A DNA stretch of 64,000 nucleotides from NCBI GenBank assembly GCA_030248195.1, contig JASAND010030983.1:43772-107771 (forward strand), in the 5' to 3' direction. Below, piece after piece: positions 1 to 64,000 of this stretch. The DNA comes from Trissonchulus latispiculum. Lineage: Eukaryota; Nematoda; Enoplea; Enoplida; Ironidae. Position 1 is the first letter of the stretch; the number at the start of each line of letters is the position of its first letter. The notes below the pieces were generated by a model, which made no database searches, had not been told where the DNA came from, and worked only from the letters and a program-made list of their open reading frames with translations. The position numbers and the translations under genes were made by a program.

Positions 1-10
1 GTCTGACGAT

Positions 11-3000
11 TTGAAGCAGTTAGCCGCTATGGCTCAAGATGTGTTGGATCATCAATGTGATACCTGCGGGAAATCATTCAAGAAGAAATCCAATCTGAGG
101 CGTCATCAGCGAACGGTGCATGCCGGGCGCAATTGGCCTTGTCATCAGTGTGGAAAACCATTCTCAAGAAAGGACAGCTTTGAACGTCATCTGAGGATTT
201 GTGGGAGAAAAAGACGTACTCAGGAAGACACTGGAACTTCTAAGAAGCCTCATCTGGATCCTCAAGCTCTAACTGAATCGGATGAGGAGTTATTGGACAT
301 GCCGATGCCTGTGATCGAACCTATTCAACAACTGACTGAATCGGATGAAGAATTATTGGAGATGCCAATGCCTGATGCTCGTCCACCATATGAAGTTGTA
401 CCCACTCAGCAAGCCTTCCATGGTTGGTTGCGAGGTTACCGGGTGGTTCCAAGGGACTTTGCTGGTGATCTGGAGGTGTTTCTTGCTGAGGTTCGGGAAC
501 AATTGGTGGGGCTTTTGAATCGAGAACGGGATGACTTGGTGGGCCTCAAGTTTTGGCTGTGTACGAGAGTTCGTCTTCGACGGGCTACGGATAAGCTGGA
601 GGTGATGGAGGCACACTTTTGCTGCAAAGCAAAAGATGTACAATTGGGAACCCCTTTGGTTGAGGAGGTGGTCCTGGCGGAGGGTGAAATTAAGAAGCAT
701 CTGGAGAGTTTTCTCAAGATGGGTTCCAATTGGGTGGTGGATGAGGTCCTACATATGGATGTTCAGATAGCTCGTCATCGCCCTCTTGTTGGTTCTTCCT
801 ACAAACCTCTTCCTCGTTGGATTCAATCAAAGAAGGCTGTTGTCAACGTACAAAACAGCGACAATTTATGCTTTCTCTGGAGTATACTGTCAGCACTACA
901 TCAGCCTGATGATAATCCATGTCGGGTCTCGAAATACGAATCGTTTAAATCAGAACTTGTCATCAATGGACTAGATATGCCAATGAAGTTGAAAGACATC
1001 CACAAATTTGAAAAGCTCAACACCATCAGTATCAATGTATTTGGAGTGGAAGACAAATCACTCCTTCCTCTGTATCTATCTAAGAACAATTACGATAAGC
1101 ACATCGATTTGATGCTGCATGATGGCCATTACTCATGGATCAAGGATCTTGATCGTTTGCTGAGTGATCAAAGAGGTGATCAACACAGAAAGCATTTCTG
1201 TCGTCGGTGTCTTCTACCTCAGTACAGTTCACAGAAGTTGAAGGATCACGTGGAGCGGTGCCTCGTCAATAAACCGAGCAAGGTGACAATGCCAACTGAT
1301 GACACTTTGCAGTTCAAAAATTTTCATCGACGGCTTCGAAGCCCCATAGTTGTGTATGCTGATTTTGAGTGTCTAACTGAGAAACTAGATACATGTCGAC
1401 CGACTCCGTCTAAGTCATCCACAACCGCCTATCAGCGACATACGCCTTGTGGCTATGGTCTGGTTTCCATTAAACAGTGCTGTGACGAAGGAACAAGGAG
1501 CATTGGTGAATCCTCTGTCTATCGAGGAAAGGATTGTGTGTCCAGATTTCTTGACGAAATTATTAATATTGCAGAAGAGCATAACACTGCGTTAACAGAT
1601 CCTGCACCTCTTTATCTGACTGATACTGAAGAATCTGGCTTTCAACAAGCCCTCTGCTGTCATCTTTGTGGAAAACAGCTTCTTGTTGACAGAGTACGAG
1701 ATCATTGCCATTTGTGTGGTTCCTACAGAGGACCTGCTCATAACAGGTGTAACCAACAACATCGTTTAAACAGAGATGTCACTGTTGTTTTCCATAACCT
1801 CAGACGATATGATGCCCATCTTATCATGCAGGAAATCGGCAAGGTCTCAAAAGATAGAAAACTGAAAATGAACGCTGTAGCCAAAGGAATGGAAGACTAT
1901 CTCAGCTTTTCCTTGAAGAAGACGCCCTCGAAAGAAGGAGACGATAGTGACGATGAGTCAGAGGAAGAGAAACTGATTGGTGGATATGGTCGGGAGTCTG
2001 CTTCTTGGAGGATTCGATTCATAGACAGTTGTCAGTTCCTTATGGCTTCATTGGATACCTTGGTGAGTAACCTTCAGGACGTCCAACTGAAAATACTGGG
2101 TTCAAATCTTCCTGATCCTTCCAAGCGGTCCTTATTAACGCGCAAAGGAGTGTATCCATATGACTATATGGACTGCTGGCAGCGATTTGATGAAACTGGA
2201 CTCCCACCCAAGGACGCATTCTACAGTCGTCTAACAGAACAGAACATTTCTGACGCTGACTATGAACATGCCGTTAAGGTATGGCAAAGCTTTAATTTGC
2301 GAACACTTGGTGGATATCATGATTTGTATTTGTTAAGTGATGTATTACTACTGGCTGATGTGTTTGAGAACTTTAGAGCCTTTTGTCTTCAGCATTATGA
2401 CTTGGATCCTATCCATTACATTACATTACCTAGTTTTGGATGGGATGCTTGCCTTAAGCTGACTGATGTTAGGCTGGAGCTTCTCAAAGACAACAATCAG
2501 TACATGTTTTTTGAACAGGGTATTCGTGGAGGTGTTGCGATGATTTCTCATCGTTATGCCAAAGCGAATAACCCTTATCTGGATTCATTTAATGATAGTT
2601 TACCTATGTCGTATATTATGTATCTGGATGCTAACAATTTATATGGGTGGGCTATGAGTCAAAAACAGCCTTGTGCAAACTTTCATTGGCTTTCACAATC
2701 GGAAATTGATAAAATTGATTGGGAGGGCGTGAATGAGGAGGGAGAGGAGGGCTACGTTTTGGAAGTTGATTTGGGGTATCCTAAAGAACTCCACCCATTG
2801 CACAATGGTTACCCGCTTGCTCCGGAGAAATTGATAATTTCTGATGATATGTTATCACCATACTGTACGCAACTAAAAGCGGATCTCAATGTAGCTGATT
2901 CAAAGGTGCACAAGCTCGTGCCCAACCTTTACAATAAACAAAAATATATTATTCATTTTCGTAACCTAAAACTTTATTTATCATTGGGTCTGAAATTAGA

Positions 3001-3883
3001 GCGAGTGCATCGTGTCCTTGCTTTTCGACAATCTGCATGGATGCATAAATACATCAGCTTTAACACTGAGATGCGCAAGGCTGCTAAGAATGACTTTGAA
3101 AAGAATTTGTTTAAATTGTTGAATAATTCTGTTTTTGGGAAAACTATGGAAAATGTGCGTAAATATATAAATGTGGAGCTTGTATGTGATCAGGCTCGGT
3201 TCAGCAAACTGGTATCAAATCCTCGTTTTGAGCGGGCTACTGCTTTTAATGAGGATTTGGTAGCAGTCTGTATGAGTCGAGCGACGGTCGAGCTCAATAA
3301 GCCCATCTATGTTGGGTTTAGTGTGCTTGACTTGTCAAAGCTGCTCATGTATGATTTTCACTATAATTATATTGTACCTAAATATAAGGATAATTGTAAA
3401 TTATTATTTACTGATACTGATAGTCTATGTTATTTCATTGAATGTAATGATGTATATAAAGATATGTCTGCTGATTCTCATTTGTTTGACTTTAGTGACT
3501 ACCCTTCCGATCATTTTTTGTTTTCCACAACCAATAAAAAGGTAATGGGGAAAATGAAAGATGAGACGAATGGTAGTCCCATTTCTGAGTTTTGTGGGTT
3601 GCGGGCTAAAATGTACAGTATTTTGTGTGGTGGGGAGGCTAAAAAGAGGGCAAAGGGTGTTAAAAAGTATGTTGTAAAAAGATATCTTAATCATACTGAT
3701 TATGTTGAAACGTTGTTTGATAAATCTCTTCGTCGAAATGTAATGAATATGATTAGAAGCGATAAGCATCAATTATTTACTCTGACTTCAAACAAAATTA
3801 GCTTGTCTGCTTTTGATGATAAGCGTTACATCTTAGACGGTGGGATTAGTAGCTTGTCGTATGGACATTGTGATATTGTGTAG
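11..3883 (+). CDS. Zinc-finger type B DNA polymerase (Polinton/adintovirus-like)
   Basis: Protein-primed-type family B DNA polymerase of the kind carried by Polinton/Maverick and adintovirus-like elements. Two C2H2 fingers lie at about residues 16-65 and a third Cys/His cluster at about 396-418. Exonuclease motifs follow: YADFEC near 448, a Tyr-Asp-His motif in NLRRYDAH near 596, and YLLSDVLLLAD near 775. Polymerase motifs are DANNLYGWAM near 873, NNSVFGK near 1038 and FTDTDS near 1134. An HNH/endonuclease VII-like segment, VRDHCHLCGSYRGPAHNRCN, sits near 562. The frame is open to the left edge and position 11 is TTG; the first ATG is at 29, so the start is either 29 or outside the window. 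No internal stop is present, and an AATAAA follows the stop at about 3,896. No packaging ATPase, integrase or capsid gene of such an element is visible here. It lies in an intron of the downstream ankyrin gene, in the same orientation. Family sure; element type inferred. Confidence 0.9.
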   Translation: MKQLAAMAQDVLDHQCDTCGKSFKKKSNLRRHQRTVHAGRNWPCHQCGKPFSRKDSFERHLRICGRKRRTQEDTGTSKKPHLDPQALTESDEELLDMPMPVIEPIQQLTESDEELLEMPMPDARPPYEVVPTQQAFHGWLRGYRVVPRDFAGDLEVFLAEVREQLVGLLNRERDDLVGLKFWLCTRVRLRRATDKLEVMEAHFCCKAKDVQLGTPLVEEVVLAEGEIKKHLESFLKMGSNWVVDEVLHMDVQIARHRPLVGSSYKPLPRWIQSKKAVVNVQNSDNLCFLWSILSALHQPDDNPCRVSKYESFKSELVINGLDMPMKLKDIHKFEKLNTISINVFGVEDKSLLPLYLSKNNYDKHIDLMLHDGHYSWIKDLDRLLSDQRGDQHRKHFCRRCLLPQYSSQKLKDHVERCLVNKPSKVTMPTDDTLQFKNFHRRLRSPIVVYADFECLTEKLDTCRPTPSKSSTTAYQRHTPCGYGLVSIKQCCDEGTRSIGESSVYRGKDCVSRFLDEIINIAEEHNTALTDPAPLYLTDTEESGFQQALCCHLCGKQLLVDRVRDHCHLCGSYRGPAHNRCNQQHRLNRDVTVVFHNLRRYDAHLIMQEIGKVSKDRKLKMNAVAKGMEDYLSFSLKKTPSKEGDDSDDESEEEKLIGGYGRESASWRIRFIDSCQFLMASLDTLVSNLQDVQLKILGSNLPDPSKRSLLTRKGVYPYDYMDCWQRFDETGLPPKDAFYSRLTEQNISDADYEHAVKVWQSFNLRTLGGYHDLYLLSDVLLLADVFENFRAFCLQHYDLDPIHYITLPSFGWDACLKLTDVRLELLKDNNQYMFFEQGIRGGVAMISHRYAKANNPYLDSFNDSLPMSYIMYLDANNLYGWAMSQKQPCANFHWLSQSEIDKIDWEGVNEEGEEGYVLEVDLGYPKELHPLHNGYPLAPEKLIISDDMLSPYCTQLKADLNVADSKVHKLVPNLYNKQKYIIHFRNLKLYLSLGLKLERVHRVLAFRQSAWMHKYISFNTEMRKAAKNDFEKNLFKLLNNSVFGKTMENVRKYINVELVCDQARFSKLVSNPRFERATAFNEDLVAVCMSRATVELNKPIYVGFSVLDLSKLLMYDFHYNYIVPKYKDNCKLLFTDTDSLCYFIECNDVYKDMSADSHLFDFSDYPSDHFLFSTTNKKVMGKMKDETNGSPISEFCGLRAKMYSILCGGEAKKRAKGVKKYVVKRYLNHTDYVETLFDKSLRRNVMNMIRSDKHQLFTLTSNKISLSAFDDKRYILDGGISSLSYGHCDIV

Positions 3884-4698
3884 TTTGTTCATGTAAATAA
3901 AGAAACACCAACGACTTTGCCTTTTTTAATGAATAGTATAAGTATAAACAGGCTCAATACAACAAACATTATAGTTAATAATTATCCTGTTCTTCATTCA
4001 GGAATGAGTGTAGTAGTTGCTAAGTTAGATAAAGTAGATAAAATTATGAATAATGAATATTATGAAAACTTACCTCAGTGGACTTATAGGTAGGAAAGTG
4101 GATACCGGTTTAAACTGGTTATGTTGTAGCAGTGTGTTGGTATTGAGGTGTCCCAAGCGCCACAAATTTTTAAATTGAGTTAACTGATGTAGTATATTAA
4201 TGGGTGAGGAAGGGCCTCAAGCTCCACAGGCTCCACTGAGCCAGAATCGGTATTTTTATACTACTATTCAGTTCTTTAACCACGAAAACTTTCCGGATCC
4301 ACTTTGTGGATTGAAGTGACAGCGTAAATATTTTTTAGTTCCTCTTATCGACGATAACTCTAAGGACCGAACCGCATCGCGTAAATTTGAAGGAAAACAA
4401 GAAGAAGAAAAAATAAGAGAGAAATTATTAGGAGGTCCGCTGTCAAAAATTTTTCTGGCTGCATCTGTCTCACCGTCCGTTTCCATTTTATCGTACAATA
4501 ACACCCTGTTACACAACACTACCACTTCGTGTCCCCGTCTCTGTATCTCCTCTAGTTATATTTCCTAAAACTACCGAGTGACACTTAATTGTTGTTTGTT
4601 GAACGAAACCAACGAATTGGCAAACAGCAAGGCTGTAAATACACCTTGCTTCTATAAATTTTGTTTTACTATTATATATTAATTAGCGATTGTTTCAG
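3884..4698. other. Non-coding stretch between polymerase ORF and ankyrin exon
   Basis: About 0.8 kb without a credible gene. It begins with an AATAAA-like signal close behind the polymerase stop and ends with a pyrimidine-rich 3' splice site (TTGTTTCAG) feeding the ankyrin exon at 4,699. A short minus-strand ORF at 4,268-4,525 has no recognisable features and is probably chance. Confidence 0.5.
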
Positions 4699-4829
4699 AT
4701 TTCGGCTTCTGAGGGTGACAGTTTCGGACGAGTTGCCTTGCATCACTGTGCGGAAATTGAAGACGTTGAGCTAATCGATAAAGTTTACAACGCCGACAAA
4801 TCTTTGCTGGATCGGAAAGATTATGAAGG
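4699..4829 (+). CDS. Ankyrin gene exon upstream of the giant intron
   Basis: Follows TTGTTTCAG and ends before GTATTT. It encodes ISASEGDSFGRVALHHCAEI and continues to DRKDYEG, an ankyrin helix pair. It ends in phase 2, matching the exon at 23,150, which completes the Gly codon and starts ITPLNIAVICGNG. The 18.3 kb between them is transposon-filled intron. Confidence 0.82.
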
Positions 4830-7800
4830 GTATTTATTTTGAAATTATTTTATTTTCTAAACTGTGAAAACTGGATAAGCGGTAATATATTGAATGATAT
4901 GAAGTCTCACGTTTGTGACTACCATTTGTAATGAAGTGAGCAAGATCCGAGACACGATCTGCTCTAGGCTCTAATCTCTCAATTACAAGGAAGGTGGAAG
5001 GAAGATCGCAATGAAACAGACTTAAGCACCAGATCTCTGAAAGGTGGTGTTCCAGAATCAGAGATTCTCTGCAGCCAACCTTGGTAGGGGTCTTCGTCAG
5101 TGAGTTCGTTTGAGGCTCCTGATTTCCAAGTGAACAGCAAGCGGGGTCAGCACTTGCTTCTCGTTGACAGCACTGGATTTGGATGACTTCTGCACTGGAT
5201 CTTCGAGATAGAGATTGCCAGGAAAACTTACTTGGGATGATTCCGTCCTAGATCTCTGCGATTAGTGGCTGAACGGTAAACGCACCGTATTCGAAGGCAA
5301 ACGCGCCTTTATTGCTCGTAATAAGACTCAGTAGCTAGCACACAGATGATTTAATGTTAATGAAACCGATACAATTATAATTATTACAAGTTATGCGTTC
5401 AATGAGAAAGCTACTACAATACCAACGGTTACGATACAATATAGTGTGATACAATACAAATTTACTGTACCAGAGTTGCCAGATAATTCCCTCTAGGTTA
5501 TTATTAATATTATTCCAATTTGGAATAATATTATAAACTTTGATTAGGTTATTGGGACAAGGTCGATACTCTTAACGCCTTTTACACCCGTCTAGACTAC
5601 TAACTCTTTCTACTGATTACTTAACTCAAGTTCCCTATATGCTATGTGTTACCCTATATGCTTGTGCTTTGTTACTCTTTATACGTCCCCTTACAATAGG
5701 ACTGACAAACTAGTATCACAATAGGCTAAGTTACTAAATATTAACCTAGGGACGGTCTTTGGGTGAGCCCCCGAAAGTCGGTCACCGCTTTCGCTCCGAC
5801 ACACAGTTCAGGGATGCTATGTGAGACAGAATTTGAGGAAGTCGAAACAGTTGGGGGTTTGGGTAGTCCTTCCTTACTTATCTCTAATTAATGAAAATTA
5901 ATACACTAAATACACAAAGTTCAATAGGTGAATTGGCTCTCGTCTTCTTCGTTGGATTCAGGGATGTAGAATTTCTCTTAGACAACCAAAGTGGGGGTAC
6001 CAGCCTTAGACTGGAGAGACACAAAAGAACTAGCAAGGATTTGCATTTTTCTGAATAGTGAAATTAGGAATTACGAGCCTTTAGACGAAACGCAATTTTC
6101 GGTTAGTTTAGGTCTTTTGTCCCAACTTGGTCAGGTCTAATGCCGTCCAGTCTCTGCCTTCAGTTATCCTTCCAAATATGCCAGAACTCCAATGTACCTT
6201 CAGGGACTATGATTTGACTGATTCGATTCACGACTGACTAATCCACAATGTTCAGGCCCTTCTCCGGACGACCACTAAGTACTACAGACTCAACGCTTCT
6301 ATGACAGTTCCACTGGTCTGAATCTCTGGACGTGACTCCTCGGCAGGACTGAGCTGATCCGCACCTGAATCAAATGGGTTAAAACCCATTAGTACAAGGA
6401 TACGGTGCGGGAATCGAACCCAGCAACCATTACTCGTTCTTTTGCTTTCCAGGCCCAAAATGTGCATTTTGGGCCCCATTTGAACTTGCGAATTGACGAA
6501 ATGACTAAAAATCGTTGGTTATTGCCTCTTTGACAATGTTAACCGTTTCTAGTAATTTCTTGTCACCAAATGGGCCTTCCTGGCCATTTTTAGGTTGTAA
6601 TTTGTTGAATTTGGTTAAACTTGACGTAATTCTTCGCTTGAGTAAAATGATTCGTTGTGTTTCTATTACTTGGACTCAATTGAGCCTGATTGAATCTACA
6701 ACCGGGCGAAACAATCCTGAGAACGCATGAGAATTCACTGTTAGCGCTTTATTTGAAAGTTCGCTTGTTTTTTACCGTTTCTCGCACGAACCGGGCCGCC
6801 TGGGCCGTTTTAGATTAATACCAACAATTTCTAACAGAAATTCGCATGTTCTTTAGAGCGGACAAAATAGTTGAACAATACCTGTATTTCTGGCCTAGTT
6901 TTGGCCCAGTTTAGTTGTTTTACCACGGGAAATAGTCTTATTTCCCGTGGCCAACTGATAATCCCAAATATGAACGAAACTTGGCATTTTAAGTGAGTGT
7001 CTGATGTTGGAAGATGGTCAAATACCTATTATTTACTGCAATTAGTCTAACTACTGCCTACTTACTTACATATATTACATTACTGAAACTTACGTAACGC
7101 TAACTAAGGATTAATAACTACTGGTTATTTGATCTAAAATTCTACAATTAAACAGTTTTCCTGCTTACATTAATTACTTGATTTGAAAATAAAGTTAGTA
7201 GGCTGCTTTTGAGTGAGTTTTCGCATAGAATTAATTTCAATTAGTTTATACCAAAAATGCAAAAACTCACTCACTCACTGTCTCAGCAGCCATTCTACGC
7301 AGTCCCTACTTACCGACCTACCGACCTACCGAACTACTTCTACTTCTAAATCTACCTCCCACCTATCCTAGTGCCCTAACAGGGGACGTACCGAACCGCT
7401 ATTCGATCCGGCGCTGGCAACCGCAGCAGCCAGCCGAGTGGAAGTCGCACGTACAACCACCCTTTCACACGAGCACATGTCAGTACTCCTGCAAAACTGG
7501 CATATAAATTCACAAAATTTTGATGAACACGAATTTGAACAAAAGTTACATATTCTTGCAGAGCTTGGAAAACTGAGCATTTTTTACGCTTACAGTACCA
7601 AAAAATATTCAGTAATTAGTGAGAAAAACATAATTAAAGTTAATTAATACCTGCGCAGATTGTGTTCTGCGCAGGCTTAACATTTCTGTGTTAACGTTAA
7701 CTCGGTTACGTTAATTAGTTAGTGAAAATTAATTGGGGTAAAAGTTACATCATTTTGTAGAGCTTGACGAGCTGAACATTTAGCTTTTTGAATCAAATCA

Positions 7801-10800
7801 AACCGTTCAGCTGTTGAAGAGAAAATCGTGATCAAAGTTTTTTAATAATAACAATAATTTTTTCCACGTGCTAGCGCCTATGTTTAACGATTATGGCTGG
7901 CAATTCCTAATTGCCGGCTGTGGGGAGAAACTGTTCCTTATCTAGCTCATTTCTAACACGAGGTCGTAACCAAGGGACCTCCTACCTCAACTCAGGGGTG
8001 GGTCCCCACTCAAAGTCCCAGCTCTTTACAAAACCCCGAAAAACACATATAAAAACAGAAATTTGGGCATAAGGCCCTTACTAGAAATTAAGGCCAATTA
8101 GGCCGTGGCTTGGTTAAAATAAATTAATTTAAAGTAAGGCCCGAAGGCCAAGAAAAGATGAATTTTTAGGCCAAGAGGGCCTTCTAGCAATTCCCTAAAA
8201 GTTGCGTTCCTAATGTGTAATTCTGGCCGAGCATAATGCGCTCAAATGGCCCTTAAGCGTGCGTGTGATGCTTCGTGTTGGCTCAGACCATCTTCTCTGA
8301 CCTGTGTGGGTCAGAGGAGGTCCTAACTCGAGTCCTATGGGAGGGAGAAGTGCGTTGGGGATTCTCCGGCCAAAACGCTGGCACAGGAGACGCACTTTTA
8401 GAGGGGGGATACACGGCCGCTCTCGGCCGGAGCTGAAGCAAACACTGATGAAAATTTTGAATTTTCCAGTGAGCTGAGAAGAGTCTGACAGCTCACTGAC
8501 CTTATGGCTTTTGCCGGGTCCTCTTTGAAGAAAGCAGGATTTCCAGAATTTTCTGGAAATCCTCTTTGTAAACTATAGACCCGACGCGGGCTGTTTGCAC
8601 GCCTGGCCCACCGAATAGAGATTAATGGGGGTTTGGAGTTATAACCCTCCAAGCTTGACTGACCCCTTGTTTGATGAATTTCCCAAGCTGAATCCCAAGA
8701 AACTTTCCAGACTTTTTGGTTAACATGTAGGGGTAAGCAAATAGGAAGTTTGCTGCTTAAAAAATTAATTTTCTCGAATTAAAAAACAAAATAGTACGAA
8801 GTAAAGGCCGTTCGGGGTCTGTCATGAAAAAATAAACATTAATTGCCACTTTGACCGTAGTATTTTGTAAATTTTATGTTTATTCTTTTTAGGCGCTCCC
8901 TTGTTTCCAAGCCCCTTTCTTTCCTTTTGGGCGTGACCTTTCGGCCGAGAACAAGGGAGGCCGCTCGTTAATCCTAGCAACAATTGCTCTCCCTCACTGG
9001 AACGTAGAATCTCTACCTGAAGATACAGGAGGGCAATTGTTGCGCAAAATTAGCGCATACAACGAACTACGTAATTTTTTAGGTAATAAAAACTAGATAT
9101 TAATATTCTACGTATGAAACTACCTAGAGTTAACTAATTTTTGTTTTCTTTTATTTATTTGGGAGAGGGTTAAGCCCCCTCCGAACCTATTTTCATACCT
9201 AAGGTGTGTACTAACTCCTTCTCTGCAAGGCAAATCTTTGCTGGGTGAGGGCCAACAGAAACCCAGAGAATGAATAGAGGAATGAATGAACGTAACAACA
9301 CGTGATTGTTACGTTTTGTTACAAAATGTGCAATCCTAAGGCCAATATTATAAAATTAAAACGTAATCACCCAAAACTTTTTTGGCCTGCATCTTTCGCA
9401 ATATTGGGAGTTAAAAGACCGGGTTTGGATGTTTAGAATCAGGAAAGAATTGCCTTTCAGATAAGCCTAAGTTGTATTTTTACCAAAAATCTTCAAAATT
9501 CACTAATTATTACCAGATTACTACTAATTAGACCTAACTAACACCTATTAATGTCCATTAACGTTATTTCATGCGACTAACTAACGAATAATTACATTTT
9601 AGTGACCCATCTTCCAACATGTGAAGTTAGTAGCCGTATAAGCGTCTTTTAACAGAGTTTTCTTTGACAATTTGCTGCTTCTTATACAACACGTTTATTA
9701 AACTTTTCTCTTCATTAATGTAAAGAAAATGGTTGGGCTAACAGCCTTTTAGGAGCTGAGAGATCACTGCAAAGACTCAATTTCTGAACTTTATTGAACT
9801 CAGCCCTTTCTATTGCACAAGTTTGGGGGTCGGGCAAACTTGGTCTTTTCAAACACTTTCTATAGCACTGGTTTCAACTGGCATGTTTCGAACGCAAATA
9901 GGAGCACTGGTGAAATGGCTCAGTTCTCCCTAAGCTACCTAATAGTAAACTGATCGCTCAACTAACTTTGAGATCGGTTTACTATTGTCCCTACCTAGTC
10001 AGAGCTTCCGTAACTAGAACAATGGTCCACTCTGAACCTCAAATAGATTTCCTTCACTATACAGACCACAACAGTAATCTAGAATTCTTGGGTTTAATCA
10101 GAGTCTAATAGTAAAATATCCGTGTCCTCAACTTCAATGCAAGGTTACAAACATCTGGTATAATTATTCAACTGCGAACTAAGATTACAAGACAGATTAT
10201 AACACAAAACTTTAACATATGGTTGTGGCCGACAAATTGGATTCGAGATAGAAAATGGAAGCTCAAGCTCTTCTCTCTAAACACTAGTTTCCACTCACAG
10301 GTTTACCTTAATCCAATGAAATCCGAAAAGTTGACAGTAAAGAGTAATCCACAGACAGAACAGAAATTGCGTACAGAGAATCGACTGGACGAGAATGGGG
10401 CGACTAACACAAAGCAAGACTTCAGACGAACGTTAGCAGTGGCAACCAAGGCACAACTGGCCTATTCTATACGAAAACTGGCAAGCAGATACGGCGCAAC
10501 AGCCAAGGCAACAATAATACCAGGTCTTTCAAGAACCGACCTCTCTCTAGCAGAGTCAACCCCAAACTGAAGTCCTTAGGTCAGTCACCCAACCCCGTCA
10601 CAGTCCCGTTCACGTGCATTTCTCCTTTTTCGGTCCTTTTGAAAATTCTTTTAAGTTTTGCGTGTCTATTCAAAGGGAGATCCATACGTCATGATAAGCA
10701 TGACGTATGCGTTTGCTCAAGGGCTCATGGGGTTCCCCAAATCTTCGTTTTAAGCCGATTAACCCCAACCCTTGAATTTGAACCCATAAATCGGAAAACA

Positions 10801-13800
10801 CCCCCATTAACAGGATCGCTCATGCAAACAGAAACATGCAATCAACTGTATCTCGAGAGGCATTTTCAAAGACATTTTCTACCATTTCCAATTATACAAG
10901 ACTCCGACAGAAAAACAAAAACATTGCCTATTTGAGCATCAATTAGAGACGGTTAAATTGCATTGAGAGTCAGTTAATGCACAATATTAGTTAGACAGTA
11001 TTAGTTAGACAGAAGTTAGTTCAGTCAAAGTATTACATTCAAATGAAAACACAGATTCACAGAGTCAAGAGTTTGAGTCATAGGGATTCAACACAAGAAA
11101 TTAACACACAAAACTTCGGCTTGTTTTTAACTTGTTTTAGCCCAAAACCAAATTCTCTAACAAGGTTCAAAATCTTCCTATTACACTCTCCACCGCAAAA
11201 AATGGTACAAAGTTACACTAGGGGTGTGGATTATCAAGACAAGAAGGTAAGTAGCAGTAATCGAATAGTACGGTCAGCCAAACACGAATACAAGCAGTGA
11301 AAATTATGGTACAAGTATGCTACGTGCAGTGCAGTGAACATAGTGAGTTTACGATCAGTTGAAAAGAATACAAGCATAGTGAGCAGTGTAAAAGCAAATG
11401 GCAGTAACTAGCACAAGACAGACGATGCAGTGCATTCATGGTGTTAGTTCAATAGTCAAACAAAGATCAGGATCAAAAATAGGCTTCACCGGTGAAAATG
11501 AAATTAATAGTTTGTCCGGCGGCTAGAATACGGTCAGTGGCCGAATCTTCGGAGGACTGGTGACGAGTCCAGCAGGGAGGCAACCAGGAGACTGTGGGGC
11601 AGGCCGCGTGTGCTGGAGATGCACAGGCACGGCATTGGTCATGATCTGATGATAGTGAGGGGGTGTTTTAGCAGTTCTCTGGAGTGCCGGGAGAAGCCGG
11701 CGGTGCGGCGGGTATGCTAGTTCTGGTGAACGAAGTTCCGGGATAAGCTGACGGAGCAGCGGTAGAGGTTATCCCAGACGCCGAAGTTCCGGGATCAGCT
11801 GACGGAGGAGCGGTGAGTGGTATCCCAGACGTTGAAGTTCCGGGATAAACTGACGAGGCAGCGGTAAATTGAGGATGATGACCAGGACAAAAGGATGATC
11901 CGACCAGTGTTGGTAGAGAACCACTGCATCGAGCCAAAAGGACCCAAAAAGTGCCATTGCTGAGAAACAGCCTAGAATGTATCGAACGACAACATGAGAC
12001 ATAGTACCCGAAACACGGTGGATGAGAAATCACCCACCGACGAAACAGTAGCATAGCATAGGAACTAACTAGCCAATTCAACTAATTCTTTATGATAGCA
12101 GAAATGAAGCAAACCGAAGCAAAAGTGGTAATAATCGCCATCAAATTCAGCCTTGCCATGCGCGTATCGTGTTAGTCTAGTGCGCGTTCGTGTTACTAAA
12201 ATCAAACCAGATTCCTCAGATGAGTTTTCGAAGTGCACGTAAGTTCCTAAGGTTAGCGAAGCATTAGAGAGTAACTGGCAAAACTAATACAAACTCAAGC
12301 AGTGCAACAGGGTGAGAAAGAAACAACACAAAAAGGGTGCAACTCAGTCTAGGTGCAGTTTAGCTCTTGAATTGTGAAGCAGGCCATCCGGTGCAGTGAT
12401 CCCTTGGCTCTAGTGTAGACCAAAGAAGTTAGGTACAGGAAACAGGAATTCTAAAACTATAGTCTAGCAAACTTAAACTGGACCAAAAGAGTGAATTTTG
12501 TGGACAGTTTATTATTCAAGCTAAGTATGACAATGTATATATTTTCTGAAAGCTCAGAAATCAGAGATTTCAAAAATTTTAAAAAATTTTCAAATTTTCA
12601 AATTTCAAATTTCATAAATTTTGAAAACTGTAGGAAAAGAAAAAATAAACGAAAAGTAGTCGAGTTTGGTATCAAATGAAAGGTCTTGTTCAGGAGAACG
12701 CGAATATGTATCAATTAAGCGGGTTTGGGGCGGCATGTGGTTCCAGCGGGCCCATATCCCGAAAAATAAAAGTTGCTCCGATCGCTACAAACTTGGGCTC
12801 ATTTGAAAGCTCTCATCCCGCTGAGTAAAAGTTATAATTGGGTCATCGCTCAAAAATGCTGTCTGTGAAAGTTATCCCTCTTTAAACCCCAAAAATGGGC
12901 TGTTTGGGCACTTTTGGAGGGTTTAATCCAGGCTAGCAAAAGCGGTGAGCTGAATCAAGTCAAGCCAGTGTGCTACATTTTGCGTCTCATCATTATACAC
13001 AACTACGTGAAAATTGCAGCTTTGGATCTTCATGCATGCGTAAGATAAGCTAATTTAAACAAACTTCAAAGAAGCCGCCGTGTCGGTTCCTTTGAAGTTC
13101 GTTTAAATTAGCTTATCTTACGCGAGCGTACAGATCAAAAGCTGCAATTTGCACGTAGTTGTGTATAATGATGAGACGCAAAATGTAGCACAGCCACTTG
13201 ACTTGATTCAGCTCACAGCTTTTGCTAGCCTGGATTAAACCCTCCAAAAGTGCCCAAACAGCCCATTTTGGGGGTTTAAAGACGGATAACTTTCACAGAC
13301 AGCATTTTTGAGCGATGACCCAATTATAACTTTTACCCAGCGGGATGAGAGCTTTCAAATGAGCCCAAGTTTGTAGCGATCGGAGCAACTTTTATTTTTC
13401 GGGATATGGGCCCGCTGGAACTAAGTGCCGCCCCAAACCCGCTTAATTGATACATATTCGCATTCTCCTGAACAAGACCTTTCATTTGATACCAAACTCG
13501 ACTACTTTTCGTTTATTTTTTCTTTTCCTACAGTTTTCAAAATTTATGAAATTTGAAATTAGAAAATTTGAAAATTTTTTAAAATTTTTGAAATCTCTGA
13601 TTTCTGAGCTTTCAGAAAATATATACATTGTCATACTTAGCTTGAATAATAAACTGTCCACAAAATTCACTCTTTTGGTCCAGTTTAAGTTTGCTAGACT
13701 ATAGTACAGACATGGGCACGGGTTTAACAGACAATAATTGCTACTCCCAAATGTATTCTACAAACAGTTAATTTTACTTCATCGCAAGTATTGTGCGTTC

Positions 13801-16800
13801 CAGTTTTCAAACGTCATCTCATAAAAAATGTGCTACCATTCATTTGCGTTAGGATATCAGTGTAAACTACTAGTTCAAAGAAACTACAGAACCCGGGTGC
13901 TTTGGTGAGATGCTGCGGCTGCAAACAACTGAAAACATAGAAAACCAACAGAACACGGGAGATAAAACAGAATACAGCAAAAACGGCGGTAACAATGAGC
14001 AACTCTCTCTCTAGTTAAGTGTCAAGGGTCAATGGGTCCGGCCATGGTTTTGGGCCGTAAATTCAAGGGACATCACCGTGTTAGCTTATTGTTACCTCAC
14101 ACGTGTGGTCATGCATACAGAGGTTAGTGGTGTTCAGTGTAACTTAACAGTACAGTAACAGGGACAGGACAACCAATTTCAGTATGGGGATTCGTTCAAA
14201 CATTCCGTAAACAGGAAATTCTTGCTCTTTCGTGCCAATACTTTAAGGTTCTGCTTTCTCATTCTGCTTTTCACTGTTAAACTTCAAACGGGTCTTGCAA
14301 GGGGACAAGGGACTTCAAACTTCTCGCTTTTAGGGGGATGGGGACCACCCGAAACATCAAACAAACCGAGCCTTAAAAATCAACAGAAAGGAGATCATGC
14401 GGAAGTAGGGGATGCGCATTATGCGCATTCGCAAGCAAAGAATAGATCCGGAGGGCGGAGTGCTGCAGAAAAGTTCTGCCACGCCCCCGGAAACCAGGCA
14501 ATTCGTGCAAAATGATAACAGACTCACTCATACACAGACGGTTGGGACAAACCAGATTAGCAGGGCGCAACTGCTCAGCATGCTTCAAAAGTAGAGCCTT
14601 GGTGGGGAAGAAATCAAACTGTAACTGAAGGGGAACGGGATAGAAACGGAAAGGAACAGAATAGTACGAAAACTTAAAGCGCCAGAAACAGTGAACAGAA
14701 AGAGCGACACAGCATGACATCACCTCAGGACCTAACAAACTAGCGGGGGAATAGGGGCGAAGAATACCTGCAGACGCAGGTCCACAGTAAACCTTTCCAG
14801 CATGATAGCAGATTTTGATCTCCGGCGGCAGACAGGCAGATTCGCACAGAGGACCCTTCTGTGCCTCAGACAGGAGCCATTCTCCCTCGGGACCAGGGAA
14901 ATGAAGAAACCGATGAATCAGAGGACGGGGAACCGGCAGATCACCAGAATCAGAAGAATCAGAAGGCAATTGGATCTCAAGCTCAACAGAACTGTCAGAG
15001 GAGGAGGATCGGGAACTGGAGGATTCGCTGGAGAAATGACGGACGATCCAGGTAGAAACGCGCTCAGCCATGGTACTGTAACAAAAAGGAAGGAAGGTAA
15101 AGAAAGGATAGCTCTAAGGTGCTCGGATGAGATAGATCTGGCGACTAAGACACTCTTGATGGTGGTTAACTAATGCTCTAAAAGGTTCTTGTGGAATTGA
15201 AGGAATAAGAATCGTAACTATAGGGAGATTTGAGGAGATTGGGCAGGAACTTAGTACCTTACAACACATTAGGATGATAGACAGGACATTCACTGGGAAT
15301 GCGCATGCGAAAATTAAGAACATCATGCGGAATAACCTCATGCAGAACATAGGGTATACGGGCAAGCAAGAACTTAGCTTCATCACACAACAATTGCATT
15401 CCATTAGTGTAATACCACCCATCAATTTCATGCAAAATGACAACATACGGAGACTGGCATTTAACGTTAGGACAACGGTACATTCTACCACCAGAAGAGG
15501 GGACAAGCTGGCGCAACCTCAGTTTTAGAGGATCTCGGGACAATCGGACATCATCATGCAACGGAAATAAGGTAATGGGGACACCAAAATAACTCAACGT
15601 AGTACGCCACCAGCACTCAACGCAAAGAAATGTGCAAACTTGTGCCAAAACGGGGCTTTGCAAATGAATTCGACAATTATTTCTAAAAAGACCAGACATA
15701 CGGGGATCTGTGTAAACATCTACTGTTCCAGGTAACATTTTCAAACCATCAGGAAGCGCGTTTGGTTCTCGATACGGCCCTTGCATTTCAACGGGGCAAT
15801 TCATTCCCATGAATTCACTTTCAACATCATCACCCTCAACTTTTTCAACTGACAGGGAAACACCAATGATCAACTTTGGAGCCATGCTTCTCTACCACTT
15901 TCTAAAGTGCAAACGTAGTTTCAATCTCTTGTTAAGTTCTTCCCCTTTTTACACTTTTTACCCTGTGCACGAGTCGACAGTTAGGTCACAGTTTATAACG
16001 TTTTGCTCAACAACCAAATCTTCAGAAACGCATTTAGAATGCTTAAACGTTAAATCACCCGTCCTTTCCAGATCATACCGAACAATACACAGTGCGTAAG
16101 GATTAGTAACATGCAACACAGACTAGCTAACATAAACAAACAAACAGCTGATTAGTCGTATCTCTTTAGCTACTTAAGTCATTGCATTCCAATCACATTA
16201 CATAGAAACGTAGAATCATTGCAGTTACATTATTGCACATAATACAGTAACAATAGTAAAATGAAAAAATGGTTTTGTAGGTAGGTTTTGTCTTTGGTAG
16301 GTTTTCGACATTATATAACTTTTTTGGGGCATTTTGTTAACGATATTACTTTTTCTAGTACCTTTTGATGTTTTGTCAAATAAAATTCTCTATACAAAAT
16401 TACAAATTAACCCTTACAATAACAAACTTGCGTAATTTTGGATGTTTTTCATATACAGTTTACAGCATTTTTATGGGGCTGAGTTTCAAACGGAAATCTT
16501 AGCTTTTGAGTGCAGCTGTATCCCAGATCGAACGTAGATTTGCTGCATTTTGTAACCTAACTATACAAAGGTTGCGGACCGTAACCTCTGCGAGCTTAGC
16601 CGATACCATCGGAAGTTGTTAAATCCGAGGCACTGTGCCAAACCTGGAGCGAATCGGCTTCAACTTAGTACAGTTCTTCCTCTAGTACTTATCGTATGTA
16701 CTGAGGCAATGCCCATCGTGGAGCAACTTTATCATAATCCTGGTTCTAGATCAACGGCATTGTTGGTATTGCCGAGACCTCTTTTTCACAAAACAATTGT

Positions 16801-19800
16801 AGATAGCAGCTAGGGTAATTTTGGTCCAGCAAGAAGTGAAACAGTTTACAGACTTTACAATTTAGTGTGTAGAACACAGTGTTTTGCCTATACAGTTTAG
16901 AACAGATTATCCGCAAATAAATTCAAAAATGAAATGGAACTTTACAAATTTACAGTAGATGCTATTTTACAAATCACAGAGCGGTTTAGCGTCCAAGTGG
17001 TTACTCAGACGAGCGCAGATCCTTAATGGGATCTGAAGTCGTTCGCGTCAGGCGCTGTGAACGACGAAAAGGGTTTTCGAACAGTGGCGAGGGACCCGAA
17101 AACAGCGGGCTACTCGCAAACAATTTCTTAACGTCTGCATGGGAAGTGGTCTTGTCGGGTGCTTCGTGTGGGGAGGATTGCTGGGAAGACCCGCTAGTCA
17201 ATTCAAGAGTGTTAATTTTGGGCACTTTGCCAGTGGGCCATTTACCATGGAAGGGTTCCCTCACAGACAGTACTACCATGAAATGGTCACTATTGATGTT
17301 ATAGAGATAGAGGGTGCAACGTTCATACTCCTGCTCTTTTCCCAGGAGAGTTTCAGGTGTAAAAAGTTGCCAGGCCCATTCCTTCCCAAATTTAGAGTAG
17401 GACATTATAGGGGTGTGCAGCCAGGCTGCAGCCAAGAATAACTCGTCATCTGTAGCGAATTCTACAGCTTTCTGCAATCGTTTCTTGGTCTCCTTCATTT
17501 CAGGAAACATATTCCTAAACCGTTTCTTGTGCTCATAAGTGCAGAGAAACTCATACAGATCCTGTCGAATGTCGGTCCATGAGTCTTCTAGGCCTGTTAG
17601 TGCGAGCGAAAGTGCACGGTAATAACAATTTCCATCCCCTAATACATCTAAAACTTCGTAGGGTTCATATAGCGGCATATGCTGCATCAGAACAGGTAAG
17701 TAGTGGCGAACCCGAAAACCCCGGAGGGCGGCCATTCTTTGCTGCCACTTTTCGTCAATGGGGTTAAAGAATTTACGCCGATTGTAATACAGAGGGTCCT
17801 GTTGCTGCGAAAGTGATTCATCCGACAGGTATTGTGGTGCGTCACTAGCCTCACTTGCAGAGTGATCACTTTGCACCTTAAGTAGCGGCCCCTTCCCTTT
17901 CTGCTGAGCGGGGAACAGCGGAACTCTTTTCTCGGAAACCGAGGCCACATTCTGGCGCTCTTCCGACGGAGGTTCTAGTTGCTGTGCACTTTTTCGCCTA
18001 GAGGCACGCGTCAGGGGCGCAGGCCGATTTTCCTGCTCCTTTTGAAGGTCGACGGCTTTCCTAGTTTCCTTTTTGGTTTCACTTTGGACGGGAAAAGAAG
18101 GTACTTTCTTCGCCGTCATAGGCTTCTTTGGAACCGTCGGTTCCGATTTCTCAGAGTTTGATTCTTGGTCCTCATCATGTTCTTGAATGGGTGCTGTGAT
18201 CACCCGCGGTTCAACACATGGAAGCATGTTGTTGAACTGAATGTTAATACGCTTGGCGCGACGATTTCCGGCAGGGTATAAAAAATCCGAAGATTTTCTC
18301 TATTCGGCAGGGACCGGTTCTTTTGTCGAGCAGCTTGTAAACCTGATCACGTTTAGCGACATTAGATGCCTTGATCAGAACTAAATCTCCCACCTGATAA
18401 TTTGGTTCTACAGCTCTCTTATTGTATTGCTCGTCCTGCACCTCACGGGCGGCGGCAGCCTTCTCGCGGGCCAGTGACCAAGCTAATTGTATAGCCTCAG
18501 TGGCCTCCCGAACGTAATCGAAACCGGAATATTTACGGTCAGTGTGGATTGACACATTAGTTGCACTGGGCAAGACAGGATCCCAAGCGTGCAGCAGGTA
18601 GTGTGGTGTCTCTCCAGTGGTGGCGTTTATAGAAGTATTGTAGGCGAACTGGCAAAACGGGATCATATTGTCCCATTTCCAGGTGATTTTCAGAAACCGT
18701 GGCCAACATATCTAATAACGTTCTATTCCAACGTTCGATTTGTCCGTTAGCAGCTGGATGGTACTTGGTGGTTTCAAGTTTACGTGTTTGAACGAGTGCT
18801 CAAATTTCCTTATTCAAAATTGCCACAAACTCTTTACCCTGATCCGAAATTAGAGTTTTGGGTGATCCGTATTGCAAAATTATAAACTCAAGGAAAGTTT
18901 GGGCCACTGTGTAAGCAGTTTCATTCTTAATGGGTATGGCAATAACATATTTCGAGAATGCGTCAATAAAACTAAAGACATGTTTCATTCCGCGTTTGGA
19001 GGTTTTGGAAATATCCATCAAGTCGCAGTGTGCGCGTTCGAAAGGTTCTAAAGCCAGCGGAGGGTGTCGCAACAGGGCTCGAGGATTTCGAGGAGGCCCT
19101 TTTCGCCTTTGACACCTAGGACAAGATTGTATCCAATTTTTAACATCAGTGCGCATTCCAGGCCACCAAAAATGTTCGGCTAGTCGGTAAAAAGTTTTAT
19201 TCTGACCGCCATGTGCAGCGTATGGGCTGTCATGACACGCGGCTAGTGCCTCCTCTTTAAGGACTTCCGGCACGGCCAAGACCTCAAGCGTGGTGTTGCG
19301 CATACGCTCTAGATGCACTAAGACACCTTCTCGCAAATCGCATTGTTCGGCCAAAGCAGCTATTCGTACGGCCCTATTGAAATTGCTCGGCAAGCGGTGA
19401 GTCTGTTTGTACGTCATAATCTCCCCGAGGAGCAAGTCATCTTGCTGCAACTCTTGCAGTTTGCTCCACGACTTAGGGTTCAAAATTACATTAGAGTTGT
19501 CGCGGACAGTGACCTCGAAGGCATCCCCAAAGTTAGCACTAAGTCTACCTTTCCGTTTCCGTCGGCCGGTTTCGGACGATCGGAATTCGGCGCGGAGCGG
19601 TTCGCTCTCGGTTGACTCACAGTTTGTTGCTGCCTTTTGGTGAGGAGGTGGATCGGATTCCGACTCGAGTGTAGTCTGATGAGACTCTGGCTCACTGTCC
19701 GATGCCTGCGGCTCTGGTCCGGAGGGCAGCCGTGGTTGCTTCTTAGGAGTCGGCTCACTACGTTCAGACTCGTCAGATTCAGAGTCCTGCGAAATTTTAG

Positions 19801-22800
19801 AAACTTTAGACCTCAATGCGGAAGTGCTCTTGCGAGCTAGGTCTCGTGAAATTTTTGGTGCGATTTCCTCGCGTGTAGGCGTACGGTCCCTTTTGACCAC
19901 TACCGAGTTTATATGCGCTACGAACTCTTCACTTTCCTCCTGGTGTAACGGTACACCGTTGCGCTCGCTATCGACTTTATCCCCTTTAAATCCACGTGCT
20001 ATGTCGGCGAAAAGTGGGTTACGGGATAATCCGTCAGCGTTTCTCAGCTGGGGATTATTTCGGTGTTTTATCTCAAAATCATACTCAGAAAAGGTCATCT
20101 GCCAACGGGCAAGTCGCGAGTTTCGAGGGGGGTGTTTCATTAGCCATCTTAAAGCCGATTGATCCGTAAAAAGAGTGAACAGAGGGCCCCCATACAGATA
20201 GTGTCTAAAATGCTCAATACCAAACTTCATGGCTAAACATTCTTTGTCATGTGTCGAATAATTTCGTTCATATTTTTTCAAAGAACGGGCGGCGTAGGCG
20301 ACAGGATGATATTTTCCATCATCCTCTTCCTGGGACAATACCGCACCCAACCCCAGGTCCGATGCATCAGTATGCAAAACGAATCCCTTGGCCAGATCAG
20401 GGTGAGACAGCACGGGGGCTTCCACCAGACGTTTCTTAAGCAGTCCAAAAGCCTGCTGGTGGGTGTTATTCCAAACGAAACGAACCCCTTTCTTTTTTAA
20501 GGAATAGAGGGGAGCGGCATGATGGGCAAATCCCTTAATAAATTTGGCATAGTAGGCGCACATTCCCAGAAAACTTTCAACATCCTTAATGTTTTTGGGG
20601 ACAGCTAGGTCGTGAATGGCCTGAATTCTCTCTTTTAATGGCTCGACCCCTTGTTCAGAAATTATATGTCCCAGGTAGGTAACAGATTTCTTTAAAAAAT
20701 GACATTTCTCCGGATTCATTTTAAGATCGGCAGCGCGTAATCAATCAAAAACTTCCTGCATTATCTCTAGGTGTTCCTCGAAAGTTTTAGAGAAAATAAG
20801 GATGTCATCAATATAGATGATGCACTTTTTCCATTGGAGATCTCCTAGGATACGCTCCATACACCGCTGAAAATTTCCAGGCGCGCATTTCAACCCGAAG
20901 GGTAAAACATTATACTCGAATTGTCCGTGAAAGGTATTAAAACTGGTTTTAGCTTTAGTCTCTTCGTCCAACTCAATCTGGTTAAACCCCTTACTCAAAT
21001 CGATAGTCGAAAAGAATTTTGACCCTTTCAGTGAGGTCATAATATCATCAATCCGCGGTATGGGATATACATCAGGATCGCAGATTTTATTTACCTTGCG
21101 AAAATCAACGCACAGGCGCAACTTTCTCCCAGGTTTCGGAACGTAGATCATGGGAGAACTCCAGGGGCTGGTAGATGGTCGAATTAGGCCATATTTCAAC
21201 ATTTCTGTCAATTCCTCTAGAAGTGGCTGCCTGAGATGTACAGGGAATCGGTAGGGCGTGGCGTAGATTGTTTTCGCCTCCCCCGTGTTAATGTGAGCAC
21301 GAAAAATAGTGCACTTTCCTATATCGAAAGGGTGCTGGGAAAAACAATTTTGGTTTGCATTCAATAATCCCAGGAACTGTCCCGTTTCCGAATCAGATAG
21401 ATTGTATTGGTCAAAAGAGATTTTTTGCATTGGTTCAGAAAATCAGAGAAAACGCATGGCCGGACGCTTTTGAGCGCCTTAACTTGGTGAGAGTGCCTTT
21501 CTATGGCTCGAGTAAGTTTATTCCAGAAATGATTGCCCAACCGGATGGTTTCCCCATGCTCATCGCGCAGCTTTGCATATGGAGGGGCTCCCTTTTCTGA
21601 TCCCAATTTCCGCCTGGGTATTACATTTCTGAGAGTGGTGTTCTCGTAGATGGTATGATCTTGACCGGTCTCGTTTCTCATGAGAACGGGTATGTGTTGT
21701 CTGCTCAAGTTCACCAAAGCAGGCAGAACTTGCAAATTTGGTTGACCAAGTTCAAATTTGGTATTTCCCGGCTCGAAAATCCCTTCATAATTTATCGGTT
21801 GCATGCTCTCAATTAATGCTGGTACAGCTACCTCTGCATAGGCATGTATTACCACCTTGCGCATGGCGGAGACCCTGAAGGCAGTTTCCGTCAGAGGAGC
21901 ATGTTGTATCCATTTGGCCGTCATAAGCGGGTGCGTGGCCTTCTTCAGCATAAGCTCTCCCTTTTGGAAGTTTAGCGCCATTTCGCCACCATGTGCCAGG
22001 ATAAAATCGGTTCGAATGAGGCAATCCTCAGCTAGTCCCTTAGGGACCAAGAATGTATGCATGAGTTTCACTCCAGGTGTATTATAAAACCAGACGGGTA
22101 CTCGTACGGCGCCCCGAAATTTTAAAGTTTGTCCGTTAATTCCTTCCGCTCGTGGGGTGTGTGATAGTGGCAGCAGTGGCAACTTTAGTGCACGTACCAG
22201 GTCCTCGCTCATTAAACTTAAGTTTGCTCCCGTGTCCACTAAGGCCTGTATGGGTTGCTCACCTATGTCTACTAGAATCATGGGCAGAGGACGGTGGGGG
22301 ACGGAGACAGCATTGGAGTCCTGTTCCCGCGGATGCTTTCTGTGCGGCATCCCTCCCACTAGGTTTAACCCACGTACTCTTTGAGTATACTCTTTAGTTT
22401 ACTTTGATGAAAATTTCGGAATATTTCTAACAACAGGAGGCCTTTTAAGGCCTAGGAAGAGTAACGACTCTTCCGTTACTTAATCAGAGACGATGATTGG
22501 GGCCTATTACTGACACTGGAAGGGTAACGACCCCTCCGTTATTAGTTAATAACCTGATTAATCCTTATTAAGCCGTATTCTACTGAGTTCCTATTCTATT
22601 CTTGCGTCATTTAAGCGGGTTATAGTGCTATTTCTAACCTTATTCCCTAACCACGCTAGACCCTATGTCCCTATTAGTGAATTTCTGGGTGTTTTGGAGC
22701 CGACTGGCAACTCTGGTATTAACATAATTATCAATAAACACAATAACTGCTTGGACGTTCACATACTACATTCTAGGTTCTGAGCAACAGACTTTCGTAC

Positions 22801-25800
22801 AATATAGCAATAACAAATCCACTTCAGATCACAATCCATGGTTTAATAAATTTTCTTAACTTTTTTGAGTTTTAATTCATTCATAACATTACACATTTCT
22901 GTCATTCATTCATTCATTCATTTTATTTAACCAACCAATATCATTTAAGAGCAATAACAGCAAATGAAATTAACAAGTAAGGTATGAAAAAGCAATAAAC
23001 AACACAAAATTAGTAATTACTATTCACTGTTGGTAAGAAACGGGGTGGGCCGTTTGTCCGGCTACTAATCCCCGCCCCTTAAATATCGCGTGAATCCCTT
23101 TCAATTTTGCTTTATAATCTGCTTCGCATGTGTGTATGTATTTGTTTAGTATAACTCCCCTGAATATAGCCGTAATCTGCGGCAACGGAGTGGCTGTGGA
23201 CTATTTTCTGGACAAAGGCGCCGACCATAACAATGTGGATATTGAAAAGCACTCCCTGGTCCATTGGGCTACGGTTTGTGAAAGAGGAAAGGTTCTGGAG
23301 GCTCTTCTCAAGCAGGGCGCCCTTCCGTCTACTCCTGACATTCATGGCGCTCATGCCCTTCATTATGCCACACAGATGTGGGCGGATGATGAAAAGTTGG
23401 TCCTCTTACAATACATTTTGTATAAGATTGCAATGATTATTTGCTTTCATAATGTATGTAAGTAACAATGCAAAATATTCGCAGCTTCAGCAAATGGGAA
23501 TCAGCACAATATAATAAAATTATAAACGAACTTTTCTTACCTGTGACCAAACGTATGGTGGTTGAAGCCTGGGACTTACTGGAACCATACTCTGTAGTCT
23601 TTTTTCCAAATCGCTTTTTGGTTTTTAAAAATTGGCGAAACTCAGTATTTTTGGCTTCTCTGACCGCTGTATTCCCAATCAAATGGAAGTGTGATTCCCG
23701 CAATCTGCATCCTGAAGTGAATTTTTCTGAATTTAGGAAAACGTATGAAATGATTCGAATTTTGCTGAAGTATGGGGCTAATGTGAACTGCACCGATTTG
23801 GATGAGAGAGCACCACTTTTGTGGGCGGCCAGCTGTGGGAACGTTAAGGCGATGCAGCTGTTGATTGCCAGTGGTGCTGATCGAAACACCACTGATCGGG
23901 ATATGTTGTCCGGTGAGTTAAAGTTTGTACCTTGACCTGGTCATGTTTAAAACTTTTGTATTCTTTGTACAGGATCCTATATTCAACTAAGGATAAATCC
24001 AACAGCGTGCGGAGGGCTAGAGTGTTTCTCTCCAGGAAATAGACTTCACTCTTGGAAGGTTTACAACTCTTTTCTGGTTTTATCAGCTTCTTTCGCCAAA
24101 TTTGGCCAAAAGTTCGTCAAACCTGATTTTTTTCTATTTCCAGTATCGGACTCCATGAGTGTATTGTATCCGTGCAGTTGTGTTCCTAGATTCAAGTTTC
24201 GTGTCTCTCATGTTAAGGCCTGGAATTGGTAATCTAACCGAATATGCTGCCCAGAGCCTGTGGAACTGATTTAACCTTCAAGATTACTTCTAAAATTAAA
24301 GTTTCAATCTTCATTTACTTTGGACATTCCTTCCTACTGTAGGTCTCCACTGTGCGGCTAGTCGCGGTCATTCAAACGTCATTGGATATCTGTTGGATAT
24401 ATCGCCGGGGATGAGTGTAGATCTTCAGGATCGGAACGGGTCCACTCCACTCTTTTATGCAGTGACCTTGGGTCATAAAGACTGTGCCAAACTCCTCCTG
24501 GAACGAGGCTCCAATCCAAACTGGCAGGACAAAAAGGGAAGGACGTATGTTGGTTCTCCTGATCTTTTTCAGTAAAAATGGTTCTAGAGCAAAAATGCAA
24601 CAGAAAGCTTCAATCTTAGAAGGTTCTATACTTGTTGTAATTATAGCTAATTAATTTAATAGTTCAGCTGATGCTAAACTGTAGCACATTACTTTTTATT
24701 TGCAGTTTTGCAAGTGGGATTAGTAGCTAGCTACTGCTATTTTAGTACAACAGCTTGGTATATATTCCAGTGTTTCGTGTTTTGAAATCTAGTAACCTTC
24801 AACTAAAGTGGGAAAGTTGTACTTTCCATTGACAAAAATTGCCATGCTTATGTTCATCAGCTGCAGATGTTTCTACGATTTTTGAACTTTCTTGCAGAGC
24901 TGGTCATTGTGCAGCTGCGAAAGGACAGCTGGGTTCTTTGAAACTATTGAATCAGTTCGGTGCCAGCTTTGATCTGGAAAATCATCGGGGAGATTTGCCT
25001 TTGCACGAAGCTGTTCAAGGATGCCATGAAGGTAACTGGGTTTTTCTTCCTCTCAAAATCAGTCCAACAGATTTTGTTATAAACTTCTGACCATGCATTT
25101 TGTCGAAATCACAGCATAGATTGAAATATGGGTAATAAATGTCGAAATATCGAATGATTTAAGTTTCAGTGCCTGATTTTGTTGTTCCGCGTGAATGTGT
25201 TGAACTCAATGATATCGAGTAAAACACTGCACATGCACGTTTACGGTGATTGATTATTTTAATTTTTGATTGTTATTTCATTTTTGTTATTAATGTTTGC
25301 TTGCTTTTATTTTAGAAGTAACAACTTGGCTGTTGTCCATGAGTCCAAACAATGTTAACGCTGGGAATCATGTTGGTCGAACTCCACTCCACATTGCATC
25401 GGCCATTGGTCACCTCCCTTTGGTTCAGGACCTTTCTAATCTAAAGGCTGACCTAAATTCCCTTTGTAGTTTTAAGGTACAGCAAATTAAATTAAAATTA
25501 AACTTCCCACCCAAGACTGTCTAAAATTTATATTTATTGGTTTAATTATTTTTCGTTTGTGTGAACTATTGGTCCAAGCTCTTTAAAATAAAAGATATAT
25601 GATTTGAGAAATTGATACTTTTTCATTTACTGCTATGAGTGACTAAACGGCTGTTTTTTTGGAACGGCGTTACACTCCGGTTGGTTCCTAAACCAGTTAG
25701 AAGTAGTGTTACTTAGCTGGGTATTATTTAATATTCATTTGCTGAGTAATTCAGGAATTTTTCAGGATCGACTGTTTACTCCTCTTGATATTGCGGAGGA

Positions 25801-28800
25801 ACGACACCAGGAAGAAGTGGTGGCATTTTTGAAACTCCACGGAGGCCTGAATTCCTCAAAGATTTCTGATGAGGTTAAGGAACAGGCTTTGGCCGCTAAT
25901 CGTCTTCGGGTGGAGAGACATGCCAGAAATGAAGCTGCACAACGTAATGTTTAACTTGTGCTATATGTACTTTAATGAACAGCAGCGGTCACAAGTATTG
26001 AGAGAAGGTAAATTAATAAGGTAAAGTGACCCCCAGAGAAAACTCCAACCTACGGAAGGTTATATATAAACTGCTGCCGGTGCTTATCTTCGGATTCTCA
26101 GCCCAAAGCCAGTAGTGACAACTCAAATGTTGGCAACATCTATGAAAAGAGGGCTAGCCCTTCAGCAGGCATGACGCCGAACACAGACTCCTGAGTCCTG
26201 TCACCTTCCCACCGCAGTGGTACCCATTTACTGACAAGTTAAGGGTGAATATATACATAGCTTGTTTGGCAGAGCCCACAGCGAACTTTACTTAGTCTCT
26301 TGCTCAAGGTGATTAGTGAAAGCTCTGTGGAGGTGAAGAGTCGAACCTCGGATCGTCGGATCCTCAGTCGAATGCCTTAACCATTTAACGGAGCAAGTAT
26401 GGATAGTTAATGATTAATGGTGAACCATATTTGTGCGTGCTTGCCAGTAACTATCACCAAGCATTGCGATCTTATGAACGTACACAATGAAATGTGTATT
26501 ACAGTATGGAATCAATATAAAGTACCGCAGAATCATTATTTGTTCACAGTGCTTGTGTATATATATGTATATGCATCTCGATATGTATCTCCTATATGTA
26601 TCTCGATTTTCAGAGGAATGTAAATTTAGAATATTTTGAATTTTGCATCATAACTGTGAATTTGTTGTTATCTTCTGTAGTTTCTTGTTTCATCAATTTC
26701 AGGCGGTCATGCACACGCTGCCGCTGCAATGGTTTCCGATTCCTCCGTTCAAACCGACGCCCAGTCGGATGCAGAAACTGCTGGTCTGACAGGAGGAGGT
26801 CCAGGAAAACGGAAATCCTCCGCAAAGCGGAAGCGAGCCCGCAGAGACGTGGACGCTGCCAGTTCCACCGGGAGCGGGAGTGAAACTGACAGTCGAAGAG
26901 GCCGAGAGGATGATACCAAAGGCCTGGCCGTAACCCAGAGAAGCGACTCTGGAACGGACGAGCCTAGACCCCACAGTTCCCAGAGTGAATCAAAAGGTTT
27001 GACAAAAACTCGAACACCGTTTTTAAGTTGATAAGCTTGTCAGGTTTTGGTAACCGCTTTCAGCCAGTCACTATCACTTTTATCAGCAGTAATGGGTACT
27101 TGTGAGAAAAAATACAATTATATTGGTTGTTGCAAGATGCATTCACCGGTCCACATGCACTCAAATAGTTTATACCTTTGCATATTTTATTCTTTCCTTT
27201 TTTATGTTGGAAGTTATTATTATACAGATGGAAGATATACAGATGTAAAAATTTTATCGAGACAAATTTGCAAAGTGATATTTTGTCCTTTGTCCTTTGT
27301 CCCAACTTTGTCCTTTTGTCGTGAATGGTTGTAGAAAAATGCGCGTTCCCTGACGTCTATTAAGTATTAAACTAAATATTAAACTTTTACATTAAAATTT
27401 AATTTAGAATAAAATATCATACTATTTTATCTGAGAAAATAGATCTCATGCTTTTCAGATGAACATTCAAAAACAGTGGATTCCGCTGCCACGAGTGACA
27501 CCGAAGAAACCGTTAAGGTCAAGAAAGTCGGCAAACAGCAGGCGAGAAGATCTGACGATATCTCTGAAGAAGACGAAGAGGAGGAAGAGGAAAAGGAAGA
27601 GAAAAAGGAAAAGTCCGAAGCAAAGATGAACCGAAAAAATCAAGAAAGCGAAAATGAAGAGGAAAGCGAAAATATGGACGATGAACGACATACATCGACG
27701 GCGACAGCGGCCAGTTCAGGCTCAGACGAGGCACGAGTCAAAGAGGATGATCTATCCTCAGTCAACACTAAAAAGTCTAAAACAGGCGGCGTTGTCATCA
27801 AAAAGAAGCAGAAGTCAAAGGTTTGGAGTGGAATAATTGCTGAATAATTAGAACAAGACTATTTTTTACTGTGGGGGAAGTCAAGAAGTTAGATTCCAAT
27901 GTTTTATTCTGGTGATTTTTTCTAAACATATGATTCTTTTTGCTAAGTCTGAAAAGCTGAGGCGAAATGCTTTGCAGATGCAGAAATGCGGATGCAGCGT
28001 AATGTTTACGTAGGTGTGGGATTTATGCTGCAGCGTACTTAATTAGGGTAAACAGTATTATACCTTTACCTTACCTTCACTTCTTGCCTGAGAATTAGGT
28101 CGTATCTGATGTTCTTATGTTATTTACTTCAGCAGGACAACAACGAATTCAAGATCCGGCTGCGGAATGAACTGCCTATTGAGAAGTTCCAGGCGGCCCA
28201 GGAAGCCATGCTTCAGGGCGATGGAGAGAACGGGGAAATGGACGAGGAAATGGCCACCATGTTACGACAGACGGGTCTTCTGAATTACGGAAAAGGGTAC
28301 GACTAGAGACAAAACATTTCTTAGTCAATGATGAAGAAGCAGTAGCTGCTGAAAGTTGTCCTTTCACAGTAAAAGTAAACATTTAGGTCTGAGGATAAAT
28401 TTATGCAATCATGTTTTCCCACTTAGCGTATAAAAGTTTAGCTGTGTTGAATGGACCACCATTAGTCCATGGCAAATTCGTTTTTACAGATTTAGCTTAT
28501 TTTTACATATACAAAGGTTACCAGGCATAACGTGTTAACAAGCATACTTGAATCTTTAGTTGTGAAAATTGTTTTTTTCGACAGTAGAAATTCGAGGCAT
28601 CGAAGTCTAAGTGAAACTCTAAATCTGTCAGAGACCAGAAGCATATTACAGCTATGTACTATTTTGTTAATTAATTTCATTAATCAATAATTAATAATGT
28701 TGAATTGATCATTAGATAACGATTGTGATTTCCTTCCGTATTTAGAATTTCGAGCACTAGACGATACATGGAGGAGAAGCGAATATTCCAAGAGTTGGCG

Positions 28801-29725
28801 AATTTAAAGCGAATGCAGATACAGTATGGGAATGTCCAAGAAGAGGCCTTAGTGAAGCAGATGATGCAGAACTTTTTCCAAGGAAACAAATTTAATCCGA
28901 AAACTGGAGAATTTCAGTTGAAAACTTTTAATGCCTGGGAAAAGTTTTTGTACGGTGAGCAAGCATGGAATGTTTAGCTAATTAAAAATTAGTATTATGA
29001 GGACCTAATTTTAAAATGAACCTCTTAATGTGGAGCAGTTCCATATATTAGAAAAATTTAAATTATGATTTTTTTCAACTTTTAGATCAGCTGAAATTTA
29101 TGTATCTGAAAGAAAGGCAACAGTTCTATCAGAGACAAAACCAAAGCGATGTAACAAAAATTACAGCCAATGTAAGTTTAATCAAAGTATCTAATTGAGT
29201 TTCTGTGTCGAAATTTTGATATTTATATAAGACTGCACATTGCTTGACACAGTATGCTTTTAACGCAACTGTTCTTGATAGTATCAACAGCACAAGCCTG
29301 CTGGGGCCTATGTGAAAACATTTCACGGTTAAGGTAGTTCGCATTTCAATCCACATTAATATTTTAATTAATTATGTATCAAATATATGATTTCTGGCAA
29401 TTGTGGTACAGAATTTTTGTGTTATTCCTAAAAGTGATAGCAATAAAAGCACAATTGCGCACAGCATGTGCGCGATCTGTTTCAGAACGACGCCTTCCGA
29501 AATCCTCGACTTCGCCGAAAACCTCTTCGACCCAACAATGAGAAGGTTGACAACCTCATCAAAGCTTACGGAGTTGCTCCGCTCCCTTTACAGTATGCAC
29601 GTAAGTTTGAAATACTGGCGGTTCTGTGTTAATTATAATATTATTAGATTTATAACTATTATTCATTGCTTTGTGCTTGTTTCGTAGGGTGTTCTTGCAA
29701 TTTTGGATTACTGTACCAAAGTTAG
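4699..29725 (+). CDS. Ankyrin-repeat protein with acidic/basic linker and C-terminal helical region (14 exons, 5' partial)
   Basis: Spliced host gene. Exons read: 4699-4829, 23150-23377, 23737-23912, 24343-24544, 24898-25031, 25316-25476, 25766-25943, 26703-26996, 27459-27820, 28133-28296, 28746-28954, 29086-29171, 29486-29600, 29688-29725. Every junction has GT/AG and the phases chain to 2,478 bp (825 codons plus TAG). Domain order: roughly eight ankyrin repeats (HALHYATQM, STPLFYAVTLGHKDCAKLL, RTPLHIASAIGHLPLVQ), a low-complexity Ser/Glu/Lys linker, then a conserved-looking helical C-terminus (RRYMEEKRIFQELANLKRMQ). The first exon opens at a 3' splice site, so the gene starts left of the window. 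Ankyrin repeats bind proteins; the charged linker suggests a scaffold, but the family was not identified and no function is claimed. The donor at 23,378 (GTGGGC) is weak; it was chosen because it gives a canonical repeat length. Confidence 0.87.
4830..12455. other. Left part of the giant ankyrin intron, no gene recognised
   Basis: About 7.6 kb of AT-rich sequence with many stops on both strands and no recognisable protein domain. A tRNA T-arm-like stretch (GGTTGCTGGGTTCGATTCCC on the minus strand, about 6,412-6,431) has no convincing A box. A 15-base word (near 5,467, and inverted near 22,705) and an inverted GTTGGAAGATGG word (near 7,005 and 9,602) suggest decayed mobile DNA. An LTR of the retroelement at 14-22 kb may lie here, but I could not pair the two ends by eye. 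Confidence 0.4.
11732..11875. repeat. 51-bp tandem repeat, about three units
   Basis: Units start GAAGTTCCGGGAT at 11,732, 11,783 and 11,834. The period is a multiple of three, so a minus-strand ORF across it (11,668-12,081) contains a repeated AAPSAYPGTS-like peptide. There is no independent support that the ORF is a gene. Confidence 0.75.
12456..13705. mobile_element. 1.25-kb near-perfect palindromic fold-back element
   Basis: The left arm from 12,456 (ACTATAGTCTAGCAAAC) is the reverse complement of the right arm ending at 13,705 (GTTTGCTAGACTATAGT), with few mismatches over about 610 bp per arm. The centre is near 13,075 and the unpaired spacer is very short. With TA duplications at 12,458-12,459 and 13,702-13,703, termini would be TAGTCTAGC. 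There is no transposase; mirrored 62-codon ORFs are an artefact of the palindrome. It is probably a non-autonomous fold-back/MITE. It shares internal motifs with the element at 57.9-59.7 kb. Confidence 0.9.
13706..14372. other. Spacer between palindrome and retroelement ORFs
   Basis: About 0.67 kb with no supported gene. In the orientation of the adjacent minus-strand element this is where a 3' untranslated region or the start of a 3' LTR would be expected, but no terminal repeat was identified. Confidence 0.35.
14373..15071 (-). CDS. Retroelement accessory ORF B (paralogue of ORF A)
   Basis: 232 codons from an ATG in a good context (ACCATGG). The N-terminus is Ser/Asp-rich (ESSSSRSSSSDSSVELE). 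The rest aligns with ORF A: GP-x-E-x-LP, VALSVHCFWRFKFSYYSVPF, a four-residue-spaced Cys pair in VCPNRLCMS, VIILHELPG and LLPHDLLS. The shared Cys motif might bind a metal, but that is inference. No known family was recognised. It is intact although pol is broken. Confidence 0.65.
   Translation of the reverse strand: MAERVSTWIVRHFSSESSSSRSSSSDSSVELEIQLPSDSSDSGDLPVPRPLIHRFLHFPGPEGEWLLSEAQKGPLCESACLPPEIKICYHAGKVYCGPASAGILRPYSPASLLGPEVMSCCVALSVHCFWRFKFSYYSVPFRFYPVPLQLQFDFFPTKALLLKHAEQLRPANLVCPNRLCMSESVIILHELPGFRGRGRTFLQHSALRIYSLLANAHNAHPLLPHDLLSVDF
15259..15885 (-). CDS. Retroelement accessory ORF A (paralogue of ORF B)
   Basis: 208 codons from ATG, starting MAPKLIIGVSLSVEKVEGD. It shares with ORF B the pattern CVECWWRTTLSYFGVPITLF, RCPNVKCQS, YVVILHEIDG, LARIPYVLHEVIPHDVLNF. 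Similarity covers about 150 residues, so the two arose by tandem duplication. They are 187 bp apart on the same strand, downstream of the OTU domain. No similarity to gag, envelope or known accessory proteins was recognised, and no signal peptide or membrane segment is evident. Confidence 0.67.
   Translation of the reverse strand: MAPKLIIGVSLSVEKVEGDDVESEFMGMNCPVEMQGPYREPNALPDGLKMLPGTVDVYTDPRMSGLFRNNCRIHLQSPVLAQVCTFLCVECWWRTTLSYFGVPITLFPLHDDVRLSRDPLKLRLRQLVPSSGGRMYRCPNVKCQSPYVVILHEIDGWYYTNGMQLLCDEAKFLLARIPYVLHEVIPHDVLNFRMRIPSECPVYHPNVL
15886..17000. other. Spacer between OTU ORF and accessory ORFs
   Basis: About 1.1 kb inside the retroelement without a convincing ORF. It would be the leader through which a spliced or separately promoted accessory transcript must be made, but no promoter or splice signal was identified with confidence. 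Confidence 0.4.
17001..18227 (-). CDS. OTU-family cysteine protease domain at the end of retroelement pol
   Basis: 408 codons from the first ATG. The first ~140 residues are low-complexity (Lys/Glu/Ser/Pro). From about residue 190 there is an OTU-like fold signature: VLDVLGDGNCYYRALSLALT carries the Asp-Gly-Asn-Cys catalytic motif, and YLYNINSDHFMVVLSV near 320 supplies the conserved His. OTU enzymes are deubiquitinases or related peptidases. Upstream of the ATG the frame stays open and reads PAGNRRAKRINIQFNN, typical of an integrase C-terminal end, so the domain was probably the C-terminus of pol, split off by an indel at a T-run near 18,285. It may remove ubiquitin from element proteins or process the polyprotein; both are inference. 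Confidence 0.82.
   Translation of the reverse strand: MLPCVEPRVITAPIQEHDEDQESNSEKSEPTVPKKPMTAKKVPSFPVQSETKKETRKAVDLQKEQENRPAPLTRASRRKSAQQLEPPSEERQNVASVSEKRVPLFPAQQKGKGPLLKVQSDHSASEASDAPQYLSDESLSQQQDPLYYNRRKFFNPIDEKWQQRMAALRGFRVRHYLPVLMQHMPLYEPYEVLDVLGDGNCYYRALSLALTGLEDSWTDIRQDLYEFLCTYEHKKRFRNMFPEMKETKKRLQKAVEFATDDELFLAAAWLHTPIMSYSKFGKEWAWQLFTPETLLGKEQEYERCTLYLYNINSDHFMVVLSVREPFHGKWPTGKVPKINTLELTSGSSQQSSPHEAPDKTTSHADVKKLFASSPLFSGPSPLFENPFRRSQRLTRTTSDPIKDLRSSE
18244..18799 (-). pseudogene. Integrase C-terminal part, broken
   Basis: After the TGA at 18,800-18,802 the same frame continues as the end of the integrase core (KYHPAANGQIERWNRTLL), then shifts near 18,690 into the 18,666-18,244 frame (FAYNTSINATTGETPHYLLH, YQVGDLVLIKASNVAK). 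That frame ends in a wrong-frame tail at a T-run near 18,285, past which the correct frame joins the OTU ORF. Interruptions look like ordinary decay rather than programmed events. Confidence 0.75.
18800..20719 (-). CDS. Retroelement RT thumb, RNase H, linker and integrase N-terminus/core
   Basis: 639 codons. It opens with MNPEKCHFLKKSVTYLGH (RT connection) and a thumb. RNase H follows, with FVLHTDASDLGLGAVLSQ and KECLAMKFGIEHFRHYLYG. A roughly 150-residue Ser/Glu/Pro/Lys-rich linker comes next, unusually long between RNase H and integrase. The integrase zinc-binding segment is seen in HGGQNKTFYRLAEHFWWPG and CPRCQRRKG, then the core with catalytic Asp in HCDLMDIS and LISDQGKEF. It ends at an in-frame TGA before the catalytic Glu region. 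Start is set by the TGA at 20,741, not by a true initiation codon. Confidence 0.85.
   Translation of the reverse strand: MNPEKCHFLKKSVTYLGHIISEQGVEPLKERIQAIHDLAVPKNIKDVESFLGMCAYYAKFIKGFAHHAAPLYSLKKKGVRFVWNNTHQQAFGLLKKRLVEAPVLSHPDLAKGFVLHTDASDLGLGAVLSQEEDDGKYHPVAYAARSLKKYERNYSTHDKECLAMKFGIEHFRHYLYGGPLFTLFTDQSALRWLMKHPPRNSRLARWQMTFSEYDFEIKHRNNPQLRNADGLSRNPLFADIARGFKGDKVDSERNGVPLHQEESEEFVAHINSVVVKRDRTPTREEIAPKISRDLARKSTSALRSKVSKISQDSESDESERSEPTPKKQPRLPSGPEPQASDSEPESHQTTLESESDPPPHQKAATNCESTESEPLRAEFRSSETGRRKRKGRLSANFGDAFEVTVRDNSNVILNPKSWSKLQELQQDDLLLGEIMTYKQTHRLPSNFNRAVRIAALAEQCDLREGVLVHLERMRNTTLEVLAVPEVLKEEALAACHDSPYAAHGGQNKTFYRLAEHFWWPGMRTDVKNWIQSCPRCQRRKGPPRNPRALLRHPPLALEPFERAHCDLMDISKTSKRGMKHVFSFIDAFSKYVIAIPIKNETAYTVAQTFLEFIILQYGSPKTLISDQGKEFVAILNKEI
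20741..21430 (-). CDS. Retroelement reverse transcriptase fingers and palm
   Basis: 229 codons with Ty3-type RT blocks: KLRLCVDFRKVNKICDPDVY, FFSTIDLSKGFNQIELDEET, FEYNVLPFGLKCAPGNFQRC and the catalytic YIDD box in CIIYIDDILIFS. It ends in FD followed by TGA at 20,741-20,743; the next frame continues directly, so this is a single nonsense change. Upstream it overlaps the protease frame at the A6 run at 21,421-21,426. Confidence 0.86.
   Translation of the reverse strand: MQKISFDQYNLSDSETGQFLGLLNANQNCFSQHPFDIGKCTIFRAHINTGEAKTIYATPYRFPVHLRQPLLEELTEMLKYGLIRPSTSPWSSPMIYVPKPGRKLRLCVDFRKVNKICDPDVYPIPRIDDIMTSLKGSKFFSTIDLSKGFNQIELDEETKAKTSFNTFHGQFEYNVLPFGLKCAPGNFQRCMERILGDLQWKKCIIYIDDILIFSKTFEEHLEIMQEVFD
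21361..22402 (-). CDS. Retroelement aspartic protease
   Basis: Retropepsin-like domain with catalytic Asp-Thr-Gly in IQALVDTGANLSLMSEDLVR near residue 42 of the ATG-started 332-codon ORF (22,359). A second hydrophobic block contains CLIRTDFILAHGG. The last ~20 codons after the A6 run are out of frame relative to RT. A -1 shift at the A-run would join protease to RT; it may be decay or a slippage site. The frame opens after a TAA near 22,405, leaving no room for gag in this frame. Confidence 0.8.
22403..23149. other. Sequence between retroelement protease and ankyrin exon
   Basis: About 0.75 kb. The retroelement's 5' LTR, primer-binding site and gag would be expected here, but no gag ORF is present and no copy of this stretch was found near 4.9-14 kb. 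A short (ATTC)n run lies near 22,904-22,922. The right end supplies the acceptor TTTGTTTAG used by the exon at 23,150. Confidence 0.4.
23150..25943 (+). CDS. Ankyrin gene, repeat-encoding exons 2-7
   Basis: Exons 23150-23377, 23737-23912, 24343-24544, 24898-25031, 25316-25476 and 25766-25943. Together with the exon at 4,699 they encode about eight consecutive repeats. Recognisable units include HSLVHWATVCERGKVLEALL, IRILLKYGANVNCTDLDERA, LHCAASRGHSNVIGYLLDIS, GDLPLHEAVQGCHE and FTPLDIAEERHQEEVVAFLK. The last exon runs out of the repeats into a Lys/Arg/Glu helix (KEQALAANRLRVERHARNEA). An open frame across 23,468-23,935 is mostly intron read-through; only its end from 23,737 is exon. Confidence 0.87.
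26073..26396 (-). mobile_element. tRNA-derived SINE, copy 1
   Basis: Minus-strand element with its tRNA-like head at 26,330-26,396 (A-box-like TAAATGGTTAAGGC, B-box-like GAGGTTCGACTC). The body follows at lower coordinates and contains GTAAATGGGTACCACTGCGG and GGAAGGTGACAGGA. It shares its body with copies at 48.25 and 60.54 kb. It lies in the ankyrin intron before exon 8, antisense to the gene. Confidence 0.72.
26703..27820 (+). CDS. Ankyrin gene, low-complexity acidic/basic exons
   Basis: Exons 26703-26996 and 27459-27820. The first is Ser/Asp/Arg-rich with a cluster of basic residues (GKRKSSAKRKRARR) that could act as a nuclear localisation signal. The second contains an acidic run (SEEDEEEEEEKEEKKEKSEA) followed by Lys-rich sequence. 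No folded domain is seen; both are predicted disordered. Splice sites are TTTCAG/GTTTGA and TTTTCAG/GTTTGG, with +5 positions that are not ideal. Confidence 0.75.
28133..29725 (+). CDS. Ankyrin gene, C-terminal exons 10-14
   Basis: Exons 28133-28296 (an acceptor three bases later at 28136 is equally possible), 28746-28954, 29086-29171, 29486-29600 and 29688-29725. They encode a mostly helical, charged segment (EKRIFQELANLKRMQIQYGN, FNAWEKFLYDQLKFMYLKER), then NDAFRNPRLRRKP and a terminal RCSCNFGLLYQS before TAG. The compact hydrophobic end suggests a conserved terminal motif. Candidate AATAAA signals follow at about 30,157, 30,329 and 30,356. Confidence 0.82.
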
Positions 29726-31759
29726 TAGAAAAGAATGTGATTAAAACTACTTGACCTGACTGAATTGACACTACTTTTTGTCAACAGCAGTCTTGGCATG
29801 TGTTTTAAATCCTGGTTTATACCAAATCAGATTAGAGTTGTCATGTCGTCATTCATATAAGCTGAGGACTAACTGCTGCTACTTTTAGCATTCAAGAATT
29901 GGACTTCATCAGCTATTTCAGTTTTTAGTAGTAGTAAGTAGTAAACACGTTTTTATCTTAAGTCAGCGTAAAATCTGTAATTGTTTTAGCAAATCTCTAT
30001 AAATCGAGAACTGGTACTAGTACAGCGCGGAGTGGGCGAAGCTAATCTATCAATCCCTGTAGAAAAACTGCTCTGTTATAGTCGGATAGCTATGTAGTGA
30101 ATAACGCCGTTGTCACTTTTAGCTAGAATTTATGATTCTGTGTAAACCTAATCAGTAATCAATAAATATTCCCGTATTTAGTGTTAACCTGACTGTAGTA
30201 GAATTAAAAAGTAGCATTACCACCGCACCTGTCACGTGTTCTATGTTCAAACAAATGCATCACCGTTTCGCCAAAAAGATTATTCGACTACACCGATAGT
30301 TTGTAACAGTGAACACCAACTGATTAGAGGTGAATAAATTGTGCAATTGACCGTGCAAATAAATTAGCATCGCCCTTATAATGTGGCAATTTTTGATTTT
30401 AATTAATTATTAGCTCAAGGTTGTAAAAGCAAAAATGTTCATTTCGCAGCGGCTGCCCTATTTTCCAGTTAGCTACAAATCAGGAATCTGCTGTCTGCTG
30501 AAAGTACAGCGCCAAAACCGAGATCTTGTATTGGAATAGCCCGATATCGCGATATATGTTAAACAGCATAAAAACAATCCTACAGGAAAGATTCGCGCAC
30601 TTTCTTATTAAATGGAGGGCGGTAGGATTAATTTACACAACGTGATACATATCTATGTACCAGTATCAGGTCTCTAACATTTCAAATCGTTTATATTCAG
30701 TAGTCAGAATTTCATTCGTTAGAAGTCAGAATTTTAATTGTCGAAATGCTACTGTTTATAATTTTATTTTATTGTTAGCTATTTATAATGGTGTGGTTTT
30801 GTTTAAAAGCAAAGTCTGACTTTCATTTGTCAGAACGTATTACTCATTTTTAATTCTGCTAGAGCAGGAATGCATAAAATGAGTTTCGCTATGTTTATCG
30901 TGTGTTTGCTCTATTTCACCACATCGGGACCCAATCTTCAACACAGGGCTAGTATAGGGCACTTTTTTGCAAACTGTATTTTAGCAGCTATTTAAGCGAC
31001 CGAATTGGAGGTATTCTCGCAATTGTCAACTGTCAGCAATCTAAAAGTTTGCACATGTTGGGCGGAACAGTGTAGCTTGGGAGCTCATTTAGGCACATAA
31101 ACAATACTCAGTTAAGGGGGGGCTACGAATTTCACTAAAAGTTCTATGTTGGAAAAGCTAGCTAGTCTTTTGCCACATAATAGTATCAGGTTTAGTGTAA
31201 AATAGTTTAACGTTTGAAAGAATTCCATGCAGCGTAGCGTCCTGTGGAGAAATCAGAAGTTGGTGTTGTCGGTCGGTGTCACAGGAAAAAATTTCCCCCG
31301 TGAATTCTTCCCCCCCCCCCCCCGGAAAAATAGTAAATTTTGCGCTTAATGTATTGTATTTATAGTAATAGTAGTAAAAGTTTATAGATATTTTCATGTT
31401 ACGCATCCAATTATTTTAAAATTTTAGTCGTCGCTATTACTTCCCAACCTTCAACTATCTACATAAACTAAGAATAATATTAAAATTAAGCTGCATAAAG
31501 GAAACAAAGTATTTAGTAAACGGTTTAATGCTTAATCAGGCTAATTAAAAGAATTGGATTAAGTTTATATTTAATTTTAAATCCATTTTAGTATATACAT
31601 CTTTAATGTGGAATTGAAGAGTTAATGAAATGCGATTTTGTTAGTGTCACTTTGGATTAAATTCAATTTAATTCATCGGCTCTACTTTAGTAGCCGTTTT
31701 AAAATTAATTTTAATCTTTTTATTCCGCATACTAAGTAACTAAAATATACGTTTCAATC
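29726..31759. other. Downstream region of the ankyrin gene
   Basis: About 2 kb of AT-rich sequence with polyadenylation-like AATAAA words near 30,157, 30,329 and 30,356 and no credible ORF. A C-run with flanking GTGTCACAGG (31,270-31,325) pairs inversely with sequence near 33,140-33,180. Confidence 0.45.
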
Positions 31760-33180
31760 TTAGGGCCTTTTCATGAAAGGGTAGAGTAGAGTAGAGTTAA
31801 AATTAACTGTTTTAACTCGTTTTAACTCCACTCAAGCTTGAGTTTCCGTCTTTTAACTCTTTCATGAAAAGGATCGAGTTAATTTTAACTCTACTCTACC
31901 CTTTCTTGAAAAGGCCCTTAGACCCTCCATCAAGAGTCAGTTAGGATTGATTAGGTAGCTTCCGATATCGTAGTATGTACCGGACACCTGTGGTTACTTT
32001 CAGTCTATTTTCTAATCTTATCCTAATTTTTTATGTACGCCTTCTCACTCCAGTGTAGTAATCCAGTTAGGAGTAGTGCCACCTTTCTTTTTCTTGAAAG
32101 CAACTGTGAACTTTGAGGTGACACAAAGTAACCGCTCATGCAGCTTATCCGAGGCAATTGTCAAGGCTTGTCGCTGGGGTAGCACGCATCCCCAGAAGGA
32201 CGGCCGCCCTTTGGCTTATCTCGGATAAACGCGGAGGTGAGGGGCAAGTGCCTAAGGCATTCATTCATAGTTGAAAATATAGTGACCAAAGGGCCCGACC
32301 AAAGTAGGCTTGGTTCCAATTTTCAGGACTCCAAAATTTAATCAAGGTTAGATTTAGTTAGGCTAGTTTTAGTTTTAGATTTTGGTCTTTCTAATGTTTA
32401 ACAATTAGGACTTAAGATTCAAAATTATATTGAAAATTATGTTGAAAGCTCAGCATTCGGATTCAAAAGATTTTAAACTCTTGCTGCCTATCGCCCACAT
32501 ATGGGCGATGGCCGGTTTGGCACCGCCCATATATGGGCGATAAGCAGACATGATTTTAATGGACTTGGAATTTTGTTGGCACGGTAAATATGACATAAAA
32601 TATCACTGTGGCATGCAGAAAAGGCCTCTAGATAGATTGAGATAGAAAAAGTTTCAATGCTAATAGTAACGAAATGGCCTTCTGTAGATGAGTAAGTGAG
32701 ATATGGATTTGGCATGCGGGGGTGGATCACCAAAAATCACGTGGCAGCGAGAGTGTTAATTCTCAAAGAAAAAGCCTTTAAACGGCCGACACCTTTAAAA
32801 CTAAAATATAACTAGCTTCTGTTGCTTGAATACAAATTTATTTTAATTATGTGCTTAATTTAAGTAAATTCAATTTAACAATATGAAAGGGTGGAAAGGA
32901 AGAATAAATAAATATAGACCAAAATAATTTGGAAATGCAACATAAAAATTAGGAGTAAAAGCTGTAAAGATTAGTTAAAATTCCTACAACTAATACCATA
33001 CAGAAAAATAACTACGTCAGGGAAATTTTTCCGGGGGGGGGGGAGAATTCCCTGGTAAAATTTTTCCGGGGGAAAGATTTCCCTTGGGAAAATTTTCCGG
33101 GGGGGGAAAATTTCCCTACTGAAATTTTTCCGGGGGGAAAGATTACACGGGGGAAAATTTTCCCTGTGACATCGGCCCAA
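31270..33180. repeat. Inverted G/C-run repeats, candidate fold-back element
   Basis: GTGTCACAGG-AAAAAATTTCCCCCGTG near 31,275 is the near reverse complement of CACGGGGGAAAATTTTCCCTGTGACAT near 33,145. The right side repeats AAATTTTTCCGGGG-type units several times between 33,030 and 33,170. Termini were not resolved. It encloses the 155-bp Harbinger-type MITE. Confidence 0.45.
31763..31917. mobile_element. PIF/Harbinger-type MITE with TTA duplication
   Basis: 155-bp element with termini GGGCCTTTTCATGAAAGGGT and its near reverse complement (CCCTTTCTTGAAAAGGCCC), flanked by TTA at 31,760-31,762 and 31,918-31,920. The 3-bp TTA duplication and GGG start fit PIF/Harbinger. Inside are repeated TAGAGT and GTTAAAATTAACT words. 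No coding capacity. Confidence 0.9.
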
Positions 33181-33544
33181 AGCTCGACATGACACGTACG
33201 CAATTTTCGCCTCGCCCAGATCGCTATGCACAAGGGACGGTACCCAAATTTTCCATAAATAGTTCTGACATATATATAGTGCTTTGATATCGTGTAAATT
33301 AATCTCAAGACCATTGTATTCTTTTCTGTGCGATACAATCAAAGTGCGAAAAATTGGGTATATATTGTAAGTCTGTACGGGATCGGTTGAGGTTAATGAG
33401 CCGTGGTTTACCAAATGAACCCAACTTTGCTCCAATTAATACTCCAAGTTTCCAATTAATCTCCAGGTTTCCAATTACTCCAATTAATACTAGCAAAATT
33501 TAGTAGAGAATTTAAAGTTGACTTGAAATGTTTGCCAATGTTAA

Positions 33545-33740
33545 CTCTATCGCTTTTAAACCCTACGTGTCATTCAGAGTAGAGTTAAAAGGGTTTTTAA
33601 CTGTTTTTGCGAATGACCGAGGTGTTAAAAATATTAACTCTGCTTAACTCGGCGAGTTAAATTTAGCTCTTTTTAACTCATATAAGAAAAGGATCGAGTT
33701 AATTTTAACTAGTTTAACCCATTCGCGAAAAGGCACTCAG
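33545..33740. mobile_element. Diverged relative of the 31.8-kb MITE
   Basis: Shares GGATCGAGTTAATTTTAACT and a GCGAAAAGGC-type end with the MITE at 31,763, plus internal AGAGTTAAAAGGGTTTTTAA repeats. Terminal duplications are not clear, so the boundaries are approximate. Confidence 0.5.
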
Positions 33741-34100
33741 AAAACCTTCATATACAATTTATCAGCAAAAAATAATGGCACGCTAGAAATGAAAGATGTA
33801 ACACTGTAATATTATTGTTGCCGATTTCATGTCACCGCTGCTGGTACTTCGCCGTGGATTGCTGTCGACATTGCTGTCGACCTCCATCCTTCCCAATACT
33901 GGGACCATATTACGCGGGAAAGGCGGAGGACTTGAGGCATGCGGTGGAGGTCCTTCATAAACAGACGTCAACGACGACGAAAAAGCCTTGGATCCAACCA
34001 AAGTCACCGGTGGAATCAGGGACTGAATGCAAATTTATTATTACTGCGGATGTTTCAGACGGCCAACAATACTATAATTCCTTGATCCCAGCTCTAACTT

Positions 34101-34320
34101 AGATGCAAAACTACATGCTGCAACACTCAAGGAAGAGGAGCTCGGTCCGAAGCCCGATCCGAACAGACTGGCGATGTTGGTACCAGCAGCGGCGGTGTTC
34201 ACCCGTTTCAATATCTGGAATTTCTCGTACTGTTGTTCTGGTTTGCTAGGCTTCTGGGCTGCAACGCGGACAACTAGATAAGAAGCTCCTGCTCGCAGTG
34301 GAATGGCTTGTGGGCAATTA
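34101..34320 (-). other. Coding-like fragment of unknown origin
   Basis: An 80-90 codon open frame without a Met start, reading IPLRAGASYLVVRVAAQKPS, then KFQILKRVNTAAAGTNIASL, ending in TAA. The composition looks protein-like and differs from the surrounding AT-rich DNA. A Ser/Pro-rich minus-strand frame (SPPPFPRNMVPVLGRMEVDS) lies next to it at about 33,830-34,000. It could be an exon of an unseen minus-strand gene, a retrocopy, or chance; no splice model was confirmed. Confidence 0.28.
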
Positions 34321-34466
34321 AGCGACCGTTATTTTTCAGTGGATCTCTTGCACTTTCTACATTTAGTGGATTTCTTGCACTTTCCCCTTGACAAAACTTT
34401 TGATTTTTAGGAATAAGTAAATACTTTAACAGCTTGTATGGGTGCATACTGATGCCATATAATCAG

Positions 34467-34800
34467 CAATTCGAAAATTTAAAATTTTGAAAAAGTTTAA
34501 ACCTTAAGTTGGTAACGAGGGATACGAGGATAAAAAATTTTGCCCCCGAATTTGCTGAAAACTTGCATGGAGGGATTTAAGGGGCGAGCGAGTGCCCCTA
34601 AAAACTCCTACATGCCTATTCCCCAAAATCGGAGACGAAATCTTTGGTCTCTTAGGTCCGGTCCGCCACAGGAATTCAACAATTCGAAAATTTTAAATTT
34701 TGAAAAAGTTTAAACCTTAAATTGATAACGAGGGACAGGAGGATAAAAAATTTTGCCCCCGAATTTGCTGAAAACTTGCATGTAGGGGTTTAAAGGGCGC
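34467..34800. repeat. 213-bp-period duplication
   Basis: Two copies of a segment starting CAATTCGAAAATTT at 34,467 and about 34,680, sharing TTGAAAAAGTTTAAACCTTA and TTTGCCCCCGAATTTGCTGA, about 90% alike over about 120 bp. Non-coding. Confidence 0.75.
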
Positions 34801-36253
34801 CGAGCACGAATCTGAAAACCGTTTCGATTCAGAGTTTTGTCAGTATATAATAAGCCTTCAAGTTTAGCTATCGCCGAGATAACGAAACTCTGAGCTTTGG
34901 GGATTTCAAATTTGTGCTTAGCGCGCGCCCCGGCCCCCGGCCCCCCCGAAAACCATTATATGTTGTTTTCTGCGACAAAATCTGAGAGTCAAAGATATTT
35001 TATCCCTGTAAAAGAAATAAAAACGTATGGGGTTTTTGAGATCTGATCCTTGTCTCCTAGAAAAAGATGTGATATTTAGCAATGTCGTGATTTCGTAACG
35101 ATAGAAAAAACATCATTCTTACACAGAACTTTTATTACGAGTAGGAAGTTGGTTAAGCTCGCGAACTCTAATTTTCACCGTTGGCTTATCCATGTTCAGC
35201 TGCTAATAAACTGGTCTGGTGTCTGTCTTATTTGTGCCTCATCAACGCCTTCCGTAGGTTCAGCCTTCTACCTATCCCTCTCCCTTGGCCTAGTCCTCTA
35301 CAATCCCCTTAGCCCCCCCTTAAGGTGTTGTTTCCTTTCAGGTATTTTTCACAATCACGGCCTTAACACTTTACGAAACTGGTTAGAGGTTACGGAATAA
35401 CTCCTATTCCTGCTTTTTAACAATTTGAGACCAGTCCCGCATTTTTAGATGAAGATTGGTAATCATTGGTTTTGGCCATATTCCCTCAGTAGACAGCTGA
35501 GACACCGGTTCGCACATTTAGTGGACCTCTTGCACTTATAATAATGGCGGTTTACCTCTATGAGGAGCGTTATCATCGTGACCTTTCACACAGCAAACAA
35601 GCCGGCTCCTAACAGGAGCATCATCCCGACGTTGATTTTAGTAAACTGTTTACTCGTGCCGGCTTTGTATTGGCAATATTAGACTGGTTGCTTTCTTTCT
35701 CTCCTTTTCACTTGTTTCCAAATTTAGTCTCGTTTATCGGTGTTCTTGGGGGTTTCCTGAACTCCCTCGATTCTCAGAAGGCCCCGCAGAATGCAGTTTT
35801 TCTGGCGATTTGGGCGAACCAGTTTCTCAGCAGCGTCCACTGTCGATTCAGTACAATTCAAAAATTCGACTCGGTAAATATTTGGTTAAGCACGCTAGTA
35901 TTTGCAGTGTTGGTGTGCTTAAAATTTATTGAATTCATGAATTGAACGAAATTTCCTCTTCTATCTAGCACGGCATGGCGAAAAGGACAGTCACTTCCAA
36001 GAAGCAATAATTTTGCGCTTTTGTTTTACTTGTATTGTAAACTGGATTCCACAGACTCGAGCAAAACCTATTCAGTAAGAAACTCGTTTATCTGAAACCA
36101 CATGATGCAACTAAGTAATTGCAGTGTTCCAAACCTGTCGATCCATTGCTTTTTGGATTTACTTTATCCCAACGTACCGCACAGTGTAGAGCGAAATGTA
36201 CTACTGAAGAAAGTTTAAGCGCCTAATTTGCATATTGACACTGAAGCGTGTAC

Positions 36254-36585
36254 AAATTTTTCCATTTTCCATCTCAACCGGAGGGGGAAGTGCAAGAAAG
36301 TACAAGTATAACATAAATGAATATGAAGAGAGGGGGTTCTGTTCTAAAATTACTGCTAAGTATCAATTTTTAACTAAGTGGATATTGAAGCAGTGGATTG
36401 CAATTTGCAGCACTAACCCAAATTTTTCCATTTTCCATCTCAACCGGAGGGGGAAGTGCAAGAAAGTACAAGTATAACATAAATGAATATGAAGAGAGGG
36501 GGTTCTGTTCTAAAATTACTGCTAAGTATCAATTTTTAACTAAGTGGATATTGAAGCCGTGGATTGCAATTTGCAGCACTAACCA
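36254..36585. repeat. 166-bp tandem duplication
   Basis: Two almost identical head-to-tail copies; AAATTTTTCCATTTTCCATC begins at 36,254 and again at 36,420. Near-identity implies a recent duplication or homogenisation. The paired ORFs across it (IFPFSISTGGGSARKYKYNI) are a consequence of the duplication and are not supported as a gene. Confidence 0.9.
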
Positions 36586-36897
36586 AAAAGTCAAGGAGGA
36601 ATCACTTTCGCCAATGCCCCCTCTGCACAAAAACGGAACCAAGAAATAGGCACAATGATAAGCATATGCGGAATTTTTCCTTGTTGCGCCGACGCAGTTA
36701 ATTTTGCTCCATTTTCGATAACAGCTATCCCGCCTTTAGGCGGGATAATAAAAAGCGGTAAAATTAAAATCTAATAACAAGTACGCAACCAAAACATTAC
36801 TCAACTCTCAATGAAATCAATAAACTAAAATAATAATATGGTGAAGTACATAACATAACAAACCGAATAACAAATGAAAAGTGGTAGTTAATCACTG

Positions 36898-37753
36898 GTT
36901 TGCACCAAATGTGGTTAGCAAATGGTTAGCGGATTTGCTGCTAACCACTTGGTTAACTAGAAGTTAACCACAAACTATTTTGCACCAAATGTGGTTAACT
37001 TAACCACTTGCTAACCAAATGCTAAGCAAGTGGTTAACATGTGGTTGGCTAACCCTTCTCTTGAGCAGGGTTAACCACGAACTTGCAGTGAATTTTAAGG
37101 TTCTGGCAAGAAACTTACAGACCAAACTGTAGGACTACGAAAGAATAAATGGAATGTATATTCATGTTGGAGTATATATTATAACATGTTGAAGTGATTC
37201 AACATTTTTGCTGATTCTTGTGTAAGGTTGGTAAGAAAAGTTAAACTATATATCTTCTATTTAGGTAGTGTTTTGAAAAGTAGTTGTATTCGAATTATAA
37301 TTTTTTGGGGAGTTGATCACAAGATGTCGCTGCTTTTGTATGACCTTTATCTTTTACCAATTGCATAGTGAAGTTTTGTCTCACGAATGTTTTGTACCTA
37401 CTCTACAAGTAATTATAGATTTCGTTTTCGTATAAACAAAAGGCACAAGATAGGAATTATATGGATACACGACACTGAAATGTGTTTAATCGTGAGTGAA
37501 ACCTTTTAAAATTTCAATGTAATTCATTGGATAAACGAGTGCAACGGCGTAGTCTGATTGGTTCAGAGCAGTCCCGCCTCAAGCTCCTGCTAACCATTTG
37601 CTAACCATATGGTTGACTAACCATTTGCTAACCACATTTGGTGCAAGGAGGTTGCTGCTAAGCAAATGGTTATGGTTAGCAAGTGGTTAGTTAACCATTT
37701 TGTCAGCAAATAACCAAATGGTTAGCAAATGGTTAACCACATTTGGTGCAAAC
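36898..37753. mobile_element. Fold-back element with TGGTTAGCAAA subterminal repeats
   Basis: Termini GTTTGCACCAAATGTGGTTA at 36,898 and the matching inverse ending GGTGCAAAC at 37,753. Both arms carry many GGTTAGCAAATGGTTAG words, in both orientations, flanking a unique centre of about 0.45 kb. No transposase ORF. Target duplication not resolved. Confidence 0.8.
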
Positions 37754-39289
37754 GGCCGATACTCAGTCGTTCGTACAATTAACAAAGTAGGTGATCTACC
37801 AGAATTAGTGTGGGCATGCACCTCCTATTTTCAGTGACTGGTTTAACTTAGTATGTCTCTGCTGGGCCCGTCAAAGAATATCTTGATTTTTTCTTTAGGT
37901 AATCTAGGGTGCGGACCTAATCCGGGGTAGGGTGCTCAACTGCATCCTTGATAGTCACAATTAAAGTATCTTTGCCCGAAGACTTATCCCAGTCTTCCTA
38001 GTGTAAACTCTTGCTAACGGTTATTACTTATTTAATGAAGATACGCCAATTCAACTGACTTTAGCTAAGTTTTTAGGTGAGTGCTCGACACCGTTTTGGC
38101 TCTTTGTGAGGCGGTGTTTCTCTCCGCAAACCTCAGACGGACAAGAGGCAGAGAGGAGAAGACTACGGATAGAAAACATAGTCCACTAGCCAAGCCTGCG
38201 TACGGTTATTGCAGTCTCGCCCAGAGCAACCTGTCTTGTTCTTTCCTAAACAAGTTTCCTGCGCATACCTGTAGAGACTAGGTTGCTGAAGAAATCTAGA
38301 AGTGTCCACTTGGAAGGCAATTGGTATTAAAAAACCTTGGCTGAAGAAGAGAGTCGGAGGGGAGGCCAAGTCTCAAATACGAAAGTAAAGAAATTTCCGC
38401 ATGCTGTCACGAGTAAAAAATTAAGATCAGTTTTAAAACACTAACTTCGCTTAACCCAAGGCTCAGCTGCAGGCACGGAAGGACCCAGGAAAAGCAAAGT
38501 TAGTATGTATATAATCCACAATATTGTACTGCAGTTTTAATAATGCAATCATTATGGATGCAAGAGTTTCTATATTTTTGGAATTCACTTTGTATAACAG
38601 TTCAAAGCAACAACTATGAAGTCGCAGGAGGCAATATCACACAGAACTCTTCTTAGACAACTGTACGCCTCAAATAAATTACGTGCTTGCTGACAGTAAA
38701 GGTACCCAGCATGCTGCTACATGTAAGTCCTAATAAATACTTATTTCCTCCTTAAACTGCTTTATCTGCCTTCAATAGGTACAGTTCTAATTGCCGATTT
38801 TCAAAGTAGATAACTAAAATTGCTTGAAAGCTAAAATACATCAATTTGCGGGCAGTAGTGTTGTGCATTTAATCTAAGAAGACAATCATTTTCGCCGGAA
38901 TCAGCACTTCTTTCGGCTGAAGTATAGTCCAGAAGCAGTAGTGCGGGCATTATTTTTTTATTGCCGGTCGCGTGTGGTGGTAAAATTGGAAAGCGTCGGC
39001 AGTGAGATCTTTAGCCGGTCACTAAGTTGGCGCGGCACTAATTTAGTAAACAATTGTTGAAGGAGTTGTTACCTAAGGAACTAAGGCCAAACACGAGATC
39101 TGAGCAGAAAATGTACATAAAAGTAAACTCTTCGTTTTCAAATTAGCAGCTGGTCGTTGCGCATAACCGGATCAGATCTAGCTACGTTTAAAAGCTTCAA
39201 CAAAACTGAGAAAGAAAGACTTCAAGATCAAAACTTGAAATGAAAGTTGGAAAATTAGATTAGTGTTGGGATTGGTCGAAATTTTCCCT

Positions 39290-40445
39290 GGTTGGCTTGG
39301 GTTAGCCGGAGATTGAAGATGGCCAGCCAACTGGCCGTTGGCCGATGGCCGCCATTGGCCGTTGACCGCCGGTTGGCCGTTGGTTGTTGCTTGGCCGTGA
39401 GGCCATTAGCCATTCTTTAGTTATTTGCCAACGTTGGCTAGTTGGAATTTACTATTCGTCTACCGTCCTTAATATAAGGCGTCAACTTGATTGGACCAAG
39501 AGTACATAATACATAAGAGTGACAAGCGTCATACGCTATGTATTATGAGCTCGCTACATCCGATGCGCGCTATCGGCTGACCCACCCCTCCATAAACCAG
39601 ACCTCCCCCCCTCATCCCGCCCCTATACATGTACGGGGTCCAAACGGGGGATCGGGCTCGTGCTTGTATACTTTGTCCACAGATGTGTAAGTCATACAAA
39701 TACAAGACCCCGTACACAAATTGGGACCCCGTCAAGTTTAACATGTAAGTATAGTAACATAGACCCCGATCCTCCGTTTGGATCCCGTACATGTGCAGGG
39801 GCGGGGTCAAGGGGGGGGGGTCTAATTTATGGGGGGCTTAGCCGATAGCGTGCACAGGATGTAGCGAGCTGATAATACATAGCGTATACTCGTCTAGTAT
39901 GTCATACTCTAATGTATTATGTATTCTTGATTACACTTTATTAAAGTGTTTTCCAAACATTTAGCTCCAATCCGCGATAATTCTGTTTTAATTTTGCTGG
40001 AAGATTGCAATGAATTCATAATTGATGAAACGTTGACCGCTATACAAATTTAAAAACTAAGTTGTTAGCACAATTTGCGTGCAATTAGCAAATTTATTGA
40101 AAAAACAACGCTATCTACGATAAAAGAGTACGGACGTATCAAAAACTTAGAGCTAAGTGTCAACATGTTTTGCAGGTAAACTGGAAATCTGTAGTAATGT
40201 ATCTAAACGTTTATAATGCAACATGTTCGATATAATGCAGCAAAATTAAATTTTGTAACACAGTAGATGCAGAAAATCAGAAAATTAGAGCTTGGCCAAC
40301 AGACGGCCTCTGGCCGGCCATCGGCCAAGCCAACTGGCTGAGATTTTCTCGGCCAACGGCCAATGGCCGGCCATCGGCCAAGCCAACTGGCTGAGATTTT
40401 CTCGGCCAACGGCCAATGGCCGGGCATTGGTCGCACCGGCCAACG
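39290..40445. repeat. GGCCAA-rich inverted arms with a 50-60 bp tandem unit
   Basis: The left arm (about 39,290-39,420) and right arm (about 40,290-40,445) are rich in TTGGCC/GGCCAA and inverted relative to each other. The right arm contains two copies of a segment with GCCAACTGGCTGAGATTTTC. Between them is the separate fold-back element at 39,493-39,930, consistent with insertion of one element into another, though the outer termini are not resolved. Confidence 0.6.
39493..39930. mobile_element. Fold-back element related to the one at 51.5 kb
   Basis: Inverted ends CAAGAGTACATAATACATAA and TTATGTATTCTTG. Subterminal blocks contain CGCTATCGGCTGACC and its inverse near 39,840, with C-rich and G-rich runs. 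It shares CAAGAGTACA, CGCTATCG and CTGACC blocks with the 51,498-53,695 element, so they belong to one family. Non-coding. Confidence 0.72.
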
Positions 40446-40657
40446 CACAATAGTAGATTACAGACTTGATTAGAGAAGGCAAACATATTTCATTTACTCA
40501 TTCTGACATGGATTGCTTGCGGTCGATACTTTGTCTGCCAGCCAATAACAGATCATATTGTCTGTCCCGTTCCAGATCAGGCCTATCACTATCTCAAGGT
40601 TCGTTTAGCTTCAGCCCTCAATTCTAGCAAAGAAATCAATACGGAACGACCATTTAC

Positions 40658-40663
40658 TTTATT
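40658..40663 (-). promoter_or_regulatory. Candidate polyadenylation signal of cyclin L
   Basis: AATAAA on the minus strand, about 390 bp beyond the cyclin L stop at 41,052. Position is plausible for a 3' UTR; no downstream GU-rich element was assessed. Confidence 0.4.
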
Positions 40664-41051
40664 TACAAACAAATAGCATGGAAACAACACCAGCATACTA
40701 TACTTTGCTATTGGTAGTTATTATATCATGTGCAACGTTTTAACCTAATATTTCAAGATAGCAAGCAGTACCTCCCCTCGCTCTCTCCAACATAACGATG
40801 TCACAAATCTAAAATACAAATCAAAAACAGTAAAAATTTCACAAGTATACTAAACCAAGCTCATGGTCTCTAAACCAAAGCACAAACCATAACAACAGTT
40901 CAATTCATTCATCAATAACAATGCCATGCAAAGTAGGTAAGCAAATTAAATCTGGACAGTCCATGCACAACAATCAGCGTCTAGACAAATTCTGGATTAA
41001 AAACATAAAAACAAATTTAACAGTACACAGTTAAAAATAAAAATAGCACTG

Positions 41052-41168
41052 TCATCTGCGTTTCTTTATTGGCTGGACTGGAGAACCGGGACTTCTTCTT
41101 TTCCCCAGTGTCCGTCGGACCTCACGTTCACGCTTTCTGGCCTTCTCCTTTCTAACAGGACTCTTGCT
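41052..41168 (-). CDS. CCNL: Cyclin L terminal exon
   Basis: 39 codons including the stop, joined in phase 0 from 42,459. Reads [20 protein letters not shown] and ends PVQPIKKRR then TGA. The acceptor is TTATTTCAG. Confidence 0.82.
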   Translation of the reverse strand, partial: SKSPVRKEKARKREREVRRTLGKRRSPGSPVQPIKKRR

Positions 41169-44100
41169 CTGAAATAATGAAGAGCCAAATAAACAGGCAG
41201 TAGTAGTAGTATAACAAGTGTTGGATGGACACACGGTTAACAGGAGCCAATCGCACACAAATCTTTTGAGTAGATTTGATCACAAATAACAAATCATTTG
41301 TTTGTTAGTGAAGATTTGGTAGTACAGCCTGTTCAAATTGCACAATTTGGAAAATAGATGACACAAGGTGTTCTGAAATTTTCATTGAAAAGCATTGAAG
41401 TTCGAAAAGTTGTTGACATGTCTAGCGACTTTGAATAGACGGCTTGGCTGGCTAGCACTAGTAGTAGTCCGTAGTGTAGATAGCAGATTTTATGCAAATC
41501 GAACCACTGATTTAGTAGCTAGCTAATAAAGTAGCTAGCTACTAACAGGAGAATATATTTATTATAAGAGGGTGATAGCAGGCAGACTCTAATATCAGCG
41601 CGCCAGCCATGCTCTGCAGGCTACTACACGCGCGCTTTCATATCAAACCAATTGATCCGCTATAGGTGCATTCATAGTTCCAGTCGCAAGTACGTAGACA
41701 CGCGTACGTAAGCGTCTGCACACGTTTGTGAACATGAATTCGTTACAACTGACTTTAAACGGTTAAAACGGCATGTTACAGTCTGAGGCGTCGACGCCGT
41801 CTACGCACGTCGACGAGCGTCTCTATGCGTTCGCGACTATGAATGCACCTTATGCCAGCGTTCTCGAGCTCGAAACAGATTAGACAAATTAGGCAGGCGT
41901 TTGTGCTTGTTGTTTTTAACAGGTAAACCTAAAGCGAGTGAGCACTGAGCATTACGCAAATGCGTATTAGGTATACTGATTTGCGGGGAGGGGCTGTTAG
42001 CGAGCAGAGCTTAGCACAAAAAACCCAACTACCAGGTTTTATTATGAAATTGGCAAATTGGAAATTCCACTTCAATATTATCAATTATTCTAAAATGACA
42101 TAGTAAACAGCTCACAGGAACATGAAGAGTAAATTATTGTCGACCGGTAAATTGTAACAAATAAATAAGTCTTAACCTTGAAAAAACATCTTACACGAAC
42201 ATGAAGAGTAAATTTTGTCGACCGGTACAGTGTGACAAATAAGTCATGGCCTTGAAGATTAAAAATGTAGATACAATAATGCAAAAATTCCTGCATTACT
42301 GCATTATTACGTTACAACGTTTCGATCATCTCGGTAGTAAATTGATGAATTCGGGAAATGGTCACCCCCAAAACAGTGTTCTATAATCGTACGCGAAACA
42401 CTTGCCATAAAAAAGATTCTAAGAAAAGCTCTAAGACAAACACAAAGAGCCCGCCCACCTTTCCGCGTTTCAGTTTTTTAGAACTGGGATAGACAGAGCG
42501 TGATATGTGATCATCCCGGCGATTCATGTCAGGAAATTCGCGACGACGACCGCCTCCACCTCCGCCTCCACCCGTTTTATTGGAACCTGAATGTCTAAAA
42601 GATGCAAAAACACACAACTATATACCAAAACACAACGAATTAATTCTAGAAAATATCACCGTGAAATACCCAATTTCTATTTCAAAACTAGTACGTATCA
42701 ACAACCAATGCCTGACACTATTTTAAATTTAAACTGTGCGTATGTGCACGTACGTACATAGCTGATGAGCTCATTTTGTTCGCTGCCTGCTACAAATACA
42801 TACAAGAGTACATAATAGAACTGGGTTTTCTCTAGACAAAAAGTAGAGGAAAAGTGGGGGATCCCCCACTTGTGGGAGACCAAATTGGGGGAATAGAATA
42901 GGCTAAAAATACGGGAAAAATTGGGTGTATTTAACTACACTGCTATAAGTAAGCTAAAAAGTACTCAAAAATGAAGTTTTAGTACCAAAATAAACGATAC
43001 TAGACCCAAAAATTCCCCTGAAGCCGAAAGATTTGAAAATTCTGACCAAAAATCCTTAAAATTTGGTATTTTCTGGACACCGTCTAATGAGTGGGGGCGC
43101 CCCCCACTCCCCACTAAAGAAAATCTAGATAGAATATTCTATCATGCACTCTTGATACAACTGTGTAAACCATAATGTGAGGATTAATACTTTTGAGGAT
43201 AGTTTCGTCGTGGCGGAGTGGGCGTGAGAGAGTCTTCGCTACTACTGACACTGTCATCGCTAGAACCAGCACCGCCTCTCCTATTATCAGCATAGCTAAA
43301 AATGTAAGAAAATTAATGTTAATACGCAAGATAATTCATCAGGAATAAAATGATGGCATAGTAAGAGTTGAAGTCTAAACCTACTAATACTGCTGGAGGG
43401 CAGCTTCTCATTATTTCTTTATGATTAATAATATAATCAGAAAGAAACTGCAAAAAATTATAAGATGGCCTACAAAGGCTACGGGAAAACATCTACTGCG
43501 TAAGGAAAAGGTGAAGAGCTAGGGTAGGTGGTAACCAGTGACCTCTAGGGGACGATGCTATCTGAAGGCCAAAATACTGTAGACACTGTTTCCAGAAAAA
43601 ACATTTAACATCCGGACTCACACAGGTCGTTTGTGCTTCTGATGTTTCTTGTGAGCACGAGGACTGCGAGGCGGTGATCGTTCTCGTTTCACTTTTTCCT
43701 TTGGCTTCGGCTGTTCCTTCTGCTTTCTGTGACCTTTAGGGGAACCTAAAACAACAGCAGCATAGAACGAGTAGAACCACATACAAGAAGGTGAAAATTT
43801 TATGGAAAAATAAAACCTGGATAACCAGAAATCAGAAGATAAGTTTCCGACAATCCAAGTCTTGTTACTTTTCTATTCTCATTGATATCTGTGTATTACA
43901 CTATACTAATTTTCATTAAATACATAAGTATATGATTTTTCTTTTTCAGTGTAAATGTTTCGAACTTGTAATCAAATTCAAAACAAAAATCAATCGTCTA
44001 AAATATAGACAAGTGCAATATATAATTATGTTCCAACATATACAAACATCGTAAAAGACACGAAAAAATAACATAAAACAGAAAACAAATAAACAATCTA

Positions 44101-47100
44101 TGTTAGTGCGTGCTTGCGACCTCTACCAGACTTGATTCGCATACCCGCGGCTCATCAGTGGAGGAGTATGGAATTAAGCTTTTAGATCTTTTATTCCCCA
44201 ATTAAGAAATCATAGAAAAATAGTTTCGCCGCCGGTCGCCTCAAGTAGTGATAGTTAAACAAATACATACAGGAATATATAAACTTTGTAACATCAATAT
44301 CCGCAGGAGATAATTTAAAGGTAAAAGTCAATTTTTAAAAATACATTTTACGAAAGTACTTTCCAAGTAGCTAAAGGGTCTATGTTGATATCCTTATTAA
44401 AATTTGGATGTTTGACAGCCTTTAGAAAATATAATTTTAAAAGTCTATTTGTATAATTTTTATAAATTAACTTTTGTTTTAACATGTTTATGTTAAAAAT
44501 AAAGTTGACTTTATTCGAACAAATTAGAGATATTCTAATAATCTCATTTAAAAATACATTATAACAACTTTTCGTACATATGTTACTTTCTACGCTTGGA
44601 AAAGAATGTGCTTTAAAAGAAAACTGCTTTCTTTTATCATAAAGTGTAGTAATAAAAACTTTATTTTTAATTTTGATATTGATATCCAACACATCTGCTT
44701 CATTTGGTGTAACGTTTACCAAATTAAGCACAAGATCGATAGGATAAATATACATCCAATTATTTAGAAAATAACTGTTATCGTTAATTACTGTTATATC
44801 ATCTATGTATCTAAATACATACATTAATTTATTTAGAGAATTAAAATCACGTTTTGAAATTAAACTTTTAACATATTTGAACTCATACCAGAAAAGTACT
44901 AAATTTGCTAACGCTGGTCCACTACTTGTACCCATAGGTATTCCAATTATTTGTCGGAATACCTTCCCTCCTACAGAGAAAAAACAATTTTCAAGCAACC
45001 ATTTTATTAAGTAACAAAATTCCAATTGGTCTACATTTTTCTTAGATTTACAGTTATCGTTAAAATACGCTCCAATATACCCAAAGACTAAGCGTCTTGT
45101 ATTAGTACCAAAGCATATTTTAGAAATGTTTTCGATAGCTGAAAAAATATTTTCGTGTTTTAAGTTAGTATACAATTGGGTAAAATCAAAAGTGTAAACA
45201 GAAGCTGCAGATTTTGCTGTAGAAATTTTCTTTAAAGATCGAATAATTTCATTACTATTATCGATTATCCAGAAAGGACTGCAGCCATGATTATATTTTG
45301 AAATAGTATGGCAATAAGCTTTCATTCTTTTAAGAAATAACTTTAACTTTAACTTTAATAACTATACACTCCTTTTTTACTGCTACCTACACTTTACATC
45401 AAAGACTCATCAGTCTGTTATGATTATCAACAAGAAAGCAAGTAATAATATAATTAATGTCAAGACACGACGCTGGCCGGCAAAGATAAGCATTCCTTAC
45501 CATGTTTTGATCCGGGAGGGGGAGAGAATCGTTCTGCTTCTGGATTGGGAGTGGCTCCGCCCCCAGACCCTGCAGCCTGTTCCTGTTTAGCCTTCTGGGC
45601 TTCCTGCAGCTTTTTCTTCAGGTTAGTCACAACACTCTCCAGTTTAGTCCAGCTAGGCTGAAAAAAGACAACAGAAACTAAATACAAGTAGGAAAAATGC
45701 TCCTTGCAGTCGCATGAAAAAGTTAATATGAGCTATGATGGTCAACATTTAAATGTGTCAAGGACAAGATTTAAAATGTTTAATATGAGCCAACATCTAA
45801 ATAAGTAGAGGACAAGATGTAAACGGCTAATATGAGCCGCTACGTTTCTCTTGGGCTCATATTGACGCGACTAAAATGGCAAACATATATACAGTTTACG
45901 GTTGGCATATAAGCTTCAGTGTTTTTCAGCTTGAAGGTGTCCAAAAACGCTATTTTTTCCATTTTTGACCATCTATAAAAATCGAACCAGATCGAAATTC
46001 GGAAAAAAAACATAAACTTGCTAAGTACCATTGCCTAGATATTCAAAAAATAGTATAGAAAAATTTTTCCTATGGGCCGTTCGAAAAATCGAGTTAACAG
46101 AAAATTGACAAAAATCATGCTGAATACAGAGAAAAAACCCCCACTTTCAAACCCGTAAGAGAAAGTCTTTTTTTTTCAAAGTTCATTTTTTCATTTTTTC
46201 AAAGTTCATTTTTTCCGGGCAAGTTTGGTATCGCCGAACAACCCATATTCGCGGGATTTCACGTTTCGTCTTAGCTTAGAGCTATCAATGTTAGTCAATA
46301 AAAAATTTAAGCAGTTGAATACTCTTCGAATATAGCTGTTTGCATGTACTGTTAGACTAGCTGCTAGGAATATACGTAAATTATCATCATTTTGTTGTGT
46401 TGAACTACAGCAGGTTCTACTACTAGGAGAGGTCTAAGGATATGATGCTAAAGCTATTGGTCCAAGTCAGGAGGAAATAGAAGATCGTGGGAGAGTCCTA
46501 AATTATTCTTGAATATAAATTTTCTGTATATATAAATGGATACGTAAAATACGCTGGTTAGTATGAAGCACTTATCGAAGAAAACGTTTGTTAAAATAAA
46601 AGTTCGAATAAAGCTCGAGCACATACTGTAGCTGTAGGTTATTTATGAACTATAAACCAAATATATCGTGGATATGCATAATAATTTACATTTACAAACC
46701 GCGAATATGGGTTGTTCGGCGAAGCTGTGCCCATATTAATTCGCTCACAACCTAGTCCTCTTCTATTTTTTAACCTAGCCCCATATTAAGCATTTTAAAG
46801 ACTAGTCCTCTCTTGATTTTGCAACCTCACCATCACCCATATTACTTTTTCATGCTCCAGAGGAGCATTTTTATTTCTTGTATATATATATATATAAAAC
46901 TTAATTTATACGCAGCCCGCATTACTGCAGCATTGTTAGGACAGATTGTTTACAATGCAGGCAGAGATATGCGTTAAACAGACGAAAAGAAAGACTTATA
47001 ACAAAAGTTTAAAATCAGCAATTGATAATATTGCGTGCAAGGCAAGTTAGGACCAAATTGTAGAAAAAGCTGGCATACCCTTTTCAAAGTATAAAGCCTT

Positions 47101-50100
47101 AGAATGGTCAGACAAATTTCAACCACAGCCGATTCTGTGGCATCAAAGAACTCCCACCAGTTGTCGGGGAGAGGAAATTGGTGATCACGGGCGGCCAAAT
47201 AAATACAGGCACAGGCAATGGTTTCGGGGACGTAGCGAAGAAAGATGTCCGTGCGGAGGCCGTCGTTCATATAATTCCTGCAAAAAAGTGAAGCATTTCA
47301 GGAAGTAATGTAATAAAATTCAACAAGGAAATGGGAATACAAAAACTAGGCGACCAAACAACCTATGTAATCTAACCAAACACAACAACATCACAGATTC
47401 CAGCGGGAATTGACGGAACTCACTACCGATATTATAGTATAGAGATAATGAATTCTTCTCAAAACAAAATTAATAAGACAGCAATTATGTAATTATATCA
47501 GTAAACCTCAAATAGTACGAACTAAATTTCCGGAGCAATTTCTGCGACAGGAGTTCAAATTTGATAGAAGAAGGATAATTCTAATTGTCTTTCTGTCCCA
47601 ACTTTCCCACAAAATTAAGTAAAACACTCCAAAAAAGCCAAATTTTCTCCAAATAAAAACAATCTAATCTAAATTCACTACCGCTACCGGTACACAGTTG
47701 TACGTTTTGTTCTACAGTCTTACCAGGCACTCTGAACAACTTCTCGCTTATTCTCAGCATCCAACATCTTCAGGTATGTAGTGATCAACTGAAACAAAAA
47801 ACAACTAAAACTACCTAGCAGGAAACAACATAGAACGAAATAATGCAATAAGAATAAACCTAACACGGGCAGAAAACTTTAAAAAAAGTGTGACTGACTA
47901 GCAGCGCAACAAAAATGTATAAATCCAACAGGCCCGCACCCAGGATTTTGAAAAGGGGAGGGGTGCAATGTAAAATGCAACGGAGGTCTGAGGGCGGAGA
48001 CCACCAGAATTTGAAGAATTTTTGCATTTTAGCCCAAAAATAGTACATTGGATGTTTATTTCTTGCAAAAAGTAAATTATCGCGCCGAAGACGCGAAATA
48101 TTTAAAAAAAACTAGCTGTTTTTGCCATAAAAACAGCAAAACTTTTCTATTTTGCCACCCCAAAAGGGGGGGTCTAGACCAGTGGAACCCCCCCCCCCCC
48201 GGGTGCGGCCTTGAAATCCAAGATAAAACACGGTAACCCCCGGAAAATTCTCCTACCCTTGTCAGGGTCTAGGGTGCTGGTGCTCATCCCCGGATACACA
48301 GCCCTTGACCCAGGAGTGCCACCTCGAATGATGACTACAACCGTGGAGGAGGGGCCAGCTCCTCAAGGCAGATGCCCTACACGGTCTCCTGTTACCTTCC
48401 ACCACCAGTGGTACCCATTTACCGACCAATTAAGGATGGATAGCTGGGTTGGCTAGAGTCTAGGGCTAGAAATCCAAGATAATAGATAATAAAAACAAAA
48501 GTACAATAAAAGCAGTAAAACAATGCAATATATACAAGCAGCACAAGAGTCAAACGTACTTTGTGCGGATGCTTAACATGGACGCAAAAGCCGAGTTCAC
48601 GAAGGACTCGTCGCTCTGCCTTGATCACTTCATTCTTCTGCTGACTGTAGTGCTGGTTCAGCAGTAAGGGAGTTGGCTTTCTGAAACACAGAAAATGTTA
48701 AACTGTAAAATAACAACCCAAAAGAAAAACGCACACACTGCACGGAGACCGATATACTTGGAATGAACAATGGACATGTATTAGAAGTTATAACCCCGTC
48801 CATTACGGACATTTCAAATTTCCAGCTTGAAATAAGATTATCGAAATATTCTATTTGTAGCTTAAAATTTCGATTGTAATCTATAGTGCACGTCCTATCC
48901 AATTTTACATCAAAGTAATTCTGCGTAGAGCAATTTTACAAGAGACAAAGTCAATAGATTTGAACAGCCGCGAACCTCATAGACGGATGAACTGGAATAG
49001 CACCGTTACCTTTTTTGAGATGGAAATATCGAGCTAAGACAGCAGTATCACTGCTATTTTTTACCATAACAATGCTTGTATAACGTATATATGCAAGAAT
49101 GCAGTGAGAAGTGTACACAAAATAACCAGCGTCGACGTTACTTCTAAGGAATCATATTTTCAGATTAAGCTTCGTTGCGCCTTTAAAAACTACTAAACCT
49201 TTGCTGTCTGCTCTCCATTCTGCAGTGGTCATCAGGAAAGATGCAGCCGCAGAAATGTTTGAAATATATAAATTAAAACTATGACGATTTTAAAAAATGA
49301 AAACTAAATCCGGACTACATCCGACACTGTTCGACGACGTCTACAATTCCGGAGAACAGTTATCAAAGGTGCTGCAGTGGTTATATATATTAAAAGGCCG
49401 TGGATGTTCAAACTTTGAGTTTTGGGCAATAATTTCAAATTCGGCAGTTACGATGAACTTAAACCACCTACGGCGTGTATGCACACACGAGAGGCACCAA
49501 CTGCATGCTGGAAACTTGAGACAGAGACAGAGGAAGAGAGAGAGAGAGAGAGACAGAGAGTGTGTATGTGTGTGTATGTGTAGGTGTGTGTGTAGGTGTG
49601 TGTGTAGGTGTGTGTGTGTGTGTGTGTGTGCGCGCAGTAGCGTAGATACAAAAAAAATTTTCAGGGGGGGCCGTTTGGACCGAAGACTGGGAGGGGGAGG
49701 GTAAAATTTTTAATTTATTGCTGAACAATTGTATGCACACTACATACAAAAATGTTCTAAGGATCATAGCGTATAAATCTGTTGTAACCGAAAGCGGAAT
49801 GTTGAAACCTAAAAAGGGGAGTCTGGGGGGCGGAGCCTCCTAGAAGTTGAGAAAATTTTTTAAATTCTGCCATTAAAACGCTGTTGAAACAATCTAATTA
49901 CAGTATATATATACGTATATATATATACGTATATATATATATATCTTTCCTACCTTGTGAGCACTGCCAAATAACGCGTTCCTCCGCGGCAGCGCGTAGG
50001 CTTACCGAGAGCGTGTTAGGCTTAGAATAGAGCGCGCTTTTACACGTCTAAGCCTAAGCCATTTCTTAAGCATAAGCTCAGCTTAATTAATTAAGCTAAT

Positions 50101-53100
50101 TAGCAGATTCAAAATTTTTTTGCTCACAGAATAGGTAAAGTTTACATCTCTATGAGCATGCTCTCTATGAGCACTGCTCATAGGGACGATCTCTATGAGC
50201 AAAATGCACATACAACCGTCTCTGTGAGCACTTTTTGCTCATAGAGCACACTGACCGTGTACAATTAGCGTACGTATGCAGCAGTGCTCATATAGCATAT
50301 AAGCTGCAGGTATGCTAATGAAGTCGCGCCGAAGGCGCGAAAATTTTTCAGTAAACTACAATAAATGCACTAATTTTAGGGGCATTTCAGTACTATTTCT
50401 TTGTGTTTGCGATAAATTGAAACGCTTAAAATTTTTCTTCTGGTCAATTTTTTTCAGGGGGGGAGCACCATTTCGGGGGAGGGCGGCCACCCCCCCGTAT
50501 CTACGCTAGTGTGTGTGTATTTGTGCGTGTGCGCGGTATTCCTGGTTAGTTCAGCTAAGAGAAGAGTACGACACTGTGCGCTTCCTAAAATATTAAACTT
50601 CCAGGCTGCTCGAAGCAATAAGGCCGAAACTTTGGGGGAGAGATCTAACATACGTTACTCACAGTTTGCAAAAACATGCGTCTTCGACAAATCAAACAAT
50701 AGAACTCGAGATCGGAAAGTCTTTGGATCTAATCATTTTTTGCTATTAGCTATTAGCTTTAAGGATACAAAAATCATCCAGTTTCGTTAAGACAATACCA
50801 TAAAAAATCTGGCAACAAAACGGAGTTTATATAATTGAACATGGAAGGATTTCGTAAATTATACAAAGTACCTTTATTACTTCCAGTTTTTAGACATTTC
50901 CTAAACGAATTACACAGTATTATTAAAGAGCTATTACAAGCAAGACGTAATTTAAAACTCATTACTCGTTGTGTCTACTTTACGCAAAAAGTGGGGGTGG
51001 AAAGGTGGGAATGGGAAGGTCAAAAGTGGGAGGGGGATTTAAAGCAGTCTAACATCACCAAAACACAGTAAAAATTAGCCTGTTTTATGCATTACTGTTT
51101 TATAACTAAGCTAAAAAGTGCTAAAGTGCTCAAAAATTCAGATTCAGCACCAAAAAAGATTATTTTAGACCAAAATATTTCGACGAAATCGGGAACTTTC
51201 AGCCCAGTGGGGAATATTTTGGGAGGCCCAAAAAGTGTGGGTGGGACAGAGTGGAGGGAGTGCCACCTGCGCCCCCACTAAAGGAAACCAGGATACTGCA
51301 CGACTTTCCTAGCGCAAGTTGTAGTACTGGTTTTTCGAAAATGCCTGTTTTTGCAAAACGCCAGAGTCATAATATACACACTGTGAAGCCCCCGATATTT
51401 CGACCTTGATGTTTCAGCATTGAAGGCTTAAAAGAAGCGTTAGTGTCTTTATCTTCCTGTTATAAACCTTTGGTTCAAATCAACCAAGAGTACATTCAAC
51501 CAAGAGTACACAATGATAAGAGTTAGACAACATGCAGGCTCACTGTTATCACAGCAAAAACTATGTTATGAGCGCTATCGCCTGACCTCCCCCACAAATT
51601 GACCCCCTCTCCTCACACCGCCCCTATGGCACATAGTTCCAAACGGGGAGTGCTTACCCGCTTAGTATATTTTGTGCATTTATGTGTGAAACATACACAC
51701 ACTCCAAATTGGGCGCCCTGTTAAAACGTGTAATTATGCAATGGAGTGAGCGACCCCTGTTTGGACACCTATATTGGGGTGGTGTGAAAGGGAGTCAATT
51801 TGTGGGGGGGGGTCAGCCGATAGGGCGCACAGCACAGGTTTTGATCTGATAACAGTGGGTCGTTTCACAAAAAAACTTAAACTACTTAACTTAAACGACT
51901 TAACTTAAACTACTTAAACTTCTTAAAAAATTCGTTTCATAAATAAATGGCTTAAACTACTTAAACTACTTAAACGGCTTAGCGGCTTAAACGACTTAAC
52001 TTAAACGACTTAATTTAAGTAGTTTAAGTAGTTTAAGTCACTTATTTATGAAACGAATTTTTAAGAAGTTTAAGTTCAGCCGTTTAAGCCGGTTTTTAAT
52101 GAAACGAATTTAACTGTACCATCTAACTGATGGTATAAGAAGAAATTGTTGGCTGTGGTATTTATAACGATACACAGGTTTCTGATGAGCTGAATACACT
52201 AGTATAGAAATTTGGGACAAGAAGAAAATTTATTCGCCAAAAATATTTGTTAATTTTTGTGCCAAAAACATGAGGTACTGGGCCGAGGGCCATATTTGGA
52301 TTTGGCGCAGTAGCCCTTACTGCTCCAAAAAATCCGCCGAATGACTCGAAATTTTAAAACTTCGCAATTTTCTCGCAACTGAGGAACTAGCCCAATGGTT
52401 TAGCCCAAACCAAGAAAAAGTCCTTTCTCCAATGCGAATTTTCATTCTGCAAAAATTGGCTCGAATCCATTAAGTAGTTGTCGAGAAATTGATGTTCAAA
52501 ACACTATTATATATAGCAGTTTTGCCAAAATAATTTTTCAAATAAATATCTAGCTTATGGTGGTGTTGGTATCCTTTTCTGCAGTAATTTTTAAAAAGCT
52601 ATAACTTTCGCAGTTTTGGGAGTTAGAAAGAGTGGTTTTAGGCTTAAAATCAGTACTTTCAATGAGTTTGCGAAACTAGCAAAATGAGCGAAAGTCTAGC
52701 AAATCTTTTTGCGTACTTTTTGAGAAATCTACGATCAAAACAAAATAATCGCAGTTTTGCCAAAATGGTTTTTTGGCTAAATGTCTAGCTTAAAGCAACG
52801 AACTCCATCTAGTATGCATTGATACAGTGTGCAATTAGACTGTATATCGATTCAGTATAAATAAACCAAAATTCTCCGTAAGATTCGGTAGAAATTTTGA
52901 AAGGACTGAGAAAAAACCAGGATTGATCCCAAAATGTTAAAGAGCTCCAAAATATTGTATTTGGAAGTTCCATCCATTTTCATAAATTGATGTCCGTTGG
53001 GTTAAATACACAAGCCGATACCAGCATCTTAAACAGCAAGCTGTAACCACTAGGGCTTGGTAAAATATTTGAGCTAATCAAGCTTTGTTCAGGAGGATAG

Positions 53101-56100
53101 TTTTTATTAATTTAACAGCTGATACACGCTGAAATCAGCCAAAAATACTGACTTTTGAAGTATAAACAGACTTTCAAACGCGTCGTGCTTTCATTGATAT
53201 TGTAGAAATGAAGTCCTCGTTGAGAGCTTTCGAACGATATAAGAATGACTTTTCAACTCCCAAAATTGCATAAGTTATGAAGCTTTTAAAATGGGCATTC
53301 AAATGCGCATTCTTTCGTTTAAGTCGTTTAAGCCCCGTAAATCTACGGAGCTTAAAAATGACTGATTTTGAACTGCATTTAAGCGGTCTACTTAAACTAC
53401 TTAAACTAAGTAGTTTTTATGAAAGCAGCTCTACTTAAACGGCTTAAAGTTTAAGTCGCTGAAAGTTTAAGTAGACCTGTATTTGTGAAACGCCACTTTA
53501 CTTAACGTTTAAGTAGCTGGTTTTTTGTGAAAGGGGGTCTACTTAAACGACTTAAGTTAAGTCGTTTAAGTCGTTTAAGTAGAAATTGGTTTCACAAAAA
53601 CCACTTCGTTTAAGTTAAGCCGTTTAAGTACTTTTTGTGAATCGACCCAGTGAGCCTGCATTTCGTCTCACTCTTATCATTATGTACTCTTGGTTCTACT
53701 CAAATAAATTTCACTGTGAGTTCTATCTGATGTTTTCACAACACAACAGTCACAACAGCTGAATATAATGTGCAAAGCTTAGCAACAGCGCTGCGAAAAA
53801 AGTGAAGTCGTGGTTTCAGTGAGTGAAGGATTAACCAAACCGGTTTGATTGGCCAAAAGCTTCAAAAATCACAAAAAGAGATTAAACAGTAAATATGAAA
53901 AACCGTCGTATTTATTTATGGGACAATACATCACTTAATTTTTTGATTTCTCGCTCCTACATCAAAACTGATAAATTTAAAATGTTTTCCCAAACGTAGT
54001 GCTCAGGTGGGCCAGCCGTAATGTCTACGGTAAGGATATCTCCCCCAAGTCAGGGCGAAACATTGGGAAGAAATGAGGCCAAAGTAGCAGTATTACAGTT
54101 AAATACAAACACATCATAAAACAAAAATCTAAAACGCTATCATCAGAGCAAATTAAGTGGACAAGAAGACATCAAACAGGCACAAATCGGGAACCATCGA
54201 CCTGAAACATGTACTAAAAGTTTAAAATTACATATCAATTACTAATGGCGTCTTAAAATCATCATCCTAAACATAATTATAATCGCTTGTGTAAAACTTG
54301 GTGGCCAACGGAATATACGTCTCCAAACGGGTTGACACTAAGGCCATAACGCAGAAGAGGTATACATTTTTGAACATAATTTTACTAAGTAACCAACTAC
54401 TGAAATTACGGAGGGATAGTTTAGACTCTCTGGACGCAAATAAAATACATCGGAAGTTATTAATAAAGGCTGTCGATCGAAGACGTGGCAGTTCCGAAGT
54501 TTATTGACCTCAGCTCTAGTGACAATTGCAAACACGAAAACACAATGGCGAAGCTACGAAGTCGCAACTGTCGCCATTTGCACTCGCTTTCGGAGATTTC
54601 GATTAAATTATTGTTCGCCAGCAGCTAATAACTTCCAATAGGAAAAATTAAGAAAAATTCATCAATAGTGTCCATTTGTCTTTCAAGGACAGCATTTATA
54701 CATCCACAATGAAAACAATACGACAGAAGTTTTCTGATACTTTCCCTAACTTCTGGGAAAACTGTTTGCACTCCAATGGTGCTTTTAGTATCCTTACATC
54801 CCCTGCGGTATACTCGGTTTCCCAGAAAAGCTTTTCTTTAAGTAAATCTTTCATGATTCTTCAGCACAACAAAATCCAAAATTCCTAAAACCGTTCCGTC
54901 CACGACAAATTTGTAATCTTTCCGAAACTTACTTTATCTTAGAAAATGACATGTTTACCTTCCAGGTCGTACAGTCGAATAAGTCGGCTAGCAACGGATC
55001 GGATAAAAAGCAACAACCAGTGCTCGAAACCTGCCTGAATCTTATACCTGAATCACCATAAATGGCAAGATTCTTAAACAGTGCAGTCAGTTAGAGCTAC
55101 CAAAATGATCTACGTACAACATAAACATAATGGAAACTCTTTTTAGTATTCAAGTATAAACATGTACAGGTCACGACAACAACTCAATTTATATACACAA
55201 TATATACTTGAAGGCATACCTAACTGCACTACTTCTTAGCTCGATATTTCCATCAAAATCTCAAAAATTAAGGGAGAAAGAAAAAGATACCGGTAAGTCA
55301 AGTTTACACCCAGTTGACTCCTGCCCAACAAAACCGGATAATACGAATATCCTTGCCAAGATTTAACCGAAATAAAATGAGTCGTAATTAGACCAGAGAC
55401 GGACAGAGGCGGTATTTGAAAAAGTGGAAATATGGATGGTATAGGTTACATCAAAGCAGTGTGCATATACGCAGCACCGGAATCCAACTTGGGGAAATAT
55501 CATAAAGCCATCCAGAGAAATCTTATCCTCTAAAACTCCTGCCAGCCACAATTAGGACTAAAATTTTGAAAATTTGAAAATTCAACAATAGGGTAACAAT
55601 CGTTTGTTTTCTTACCGGTTAGAGATGAAAACAACAATACTACATGTGTTTCCCTAACAAATTAGTGCGGTCTCCATTTTTATTTTTTGTAAATTTTTTA
55701 TTTGAACCCTTCTGCCCCAATTTGCCTCACCCCATTTGTAGAACACGCTCTCGACCGTAATTACTTACGAGGTCCCGGCCCCGAAACATCTCTAGCAAAA
55801 AGTAGAAAAATTGCAAATGCAAAAGTATAGCGCTCAATTTGATCTTTCGGATTAGCGCGATCGTAGTTATTCAGCTGCTAGCGAGCTGTCACAAATATTC
55901 AACTGTCCAACACACAAACTTATTTTTGCAGCGTTAAAACAAACTGGCCCGACAGACAATTTAGCTCTACCGGAATAAAAGGCCTAAATATTGCAAAAAA
56001 ATTTTGAACATTGAGACACACCAGACATTCCGCATAACGACAATCCCACTAAATTATAGTCTTCATAATTTCCCTCACCAAGCTGGGCTCATGCTATTGG

Positions 56101-59100
56101 GGAGGGGGTGACCACCCCCCCCCCATAAGCGACCTCCCCCCACAACCCCCCCCCCCCTTCAAAACCAGAGGGAGACCCTTTTGGTACCAAATTTCTCAAT
56201 GAAAAATTCGCTCAGAAGGCCCAATTTTCAAAAAATTTCCGGCTCCGCCAGAGAGTTTTACTCATTTTTTGCCTTTTAAACACTAAATCTGCCTATTTTT
56301 GTAATAAAGGATCAGCTTTTACCGTATATACCAGAAAAATAGTGCTATTTCAACATATTTTCCGAAAAATTTGCAATTCGCAAAAAATTCCTTGCGCCTC
56401 GGACTTTTGGGCCCCCATTCGGAGCCCCCCACAGGTGGACAAGGGGGGAATTCTCTCCCCCCCTCGGCGAAGTCGCCAAATTGCTCCCCCGAGGGGTAAG
56501 AAAATTTGCCACAAGGGGTAAGAAAATTGCCCAAAAAATAGGTTTTACGACGAAATTTTCTAAAACTTTTCCGGCTTCGCCGGAATTTTTCGCTTATAAT
56601 TACTATTTTTTAGCTAAAACGTCAGAAAAACGTGTTTTAGCTAAAAACTATTTTTTGTTATAAAATGGCAAAAATAGCTTAAAAATTGCTTTAAAAAGTA
56701 CCCCTAAGAAAAATCGCTCTCACAAGGGGTACCCAAATTTGCTTCCACAAGGGTCAGTGAAAATTGACCGCCCGTTCAGGTATGAGCCCCTCCAAGACAA
56801 AATCCCTAGAATAAGCCCAGCCAAGGGCGTGCATAATGCATTCCCTGCCTTGAAAAAGGACTATTTGTGGATCCGGCGCTGTTTATATGCGATAACTTTC
56901 ACATGACTGATGTATATACGTAGGAGTCGTTACCGCGACTCCTGTGGCTGGTAATAATAATCCATACGCAGTTATACAAACCCAGAAATTCATAAACCAT
57001 TAACTTAACTGACAATAAATAAATGGTAAAGGTAAAGACAAACCATACAGTATGCAATGCAATTGCTTTTCTGTGTCAGTCTGTCCGGAGCGCGCATACT
57101 CTCAAGCGTCTCACATAATTAATGCTGAGGAGAGCAAGGTGGTATGCCGCTGCCTTCAGAAGACCACAACAGCCGGAGCTATAGAATAATACATGTCCAT
57201 TGTTATTCCAGGATAACTGTACTACCACACATTATATAATATGAAGTACGTATGAAGTTAACCTTTAATGTTTAAACTAAACTAAGGTATCCCTAAGTGT
57301 CAAAGTCAAAATTCACATCCCATCTGAAAACTTGAAATGGTACAGTTAAGAGTACAATAGTGAAATCGTGTCTTGTCTTATAGCGGTACCTACCTTTAAT
57401 GCATATGGCTAGCTTCTCTAAATCTTGCAGTTACGGAAAATTTACAGTTGTAAACTTGAGTGAAAGTGAATGATTGCGTAGACTAAACGGAGAACTTCAG
57501 TAAACTCTGCGCATAGTCTTGGTCCTTGTTATCGAAAAATAATCGCAGATGATATTCGCAACTAGACAGATTGGCAAATTAAATAGAAACAGATTTTCCT
57601 GCCAAAATTCAAAAATACAAAAACTAGAAAACGTGAGGATAAGGTGTTGATTTAATTTTGTGCATAACTAACCGAGTTGGAGCGCTGTCAGAGGAACAGC
57701 ACCAAAAGACTGGTCCTTAAAATACTGTTAATCGCGGATTTTCAGCAAAGTAGTTAACTTTCCATTTAGGCAATTGCATGTTGAACAGAAGAGATTGGAG
57801 ACTCCTCCTTCTCGAAAGCCGGGAAAATAATGTGTGAAGTCTGCCCCGAGTTTTGAAGATAAACAGTAGCCAATTTCATGAAGACTAATTAGGTTTGAGC
57901 GAGTCCTATAGTACGACCAAAAAATGTGTGTACAAACTTCGACCATTTATAGCAGATTAAACTTTGGAGTAAACCCCAACAATGTACAGTATAGCTCAAA
58001 ACAAAGTTAATTTTTTGCGAAGTTCGCAAACTCCGCGAACTTCGCGAAGCAAGCGACATTTCGCCAAATTTAGAGAACTTCGCGAAAAAGTTAGCGAACT
58101 TCGCGAAATCGTTAGCTAGCTAATTTGAGGGGTTTTCTCCATATCTACCAAAAATTGGTAAAAAAATTTTAAAATCTAATTGGGACTCAAGATTTGGTGC
58201 CTTCGCGCAGATCGCTAAAGTTTAGCGAAGTTCGCATAATTTAGCTAATTTCGCCAAGATTTTAGCGAATTGTAAAAGAATTTCCCTATAATCTTCGCGA
58301 ACTTCGCATAAAGTTAGCGAACTTCACTAAACTCTACGCGAAATTTGCTAAAATCTTGGCCATTTTCTCGAAATTTTGCGAACTTCGCTAAACTCTAGCG
58401 AACTTCGCGAAGGCACCAAATCGTGAGTCGAAATTAATTTTAAAATTTTCTGTCAGTTTTTGGTGGATATATTGGAGAAAGCCCTCAAATTAGCTAGCTG
58501 AACATTTCACGAAGTTCGCTATTTTTTCACGAACTTCTCTAATTTTAGCGAAATGTCGCTAGCTTCGGGAAGTTCGCGAAGTTTGCGAACTTCGCAAAAA
58601 ATTAACTTTGTTTTGAGCTATACTGTATATATTGTCAGAATCCTCAGGAACCCGAGATTTCGAAAATCCGGAAAGATCCGGAATTCCGGGTTTCATTCAC
58701 GGAAAATCTAAATTTTTAATTTTTAGCCCAATTTTTATAGCAATCAAAAATTTGTTTCCACAATCGAATAGAGCTGGTCCCGCTGCATATTTTTGCTTTT
58801 ACAAGTTTTACACGAAAATGCACCCAATTCCCGGAATTCCGGGTTTTCGAAATTTCCGGATTTTAAAAATTTTCTCCAATACCCCCAAGATGGGTATCAT
58901 TCGAAAGCTCTTATCGAGCGGAACAACTTTTCTAATAGAATGAACTCTTGAAAATGCACACAATTCCCGGAATTCGAGAGAACCGGATTTTCCGGATTTT
59001 AAAAATTTTCTCCAATACCCCACAATGGGTATCATTCGAAAGCTCTTGGTGAGCTGAACACATCTTGTAATAGAACCAATGTCTGAAAATGCACCCAATT

Positions 59101-59957
59101 CCCGAAATTCGCAAATACCTTCCAAGCTAGAGTGAAATCCGAAATTCGAGAATTTCGGGAATTGGGTGCATTTTCAGACATTGGTTCTATTACAAGATGT
59201 GTTCAGCTCATCAAGAGCTTTCGAATTATACCCATATTGTGGGGTATTGGAGAAAATTTTTAAAATACGGAATATCCGGTTTTCTCGAATTCCGGGAATT
59301 GTGTGCATTTTCAAGAGTTCATTCTATTACAAAAGTTGTTCAGCTCGATAAGAGCTTTCGAATGATACCCATCTTGTGGGTATTGGAGAAAATTTTTAAA
59401 ATCCGGAAATTTTGAAAACCCGGAATTCCGGAAATTGGGTGCATTTTCGTGAAAAACTTGAAAGAGCAAAAATATGCAGCGGGACCAGCTCTATTCGATC
59501 CTAAAAACAAAATTTTGATTGCGATAAAAACTGGGCGAAAACTTAAAAATTTTAGATTTTCCGTGAATGAAACCCGGAATTCCGGATTTTCGAAATCTCG
59601 AGTTCCTGACGATTCTAAAAATATATACATTGTTGGGGTTTGCTCCGTTGTCTAATCTCCTATAAACGGTCAAAGTTTGTACACACATTTTTTGGTCGTA
59701 CTACGTATAGTTAATAATAGGGCAGGCAAGTATTAAATAACTGATTCGATGAACGTGGGCACGGATTTTCCACAAAGTTCAGCTGTTATGCTTCCCAGAA
59801 ATAGAAGAAAATGGATAGTTTCGTGAAAATTTTCTAATCTTAATCTTAAGAAATTAAGCGACAAAAATAACTTCAAGCAATTTTGCTGACAACACAAACG
59901 ACTGGAGTGCATGAAAAACGTGTAATATCCATGCGCAAGAGAGACTTTCTGACAAGG

Positions 59958-60026
<69 letters not shown>

Positions 60027-61949
60027 GTATATATCAAGATACACTAGGCTTCTGTGGCCCGAGACGTGCACATTAGATTAGCCTTAAAAATACCGTTTTC
60101 GAAAATTTGCTAAATTGACAAAATGAAGCAAAGATTTTCTTCCTTAACTATTGCGAAAGATGCAACATGTACGGTACAAAACAACATAACCAAGAAAGAT
60201 GTGAGTGAACCCATAGAGCCTAAAATAAAAAAGAAAAAGACTATAATACTAAAGTATCTTACTTTCCGTGACGCAGTTGCTTCAAATGATGAAAGACGTT
60301 GAGCACATCACGCAACCGGCGAGGGGCCTCCTCAATCTTTGATGCCAAATAAATACAGGCCATGGCCACAACCTAAACATACTTGATACCAAATTTAATA
60401 TTGTATCACAGAATTTATCACGTAAAAGCTGACAGTTAGACAGGAAACGGGAATTTGGGGGGACGATTTTTTGGGGGGAAGGGTGTTTATGGGAAGGGGC
60501 CCCCCCGCCACCCCACCCCCACTAGAATAAGCCGAGCTGCCGCAGGACATCGGGTGCCGGTGCTCATCTCCGAAGTCTCAGCCAGTAGAGCCAGGAGTGT
60601 AACCCTCATAATGACGACTACATCCAGTGGAAGGGGAACCGGCCGTTCTACACGGACTCCTGTTACTTTCCTACCGAAGTGGTACCCATTTACCGACCAG
60701 TGAAGGATAGATAGCTGGGTTGGCCAGAGCCGAGAAAGCTTTGTGGCCGCCGGGGGATCAAACCACCGACCGATTCTGACAGCAGCGCCGCAGACCACTC
60801 GGCCATCCCGACTCGGCCAACAGAGTCAGTAGTGACGTTTAATCGGTTGTCTGCAAAGATGTGTGCTAGGGTAGGTTTGGTCTGAAAGAAAAGGCTCCAC
60901 ATAAGCATGCTTTCTTTGATTTCCCACCGATGACTGCTACAGAAGATGGTTATTGATAAGCACCTAAGATTTATTACGCACCGCACGTATATACTTACAT
61001 CGTGCACCAATATATACATACGTACATCAAATACGCACTTACTTGCTGGCATTCTTAATGGGGGGGGCCACCCTCACTTTTCGGTTTCCTCCCCCCCTTC
61101 GGAGCCCCCCCCCACTTTTCGGCAAGCCCCCACCCACTTTTGGGGGGGGGGGGTCGCCCAAATGTGTCAAAAAAATTAGGTTTTTGAGGTCAAATTTTCA
61201 AACATTTTCTCAATTTTTAGCTAGTTTATGGACTTATAAGCTCATTTAAGCTTAAAAAACCTTAGCTTTTGCGTTTTTACCTTAAAAATGCTAATTTTTA
61301 AATAAAAATTTGGTTTTATTGTTACCTTTGGCTCGGCCCCCCCAACTTAAAAAATCCAAAAAAATCCCTGGCTAACGGGGGGGGGGGGGTGAAGGTGTTC
61401 CCCCCTGAATTCTAACCCCCCCCCCCGACTTGGGTCGCCCTCCCAGGATTCGGATATCCACCCCCAGAACCCAAACGTGCAAAGAAAAATAGGGTTTTGA
61501 AGGTACATTTTCAAAAAATTTTCCGGCGTCGCCGAGATGTTTAGGTTTTTTTTTAGCATTTTAGCTATTGTAAGCTTAACATTAGTTCTGAATCAAGTAA
61601 TAGCCATTTTTAAGCAATTTTCAAAAAAGTATCCCCCCCAGAAATCTGAACTCCCCCTGACGACCTGCGAAGGATCCCCCAAAAAGTTTTTGTCAAGGAA
61701 AAACCCAGTACGAACGTCATAAACCTTCAAGATGTACGTACGTATGTGCGTGAGTCATAGGTGTATACGTACGTGTATACGTATTCATGATACATCATAC
61801 CCATACGCAACAAAAATTTAAAGAGAGAGTCTCAGATTTATTCTTTGGGCAAACACGAAAATAAACCAACATACCTCAAAGCCTATTCGAACGAGTGACT
61901 TGGAATAAAAAAAGCGCTGAAACAACACTTGACCAGTTGCGGCAGCCAC
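41052..61949 (-). CDS. CCNL: Cyclin L (10 exons in window, 5' partial)
   Basis: Exons from 5' to 3' on the minus strand: 61949-61875, 60372-60263, 48680-48560, 47788-47724, 47277-47079, 45657-45501, 43745-43622, 43295-43191, 42594-42459, 41168-41052. All junctions are GT/AG and phases chain to 1,209 bp, 402 codons plus TGA. Cyclin L is the cyclin partner of CDK11-type kinases in the nucleus, with roles in transcription and pre-mRNA splicing. Hallmarks seen: [78 protein letters not shown], then a basic Ser/Pro/Arg tail. The N-terminal exon (about 80-90 residues before VAAATGQ) is not visible between 61,950 and 64,000. One intron is 11.6 kb and filled with repeats. Confidence 0.94.
42117..42250. 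repeat. 79-bp-period tandem duplication
   Basis: GAACATGAAGAGTAAATT occurs at 42,118 and 42,197, each followed by TGTCGACCGGTA and a TAAGTC word. Located in the last cyclin L intron. Confidence 0.7.
42459..45657 (-). CDS. CCNL: Cyclin L exons: end of cyclin domain and basic tail
   Basis: Exons 45657-45501 ([20 protein letters not shown]), 43745-43622 ([20 protein letters not shown]), 43295-43191 ([20 protein letters not shown]) and 42594-42459 (Gly run, then [20 protein letters not shown]). The tail is Lys/Arg/Ser-rich like the RS tails of animal cyclin L. The donor of the 43,191 exon (GTATTA) is weak; if it is not used the frame reads two further codons and stops at TAA. The intron between the first two exons holds the Penelope-like element. 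Confidence 0.85.
42825..43135. mobile_element. About 300-bp G-rich repeat, family copy 1
   Basis: Starts near TCTCTAGACAAAAAGTAGAG with a G-run, contains TAAGCTAAAAAGTACTCAAA and ends with GTGGGGGCGCC and CCCCACTAAAGAAAATC. The same layout recurs at 50,975-51,290. Non-coding, probably a MITE; it ends about 55 bp from a cyclin L exon. Confidence 0.6.
44348..45325 (-). CDS. Penelope-like element reverse transcriptase (partial)
   Basis: 325 codons with Penelope-type RT blocks: [38 protein letters not shown] and the catalytic FRYIDDI box near residue 168. A C-terminal region ([38 protein letters not shown]) resembles the thumb of these elements. No GIY-YIG endonuclease was found downstream, and the N-terminal part of the usual protein is short or missing. 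It sits in a cyclin L intron in the same orientation as the gene. The AT-rich coding bias differs from the cyclin exons. Confidence 0.83.
   Translation of the reverse strand: MKAYCHTISKYNHGCSPFWIIDNSNEIIRSLKKISTAKSAASVYTFDFTQLYTNLKHENIFSAIENISKICFGTNTRRLVFGYIGAYFNDNCKSKKNVDQLEFCYLIKWLLENCFFSVGGKVFRQIIGIPMGTSSGPALANLVLFWYEFKYVKSLISKRDFNSLNKLMYVFRYIDDITVINDNSYFLNNWMYIYPIDLVLNLVNVTPNEADVLDINIKIKNKVFITTLYDKRKQFSFKAHSFPSVESNICTKSCYNVFLNEIIRISLICSNKVNFIFNINMLKQKLIYKNYTNRLLKLYFLKAVKHPNFNKDINIDPLATWKVLS
45694..46872. mobile_element. Fold-back element with AATATGRGC subterminal repeats
   Basis: Left end AAAAATGCTCC then GCATGAAAAAGTTAATATG (from 45,694) matches the inverse of the right end finishing near 46,872. 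An inner inverted pair, CGCCGAACAACCCATATTCG near 46,230 and its inverse near 46,700, strengthens the case. AATATGAGC/AATATGGGC words recur in both arms. It lies 36 bp upstream of a cyclin L acceptor. Confidence 0.75.
47079..48680 (-). CDS. CCNL: Cyclin L exons: linker and second cyclin box
   Basis: Exons 48680-48560, 47788-47724 and 47277-47079. They encode [40 protein letters not shown], then [40 protein letters not shown] and [14 protein letters not shown]. The split Trp codon (TG|G) between the last two exons confirms the model. A fold-back element at 47,929-48,212 lies in the intron between 47,788 and 48,560. Confidence 0.94.
47929..48212. mobile_element. Short inverted-repeat element
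   Basis: Ends CAGGCCCGCACCCAGG (47,929) and CCCGGGTGCGGCCTTG (48,212), each followed inward by G or C runs. About 284 bp, non-coding, in a cyclin L intron. It contains CGCGCCGAAGACGCGAAA, also found in similar form in the 49.6-50.5 kb element. Confidence 0.65.
48250..48475 (-). mobile_element. SINE body, copy 2 (head not recognisable)
   Basis: Shares GGTGCTCATCCCCGG-type start, CCTGTTACCTTCCACCACCA and GTGGTACCCATTTACCGACC with the copies at 26.1 and 60.5 kb. The tRNA-like head expected just above 48,475 is absent or unrecognisable. Confidence 0.68.
49536..49632. repeat. (GA)n/(GT)n microsatellite
   Basis: A GA run passes into an interrupted GTGTGTAG/GTGT run. Overlapping ORFs on both strands are low-complexity artefacts. 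The hAT-like element at 49,635 begins directly at its end, and GT-rich sequence resumes on the other side at 50,511, consistent with insertion into a microsatellite. Confidence 0.9.
49635..50511. mobile_element. hAT-like non-autonomous element inserted in a GT microsatellite
   Basis: Ends CAGTAGCGTAGATAC and GTATCTACGCTAGTG, each followed inward by a G or C run, the pattern of many hAT termini (CAGTGGCGTAG-type). Internal CTCTATGAGCA and TGCTCATAGAG words recur between 50,110 and 50,300. GT-rich sequence flanks both sides, but an exact 8-bp duplication could not be confirmed. No transposase. Confidence 0.7.
50975..51290. mobile_element. About 300-bp G-rich repeat, family copy 2
   Basis: Same order of blocks as 42,825-43,135: ACGCAAAAAGTGGGGG start, CTAAGCTAAAAAGTGC middle, GCGCCCCCACTAAAGGAAAC end. 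A 64-codon ORF inside has no recognisable content. Confidence 0.58.
51498..53695. mobile_element. Fold-back element interrupted by a second element
   Basis: Left end AACCAAGAGTACACAATGAT and right end inverse (TCATTATGTACTCTTGGTT). The left arm carries GCAGGCTCACTGTTATC; the right arm has the inverse, split by the 1.79-kb insertion at 51,857. Related to the element at 39,493. Non-coding. Confidence 0.85.
51857..53648. mobile_element. 1.79-kb nested DNA element with TTTAAGTCG arrays
   Basis: Termini GGGTCGTTTCACAAAAA and (inverse) GGGTCGATTCACAAAAA, flanked by AGT at 51,854-51,856 and 53,649-53,651. Both subterminal regions (about 250-350 bp) are arrays of 9-bp TTTAAGTAG/TTTAAGTCG words in both orientations, plus TTCGTTTCATAAATAAATGG. 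The centre (52.1-53.3 kb) is unique and non-coding. The 3-bp duplication and GGG start suggest a PIF/Harbinger-like non-autonomous element, although AGT is not the usual TWA target. Confidence 0.82.
53696..56085. other. Cyclin L intron sequence without recognised features
   Basis: About 2.4 kb inside the large cyclin L intron. No ORF with recognisable protein motifs and no repeat structure resolved by eye. Confidence 0.4.
56086..56790. mobile_element. C-rich inverted-end repeat element
   Basis: GGGCTCATGC with long C-runs at the left and GTATGAGCCCC at the right near 56,785. Between them are repeated CCGGCTTCGCCGG-type and AAGGGGTAAGAAAATT words. A similar C/G-run element occurs at 61.05-61.69 kb. 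Boundaries approximate; ORFs inside are low complexity. Confidence 0.5.
57909..59703. mobile_element. Palindromic fold-back element, outer member of a nested pair
   Basis: Left end TAGTACGACCAAAAAATGTG (57,909) and right end inverse finishing at 59,703. Arms contain AAACCCCAACAATGTA, CGAGATTTCGAAAATCC, CCGGAATTCCGGGTTTCATT and ATCATTCGAAAGCTCT in mirror order about a centre near 59,135. The left arm is interrupted by the element at 57,987-58,625. Without it the element is about 1.15 kb, similar to the 12.46-kb palindrome, with which it shares CAATGTATATATTTT and TCATTYGAAAGCTCT. Confidence 0.87.
57987..58625. mobile_element. 639-bp TA-flanked palindromic MITE inside the 57.9-kb element
   Basis: Starts CAGTATAGCTCAAAACAAAG and ends with its inverse (GTTTTGAGCTATACTG), flanked by TA at 57,985-57,986 and 58,626-58,627. 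CAGT ends and TA duplications are typical of Tc1/mariner-type elements. The arms are built of TTCGCGAA-containing words (GCGAACTTCGCGAA), palindromic at a small scale too. No transposase. Confidence 0.9.
59959..60023. repeat. (GA)n microsatellite
   Basis: About 65 bp of uninterrupted AG dinucleotides after GACAAGGCG. It forms Ser/Leu and Arg/Glu low-complexity ORFs in shadow frames only. Confidence 0.95.
60263..60372 (-). CDS. CCNL: Cyclin L exon: first cyclin box, SKIEEAPRR segment
   Basis: Reads [20 protein letters not shown] and [17 protein letters not shown]. The SKIEEAPRR block is diagnostic of cyclin L. The donor is GTAAG; it ends in phase 2, completed by the first base of the exon at 48,680. 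Confidence 0.95.
60540..60812 (-). mobile_element. tRNA-derived SINE, copy 3 (best preserved)
   Basis: The tRNA-like head at 60,743-60,812 on the minus strand reads GTCGGGATGGCCGAGTGGTC (perfect A box TGGCCGAGTGG) and GGTGGTTTGATCCCCC (B box), resembling a Leu/Ser-type tRNA. Then comes AGAGC/GGCTCTGGCCAACCCAGC spacing and the body GGTCGGTAAATGGGTACCAC, shared with copies 1 and 2. It lies in a cyclin L intron, sense to the gene. Confidence 0.8.
61050..61690. mobile_element. C/G-run repeat element related to 56.1 kb
   Basis: Several long C or G runs, TTTTCCGGCGTCGCCG and AAAATTAGGTTTTTGAGGTC blocks similar to those at 56.1-56.8 kb. Ends not resolved. No supported ORF. Confidence 0.42.
61875..61949 (-). 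CDS. CCNL: Cyclin L exon: first cyclin box, helix region
   Basis: Reads [20 protein letters not shown] then RIGFE, bounded by TTTTTTCAG and GTATGT. It matches the position of VAMATGQVLFHRFFYSKS in vertebrate cyclin L. Phase 0 at both ends. Confidence 0.93.
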
Positions 61950-64000
61950 CTGAAAAAAGAAAAGTGCGCATACGTATATAAGTTATGAATGATTTTTCCT
62001 AGCTGGTCAGTGTATCTAAAAAGCAAACAGTAAATGTATATATTCAACGGAAATGCAACAATACATATTGTTCTATAATCACCGCGTACTAGTTTGTTTC
62101 GTGACTGTTTGCAAAAACAATTGTTCAAAAAAGACAATAAGATGGAAAAACCGGGGAAAACGGTAACGATAAGGGACCGGCTCCGGTTCCCGACAGTTAG
62201 GCAACGGCCCCGGTTCATGTGGTCAGGAACTCGGCTAAATATTCAGTATATGGTTTCTACTGTTTTTAACTTAAGTATATAGCGCGGCGGGAAAAACCCA
62301 GTCCGATATGCGGGGAAAAGCCAAAGCCAGTGTGAGTCACCCATTATGAGCGAGATCGGATTTTAATGGCCTATCTTAAAGAGCGTCGAAAACTACCCTA
62401 GAGAAGGTGTATATATTATTGTAGCTCCCGCTGCCTCTCAGCAAATTTTTTGGGACTTTGAAAATGTTGGTCCCAACATGGGGGTCACCCTGAACTACTG
62501 GAAAGACCTAGCCCAAAACGGATTACAGTTTCACAGAGGGTATGTCTTGAACTTCACAATGGTGTGTGAGAATTTGGCTCTAGTGCCTGTGGTGTGACTT
62601 AGGGGTGACCTAGACTCAGCGGGAAAAACCCATGTGCGGGAAAAAACCCAAATTTCAAAATGGAATTTTTCTTCTAACCATTAACAGCAGGGGTCATGCA
62701 TTTCTTAGCTCAATAGAGCTTCTGATCAATTTGGTATATATAGATTTTACCTGGGTTCAACCTTCTCTGTGTGGTCCAGGTGGCCAAAACCTGACATGGT
62801 GCCATTTCAAGCCAAATCTTTCAATTTCGTCAAAAATCGCCAATTTTTCACTTAAATAGGTCGGGCTTGGCTTTAAATGCAATAAAACACGTTTTTTCTA
62901 TGATAGGATGCTTAAACTGCAGAAATTAAGCAAATTTCAAAAATTTCCAAAATTTGCCTATATAATATATGCGTGTTAAACATACATTGTGCAAATTTTC
63001 ACACCAAAAATAAATAAAAACAAAAATAAACACTGACTTGAAAAGAAAACTAAATACATTATATAATTGTTTCTACACAATTTTTCGTGACTAGTCAAAA
63101 TTTTCAGAACCTGAGCCACTCTGCCTTTCAAAAACCCACCCCGGCCCCGATCCTCACCGGGGCTGAGAGCGGCTCCGGTCTCGGGAAGGTGGCGTCGTCG
63201 GTGCACCTTTTTTATATGTATTTACGGGTGTAAAAACTGCCAATCTTCACTAACAATGTATGCTAAATTCAAATGAAGCTAAAATAAAAGTGAAAAACCA
63301 ACAAAAGTATGAAAGTTTCTGAAAATGGTCAAGTCAGTACTTTTTTGGGCTTAGAGAGGGAAATCTAAACTTACGGGGATGGGGCTCGATAATCCCGGGG
63401 GCAATCTGAGCTCCCTCCCCTGACGATGGAGAATTTTTTAAAGATTTCTTCAAACTAAATACATACGGTTTTTTGTAAATACTCTGTTGAAGATGCCGAA
63501 TACCTGATATCATGAAATTCTATATCTGCTGAAAAGGAAAAAGCTTTTTAAAAGATGGTCTCCATACGTTTGAGGAAAATATTGTAGATGGAATCCACGA
63601 CTTCTGGAGGATGGCTCGAGCCCTGGCCGAAGTAATAGTTCCTTGAATGTGGGCTAGCGCGGGGGGTAAGACAATGATTTTCGAAATAAGGTTATTACTT
63701 GCTACAGACTGTAACTAGCCAGACGGTTTTTACATACCAGCATGTAGGGCTTGCCTATCTTTCCATACCACCAGTAAAATCTGTATTTGTTTGTACTTCA
63801 AGTGGGCTAGCCCTCAATATAAACCACCTTTTTCTCACACAAGTGGGGTGAAAAGATGGGGTGGGGGAAAAGATGGTACCAAGTGTCGTCCTTTATCGCC
63901 ATAATAGCACATAAATGGCATTTAAAGGCAGAAAACGCAATATCTGCTTCTAAAACTCGATGCCAGCAGCCAGGCATATATAATAAGTATTATCCATCAC
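61950..64000. other. Right end of window, no gene recognised
   Basis: About 2 kb. The N-terminal exon of cyclin L (with the expected LRILGCELIQ-like sequence) was looked for on the minus strand and not found. A possible minus-strand exon ending at a GTAAGT donor near 63,375 reads SPSSGEGAQIAPGIIEPHP but matches nothing known. G/C-rich patches at 62.15-62.25 and 63.1-63.2 kb look repeat-like. Confidence 0.4.

Follow-up and report, generated by a model that had tools for sequence, protein, structure and literature searches.

A tandem pair of cysteine-core genes in the env position of large Ty3/gypsy elements of the nematode Trissonchulus latispiculum

Two intact tandem paralogs, here called ORF A and ORF B, are present in the window (the whole 64,000-nucleotide stretch of Trissonchulus latispiculum contig JASAND010030983.1 that was analysed). 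The elements that carry them are LTR retrotransposons of the Ty3/gypsy type, roughly 18 kb long. The preliminary description, made from the letters of the window, had taken the pair for a duplicated retroelement gene of unnamed family, and this was borne out, with no match in the libraries searched. BLASTP aligned A with B at 30% identity over 159 amino acids (E 9e-19). The local alignment score of 178 compares with a mean of 31.8 for shuffled sequences (z of approximately 30), and the likeness holds against shuffling, with 0 of 2000 shuffles scoring as high. The alignment contains all of the colinear motifs that had been pointed out: a Cys-aromatic-Arg block before SY-x-x-VP, CPN-x-x-C-x-S, VILHE or IILHE, and PHD-x-L. 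The window coordinates likewise confirm two uninterrupted, ATG-started frames on one strand with a spacing of 187 bp. ORF B has a serine-rich N-terminus, and its core is common to ORF A.

The genome searched comprises 733.8 Mb in 21,732 contigs. For ORF A, 150 of 824 candidates were scored and gave at least 150 match rows; for ORF B, 150 scored candidates gave at least 153 rows, with some copies split over two rows. Both ORFs are thus carried by other elements, which bear OTU domains. Among the matches listed, 135 of the 150 A rows are free of internal stops, by a manual count in which frameshifts lie outside the scoring. The identity of A to the window copy falls stepwise (approximately 90%, 67%, 56%, 49% and 46%), and these five steps define the subfamilies s1 to s5. 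A search with the third paralog revealed s6 and more, and the OTU search revealed further groups. A was found in s1 to s6, and B in s1, s2, s3, s5, s6 and the further groups; the s4 stretches end at or soon after A. Again among the matches listed, 83 A rows belong to s1 or s2. Of these, 80 have a same-strand B no more than 3 kb downstream, in 79 cases at a distance of at most 400 bp, and the remaining three have no B among the B matches listed. A or B follows within 4.5 kb downstream in 90 of the 102 OTU rows listed. Two of the other twelve were inspected and both carry A and B; some of the last ten lie near contig ends. A and B are linked to the element across subfamilies.

From 5' to 3', the element consists of an LTR, a single long gag-PR-PR-RT-RH-INT-OTU frame, A, B and a second LTR. 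A and B therefore follow the pol-OTU polyprotein and precede the 3' LTR, the place of env in retroviruses. Ten copies were retrieved for the architecture. One of them begins near A at the end of its contig, which leaves nine with upstream sequence; in all nine, as in two s6 copies, A is preceded by pol or OTU pieces. Five of the nine have direct repeats shared by their upstream and downstream pieces (89–99.5% over 304–421 columns), and the retrieved pieces of the other four showed none. When extended in two copies, the LTRs matched at 97.8% over 1,340 columns and at 97.5% over 1,144 columns, with a total length of approximately 18 kb. In 4 of the 7 copies searched, all of s1 or s2, the 5' LTR is followed after 2 nt by a TGG-starting site that resembles a primer-binding site; the single search string used did not find it in s3 and s5. 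The PR-RT-RNaseH-INT order was read in eight of the nine copies, and the s4 copy is cut off before RT. In 23 of the 102 OTU rows the open frame around OTU measures 3,357–3,396 amino acids; several subfamilies thus retain long uninterrupted frames.

Gag was scanned in one s1 copy and one s2 copy. In the s1 copy, the first 500 amino acids matched PF03732 (E 4.4e-9) and PF00098; the s2 copy also matched both (PF03732, E 3.5e-8). Gag, with its CCHC knuckle, opens the polyprotein in both copies, and the suggestion that A and B might replace gag is therefore not supported. Pfam gave no significant match in the approximately 1,000 polyprotein residues from the gag knuckle to the first protease (L017:1640-5022, L026:1770-5205), and no relation of A or B to this blank part was seen. 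Between B and the 3' LTR, frames of s1 and s2 show a weak mutual match (best E 6e-7 over 67 columns) and no match to s3; a further gene is not claimed.

Two aspartic-protease domains stand in tandem before RT in eight of the nine copies with upstream sequence. Both keep DTG in one checked copy each of s1, s2, s3 and s5. Retropepsins usually work as dimers, so the tandem protease could be a built-in dimer. The OTU-containing stretch of the polyprotein has no relative among the viral contigs searched. A metagenomic protein of 638 amino acids (P0003), which carries integrase domains followed by OTU, matched this stretch with E 3.8e-10, at 34% identity to that of the window over 32% of its length.

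The window copy is a worn, 5'-truncated member of s1 (Table 1). It shares approximately 85% DNA identity with two other s1 copies over long blocks. On the minus strand, similarity to related elements begins at 22377, near the start of the second protease, and runs down to approximately 9714; the 5' LTR, gag and the first protease are missing, so that the second protease alone is retained. The neighbouring pol is indeed broken, as had been described, and consists of stop-to-stop pieces at 22398-21361, 21442-20741, 20740-18800, 18711-18244 and 18299-17001 (minus strand). An LTR pair was sought within the window and not found, because the 5' LTR is gone. The loss of the 5' part also explains why the preliminary description found neither gag nor an LTR pair. 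The palindrome is inserted into the 3' non-coding part of the element, which also holds three copies of a 51-bp tandem repeat (window 11731-11883). Adjoining the truncated 5' end, ankyrin repeats were detected in five of six scanned plus-strand stretches (window 23118-25524). These lie on the strand opposite to the element and are apparently exons of a host gene.

Table 1. Features of the window copy, with tandem proteases and third paralogs of related copies (L numbers)
Feature	Position	Strand	Remarks
3' LTR of window copy	~9714..11164 (left end approximate)	-	by alignment to related copies and their LTRs
Palindromic insertion, 1.25 kb	12456..13705	.	arms of 622 nt, 96% complementary, 6 nt apart
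ORF B	14373..15071	-	232 aa, ATG start, no stops; second gene of tandem
Predicted 3' splice acceptor of B	15072..15104	-	polypyrimidine tract and AG; exon start 4 nt before B ATG
ORF A	15259..15885	-	208 aa, ATG start, no stops; first gene of tandem
Cys4 motif of ORF A	C88-x2-C91 ... C138-P-N-x2-C143		
Intergenic stretch, ~1.1 kb, OTU stop to ORF A	15886..17000	-	gene not detectable
OTU cysteine-protease domain, C-terminal part of polyprotein	17001..18299	-	PF02338, E 1.4e-5; retains DGNC and DH motifs
Broken pol with PR2 (second aspartic protease), RT, RNase H and integrase including its C-terminal part	18244..22377	-	several reading-frame pieces
Tandem proteases	L017:5023-6441, L026:5206-6543		also L019, L021, L023, L028, L030, L034
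Third paralog A0	L035:1144-1866, L033:1167-1883, L049:3-737		

From the window alone, which lacks the 5' LTR and gag, the link of A and B to the element is invisible, and the two could be taken for neighbouring host genes or for frames open by chance. There is virtually no chance of this. The linkage of A and B to the element holds in the subfamilies examined, and the stretch that carries them is 85% identical in DNA to other copies, which are flanked by LTRs on both sides where the retrieved sequence reaches. We consider the host-gene or chance-frame reading refuted by the linkage across subfamilies together with the LTR-flanked copies.

A maximum-likelihood tree was built from 39 sequences, comprising 25 A, 11 B and three copies of a third paralog, A0, from s4 and s5. 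A single branch separates each of the three groups from the rest, supported at 90/94 (A), 100/100 (B) and 100/99 (A0). With A and B cleanly apart, the tree places the A/B duplication before the subfamilies. It is unrooted and came with a warning of long branches meeting, so the order of the subfamilies is unsure. A0 lies between OTU and A in s4 and s5 and has 35–37% identity to the window A where measured. No remnant of a third A/B paralog was detected in the 1.1-kb gap between OTU and A in six of six s1–s3 copies (best E 0.028). Both A and B are under purifying selection. By the Nei-Gojobori method, dN/dS was 0.096–0.296 in 16 of 16 pairs, within and between subfamilies: 0.12–0.30 in all 11 A pairs and 0.10–0.13 in all 5 B pairs. 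The dS between s1 and s2 is 1.5–2.1, near saturation, and those ratios are therefore rough.

Judged by the alignment, the A/B family has a conserved Cys4 core. The four core positions, which form two knuckles (C-x2-C and CPN-x2-C), hold cysteine in 38, 39, 39 and 39 of the 39 sequences; the window B is the sole sequence that lacks one of the four. The four cysteines would hold a zinc ion. A possible metal-binding protein had been suggested earlier, and that idea stands in part: the near-invariant cysteines are there, and binding itself is a plausible prediction. A confident structure model of A/B (pLDDT 83.8, pTM 0.80) shows a globular domain in which the cysteine core is drawn as strands and loops. 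A first prediction, made from two sequences together, reached a pLDDT of 27.6 and was discarded.

The model matched nothing among the PDB and viral structures searched with Foldseek, or in VIA. At the sequence level, A/B gave no significant match to Pfam, PHROGs or the PDB sequences. Single members hit Pfam entries (DUF1806, RecJ_C and others; E 0.017–0.15); these hits are weak and were set aside as chance. Among 5.8 billion proteins there was no homologue of A, nor of the A/B pair alignment. The phages searched contained no homologue of the window A or of B from one s2 copy, and viral contigs and GTDB contigs contained no A/B homologue. The collections searched do not include an animal-genome or transposon library such as Repbase or Dfam, so the family is to be called unknown with respect to these collections.

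We also looked for splice acceptors, scoring AG sites with a generic matrix. The predicted acceptor of the window B ranks fourth of 3575 AG sites on the same strand with this matrix. An AG lies 4–6 nt upstream of the ATG in 13 of 13 B starts (s1, s2, s3, s5, s6, L050, L057 and L058). By the generic matrix, nine of these sites rank in the top 1%, three in the top 3% and one, the weak site of the s6 B, in the top 20%. For two s3 copies, the start of B was set at the ATG just behind the acceptor, as in the B of relatives, and not at the first ATG of the open frame. As a control, 9 of 1911 ATGs in the window, that of B included, have a top-1% site equally near. In s4 and s5, A is the second of three genes and has a site 12–14 nt before its ATG that ranks in the top 0.1–0.5% in all three copies with upstream sequence. 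The first gene of the tandem has a weak acceptor: among 13 starts scored, the best site within 60 nt upstream ranks in the top 7–88%, and the 88% case had 44 nt of upstream sequence only. A strong splice donor common to the copies was sought and not found. The acceptor pattern at the second and third genes makes their predicted splicing likely.

We tentatively favour, as the likeliest single reading of these data, that A and B may be splice-expressed, zinc-binding proteins that regulate the RNA of the element. B, and A in the three-gene subfamilies, would be translated from spliced subgenomic RNA, and the polyprotein would come from unspliced RNA. An element that splices some of its transcripts still has to bring the long unspliced RNA out of the nucleus, and A and B would act in the cell as a regulatory pair on this RNA. 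The action may be its export, protection or packaging, by analogy with Rev or with CERV of Cer1. Cer1, a Ty3/gypsy element of Caenorhabditis elegans, needs CERV to export unspliced RNA; CERV belongs to no known family and is made from spliced RNA, with 517 amino acids and five exons, of which three lie in the gag frame (PMC10309623). A and B occupy the corresponding place and have a zinc-type core, and for this reason we hold the RNA-regulating role most likely. Both systems are Ty3/gypsy elements, but A and B are two or three tandem paralogs of approximately 205–250 amino acids, each with its own ATG and a Cys4 core. The role of CERV has been shown, whereas that of A and B is what we infer, and the two are likened by description and not by sequence. 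Some observations argue against RNA regulation. The calculated pI of 16 proteins is 5.65–8.15, acidic to mildly basic, and RNA binders are usually strongly basic. No strong conserved donor was found, the acceptor of the first gene is weak, and no sequence feature names a target for A and B.

Other roles would share much of this evidence. A and B might be antagonists of host defence, adaptors akin to Vif/Vpr/Vpx that divert the ubiquitin or silencing machinery, with the OTU domain engaged in the same conflict. The accessory position, the tandem duplication, the third paralog of s4 and s5 and the catalytic motifs kept by OTU are all consistent with this; however, the average dN/dS of 0.10–0.30 denotes strong constraint instead of the fast change usual at such interfaces, and no known adaptor family was matched, which makes an antagonist role rather unlikely. 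Activation of transcription from the LTR, in the manner of Tat or Bel1, appears unlikely. The zinc-type core points to it, as does the N-terminus of B, a putative activation domain that is serine-rich or acidic in s1, s2, s3 and L050, but this N-terminus is poorly conserved and no DNA-binding family was matched. High constraint, many copies and a zinc-like motif might also befit a minor particle protein, such as a second nucleocapsid or a packaging factor; with a CCHC knuckle already present in gag, and A and B in their own frames outside the polyprotein, this is quite improbable. An envelope or other membrane protein, diverged beyond recognition, is very improbable. It would fit the place between pol and the 3' LTR and the acceptor-like site upstream, as in retroviral env. 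The 19-residue hydropathy maxima of 16 proteins span 1.04–2.19 (the highest counts residues upstream of the predicted acceptor), six of them exceed 1.6, a usual cut-off for a membrane helix, and the first residues of A in s1 are hydrophobic. In the structure model, however, the hydrophobic stretch lies mostly over the strands and loops of the cysteine core or on a helix within the globular domain, and the hydrophobic N-terminus of s1 is not kept in A of s2–s6.

The duplication of A and B has parallels among retroviruses. Vpr/vpx of primate lentiviruses and orfA/orfB of walleye dermal sarcoma virus are duplicated accessory genes expressed from spliced RNAs. The likeness to A and B lies in the gene duplication, and no sequence relation is claimed.

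LTR retrotransposons that carry an additional gene after pol are already known (PMC5408684, PMC6431247). In the LTR retrotransposons of bdelloid rotifers, an extra, family-specific gene, the captured ORF3, lies downstream of pol; ORF3 matches known enzymes (GDSL esterase, DEDDy exonuclease; PMC5408684), whereas A and B are without a Pfam or structure match and are tandem-duplicated. Burro, a giant gypsy element of planarians, resembles the present elements in its very long, gag-first polyprotein, accessory ORFs and ubiquitin-linked domains. It differs in its BIR, ankyrin, MATH and other domains, and the available part of its account contains no tandem pair like A and B (PMC6431247). OTU behind a gypsy-type integrase is already known from the Ginger1 DNA transposons, which have terminal inverted repeats (PMC2836005). 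The A/B element has RT and LTRs, and membership of Ginger1 was ruled out on these grounds.

For the protein family, the fold and the tandem duplication of A and B, no counterpart was found in the libraries and open-access literature searched. In that literature, no title or abstract describing a tandem A/B-like pair or a tandem protease was noticed, with incomplete coverage of possible wordings. Many env-position genes of LTR retrotransposons are unexplained. A and B make up an env-position family that counts at least 150 rows for each member and spans six or more subfamilies. Its duplication is old and its constraint strong; it has a confident structure model that matches nothing, and its predicted mode of expression can be tested. 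The fold is a candidate new one, and regulation like that of complex retroviruses may have arisen here separately. It is possible, if somewhat doubtful, that giant Ty3/gypsy elements have here a duplicated regulatory system, expressed by splicing and built from a new protein family whose small fold is likewise new and stabilised by zinc. Such a system would have evolved independently of the regulatory genes of complex retroviruses and would be their counterpart, with complexity gained by duplication (A, B, in some subfamilies a third copy, and the protease).

Elsewhere in the window, a plus-strand frame of 1290 amino acids (11-3883) has N-terminal C2H2 fingers, and Pfam showed the fingers alone; we take this frame to resemble a protein-primed family B DNA polymerase of the Polinton or adintovirus type. 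A reverse-transcriptase fragment on the minus strand (44348-45325; PF00078, E 3.6e-4, below the curated cut-off) is possibly Penelope-like.
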